Assembly: GCA_020058965.1 (NCBI GenBank)
Contig: JAGVCY010000253.1
Span: 1-16,952 of the forward strand
Length of the DNA: 16,952 bases
Direction: 5' to 3'
DNA from: Candidatus Omnitrophota bacterium
GTDB taxonomy: Bacteria > Omnitrophota > Gorgyraeia > 2-02-FULL-51-18 > JAGOUK01
Positions 1 to 16,952 of this stretch are shown here, in pieces. The position numbers and the translations under genes were made by a program. The notes beneath the pieces were generated by a model, which worked only from the letters and a program-made list of their open reading frames with translations, was not told the origin of the DNA and did no database searches. Position 1 is the first letter of the stretch. Each line of letters starts with the position of its first letter.

Positions 1-5
1 AAAAC

Positions 6-95
6 TGGCGGAGAGACAGGGATTCGAACCCTGGAAACGGTTTCCCGTTTACACGCTTTCCAAGCGTGCTCCTTAAACCACTCGGACATCTCTCC
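6..95 (-). tRNA. tRNA-Ser (anticodon GGA)
   Basis: Read on the minus strand this is a 90-nt class II tRNA with a long variable arm, as expected for serine. The acceptor stem GGAGAGA pairs with TCTCTCC. The anticodon stem CACGC/GCGTG encloses the loop TTGGAAA, which gives anticodon GGA (reads UCC and UCU). The T-arm carries GGTTCGAATCC and the 3' CCA is encoded at 6-8. It lies about 70 bases downstream of the last gene of the long minus-strand cluster. Confidence 0.97.
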
Positions 96-113
96 AAAAA
101 TTTGTGAGGGGGG

Positions 114-122
114 ATTCTAACA
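114..122 (-). promoter_or_regulatory. Extended -10 promoter for tRNA-Ser
   Basis: On the minus strand TGTTAGAAT combines a TGn extension with a -10 hexamer TAGAAT (5 of 6 matches to TATAAT). It sits about 19 bases upstream of the tRNA 5' end, so transcription would start roughly 10 bases before the tRNA. No good -35 is visible at 17 bases. The tRNA-Arg promoter in this window uses the same TAGAAT hexamer. Confidence 0.5.
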
Positions 123-168
123 GAAATCAGCCGTCAAGCGCCAGCGGAAGTATTGTCCAGTGGAAGCG

Positions 169-504
169 TCATCGACGAAGGGAGTTTTGGATGTCTTGAA
201 GTTCTTTGAGACGGGTGCGTTCTTCGCGCAGGTCCTGCTGGCGCTCGAATTCTTTTTGCCGAACGAACTGAAACGCTTTGTCGCCCAATTCTTCGAGCGA
301 TTCAAGATTCAGATCGGCAACGGGTGTGGATCCGAGAATTTTGGCCGCTTCCTCAGGATCCTCATCCAAGGCGTCTTGAATATACTCGATGGCTTCCTGC
401 CGTCGTTGATCCTCGGTGGGTTCATCAGCGCGAACAACGAGACTGAACGGCGCATTCAAGAGAAGCGTCAACACAACCCCGCTTAAAAAAACTTTAATTT
501 TCAT
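169..504 (-). CDS. Small secreted or periplasmic protein, unknown function
   Basis: A 111-residue protein I do not recognise. The chosen ATG at 504 follows a purine-rich GCAGGGG about 7 bases upstream; a longer reading to 546 would put 14 residues in front of an otherwise perfect signal peptide. Residues 1-26 have Lys at 2 and 4, then a hydrophobic core (VFLSGVVLTLLL) and a possible cleavage site near VVRA-DEP. The mature part is highly charged and looks mostly helical, with an acidic first half (residues 27-75) and a Glu/Arg/Lys-rich end (82-111) that could form a coiled coil. It starts 25 bases after the glycosyltransferase stop and is probably the last gene of the cluster. The function is unknown. 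Confidence 0.75.
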   Translation of the reverse strand: MKIKVFLSGVVLTLLLNAPFSLVVRADEPTEDQRRQEAIEYIQDALDEDPEEAAKILGSTPVADLNLESLEELGDKAFQFVRQKEFERQQDLREERTRLKELQDIQNSLRR

Positions 505-529
505 ATAAGCCCCTGCAAAACTAGTCCAA

Positions 530-1705
530 TCACAACCAAGTGGCATCCATTTGCTTAAGCGGATAGCTGGTGCCGCGCCAAATCACCGCTTGTCGCCGCC
601 AGGTGTCCCACACGGAGACCATAATAACATATGCAAAAAGCAGAAGCCCCGCCGGCATCGCCAACCCCAAAAAGATGTTTTGAGGCACCTTGGAGCCAAA
701 GCCAAATTGCAGCAGAACCATCGAACCAAAACTAACGCCTGCCGCCGTCCATACACCCGCCGAACCGCCCACAATCACGCACAGCACCGGCAGGATGGCG
801 CACACGCCGATTCCCGCGGCTCCCGCGATCGCCAGATCTAGGCGGTAATTGAAGCCCCTGAACGAATTTTTGCGGATGCTGTTGAGCATTCCCTTGAATC
901 CGACAAACCATCGCACGCTCACCGCGTCTTCACCCGAACCAAGCATCAGCCGCAGCCCCGCGTCCTTTACCCGTTTGGCGAGCATCACATCATCCGCGAT
1001 GTCCATGGCGATCGCGCGGTGCTCGCCGATCTGTTGATACGCACGGCGGCGAATCATATTGAACGCGCCGACTCCGGCAAAGCCGTTGAGTCGGCGGAAC
1101 CGCGAGGCCCAGGGCTGGAAGCGCACCGCGAAGAGAGTTCCAAACGCGCGGTAAAAAAGATTTTCGACGGCGCCGTTCAGGACCACATGCGGTAGAAGCG
1201 CTAAGTGGTCGGCGGCGTAACAATTCGCCGTTTTGAGCGCGCGACGCACCGTGTCTTTTTGAAAAATCACATCCGCGTCGGTGAACAAGAGCCATTCTCC
1301 GGTGGCGCAATCGGCTCCGCGCTGCAGCGCGTGGTTCTTGCCGAGCCAACCGTGCGGTAAATCCCGGACCATCACGCGCTTGAGCCGTGGATCCCCGGAC
1401 AACTCATCCAGCGCGTTTCCACTTCCGTCGGTTGACCGGTCGTCGACAGCGATCACTTCGATCGAACCGTGATCCTGGGCGAGCACACTTCGGCAGGCGT
1501 CTAGAATGCCTGCTTTTTCATCGCGATAAGCAAAAATAATACTGACCTTGACTGTGGGGAAGCTATTTTCATCCGGCTCAACCCGCGGCATGCGACGGAT
1601 AAAAAGCGCTCCCAAGACGGTGTGCGCGAGGCAGAGCGCCCAAAAGGCCGCTCCAGCCCACGCCGCTATGAGGAACAAATCGGCTGTGTTCAAATCGACT
1701 CTCAT
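530..1705 (-). CDS. Family 2 glycosyltransferase, membrane-associated
   Basis: A 391-residue GT2 (GT-A fold) enzyme, expected to transfer a sugar from a nucleotide donor to a lipid or envelope acceptor at the cytoplasmic face. An N-terminal membrane helix (residues 8-35) precedes the catalytic domain. That domain shows VDDR at 87-90, the metal-binding DAD at 143-145, a DD pair at 238-239 in the acceptor/base region, and SVRW at 263-266 in the place of the QxxRW motif. Two or three C-terminal helices follow (about 291-312, 317-335 and 345-366), and then WRGTSYPL. The layout resembles the HpnB/CrtQ-like group of GT2 enzymes acting on isoprenoid lipids, but no hopanoid or carotenoid genes are visible, so the acceptor is open. 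The ATG at 1705 lies 2 bases after the preceding stop codon, which suggests translational coupling. A longer frame to 1798 overlaps the preceding gene and adds non-conserved residues, so it was not chosen. Confidence 0.9.
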   Translation of the reverse strand: MRVDLNTADLFLIAAWAGAAFWALCLAHTVLGALFIRRMPRVEPDENSFPTVKVSIIFAYRDEKAGILDACRSVLAQDHGSIEVIAVDDRSTDGSGNALDELSGDPRLKRVMVRDLPHGWLGKNHALQRGADCATGEWLLFTDADVIFQKDTVRRALKTANCYAADHLALLPHVVLNGAVENLFYRAFGTLFAVRFQPWASRFRRLNGFAGVGAFNMIRRRAYQQIGEHRAIAMDIADDVMLAKRVKDAGLRLMLGSGEDAVSVRWFVGFKGMLNSIRKNSFRGFNYRLDLAIAGAAGIGVCAILPVLCVIVGGSAGVWTAAGVSFGSMVLLQFGFGSKVPQNIFLGLAMPAGLLLFAYVIMVSVWDTWRRQAVIWRGTSYPLKQMDATWL

Positions 1706-1707
1706 AA

Positions 1708-3222
1708 TTAGCTTTTGGCGGGTTCGGCCGCCCGACGGACAATTTTGCTCAGCATACCGCCAAAAACATACGCGTGGAGAGGAGACACCAATGCCCAATA
1801 CAATAATCCCCAGAGGCCTTTGGGTCTAAATAGTGCTCGTTGGCAGAACCGTACGCTACCGTCCGGTTGCGGCTGAATCTCAAATTGCAGAACGGCTTCG
1901 CCGGGGAGCTTCATTTCGGCACGGAGCGAAAGCCGCCGGCCCTTCTGACAATCGATCACACGCCAAAAGTCCAGCGCGTCACCCGGAAGAAGCTCGTGCG
2001 CGTTGCGGCGACCCCGACGCAGACCCACGCCGCCGAACAAGCGGTCCATGATGCCGCGAAGCCGCCACAAAAAATCCGCGTGATACCAGCCGGTCGTCCC
2101 GCCGATGGACTCGATCACGGACCACAGCCGCGCCGGATCCACGCTTGTCACCAGCGACCGCTCATCGCGCAGAAGTGTCCCGCCGGCCCACTCGGGATCG
2201 CCTGGCGCGATCGCTTCCACCTCGCCGGATCCGCCCGCGTCGGTCCATCGCGTCACAACTTCGTCAGATAATGTTTTTTGGATCGCGAGCCGTATCGCCT
2301 CGCGGACGGGGATCAAATGTTGAGGAATGATCGCACGGATGCGGTTTTCTTGGCAGACGACTGGATTCTTGAGGCCTTCGGCAAGAGGCCGCGCGATCGT
2401 AGCGGGAACGGGCGTGACCAAATGGATCCAGTACGAGCTCAGACGCGGAGTCAAAACCGGCACGGGAACGATCCAGCGCTTGGGAAGTCCGGCTTCCTCC
2501 GCGTAGACGCGCATCAACTCCTCATAGGTGACGACATCGGGACCTCCGATATCAAAGCGTTCGCCGGCGGTCGAGGGCTGCGCGAGACAGCCGGCGAGGT
2601 ATTCGAGTACATTTCGGACGGCGATCGGTTGAGAAGGGGTGTGCACCCATTTGGGTGTGATCATGCAGGGAAGGCGGTCGACCAGGTATCGCAGAATTTC
2701 GAACGACGCACTGCCAGAGCCAATGATCATCGCCGCGCGTAAAATAGTGACGGGCGTTTTGCCCGACTGAAGCATCCGCTCCACTTCCCGGCGAGACTTC
2801 AGATGCTCGCTCAAATCGGTGCGGTCTTCACCCAACCCTCCGAGATAAATGATCCGCCCGAGTCCGGCCTCAGCCGCGGCATCGCGCATCGTCTTCGCCG
2901 CCTCCAGATCCGAGTGACGATAATCGCGTGTCCCCGGCAGCATCGAATGCACCAGGTAATAACCGGCGCCGCATCCGCGGCAAGCTTCCACCAGCGATGC
3001 GTGGTCCAGAACATTTCCAACGAAGATCTCAAGATTGGGATGCGTCGACCAGGGGCGGTTGCGCGCTTTTTTTTCGGAACGGACAAGCGCGCGCACGCGG
3101 TACCCGCGCTCCAACAAGAGCGGAATGAGCCGGCCTCCGATATACCCGGTCGAGCCGGTAACTAGAATGCGCGAAGAATCGGGGGAGGTGATGTCGGATG
3201 ACGGAGCCGTCGGAGCGTTCAT
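1708..3222 (-). CDS. SDR-family NAD(P)-binding protein with DUF2867-type C-terminal domain (YbjT-like)
   Basis: A 504-residue protein. After about 17 non-conserved residues an atypical SDR Rossmann domain begins (ILVTGSTGYIGGRL, glycine motif at 23-29) and runs to about residue 300. It includes a YLGGLGED segment and a later PVTILRAAMIIGSGSASFE stretch typical of NmrA/YbjT-like proteins that bind a dinucleotide but often lack a full Ser-Tyr-Lys triad. Residues about 335-500 match the DUF2867 (SRPBCC-like ligand pocket) tail, ending in LWGLLYWALVSPLHAYVF. The overall size is close to that of E. coli YbjT. The substrate is unknown. The ATG at 3222 is preceded directly by an in-frame GTG at 3225, and either could be used; the gap to the upstream stop is 4 or 1 bases. 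DUF2867-type SDRs are known from some light-induced lipid-modification clusters, which fits the LOV regulator upstream, but this link is inference. Confidence 0.88.
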   Translation of the reverse strand: MNAPTAPSSDITSPDSSRILVTGSTGYIGGRLIPLLLERGYRVRALVRSEKKARNRPWSTHPNLEIFVGNVLDHASLVEACRGCGAGYYLVHSMLPGTRDYRHSDLEAAKTMRDAAAEAGLGRIIYLGGLGEDRTDLSEHLKSRREVERMLQSGKTPVTILRAAMIIGSGSASFEILRYLVDRLPCMITPKWVHTPSQPIAVRNVLEYLAGCLAQPSTAGERFDIGGPDVVTYEELMRVYAEEAGLPKRWIVPVPVLTPRLSSYWIHLVTPVPATIARPLAEGLKNPVVCQENRIRAIIPQHLIPVREAIRLAIQKTLSDEVVTRWTDAGGSGEVEAIAPGDPEWAGGTLLRDERSLVTSVDPARLWSVIESIGGTTGWYHADFLWRLRGIMDRLFGGVGLRRGRRNAHELLPGDALDFWRVIDCQKGRRLSLRAEMKLPGEAVLQFEIQPQPDGSVRFCQRALFRPKGLWGLLYWALVSPLHAYVFGGMLSKIVRRAAEPAKS

Positions 3223-3226
3223 CACA

Positions 3227-3883
3227 CTATTCTACAGCTTGCGGCTCTTCCACCAACCGCGCGGACAAAAAACCCGCGACTTGCGCCGGCTGAAAAGGCC
3301 ACACATACCGGAAGCGGATGTGGGGATATTTGGTTTTTTCACTTGCGATCAGATCGGGGATCTCGCGGTCGGAATGGCTTCCGCCACGGATCATCATGGG
3401 GGTGATCACGCGGATCTCAACGGCGCCGCGCGCGGCGGCCTCCGCAAAAGCGGCCGGCACATCCGGATCACAGAATTCGTTGAAGCACACGATCACCGGT
3501 TCCTTGAGCAGGACCTCGAGTTCGCGGCCCAATTCTATCGACGAATGATGGAACGCGTCATTCTTGGGATTGCGCGGCCAAGACCGCATCCGGGACTCGA
3601 GTTCACGGTACCGCAAGAATGAGGCAGAGGCCTCCGGAGATCCCGCGTGGGAACCGTTGTGATGCTGCGCATGGAGTCTAAAGAATTCTTTCCGGTCACT
3701 TTCCGAAAAATCCTTAGGCGGCATTCCATGACTGATTAGGACGGTGACCCGACTCCGCGCGGCGGAAGGTTTTGCCGCGACAGGAGCGGACTTTCCAATC
3801 GAGTAAAAATAATGAAAAAAGCCATAAACCATGCATATCAAAAATACAAAAATTCCCAGGATTAAAACAATGACATTTATCAT
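3227..3883 (-). CDS. Membrane-anchored CbiX/SirB-like chelatase-fold protein
   Basis: A 218-residue protein. Residues 3-27 form one very hydrophobic helix; a short linker follows, and then a domain resembling sirohydrochlorin/cobalt chelatases of the CbiX/CfbA/SirB type. The first strand VTVLISHGMP carries His52. VIVCFNEFCDPDVPAAFAEA (residues 130-149) matches the strand with a conserved Glu (E136) and the following helix. TPMMIRGGSHSDREIPDL carries the second metal-site His (H170), with YVWPFQPAQVAGFL near the end. The two His are 118 residues apart, which is more than in compact CbiXS enzymes, because of a His-rich insertion around 68-115. Classic CbiX proteins are soluble and cytosolic, so the N-terminal anchor is unusual. 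The start overlaps the stop of the preceding small gene as ATGA. Metal insertion into a tetrapyrrole is possible but unproven; it may only bind metal or porphyrin. Confidence 0.75.
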   Translation of the reverse strand: MINVIVLILGIFVFLICMVYGFFHYFYSIGKSAPVAAKPSAARSRVTVLISHGMPPKDFSESDRKEFFRLHAQHHNGSHAGSPEASASFLRYRELESRMRSWPRNPKNDAFHHSSIELGRELEVLLKEPVIVCFNEFCDPDVPAAFAEAAARGAVEIRVITPMMIRGGSHSDREIPDLIASEKTKYPHIRFRYVWPFQPAQVAGFLSARLVEEPQAVE

Positions 3884-4050
3884 GACTTCGCTCCAGACAT
3901 TTTAAGGTAGGTGGCATAACCAAAAATGGACGGCACCCATATTCCGACAAACAACCCTTCTTCTCTATATCCCAAAAACCACAGCGACACCGAAAGCCCG
4001 AACGAGATCAGCGCAGCAAGATGAACGAGAAAATCCAAACGATGACTCAT
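3880..4050 (-). CDS. Small membrane protein, 56 residues, unknown function
   Basis: The ATG at 4050 is preceded by a perfect AGGAGG with 4 bases spacing, which decides this start over a longer frame extending to 4110 inside serC. The product has a short N-terminus (MSHRLDF), one long hydrophobic stretch (residues 8-26), a charged REE turn at 29-31, and a second hydrophobic stretch (GLFVGIWVPSIFGYATYL, 32-49). It could therefore be a two-helix hairpin. It begins 13 bases after the serC stop and ends in a 4-base ATGA overlap with the CbiX-like gene, so the two membrane proteins are likely made together. Proteins of this size with a GLFVGIWVPS-like segment are familiar to me as unnamed bacterial proteins; no function can be given. 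Confidence 0.8.
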   Translation of the reverse strand: MSHRLDFLVHLAALISFGLSVSLWFLGYREEGLFVGIWVPSIFGYATYLKMSGAKS

Positions 4051-4063
4051 AACGCCTCCTTTA

Positions 4064-5197
4064 TTAAGCATTTTTTTTGGCAAATGCGGACATGAACTCG
4101 GCCAGCTCACCCACCGTGGTCAGGCTGACCGCGTTGTAAATCGACGCGCGCAATCCGCCCGCGGAGCGATGACCCTGCAATCCGATGAATCCCGCCGCTT
4201 CCGACTCCTGCACAAAGCGCTTCTCGAGATTTTCATCACCGCCGCGGATATGAAAAATCACATTTTGGGTCGAGCGATCCTTTTGATGAACGGGGGAGGT
4301 GTAAAAACCGCTGCGTTCGATCAAGTCGTACAGCATGATGGACTTCATCTGCGACTCGCGTTCAAACTTGGCGACCCCGCCCTGATCGCGCACCCATCGG
4401 AGCATCAGTCCCATCACATAAACGGCAAACGCCGGCGGTGTGTTCAAGCGTGAGTCCGCCTGGGCATGCTCCTTGTAGCTGAGCATGGCGGGCAATCGAA
4501 CGGGTGATCGATCCAGCAAATCCCGCCGGAGTACCGCCAGCGTTACGCCCGCCGCGCCCATATTTTTTTGAGCACTGGCAAAAAAAAGCCCGAATCGGCC
4601 GGCCGGGATGCGGCGCGAGAGAATTTCGGAAGTCATGTCGGCGACCAACGGCACGGCTCCGGTGTCCGGAAAAGAGCGGTACTGAGTTCCGTAAATGGTG
4701 TTGTTGGCGCAAATATGAACATAGGACGCATCCCCCGAAAAAGTGCCCGGCCCCATGACAGGAATGTACGAAAAATTATCCTGACTGGATGACGCGACCA
4801 CGCGGCCGGATCCGATTTTTTCGATATCCTGCAAAGCCATTTTGGTCCAGACATCGGTGTGGACCACTTCGGCCGGTCGTCCTTCGATGAGCAGGTTCAT
4901 CGGCGCCATCACGAACTGCATCCTGGCTCCGCCCGCCAATAGCAGCACCGCATGCGTTTGGGGAATATCGAGAAGATCCCGCAGGAGTTTTTCAACACGG
5001 GCTTGAAGCTCATCATAGTGAGCGGTCCGATGACCGATCTCCAGTATGGAGGCACCTGAATTTTTGTAAACCGGCAGATCTTCCTTGATCTGTTCCAACA
5101 CTTCGACGGGCAGGGCCGCCGGTCCCGCGCCAAAATTCCAGGAGCGTACGGAATGCTGAGTGACGGAAAAAGGTGTTGATTGCGTGCGGGTGGTCAT
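4064..5197 (-). CDS. serC: Phosphoserine aminotransferase
   Basis: A 377-residue PLP-dependent class V aminotransferase that converts 3-phosphohydroxypyruvate and glutamate to phosphoserine, the second step of serine synthesis, and may also serve pyridoxine synthesis. The N-terminal signature WNFGAGPAALPVEVLEQ (20-36) and SILEIGHR (50-57) are typical. LLAGGARMQF (87-96) lines the PLP phosphate site. NTIYGTQ occurs at 166-172, VADMTSEILSRRI at 185-197, and the Schiff-base lysine is K211 in SAQKNMGAAG. HRSAGGLRASIYNA at the C-terminus is the family's substrate-binding end. About 15 extra residues precede the usual start. An AGGAAA stands about 9 bases before the ATG. It sits inside an operon-like run of unrelated membrane and lipid-type genes, 13 bases after the hydrolase; no serA is nearby. 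Confidence 0.96.
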   Translation of the reverse strand: MTTRTQSTPFSVTQHSVRSWNFGAGPAALPVEVLEQIKEDLPVYKNSGASILEIGHRTAHYDELQARVEKLLRDLLDIPQTHAVLLLAGGARMQFVMAPMNLLIEGRPAEVVHTDVWTKMALQDIEKIGSGRVVASSSQDNFSYIPVMGPGTFSGDASYVHICANNTIYGTQYRSFPDTGAVPLVADMTSEILSRRIPAGRFGLFFASAQKNMGAAGVTLAVLRRDLLDRSPVRLPAMLSYKEHAQADSRLNTPPAFAVYVMGLMLRWVRDQGGVAKFERESQMKSIMLYDLIERSGFYTSPVHQKDRSTQNVIFHIRGGDENLEKRFVQESEAAGFIGLQGHRSAGGLRASIYNAVSLTTVGELAEFMSAFAKKNA

Positions 5198-5210
5198 TTT
5201 ATTTTATTTC

Positions 5211-5981
5211 CTATGTTTGAAGCGACGGAACGGGACTGTCACTCGATGATGTGTGGATCCAGTCAAAGATCAACGATTGTAAGAGGTCACCGTGTGTCCT
5301 AAAAAGATCTTCGGCATGGCCTCCTCCCTCAATAGCTCGCAATGTCTTGGGTGTTGTCGCGGCGTCATACATTTGGACGCTGTGACGCGGATAAACAATA
5401 TGGTCGTTCGTACCATGAATGAAGAGCAGGGGCGTTTCTTCGATCTCGGCCAACGCATCCAAGGCTGTCTGCTTGCGCGACCAAATGGACCCGATCCTGC
5501 AACCCGCGCCCAGCTCCATCGATCTCCGCCCGGAATCGATCGACGAACGATCCCACCAGTTGCATTCGATCGCTTCGTGCCGCATGGGCGAACCCACGCA
5601 CACAATGCCGGCAAAGATCGGCCACCGGGACTGAAGTAGGAGGGCGATCGTTCCGCCGTAAGAAAATCCCAGAGCCCAAACTTGAGGGTGATGGGAAGCC
5701 GCGTACAAAGCCGCGCATTCAAGATCCGCCGTTTCTTTGGCAGAAAAGTGATACCGTCCGCCGGAATCACCGTGCCCGCGGAAGTCCAGCGCGATGACAT
5801 CAAATCGTTTTTTGAGAGCATGGGCTATCGACTGAAAAGTACGCGTGCGCTTGCTCTGAAAAAATCCCGGAGCCAACAGAATGACATCCGGTCGTCCCGA
5901 AAACCAATGCTCCACCGCGATGGATGTCCCGTCCGATGCATTCAAGCGCAGATCGCGATGTTCGAATGTGGGCTCAAGCAT
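5211..5981 (-). CDS. Alpha/beta hydrolase
   Basis: A 256-residue serine hydrolase of the alpha/beta fold, probably cytosolic as no signal peptide or membrane helix is seen. Strand motif VILLAPGFFQSKRTRTF (33-49) forms the oxyanion region. ALDFRGHGDSGG (64-75) is the usual second landmark. The nucleophile elbow is GFSYGG with Ser107, and the triad is completed by Asp193 (HGTNDHIV) and His222 (GGGHAED). Residues 133-175, Trp- and Arg-rich, form a short cap. The substrate is unknown; an ester or acyl chain is likely. The start at 5981 overlaps the preceding membrane-protein stop by 8 bases (ATGCTTGA) with a GAGG about 9 bases upstream; a frame extending to 6026 lies fully inside that gene and was not chosen. 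Confidence 0.9.
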   Translation of the reverse strand: MLEPTFEHRDLRLNASDGTSIAVEHWFSGRPDVILLAPGFFQSKRTRTFQSIAHALKKRFDVIALDFRGHGDSGGRYHFSAKETADLECAALYAASHHPQVWALGFSYGGTIALLLQSRWPIFAGIVCVGSPMRHEAIECNWWDRSSIDSGRRSMELGAGCRIGSIWSRKQTALDALAEIEETPLLFIHGTNDHIVYPRHSVQMYDAATTPKTLRAIEGGGHAEDLFRTHGDLLQSLIFDWIHTSSSDSPVPSLQT

Positions 5982-6762
5982 GGTTGGGGGCCTCGCACGC
6001 CAGCCACTTCCGAGGAATTCCAACATTGGTGCAGACGGAGCGGGTGATCAGATTGCCTCCCGCCCACGACAGATCCAGCGCCAAGAGCGCCCTGGCCAGG
6101 TCGTGCCGTCGGCCGATCCACGGCAAGAACAACCATCCTAAAAGCGAAAAACAGGTAAAAGCAAAAATGGTCACCGTCAGCGGTCCGACGGTTTCGGTCC
6201 CCGCGCCCGGAACGCTCAGCGCGCAGGCAAAGGCCGCTTGATTCCAAAGGATCGTGACGATGAGCCGAGCGCGCTCCGGTCCCTTTTTGAGCGCGCCGAT
6301 GCTTTTAAAAGTAAAGATGCGAAATTGGTAGCCATCAATGAAGCGTGATAATTCCGTCCTGGAAAGGTACATGTAAACGAGGATGACGGTGAACAGAGTC
6401 ATTGCCCCGACATCGCCCGCGACACGGCCGCCGCAATGGATCAGCACCATAAAGGAAGGGAGAAGGATCGACTGAAGCCCCACGCCGCGGGACCAAGATG
6501 CCGCAAATTTGCGGAAGCCGTGGCGGACGCGTCCAAATTTGCGTCCCGTGACATGGCTCAAAATATCGAAGGGAAGGGTGTACAGCGCCGAAAGGGCGAC
6601 GAGGCAAACCGAAACCGTAAAACAGATCGCGACCCCTGAACGCGCGCCGATCTCCGAGAATCTCTGAGGGATCTCAAATGCCAGCGCTAGTCCGGCGAGA
6701 GCAAATATTCCTCCCGCGCAGCTGATGCCCAATCCTTTTCTGATCCAACCGTAGGTGCTCAT
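5974..6762 (-). CDS. Six-helix integral membrane protein, unknown family
   Basis: A 262-residue protein I cannot place. Hydrophobic segments at about 12-30, 43-65, 92-112, 117-134, 166-182 and 188-213 suggest six helices. A basic loop with TGRKFGRVRHGFRKF (about 72-86) lies between helices two and three, and there is a final soluble tail. It could be a transporter-like or CAAX-type membrane protein, but no catalytic motif such as EExxxR or HExxH is visible. ATG at 6762 was chosen because GGAGGC lies 9 bases upstream; the frame could begin at TTG 6777, which would remove that signal. It is the first gene of the eight-gene minus-strand cluster, directly behind the TATAGGT-repeat promoter and the LOV-LuxR gene, so it is a likely direct target of that regulator. 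Confidence 0.82.
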   Translation of the reverse strand: MSTYGWIRKGLGISCAGGIFALAGLALAFEIPQRFSEIGARSGVAICFTVSVCLVALSALYTLPFDILSHVTGRKFGRVRHGFRKFAASWSRGVGLQSILLPSFMVLIHCGGRVAGDVGAMTLFTVILVYMYLSRTELSRFIDGYQFRIFTFKSIGALKKGPERARLIVTILWNQAAFACALSVPGAGTETVGPLTVTIFAFTCFSLLGWLFLPWIGRRHDLARALLALDLSWAGGNLITRSVCTNVGIPRKWLACEAPNHA

Positions 6763-6784
6763 CGTCGTTGCCTCCAATGAGAGG

Positions 6785-6813
6785 AGGATACGGCATAGGA
6801 GCGGTACCTACAA
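6785..6813 (-). promoter_or_regulatory. Sigma70-type promoter of the eight-gene cluster
   Basis: On the minus strand TTGTAG (6808-6813) and TATCCT (6785-6790) are separated by exactly 17 bases (four matches of six in each box). A start near 6778 would give a leader of about 15-20 bases that still contains the GGAGGC of the first gene. The -35 box overlaps the last of a series of TATAGGT-like elements (here TGTAGGT), as expected where an activator touches RNA polymerase. Confidence 0.5.
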
Positions 6814-6855
6814 TGGCCGATTAATACCTATAAAACACCTATAATAAATAGGTGT
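6806..6855 (-). promoter_or_regulatory. TATAGGT repeat cluster with palindrome, candidate operator
   Basis: Reading the minus strand, TATAGGT occurs at 6837-6843 and 6826-6832 (11-base step), and TGTAGGT at 6806-6812 (20 bases further). All three have the same orientation and lie close to one and two helical turns apart. The distal copy is also half of a perfect inverted repeat, ACACCTAT (6835-6842) and ATAGGTGT (6848-6855), around a 5-base AATAA spacer. It lies between the LOV-LuxR gene and the first gene of its neighbouring cluster. No long U-tract follows, so it does not look like a terminator. Confidence 0.5.
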
Positions 6856-6872
6856 AATCAGTATACGGGTAA

Positions 6873-7763
6873 TCAGGATTTGAGCGTTTGGAGGTACGAG
6901 GCGAGATTGACCGGGTTGCGGGAGATGCGGAGTTTTTTGCGGATGGAGTTGCGCTGGTTCTCGATCGTCGCGGTTGAGGACTTGAGCAGTTGCGCGATCT
7001 CCTTGGTTCCGAGGCCGCTCTTGATCAAGTTGCAGATCTCGATCTCTCGGGGCGAAAGTCGGTGCAGCGGCCGGCTCAGGCGCTCACCGAACGGAGAGGT
7101 GAGGTCCCGGAGGTTGGTTTCGAGCGCGTTCAGCGCTTTTTGACTCTCACGCCCTGCGGAGCGGCCGATCTTTTTCATGAGCGGCAGGATCAGTCGGTCG
7201 ACATTGGCGAGAATATTGTTCTGGATGGAACGCTTTTCCAATTCCAACTGGCTCAAGACTTCCTTCAACGCGGAATTTTTGCGGTCGAGTTCATCCGTTC
7301 TCTCCCGGACCAGCCGCTCCAGATCTTTTTGATACGACTTGAGCTTGATCTCCGCTTCACGCTGGGCGGTGACATCGGTCTGGATTCCGATGTAATGGGT
7401 GAGGCGGTCCCCGCCATCAAAAACTGGCGCCAGGCGCAACTCATTCCAAAAGCGAGTTCCGTCCTTCCGGTAGTTGGCCAGGACCACGGTACACGGCCGG
7501 CGGTCCTTGAGCGCTTTGCGAATTATCCGCAGCTCCGGTTGGCTGTGATCGTTTCCTTGGAGGAACCGGCAGTTTTTCCCGAGCGAATCGGCTGGGGAAA
7601 ATCCGGTGATCGTCTGGAACGCGCGGCTGACATAAATGAGGGGAAAATCCGGCTTGCGCGCGTCGGCGATCACAATCGCGCACGAAGCCGCATTGAGTGC
7701 CGCACCGAGCGTTTCAGCTCGAAGATCTTTTAAGGCCCCTAATAAGGAGTCGGCGGGTTTCAT
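6873..7763 (-). CDS. LOV-domain blue-light receptor fused to LuxR-type HTH transcription factor
   Basis: A 296-residue one-component regulator. The PAS/LOV core spans about 20-133 and keeps the full flavin signature: GKNCRFLQG with the photo-adduct Cys65 plus Arg66 and Gln69; NYRKDG with Asn97; FWNELRLAPV with Asn107; and YIGIQTDVT with Gln128. All are residues known to bind FMN or form the cysteinyl adduct, so photoactivity is expected. A charged coiled-coil linker (about 134-225) follows. A GerE/LuxR helix-turn-helix then runs from 233 to 285 (RLSPREIEICNLIKSGLGTK, then TATIENQRNSIRKKLRI). Architecture is LOV-linker-HTH, with a longer linker than in compact LOV-HTH proteins of the EL222 type. 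It ends about 110 bases before the eight-gene cluster. Start ATG 7763 has only a weak GGAAA-like signal. Target genes and light response are inference. Confidence 0.93.
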   Translation of the reverse strand: MKPADSLLGALKDLRAETLGAALNAASCAIVIADARKPDFPLIYVSRAFQTITGFSPADSLGKNCRFLQGNDHSQPELRIIRKALKDRRPCTVVLANYRKDGTRFWNELRLAPVFDGGDRLTHYIGIQTDVTAQREAEIKLKSYQKDLERLVRERTDELDRKNSALKEVLSQLELEKRSIQNNILANVDRLILPLMKKIGRSAGRESQKALNALETNLRDLTSPFGERLSRPLHRLSPREIEICNLIKSGLGTKEIAQLLKSSTATIENQRNSIRKKLRISRNPVNLASYLQTLKS

Positions 7764-7816
7764 TCAAGCCATTTTCCGTCAGTTTGGTCGAAAGTCAAGC
7801 CATGAGGAGTAAGAAG

Positions 7817-7890
7817 TGCGCCCGGTAGGAGTCGAACCTACAACCTTCTGATCCGTAGTCAGACGATCTATCCAATTGATCTACGGGCGC
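7817..7890 (-). tRNA. tRNA-Arg (anticodon ACG)
   Basis: A 74-nt cloverleaf on the minus strand. The acceptor stem GCGCCCG pairs with CGGGCGC, and the discriminator is A. The D-loop has AATTGGATA. The anticodon stem TCTGA/TCAGA encloses CTACGGA, giving anticodon ACG (wobble A is normally converted to inosine). The T-arm is GTAGG TTCGACT CCTAC. CCA is not encoded, unlike in tRNA-Ser of this window, so it must be added enzymatically. The LOV-LuxR start codon lies 53 bases downstream. Confidence 0.97.
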
Positions 7891-7940
7891 AATGATTTTC
7901 TCTGGGCAAAGTGTGCGAGTGAGGGCCCTTGGAGGCGTGG

Positions 7941-7968
7941 ATTCTACCATGTCCTTTACTAAAATCAA
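7941..7968 (-). promoter_or_regulatory. Promoter of tRNA-Arg
   Basis: On the minus strand TTGATT (7963-7968) and TAGAAT (7941-7946) are 16 bases apart. Transcription would begin near 7934, about 44 bases before the tRNA. The promoter is back to back with the plus-strand promoter of the epimerase gene, whose -35 begins 12 bases away. No terminator is visible between the tRNA and the LOV-LuxR gene, so it may also serve that gene. Confidence 0.6.
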
Positions 7969-7980
7969 AGTCCGGGACGA

Positions 7981-8009
7981 TTGATTTTGACTATAGCGGC
8001 AGGTATACT
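7981..8009 (+). promoter_or_regulatory. Promoter of the nucleotide-sugar epimerase gene
   Basis: TTGATT (7981-7986) and TATACT (8004-8009) are spaced by 17 bases; the -10 matches five of six consensus positions. A start near 8016 leaves a 26-base leader with GAGGG 6 bases before the ATG at 8042. A TTGACT at 7987 looks like a better -35 but is only 11 bases from the -10. Confidence 0.65.
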
Positions 8010-8041
8010 CAGCCCTCCTTCACCAACTTCGAGGGTTTTTC

Positions 8042-9019
8042 ATGAGGACAGTGCTTTTGACAGGTTCGGCCGGATTCATCGGCGCCAGAACCGCGGATTT
8101 TTTGCTCAAAAAAGGATTCCGTGTGGTCGGCGTGGACAACCTCAATTCCTATTACGATCCCGCCCTCAAGACGTTTCGGTTAAAAGAACTTAAAAAAAAT
8201 AGAGCCTTTAAGTTTTATAAAGCGGATATTGAAAATCTTCAGCCGCTCAGGAATATTTTTAAAGCAGCCAAGCCCGACGCGGTCATCAACTTGGCCGCGC
8301 GGGCAGGCGTGCGGTACAGTTTGGTCGACCCGTTTGTGTATCTGCGCACCAACACGCTGGGGACGCTGAATCTCCTGGAGCTCTGCAAGGAGCGCGAGGT
8401 CAAAAAGTTCGTATTGGCTTCCACCTCATCTTTATATGCTTCGGAGACCATGCCTTTTAAAGAGACATTCGCGGTGAATACGCCGCTTTCTCCGTATGCC
8501 GCGACAAAGAAGGGGGCGGAGGCCCTCTGCTACGCCTATTACCACCTCTACGGCATCGACACGACCATTTTTAGATACTTTACGGTGTATGGACCGGCCG
8601 GCCGTCCCGACATGAGCTATTTTATTTTTATGCAAAAAATTGATCAGGGGCAGACAATACCCGTGTATGGCGATGGAAACCATTTGCGGGACTTCACTTT
8701 TGTGGACGATATCGCGACAGGGACCGTTTTGGGACTTAAAAAGGTTGGGTATCAAACCTTCAATCTCGGAGGCAATCAATGCTACCGGTTGATCGAAATG
8801 ATCCGCCTGATCGAAAAGGTAATGGGAAAAAAAGCGCGAATTAAATTTTATCCCGCGCATAAGGCGGATTTGAGAGCCACGAAGGCGGACGCCGGACAGG
8901 CCAAGAGAGTATTGGGCTGGACGGCTAAGATCGGTTTGTTGGAAGGTCTCCAAAAAACAGCGGATTGGTACCGAGCGAATCGTCAGTGGGTCAACAAGCT
9001 CCATCCTTTACAGGCGTGA
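8042..9019 (+). CDS. NAD-dependent nucleotide-sugar epimerase, UDP-glucuronate 4-epimerase type
   Basis: A 325-residue extended SDR enzyme. The NAD-binding glycine motif is GSAGFIG at 8-14. VDNLNSYYDPALK (31-43) is a hallmark of the UDP-glucuronate/UDP-GalNAc epimerase group. NLAARAGVRYS is at 83-93, the catalytic Tyr152-x3-Lys156 is in PYAATKK, and FRYFTVYGPAGRPDM is the sugar-binding strand of CapI/WbpP/GAE-like enzymes. Expected reaction is interconversion of UDP-glucuronate and UDP-galacturonate, feeding capsule, LPS or other surface polysaccharide. Length is normal for the family. It has its own promoter and GAGGG ribosome site and stands alone, flanked by a divergent tRNA and by dnaX. 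Other hexuronate or hexosamine epimerases of the same group cannot be excluded. Confidence 0.88.
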   Translation: MRTVLLTGSAGFIGARTADFLLKKGFRVVGVDNLNSYYDPALKTFRLKELKKNRAFKFYKADIENLQPLRNIFKAAKPDAVINLAARAGVRYSLVDPFVYLRTNTLGTLNLLELCKEREVKKFVLASTSSLYASETMPFKETFAVNTPLSPYAATKKGAEALCYAYYHLYGIDTTIFRYFTVYGPAGRPDMSYFIFMQKIDQGQTIPVYGDGNHLRDFTFVDDIATGTVLGLKKVGYQTFNLGGNQCYRLIEMIRLIEKVMGKKARIKFYPAHKADLRATKADAGQAKRVLGWTAKIGLLEGLQKTADWYRANRQWVNKLHPLQA

Positions 9020-9089
9020 TGCAGATTAAAAACTCTTACGCTGTGGCGAGTTTGTAGCAAAAAACTCCTGTGCTTCGGAAGAATTTGTT

Positions 9090-9095
9090 TATAAT
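9090..9095 (+). promoter_or_regulatory. -10 element upstream of dnaX
   Basis: A perfect TATAAT lies 21 bases before the dnaX start codon. No convincing -35 is visible 16-18 bases upstream. Transcription would start near 9102, leaving a leader that still contains AGGGAG before the ATG. The 97-base gap after the epimerase also has a weak inverted repeat (AAACTC and GAGTTT) without a U-run. Confidence 0.4.
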
Positions 9096-9116
9096 ACAAG
9101 CAACCAGGGAGTTTGG

Positions 9117-10811
9117 ATGTCTTACCTTGTCCTCGCGCGAAAATACCGTCCCAAAAGTTTTGATGACACGGCCGGCCAGGAAGCCGTAGCGACCACGCTC
9201 AAAAACGCGATCGCGATGAAGCGCATCGCGCACGCCTACCTTTTTGCGGGTCCGCGCGGCGTCGGCAAAACCTCGCTGGCCCGGATCTTCGCCAAGGCGC
9301 TTAATTGCGAGAAGGGGCCGACGCCCGACCCCTGCGGCACCTGCGGCAACTGCGTTGATATCGACGCGTCGCGTTCACTGGATGTGCTCGAAATAGACGC
9401 CGCTTCCAACCGCGGCATCGATGACATTCGGGCGATCCGAGACAACATTCGCTTCAGCCCCGCCGCCGGAAAATTTAAGATTTATATTGTCGATGAAGTT
9501 CATCAAGTGACGGGTCCGGCGTTCAACGCGCTGCTCAAAACACTCGAGGAGCCGCCCGCGCACGCGAAGTTCATCTTCGCCACGACCGAGCCGCAAGAAA
9601 TTCCCGCCACGATCCTGTCGCGCTGTCAGCGTTTGGACTTCCGGCGCATCTCGACGCAAAAAATCGCTGAAGTGCTGACGACGGTTTCAAAAAAAGAAAA
9701 ATTTAATATCGACGCGGACGCGATCTTTGAGATCGCCAAGGCCGCTGATGGAAGTTTGCGCGACAGTCAATCGTTGCTGGATCAGGTTGCGTCATTTTGT
9801 AACGGAAAAATCACCGCCGCGGCCGCCGCGGCCGCGCTCGGAACGGTTCGGACCGAGGAATTCATCGACCTGTTCACCGCGGTGGGCCAGCGGGACGCCG
9901 CCGCGGTCCTTGACCGTATCGATCACGCCGTCCAAGCGGGCACCGACGCGGCCTATTATTTGGAAAAGTGCATCGAGCATGTTCGGCAATTGATGATCGT
10001 TAAGACCGCGCCGAACGCGGGCGCGTCAGGTCTTTTGGATCTGCCGGAACCGTTGCGGATTCGGTTGGCAGAAGAGGCGCAAATATTTTCGCGGCAAGAT
10101 CTTTTTTATATTTTCAGTGTGTTGGCCGGCGGGATGCAGCAGGCAAAGCGGCTGACCGTGAAGCGCATCGGACTTGAGATGACGCTTCTCAAATGTGCTC
10201 TGCGCGAACCGATGGTGCTCATGGATCCGTCCGAGGCACCGGCCGCGCCGTCCGGGCCGGTCGCGTCATCTCCGCAAGTTACGCTGGCCACGCAGACCTC
10301 AGCTCAGGGAACTGCTGCGCAGGGCACCTCAGCCCAGCAGCGAACAGGAGGGGCTTCATCTTCAGCGGGTTCTTCATCGCCAACGGCAAGTTCTCCCACG
10401 GCTCCCTCTGCCGGCTCATCTGCAGGCCCCTCCGCCGCGCTGGACGAGCTTTGGGCCAGTGTCGTCCGCCGCGTCCAAACCGAAAAAATGTCCGCCGGAA
10501 CTTTCCTCAAGGATGCCAGCCCCGTGGACTTGAACAAAGACATTGTCGTGATCGGTTTTCCGGAAGAACGCTCCTTTGATATGGAAGCCATGTCCGCCGA
10601 GACGAACCGCCGCCTACTCGAAAAGCATCTGTCCGAACTTCTGAATAAAGAAACCCGCGTCACGTTCATTCTTCATGACGGTGACGGGGTGGAAATCGAT
10701 CCGTCCAAAGCCGCGGACAAAAGCAGCCCTCCCTCCTCGCGCCAGATCGCGGAAAAAAATCCCCTCATTCAGAACGCGATGGGCATCTTCGGGGGCCGGA
10801 TCATCCAGTGA
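9117..10811 (+). CDS. dnaX: DNA polymerase III clamp-loader subunit gamma/tau
   Basis: A 564-residue AAA+ ATPase that loads the sliding clamp and bridges polymerase cores at the replication fork. The start MSYLVLARKYRPKSFDD is typical, with AGGGAG just upstream. Walker A is GPRGVGKTS at 45-53. The zinc module has Cys64, Cys73, Cys76 and Cys79. Walker B is DEVH at 126-129 and sensor 1 is TTEPQEIPATILSRCQR (156-172) with the SRC arginine finger. The collar domain runs to about 370. A low-complexity Ala/Ser/Thr/Pro/Gly linker (about 373-440) leads to a C-terminal tau-like domain (about 441-564). One run of seven Ala occurs at 234-240. It ends in a GTGA overlap with recR. No programmed frameshift site is convincingly placed. 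Confidence 0.97.
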   Translation: MSYLVLARKYRPKSFDDTAGQEAVATTLKNAIAMKRIAHAYLFAGPRGVGKTSLARIFAKALNCEKGPTPDPCGTCGNCVDIDASRSLDVLEIDAASNRGIDDIRAIRDNIRFSPAAGKFKIYIVDEVHQVTGPAFNALLKTLEEPPAHAKFIFATTEPQEIPATILSRCQRLDFRRISTQKIAEVLTTVSKKEKFNIDADAIFEIAKAADGSLRDSQSLLDQVASFCNGKITAAAAAAALGTVRTEEFIDLFTAVGQRDAAAVLDRIDHAVQAGTDAAYYLEKCIEHVRQLMIVKTAPNAGASGLLDLPEPLRIRLAEEAQIFSRQDLFYIFSVLAGGMQQAKRLTVKRIGLEMTLLKCALREPMVLMDPSEAPAAPSGPVASSPQVTLATQTSAQGTAAQGTSAQQRTGGASSSAGSSSPTASSPTAPSAGSSAGPSAALDELWASVVRRVQTEKMSAGTFLKDASPVDLNKDIVVIGFPEERSFDMEAMSAETNRRLLEKHLSELLNKETRVTFILHDGDGVEIDPSKAADKSSPPSSRQIAEKNPLIQNAMGIFGGRIIQ

Positions 10812-11428
10812 GTCAGCGCACCAGCGGCTATCCGGAGCCGATGCAGCACCTGATCGAGCAGTTTTCGCAATTGCCCGGGGTCGGAATACGGACCGCCGAG
10901 CGATTCGCTTTTTACATTCTCACCGCTAAAAAAGAAAATACCGACCGCCTCGCCGATGCCGTGCGCAAGACCAAGGAATCGATCCGGTACTGCCGGCAAT
11001 GCTTCAATCTGAGCGAAAAGGAGCTGTGCGCTGTTTGTTCCAACCCCTCCCGAGACACGCAGACCCTTTGCATCGTCGGCGAGCCAAAGGACATCGTCGC
11101 GCTCGAAAAATCCGGTGCGTTCAACGGCCTATACCATGTGCTGTTGGGAGTTCTTTCGCCCCTGGATGGAATCGGACCGAACGATTTAAAGATTCCGGAG
11201 CTTTTATCGCGGCTGGGGGCGGCTGCTGACGTTCGGGAGATTTTACTAGCGACGACTTCGGACACGGAAGGGGAGGCGACGGCTATTTACCTGGCCAAGG
11301 CCCTCCGCCCGTTCAAGATTCGGATCACACGGCTCGCGCAGGGAGTGCCGGTCGGTACGGAGCTGGAATTCGCGGATCGAGCCACGCTCATGAGGGCTGT
11401 TGAAGCACGGCAAGAGATACGCGCTTGA
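10808..11428 (+). CDS. recR: Recombination mediator protein RecR
   Basis: A 206-residue protein of the RecFOR pathway that helps load RecA on gapped DNA. A helix-hairpin-helix region (QLPGVGIRTAERFAF, 21-35) comes first. A four-cysteine zinc finger follows (Cys62, Cys65, Cys74, Cys77). The Toprim domain starts at about 84, with ATTSDTEGEATAIYLAKAL and the family end motif RLAQGVPVGTELEFADRATL. The start is GTG at 10808, overlapping the dnaX TGA as GTGA, which implies translational coupling. The small nucleoid protein gene ybaB, commonly found between dnaX and recR, is missing. Length is normal. Confidence 0.97.
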   Translation: MSQRTSGYPEPMQHLIEQFSQLPGVGIRTAERFAFYILTAKKENTDRLADAVRKTKESIRYCRQCFNLSEKELCAVCSNPSRDTQTLCIVGEPKDIVALEKSGAFNGLYHVLLGVLSPLDGIGPNDLKIPELLSRLGAAADVREILLATTSDTEGEATAIYLAKALRPFKIRITRLAQGVPVGTELEFADRATLMRAVEARQEIRA

Positions 11429-11453
11429 TATTATTGAAGAAAATTGATAAGAT
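11425..11453 (+). promoter_or_regulatory. Promoter upstream of the 258-residue membrane protein gene
   Basis: TTGATA (11425-11430, overlapping the recR stop codon) and TAAGAT (11448-11453) are 17 bases apart. A start near 11460 leaves about 27 bases of leader including AGGAGA before the ATG at 11487. A perfect TTGACA at 11454 has no -10 at a workable distance. Confidence 0.45.
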
Positions 11454-11486
11454 TTGACAACTATAAACACTAGGAGATAAACCCGT

Positions 11487-12263
11487 ATGTCAATTTTTGG
11501 CTGTATTGGTAAAGGTTTTTCAATTGCGAAGTCTAGCGGAAGTTTGATTCTGGCGGTATTTGGATTTGGATTTGCCTGGTCTCTGATCAATTTGCCCTTT
11601 ATTTCACCGGATGGGACCGCGTCACCGAATGTGGTGACCGGAATTCTAGGAGTGGTGTTTTTAATTTTGAGTATCTTCATCCAAGCCGGATCGATCGGAT
11701 ATGTTGAACAGGTCATAAAACAGGGGAAATCGAGCCTTGGCGCGTTCGTGGCGGCCGGGAAGAAGAACTATTTTCGGATGTTTGGTTTGGCGATCGTGAT
11801 GGGCTTGATGATGGTGATCCTGGCAGTGGTGGCAGTTCTGGGTTTTGTGGCCGGCGGGGAGCAGTCTCAGCCGAGCCCGATCGCCGTCGGGTTGGCGGTG
11901 TTGGTTGCTGTCATCGGATTGATGCTTTTGATTTTTTTATTTTTGGCTCCGTATGCGGTGGTGATCGACGGAAAAGGCGTGATCGGCGCGATGAAGGCCA
12001 GCGCGGGAATCGTGAAGCGTAATTTTATGAAGGTTCTTTTGGTCGGACTGATCCTGGTCGCGGTTGGGTTCGGTATCGGGTTTTTGTTAGGTCTTCTCAC
12101 CGGGGTCATCGGCAGTGCGCTGCCGAGCAAGGTGGGATTGGTGTTTGGCGGGTTTATCTCCAGTGCGATCAATGCCATTCTGGGGGTGGTAACAACAGGA
12201 ACTTTTATGACCCTGTACCTCTCGACGGCCGCCGGAGATTCAGTCCAACCGACTCAGTCCTAG
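11487..12263 (+). CDS. Integral membrane protein, about six helices, unknown function
   Basis: A 258-residue protein with hydrophobic segments at about 16-39, 49-73, 97-122, 131-160, 183-212 and 216-246. The pattern, including a Gly-rich core, a middle loop of the type APYAVVIDGKGVIGAMKAS and AGIVKRNFMKVLLVGLIL, resembles the broad family of glycerophosphodiesterase-membrane-domain-like or DUF-type six-helix proteins in which a xxAxxxSxxLVKxNF stretch precedes a helix. No catalytic residues can be named. AGGAGA lies 9 bases before the ATG. It probably has its own promoter after recR. Its TAG stop overlaps the stop of the convergent EAL gene. Confidence 0.82.
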   Translation: MSIFGCIGKGFSIAKSSGSLILAVFGFGFAWSLINLPFISPDGTASPNVVTGILGVVFLILSIFIQAGSIGYVEQVIKQGKSSLGAFVAAGKKNYFRMFGLAIVMGLMMVILAVVAVLGFVAGGEQSQPSPIAVGLAVLVAVIGLMLLIFLFLAPYAVVIDGKGVIGAMKASAGIVKRNFMKVLLVGLILVAVGFGIGFLLGLLTGVIGSALPSKVGLVFGGFISSAINAILGVVTTGTFMTLYLSTAAGDSVQPTQS

Positions 12264-14026
12264 GTTATCGGATTTTTTTCAGGGCGGGCGATGTAGTAGC
12301 CCTGAGCCAGACTTAGCCGTATCATTTTGAGGTGCTCGAATTCAGAGGGCATTTCGATTCCCTCGGCGATTGTCATCGCTCCAACGCCTTTTGCGAATGC
12401 CCGCATCGAAAGCACATGTCGCTGTTTGAGCGGCGAGCGGGTGATTCCTGAGATGAGCTTTCGATCAAATTTGATATAAGCCGGCCTGATTTCTCCCACT
12501 TCCCTAAAACTCACATCACCGGTTCCGGCATCGTCAAAGGCGATGGCGATTCCCTTGGCTTCCAGCATCGATTTAACTTCCGACAACTTTTTTCGTTCTC
12601 CGACCAATGATTGTTCGGTGAGCTCCACCACCAACCGTCCGATCAAAGCCGGATATCGATCAAACAAGTCGATCCGCTCACCCAATTGGGCGAAGGTCGC
12701 TCGATCCACATTCAAAAACAGCTTGGCTTTTGTCTTCATATTCGTGAAGTTGGCCAACGCCGCTTCCAAGCACCGCACATCCAGTTCAAGTACCCGATCC
12801 GATTCACGCGCGGCGTTGAAGAGCGCTTCCGGATGAACAAAACTGCCATCCTCCCGGATAAATCGAGACAACGCTTCATACGCATGCACACTTTTTTCCC
12901 AATAATCGACGATCGGCTGAAAGTAGGTCTCGATCTTGCCGGCGCCGCTGGCAAAATGGTCTGCGAGCGCCCACATCCCCTGGTCGTTAGGGGCAAAATC
13001 GGCCTGGGCGGACCCGGCCTCAGCCAGAGCGGTTTTGGGAAGCTCAGCCGTGATTTCCCCTGCATGCGAGTCCGGCTGAATCTTGAACTCATCTATTGGA
13101 AAGGCGATGACATTGTCCGGCGACAAGTTGAGCTGATTGTGGACCTTGGTGGAGGCATGGATCAAATCCTGCACGGACACATACCCCGATTTCTTGAGCG
13201 GCATCACGGCCACTGATAGCGAAACCTTGGCGGCACCAAAATAATTGTTGCGTAAGTTATCCTTGGCCGCGGAGTATTTGTCCTGAGTGGCGTAAGTCTT
13301 CAGCGCGTCGTAGCTTTTTTCAAAATGATCGACCAGCGCATTCGCGAATTCAGACGCCTTTGCAATATCCGGCAAAACGGCGACGAATGTGAGTTTGCCC
13401 AGATGGCCCAAAAGCCAGTTCTTCGCCGCGACCGTTTTGAAGCATTTTCCGAGCTCGCCCATGATCTGATCGAGCAGAATATCCGCGCTCTGCCCCCCGT
13501 GCATCGCGCTAAAAATCTCCAACCGCCGGACCCGTATCGTGCAGACGGTGATTTCGTCGCCGGAGTCGATCGCGGATTGCAGCTTGCGCATGCTGGTGTG
13601 ATGTCCCGGCAGAGAGCTAAAAGGGTCGATGTCCAGCTGATGTTCGACCTCCAACATGATCGTCGCGGCGCTAAACGCCAATTGCTTGGGCGTGTAGTCG
13701 CTCGTTAAGACAACATTGGCGCTTTGAAATAGGGGATGCTTGAATTTTTCTTTGGCGACCAAAATGATCGGCACATACTCCAGAACCGCGTCATTTTTGA
13801 TACCCATAAGTATATCCAGCGCCGGGTCTTGCGGCGACTGAACTTCGGCAATGATCATTACCGGCATATGGTCATAAACGGCCGGCAGGAGTTCTTTGGT
13901 TTCATGAACCGAAACTGGCAGGCAATCCAAGCGTGCGTGAACCATGGCGGCGGTTTCAGTTAAAAAGTGACCCTTGCTATAAATTAAAATCTTGGGTTTA
14001 TACGGGTTAGCATGCGGGGTTTTCAT
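12260..14026 (-). CDS. EAL-domain cyclic-di-GMP phosphodiesterase-like protein with degenerate receiver and GGDEF regions
   Basis: A 588-residue cytosolic protein. Residues about 10-128 look like a receiver fold (KILIYSKGH, PVMIIAEVQS, VPIILVAKEKF) but the usual phospho-acceptor Asp after the third strand is replaced (AEVQ). Residues about 130-310 resemble a GGDEF domain with the signature replaced by HLGKL (208-212), so cyclase activity is unlikely. The EAL domain spans 365-588: E384-A-L-S-R, Asn439, Glu468, Asp498-Asp499 (DDAGTG, normally DDFGTG), Lys519, Glu555 and Gln575-Gly-Tyr. These are the metal and c-di-GMP positions of active enzymes, so hydrolysis of c-di-GMP to pGpG is plausible. 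No Shine-Dalgarno precedes the ATG at 14026, and the promoter lies so close that the mRNA may be leaderless. Confidence 0.88.
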   Translation of the reverse strand: MKTPHANPYKPKILIYSKGHFLTETAAMVHARLDCLPVSVHETKELLPAVYDHMPVMIIAEVQSPQDPALDILMGIKNDAVLEYVPIILVAKEKFKHPLFQSANVVLTSDYTPKQLAFSAATIMLEVEHQLDIDPFSSLPGHHTSMRKLQSAIDSGDEITVCTIRVRRLEIFSAMHGGQSADILLDQIMGELGKCFKTVAAKNWLLGHLGKLTFVAVLPDIAKASEFANALVDHFEKSYDALKTYATQDKYSAAKDNLRNNYFGAAKVSLSVAVMPLKKSGYVSVQDLIHASTKVHNQLNLSPDNVIAFPIDEFKIQPDSHAGEITAELPKTALAEAGSAQADFAPNDQGMWALADHFASGAGKIETYFQPIVDYWEKSVHAYEALSRFIREDGSFVHPEALFNAARESDRVLELDVRCLEAALANFTNMKTKAKLFLNVDRATFAQLGERIDLFDRYPALIGRLVVELTEQSLVGERKKLSEVKSMLEAKGIAIAFDDAGTGDVSFREVGEIRPAYIKFDRKLISGITRSPLKQRHVLSMRAFAKGVGAMTIAEGIEMPSEFEHLKMIRLSLAQGYYIARPEKNPIT

Positions 14027-14035
14027 ATGTTCATA

Positions 14036-14064
14036 AGTATCACATATACAATCAAAACTTTCAA
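14036..14064 (-). promoter_or_regulatory. Promoter of the EAL gene, very close to its start codon
   Basis: On the minus strand TTGAAA (14059-14064) and GATACT (14036-14041) are 17 bases apart, and the -10 is extended by TGT. Only 9 bases separate the -10 from the ATG, so transcription should begin within about 3 bases of the start codon. This agrees with the missing ribosome-binding site. Confidence 0.5.
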
Positions 14065-14160
14065 GGGGTTACTAATAATATGTAATAATCATCAAAAGTA
14101 TCATTCAGAACCAGAGCCGAAAAACCAAAAAATCCAATACGCTCCGTTTTCCGGAAAAGA

Positions 14161-14194
14161 AAAACCCCGCATCCGGTTAAGATGCGGGGTTTTT
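14161..14194 (-). terminator. Strong bidirectional rho-independent terminator
   Basis: A perfect 13-bp stem, AAAACCCCGCATC (14161-14173) with GATGCGGGGTTTT (14181-14193), closes a 7-base loop. On the minus strand the stem is followed by TTTTTCTTTTC, so it ends transcription of the repeat-protein gene whose stop is at 14236. On the plus strand TTTTT also follows, so it can act in both directions. The rest of the 14027-14235 gap holds only the EAL promoter and AT-rich sequence. Confidence 0.92.
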
Positions 14195-14235
14195 AATGAG
14201 CTCTCCAAATCGCACGAGCCTCTCGGCTTTAATGC

Positions 14236-15054
14236 TTAACTTAGGGAAGCGACCTTCCAGTTGCGGGTAATCATATTTTGATCGGCGCGAACGCTCAGCT
14301 GATCGCCGATTTTGGCGTTTTCCAGCTTGGCCTGTTGCTTAAAATCATTGTCCCAGACAATGGTTTGCTCAGTGGCTTTGCCGGGCATGTTGGTGGTATA
14401 AAGAACGATGAAGTTCTTATCGCTGTTGATCTGCCTGACTTCTCCGGTCAGCAGGCGGATATCGTTCGTCCGCATTGCCTCGATCGGACCGGCGATAGAA
14501 CTGACCTTCCAATTCTTCGTGATCACATTCTGATCCGCCGTCAGCGTGATGCTGTCGCCGATGCTGGCTTTGTTGAGCTTATCCGTGACACTCTGGTTTT
14601 CCGTGTCCCACACGATATGCTGCTCGATCAGGATTCCCTTGTCATCCATGTCCTTGGTGCGGAGCAACATCGTGTGGTTGGAGCGATCGATCGCGATAAT
14701 CTCGCCGCTGACAGTCCTGCCGTCGGTGCGTAGAAGCGCTTTTTCTGCGATCGCCAAAGCACCGCCGACCGAAGTTACTTTCCAGCTGCGTGAAATAGGA
14801 TTCTGGTCCGCATCCACGGTCACGATCTGGCCCATGCGCGCATTTTTGAGCTGCTGGATCTCCGCCAAGCTCTCATCCCAAACGATTTTGTAGCTTTGAA
14901 TGCCGCTCGAATTGTCCGAATTGGAAGCCAGTGTCATCGAGTTGCTGTTCTGATCGATGCTGACGACCTTTCCGATCAATGTTTCCGCGTGAACCGTTCC
15001 AGCCAACCCTATAAAAAGGGCTGCAATCGAAGCGACCAGCATGTTCTTATTCAT
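14236..15054 (-). CDS. Secreted protein of three tandem 85-90 residue repeats
   Basis: A 272-residue protein with a clear signal peptide (MNKNMLVASIAALFIGLAGT, cleavage likely after VHA at 23). The mature part is three diverged repeats. Each has a G-x-V/I-x-x-I-(D/N) strand start (27-34, 117-123, 204-210), an IVWD motif (57-60, 147-150, 232-235), a GD/GQ strand, an ADQN motif (82-85, 173-176, 257-260) and a WKV-x-S end (91-95, 182-186, 266-270). The alternating hydrophobic strands suggest small beta barrels, possibly OB-like as in DUF5666-type secreted proteins. There are no cysteines and no catalytic pattern, so a structural or ligand-binding role in the periplasm is likely. AGGAGA lies 7 bases before the ATG. 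It ends in the strong terminator and appears to be transcribed alone. I do not recognise the family. Confidence 0.85.
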   Translation of the reverse strand: MNKNMLVASIAALFIGLAGTVHAETLIGKVVSIDQNSNSMTLASNSDNSSGIQSYKIVWDESLAEIQQLKNARMGQIVTVDADQNPISRSWKVTSVGGALAIAEKALLRTDGRTVSGEIIAIDRSNHTMLLRTKDMDDKGILIEQHIVWDTENQSVTDKLNKASIGDSITLTADQNVITKNWKVSSIAGPIEAMRTNDIRLLTGEVRQINSDKNFIVLYTTNMPGKATEQTIVWDNDFKQQAKLENAKIGDQLSVRADQNMITRNWKVASLS

Positions 15055-15074
15055 AAACTTTCTCCTGTATTAAT

Positions 15075-15105
15075 ATTCGTTTCAACACGATCAGCTTAAA
15101 CGAAT
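15075..15105. promoter_or_regulatory. Inverted repeat upstream of the repeat-protein gene
   Basis: ATTCGTTT (15075-15082) and AAACGAAT (15098-15105) form a perfect 8-base inverted repeat with a 15-base gap; arm centres are 23 bases apart, about two helical turns. It lies 20 bases upstream of the start codon at 15054, where a repressor or activator site would be expected. The promoter itself is unclear. The rest of the 15106-15212 gap shows no convincing terminator. Confidence 0.35.
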
Positions 15106-15212
15106 CCAGGAAATTGCAAAATCAGGGCAATCGCTCGATTTGTTATGGGGGAAATGCCCGCCACTGCTGCGGCGTGATGAGGGCAAGCAAATCTGCTAAG
15201 AGTCCAAGCGGT

Positions 15213-16757
15213 TTACCACTCGGTAGGGAAATAATCCTTTAAGAATTTTCCGCACCAATGTTTCCCCGTATTGATCCCGTCAAAAAAGGGATCGCACACA
15301 CGCGCCGCCCCGTCCACAATATCGAGGGGCGGTTGAAAATCATGGACGTCCTGCTTGAACTTGGAAAGATGCGCGGGATCCTCATCGGTCACCCAGCCGG
15401 TATCCACGGCGTTCATGTAAATACCGTTCTTCACCAAACTGCCGGCGGCGGTATGCGTCAGCATATTGAGCGCCGCCTTTGCCATATTGGTGTGGGGATG
15501 ACGGTCGATTTTATTCGTCGCGTGAAACTTGCCTTCCATCGCAGTGACGTTGACCATATGCTTTTTGCCCGTAAAATCCCGCCGCATCATCGGTTCCAAC
15601 GAATTGCACAGAACAAAAGGGGCGATGGCATTCACCAGCTGCAGCTCGAACATCTCCGCGGTCGCGATCTCGCCCAGGCGCAAACGCCAACTATTTATTG
15701 TGCGCAGATCCACTTGCTGCAGATCCACATCGAGCTTGCCTACAGGAAAAACCTCATCGGCTTTGAGCGAAACGTCATGCGGATAGGGGATCTGAGAAAG
15801 CGCCGCAGAGGCCCTCAGCCCGATGCCCGGGGCCTTTCCCATCCAGCTGATGGCCAAAGCGTCCACGGCCTGCAAATTGGATGTCGAATACGAAACAAGT
15901 TCTCGTTTGCAGTCATCATATTTCTGGAGCAGTTGCCGCGCATCCTCCGGAAGGTCCGAAAGAGGCAGCTGCTCATTGGCCATTAAGTGCGCGTAAAATC
16001 CAGCGGGGCGACGGACGGTTTGCGCCGCGTTGTTGATCAAGATATCCAAACGAGTGTAACGCTGTTGGATGAAGTTGCAGAATATTTCAACGCTCGGCGT
16101 ATGTCGCAGGTCCAACCCATAGATATGAAGTCTATTTTTCCACTGCCCAAAGTCCTTTTCGCGCGCGTAGCGCAGGGCCGAATCGACCGGAAACCGCGTC
16201 GTCGCGATCACGGTCGCCCCGGCGCGCAGCATCATCAGCGTCGCCTGGTATCCGATCTTCAGACGTGATCCGGTGATGAGCGCGATCTGACCCGACAGAT
16301 CCGCCGTCTGAAAGCGCTTTTTGTAATTCAACTCGGCGCATTTTTGGCACATCGAATCGTAAAAAAAATGAAGCTTGTTGTACGGAGCATGGCAGATATA
16401 GCAGTTACGTGTGGAATTGAGCTCACCGTTTTGGAGCAAAGCTCCCGCATCGACCCCCAGCAAACGTTCCGGCGCTTCAAAAACCTGCGTATCGCGCGCC
16501 GCCCGAATGCCGGTGGTTGCGCGAGCCTGCCGATCTTGCCGAAGGGATTTTTGGCGGAGACTTTTGATGTACCGATTACGCCGCAAGCGCAGGTCTTCGG
16601 AGCTCGGTCGGGCGATTTGCCCCGTCACTTTTTCGAGCTCCGCGCGTTCCTCCGCCTTTAAATTCACCCATACCTCCGGATGATCGATCAGGTAACGGAG
16701 CAGTTCAACGCTGGTTTTGATTTTTTCTGAAAGGTTGGTTTCTTTTATAGGTTCCAT
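15213..16757 (-). CDS. SDR-family oxidoreductase-like protein with N-terminal four-cysteine finger
   Basis: A 514-residue protein. Residues 1-110 are charged, helical and basic around 55-80. A CxxC-x14-CxxC module (Cys119, Cys122, Cys137, Cys140, with HFFYDSM between) should bind zinc. The SDR domain starts at about 155 with [10 protein letters not shown] (162-171) as a variant glycine motif, then [16 protein letters not shown] and [11 protein letters not shown] (241-251). The catalytic part reads [11 protein letters not shown] and [13 protein letters not shown]: Lys427 is kept but the usual Tyr four residues earlier is Thr423, and the Ser position is Thr405. This layout matches a distinct group of long SDR proteins with a cysteine-rich N-terminus, known to me also from fungi and plants, of unknown substrate. 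ATG 16757 was chosen, 13 bases after the stop of the upstream gene; a TTG-started extension to 16835 overlaps that gene. No clear Shine-Dalgarno is present. Confidence 0.85.
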
Positions 16758-16770
16758 AGCAATAAATATT

Positions 16771-16952
16771 TTATATTTTTCGGCTGTCGTAGGCCCAATG
16801 GAGCACGGCTTGACGATGACGGGGGCGGCAGCCAACCTCTCCCGGGAAGCAATTGTTTTTTATTTGCACGATATGCCGTTTGATCGCGAGCCAACGCTTG
16901 ATCTGCCAATCATCCACTTCGGCAAGCCGGCGCCCTTGATAGTACCGGCAAT
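16771..16952 (-). CDS. 3' end of an unrecognised gene, cut by the window edge
   Basis: An open minus-strand frame enters from the right edge and ends with TAA at 16771-16773, giving the last 59 residues of a protein. It reads like real coding sequence: Trp-, Arg- and His-rich, with [17 protein letters not shown], then [17 protein letters not shown] and HWAYDSRKI at the end. The other minus-strand frames over the right edge are broken by stops or lack protein-like composition. It lies 13 bases upstream of the zinc-finger SDR gene in the same direction, so the two are probably co-transcribed. No family is recognised; two or three cysteines and several histidines could allow metal binding, but that is a guess. 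Confidence 0.6.

Follow-up and report, generated by a model that had tools for sequence, protein, structure and literature searches.

A probable blue-light-gated LOV-LuxR activator and its predicted operator at a putative photo-oxidative-stress operon of Omnitrophota

EL222 of Erythrobacter litoralis (PDB 3p7n/8a5r) carries an N-terminal LOV domain and a C-terminal LuxR-type helix-turn-helix (HTH) in one protein, which the available text of PMC10521638 describes as 222 residues long with the DNA consensus RGNCYWWRGNCY. In P. mendocina, the sections available from PMC9758184 report that pmlR1, phrB and ufaM rise in light, that genes for photolyase, SDR, FAD oxidoreductase and UfaM lie in the pmlR1 region, and that SB-LOV proteins, which in Pseudomonas are dimers in dark and light, relieve repression by LitR. 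Genes of similar kinds recur in RpoE-ChrR regulons. The confirmed or predicted RpoE2-ChrR set of S. oneidensis includes a periplasmic glutathione peroxidase (GPx) with the ferrochelatase HemH2, photolyase, CFA synthase and an SDR (excerpts of PMC4336711), and the R. sphaeroides RpoE regulon table includes cfaS, phrA, an SDR and the fasciclin RSP_1409 (excerpts of PMC7074977). According to the same excerpts, singlet oxygen raises CbiX by ~3 log2 units in R. capsulatus and not in R. sphaeroides, and the authors propose that CbiX reduces the levels of free iron and of porphyrin photosensitisers (PMC7074977). CbiX, fasciclin, CFA synthase and photolyase are all published singlet-oxygen responders. 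In the uncultured Omnitrophota, light responses seem undescribed; no light-sensing passage was found in the available portions of the phylum-wide genome paper PMC10066038, and no Omnitrophota light-sensing system appeared among the matches listed in a literature search whose coverage mostly excluded subscription papers.

The window, by which we mean the whole 16,952-nucleotide stretch analysed, is contig C85 of a 1.68-Mb, 72%-complete genome (G000). Its minus strand encodes a LOV-LuxR one-component regulator of 296 residues (6873..7763). A predicted model of the protein, built with a 17-protein alignment as input (mean pLDDT 87, pTM 0.50), lays it out as a LOV core (29-130), a long helix (132-202), a second helix (205-225) and a LuxR HTH (231-293), with a domain placement that is uncertain because of the pTM of 0.50. 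The LuxR DNA-binding domain that the initial annotation saw at the C terminus is recovered by Pfam as a GerE HTH at residues 235-281 (PF00196, 34.8 bits vs a cut-off of 23.5). The flavin-contact residues it listed (Cys65, Arg66, Gln69, Asn97, Asn107 and Gln128) are likewise all present and, together with Asn64, invariant in 17 aligned LOV-LuxR proteins chosen from profile-search rows with PAS and GerE domains. The adduct cysteine lies in an N-C-R-F-x-Q motif and the flavin contacts are kept, a pattern that would mark the domain as photoactive. PAS and GerE domains within 258-343 residues were found in 49 of the best 50 rows of the profile search; few of these rows have organism names, which are Omnitrophica plus one Oceanicoccus. 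In fold and profile searches the nearest relatives of the LOV half are the Pseudomonas short LOVs (PpSB2-LOV, 44-46% identity), with EL222 ranking lower. The length of the modelled helix points to signal transfer by way of a coiled coil, the mechanism commonly assumed for LOV histidine kinases.

Four genomes were found to encode such a receptor: G000, another genome of its genus (G001), a relative in the same class (G033) and a relative from another class of the phylum (G412). These are three lineages in two classes, three rather than four because G000 and G001 belong to one genus. Full-length matches came from G000, G001 and G033 among 59 genomes in which every candidate was scored, and the same three stood far above all others among 384 class genomes; a search of 384 phylum genomes added G412. 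Since the two larger searches scored no more than six candidates in each genome, and the related frame of G230 is cut short so that its LOV part cannot be judged, a LOV-LuxR protein may have been overlooked. The phylum-search profile contained two rows that lack the cysteine, and Cys-less proteins score close behind the true matches in that search (G373, E 1.6e-110). Inspection of a single related ORF per genome in 27 genomes (all 24 with a related protein in the phylum search plus three from the class search) showed the NCRFLQ motif only in G000, G001, G033 and G412. The proteins of G373, G464, G292, G336 and G328 were rejected as LOV-LuxR members for want of the Cys motif. A class-search match in G287 covers mostly the LOV half and sits in an 833-residue frame.

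Searches farther afield gave no additional members. The best 80 of 523 relatives in a contig profile scan have LOV domains in other architectures, and none of these 80 loci has a full LOV-LuxR match or the operator described below; a scan of IMG/VR returned one weak LOV relative and no exact operator match. The Hahella order was searched because one homologue carries the name Oceanicoccus, and its 341 genomes yielded no LOV-LuxR at E 1e-90, an uninformative result with at most six candidates scored per genome. The 27 genomes of the G412 family contained no further member, and G033 is the sole genome in its order.

The initial annotation placed an eight-gene cluster directly downstream of the regulator. 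The shared strand holds, but a 110-base gap (6763-6872) intervenes, and it contains a predicted operator, a predicted promoter and a Shine-Dalgarno sequence. The operator, ACACCTATTTATTATAGGTGT (6835..6855, minus strand; core ACACCTA-N7-TAGGTGT), is a perfect palindrome of two 8-base arms and a 5-base spacer, and at up to three mismatches it is the one match in the window (shuffle mean 0.01). Its right arm overlaps an 11-base direct repeat, TTATAGGTGTT/TTATAGGTATT (6823..6844, minus strand), a possible third half-site. This repeat, 11 bases beyond, is evident in the window and, by eye, also in G412, and by eye it is weak in G001 and G033. The core recurs in the corresponding gap of G001 and G033, and the exact site is present as a single copy, located in that gap, in each of G000, G001 and G033. 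In G033 the site recurs 45 bases before the LOV ATG, in a copy that carries two mismatches. Sought with the pattern from these three genomes, the site has one exact copy in the 10,235-base G412 contig, ~0.8 kb upstream of LOV-LuxR, against an expectation of ~4e-5.

We then extended the pattern to ACACCTAN6ATAGGTGTTYTATRG and looked for it, at up to two mismatches, in 384 genomes of the phylum. It was found in four, each time with 0 mismatches and within 1 kb of the LOV-LuxR gene, and was absent from the other 380, and its reversed control had 0 matches. Its presence in the four is by construction because it was built from them; its absence from the other 380 and the earlier result in G412 are not. 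With three mismatches allowed the reversed control outnumbers the pattern (57, 36 and 119 matches vs 23, 13 and 30), so only near-exact sites are meaningful. Weaker matches resembling the operator in G000 and G033 were rejected as regulon members, the reversed control having matched more often; one such site of G033, with two mismatches, lies within a long frame.

In the genomes searched the operator is seen only beside LOV-LuxR, so the receptor probably switches on the neighbouring operon, and the link between regulator and cluster proposed in the initial annotation gains support. A chance neighbourhood, in which the palindrome would serve another regulator and the eight genes would be unrelated housekeeping, is very improbable. 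serC is as a rule a housekeeping gene and the DUF2867-SDR is found in other contexts (5/59 genomes), but operator and receptor coincide in four genomes while the genes downstream vary, as expected of a regulator with its own regulon. The window gene order, too, is more than chance because G001 keeps LOV-LuxR, membrane protein and hydrolase in succession before its contig ends (matching the window at 74%, 80% and, over 80 residues, 51%).

The promoter was predicted with a sigma70-like matrix taken from general knowledge, keeping the best site per 200-base region. On the minus strand of the window it consists of a -35 element TTGTAG (6808..6813) and, after a 17-base spacer, a -10 element TATCCT (6785..6790). 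Transcription would begin near 6778 and reach the ATG at 6762 after 16 bases, with a Shine-Dalgarno GGAGG (6771..6775) in between. In all four genomes the best promoter has its -35 at position 43 and its -10 at position 66, counted from the first operator base; the pairs, window first, are TTGTAG/TATCCT, TTGTGA/TATGCT, TTGGCA/GATCAT and TTGTCT/GATACT. This agreement was matched in 0 of 20,000 shuffled-flank sets, and likewise for G000, G033 and G412 together. In G412 the fasciclin ATG, oddly, coincides with the predicted transcript start, so that either this gene is leaderless or the predicted start is wrong.

The operator lies 21 bases from the -35 in all four genomes, with its centre near -67 relative to the predicted start, a usual position for an activator and one that does not directly block polymerase. 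This geometry argues against the opposite sign of control, in which the dark-state protein would bind and repress and light would release it, with an outcome like that of SB-LOV/LitR. We consider that arrangement unlikely, even though the LOV half is closest to SB-LOVs that are dimeric in dark and light and, in P. mendocina, lift LitR repression, and a coiled-coil LOV dimer could bind DNA outside light too. Activation in light is the polarity we adopt below.

The ORFs and strands of the regulator and its eight same-strand neighbours are as originally annotated, as is the tight packing of the cluster. With gene starts picked by eye (6762, 6026 or 5981, 5197, 4050, 3883, 3225, 1705 and 504), successive gaps are -53 (or -8), 13, 13, -4, 1, 2 and 25 bases. 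The domain labels stood for five of the products, and two membrane proteins and a secreted protein have no family above cut-off. All encoded on the minus strand, the genes begin with a multi-helix membrane protein (5974..6762) that has no Pfam or NCBIfam family above cut-off and whose model is unusable (mean pLDDT 40), followed by an alpha/beta hydrolase (5211..6026; family assigned by Pfam; start at 6026 or 5981). serC (4064..5197) encodes a 3-phosphoserine/phosphohydroxythreonine transaminase, a Pfam class-V aminotransferase above the cut-off of NCBIfam NF003764; a connection between serC and the quenching of singlet oxygen by vitamin B6 was considered and set aside. Next come a small membrane protein (3880..4050; 56 residues from ATG; no family above cut-off) and a CbiX/SirB-like protein (3227..3883) with an N-terminal hydrophobic stretch, seen by eye. 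The latter exceeds the Pfam CbiX cut-off (43 bits vs 22) and has the same H...IP stretch as sirohydrochlorin ferrochelatase chains, but scores 26 and 24.9 bits against the CfbA-type sirohydrochlorin chelatase models NF002090/NF033198, below their NCBIfam cut-off of 120. An NmrA-type SDR fused to DUF2867 (1708..3225, Pfam), which matches the SDR of the LOV-LuxR operon in G033 at 43%, precedes a GT2 glycosyltransferase (530..1705, Pfam) that is HpnB-like but below the cut-off for the hopene-associated enzyme (TIGR03469, 141.7 bits vs 379). The last gene encodes a small secreted protein (169..504; signal peptide by eye; no family above cut-off).

For the initial annotation, wide occurrence of the cluster without any LOV regulator would count as refutation. 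The first membrane protein turned up in 2 of 334 class genomes, which both carry LOV-LuxR and belong to one genus, but strong matches to the DUF2867-SDR (E below 1e-40) are in 7 of 59 genomes, five of them without LOV-LuxR; a further 35 of those 59 have weak SDR matches only. Of the photo-oxidative gene types, an SDR-DUF2867 and a CbiX-like protein are the two that occur in the window operon; within the operon itself, which comes from a 72%-complete genome, there is no photolyase, CFA synthase or peroxidase.

The fuller set is found in G033. There LOV-LuxR is followed by genes that share a strand and stand no more than 15 bases apart (ORFs taken from the first possible start); they encode a glutathione peroxidase with a signal peptide (by eye), a DUF2867-SDR, an FAD amine oxidoreductase, a DUF1365-CMAS protein, a desaturase with a chalcone-isomerase-like part, a DUF1295 protein, a CMAS, a partial TspO (~65 of 145 model positions) and a DNA photolyase. 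This operon thus contains the photo-oxidative gene set (photolyase, CFA/DUF1365/DUF1295, FAD oxidoreductase, GPx, SDR). In G412 the site is followed by a fasciclin frame, which contains an in-frame TGA, a small secreted CGGG peptide and then LOV-LuxR itself; a 531-residue SDR nearby on the opposite strand is 50% identical to window 15213-16835. We read these operons as photo-oxidative because several of their gene types also occur in published photo-oxidative regulons, and the suggestion in the initial annotation of light-dependent envelope, lipid or porphyrin stress gains support from the receptor and operator that precede the G033 operon.

Omnitrophota have been reported from anoxic environments (available text of PMC8542988). 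This would favour a LOV domain that is mainly a flavin redox or oxygen sensor, governing an oxidative-stress operon free of light control, as would the lack of the cysteine in related phylum proteins. Flavin LOV domains can, moreover, respond to redox state. Such a sensor is less probable still than the reversed polarity discussed above, since the adduct cysteine and contact residues are invariant in the 17 proteins, the Cys form coincides with the operator, and the photolyase of the G033 operon needs light to work.

We return to light control and consider it likely that LOV-LuxR is a direct blue-light-gated activator of a photo-oxidative-stress operon that is partly novel in the window. The sequences themselves show the intact LOV pocket, the LuxR domain, the conserved geometry of operator and promoter, their co-occurrence with the receptor in the genomes sampled and the photo-oxidative gene content of a relative; we infer that the protein responds to light and in which direction, that it binds DNA, that the operon is transcribed as a whole and what its eight products do. 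Blue light would form a Cys65-flavin adduct in the intact pocket, and the change would travel down the long helix, which probably forms a coiled coil in a dimer, to reach the LuxR domains. These would bind ACACCTA-N7-TAGGTGT near -67 and recruit RNA polymerase to the sigma70-like promoter. The operon products may then curb photosensitisation by porphyrins and reshape or repair the lipids of the envelope, with the DUF2867-SDR, the CbiX-like chelatase-type protein, the HpnB-like glycosyltransferase, the lipase-like hydrolase, SerC and the three small or membrane proteins as candidate contributors. For the CbiX-like protein, which matches chelatases in part, the proposed lowering of free iron and porphyrin photosensitisers by CbiX offers a reasonable model.

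A broader reading, which we advance tentatively and judge a little short of an even chance, is that coiled-coil LOV-LuxR proteins are a new class of one-component blue-light activator with their own operator, replacing the photo-oxidative role of RpoE-ChrR/LitR in some Omnitrophota, and that the window operon is a specialised photoprotective one with new activities such as membrane tetrapyrrole sequestration and lipid glycosylation. With a receptor, operator and promoter defined, light control in Omnitrophota would become testable in E. coli. The system is also a possible compact optogenetic part with an operator that differs from that of EL222, and it would tie little-known genes, DUF2867 proteins included, to a probable defence against light damage.

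The architecture of the window protein is likewise that of EL222, but EL222 has a short linker where the window protein has helices 132-202 and 205-225 between its domains, and the window LOV half scores closer to SB-LOV. None of the four operator regions contains the EL222 consensus, nor does its half-site occur in any of the four 21-base operators. The closest solved LOV domains belong to the Pseudomonas SB-LOV/class II LitR system, in which the pmlR1 region, with its photolyase, SDR, FAD oxidoreductase and UfaM (which we take to be akin to CFA synthases), is much like the G033 operon. That system divides sensing and DNA binding between two proteins, the second a MerR-type repressor with TGTACA-N12-TGTACA sites, whereas the window has a single protein and a different operator. 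Finally, the RpoE-ChrR singlet-oxygen regulons of Rhodobacter and Shewanella, and also Vibrio, have photolyase, CFA synthase, SDR, GPx, fasciclin and, in R. capsulatus, an induced CbiX in common with the operons described here, but their signal, singlet oxygen or another form of reactive oxygen, is received via an anti-sigma factor, whereas the predicted input of the window system is light itself.

The LOV-LuxR gene, which encodes a putative blue-light regulator, and the eight-gene operon downstream of it are flanked by tRNA genes: tRNA-Arg(ACG) (window 7816-7890, minus strand) lies 52 bases upstream of the regulator gene, and tRNA-Ser(GGA) (window 6-95, minus strand) a short way downstream of the operon's last gene. 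Elsewhere in the window, the minus strand encodes a 272-aa protein (14236-15054) in which a signal peptide and three similar repeats of ~80 residues are seen by eye, and to which Pfam assigns no family.

Near the contig end lies an SDR gene (window 15213-16835, minus strand) whose 540-aa product has a Cys-rich stretch, NCYIC...MCQKC, and shares 50% identity with the product of an SDR gene near the LOV-LuxR gene of G412, a phylum relative from another class (L199:1280-2875). This SDR is possibly a further member of the light set, the genes proposed to be under LOV-LuxR control; the palindromic operator was not found in the 117 bases remaining between it and the contig end. As for the operon's own DUF2867-SDR, its counterpart in the relative G005 (L059:8489-10482, plus strand) follows a TspO gene, and LOV-LuxR was not found in that genome; a partial TspO is also present in the operon of the class relative G033.

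In G412, the fasciclin frame located after the operator (L199:3587-4060, plus strand) contains a TGA in frame (3695-3697), and the ATG of this frame coincides with the predicted transcript start; these features may reflect decay, recoding or an assembly error. In both G412 (L199:4057-4185, plus strand) and G033 (L029:16288-16446, plus strand), genomes of two different classes, the LOV-LuxR gene has as a neighbour a gene for a small secreted peptide that contains an ACGG stretch. In another relative, G035, a LOV-like stretch (L033:5524-5937, plus strand) with 38% identity to the window LOV, one TAA within the match and a frame given as 191 aa is a possible short LOV.
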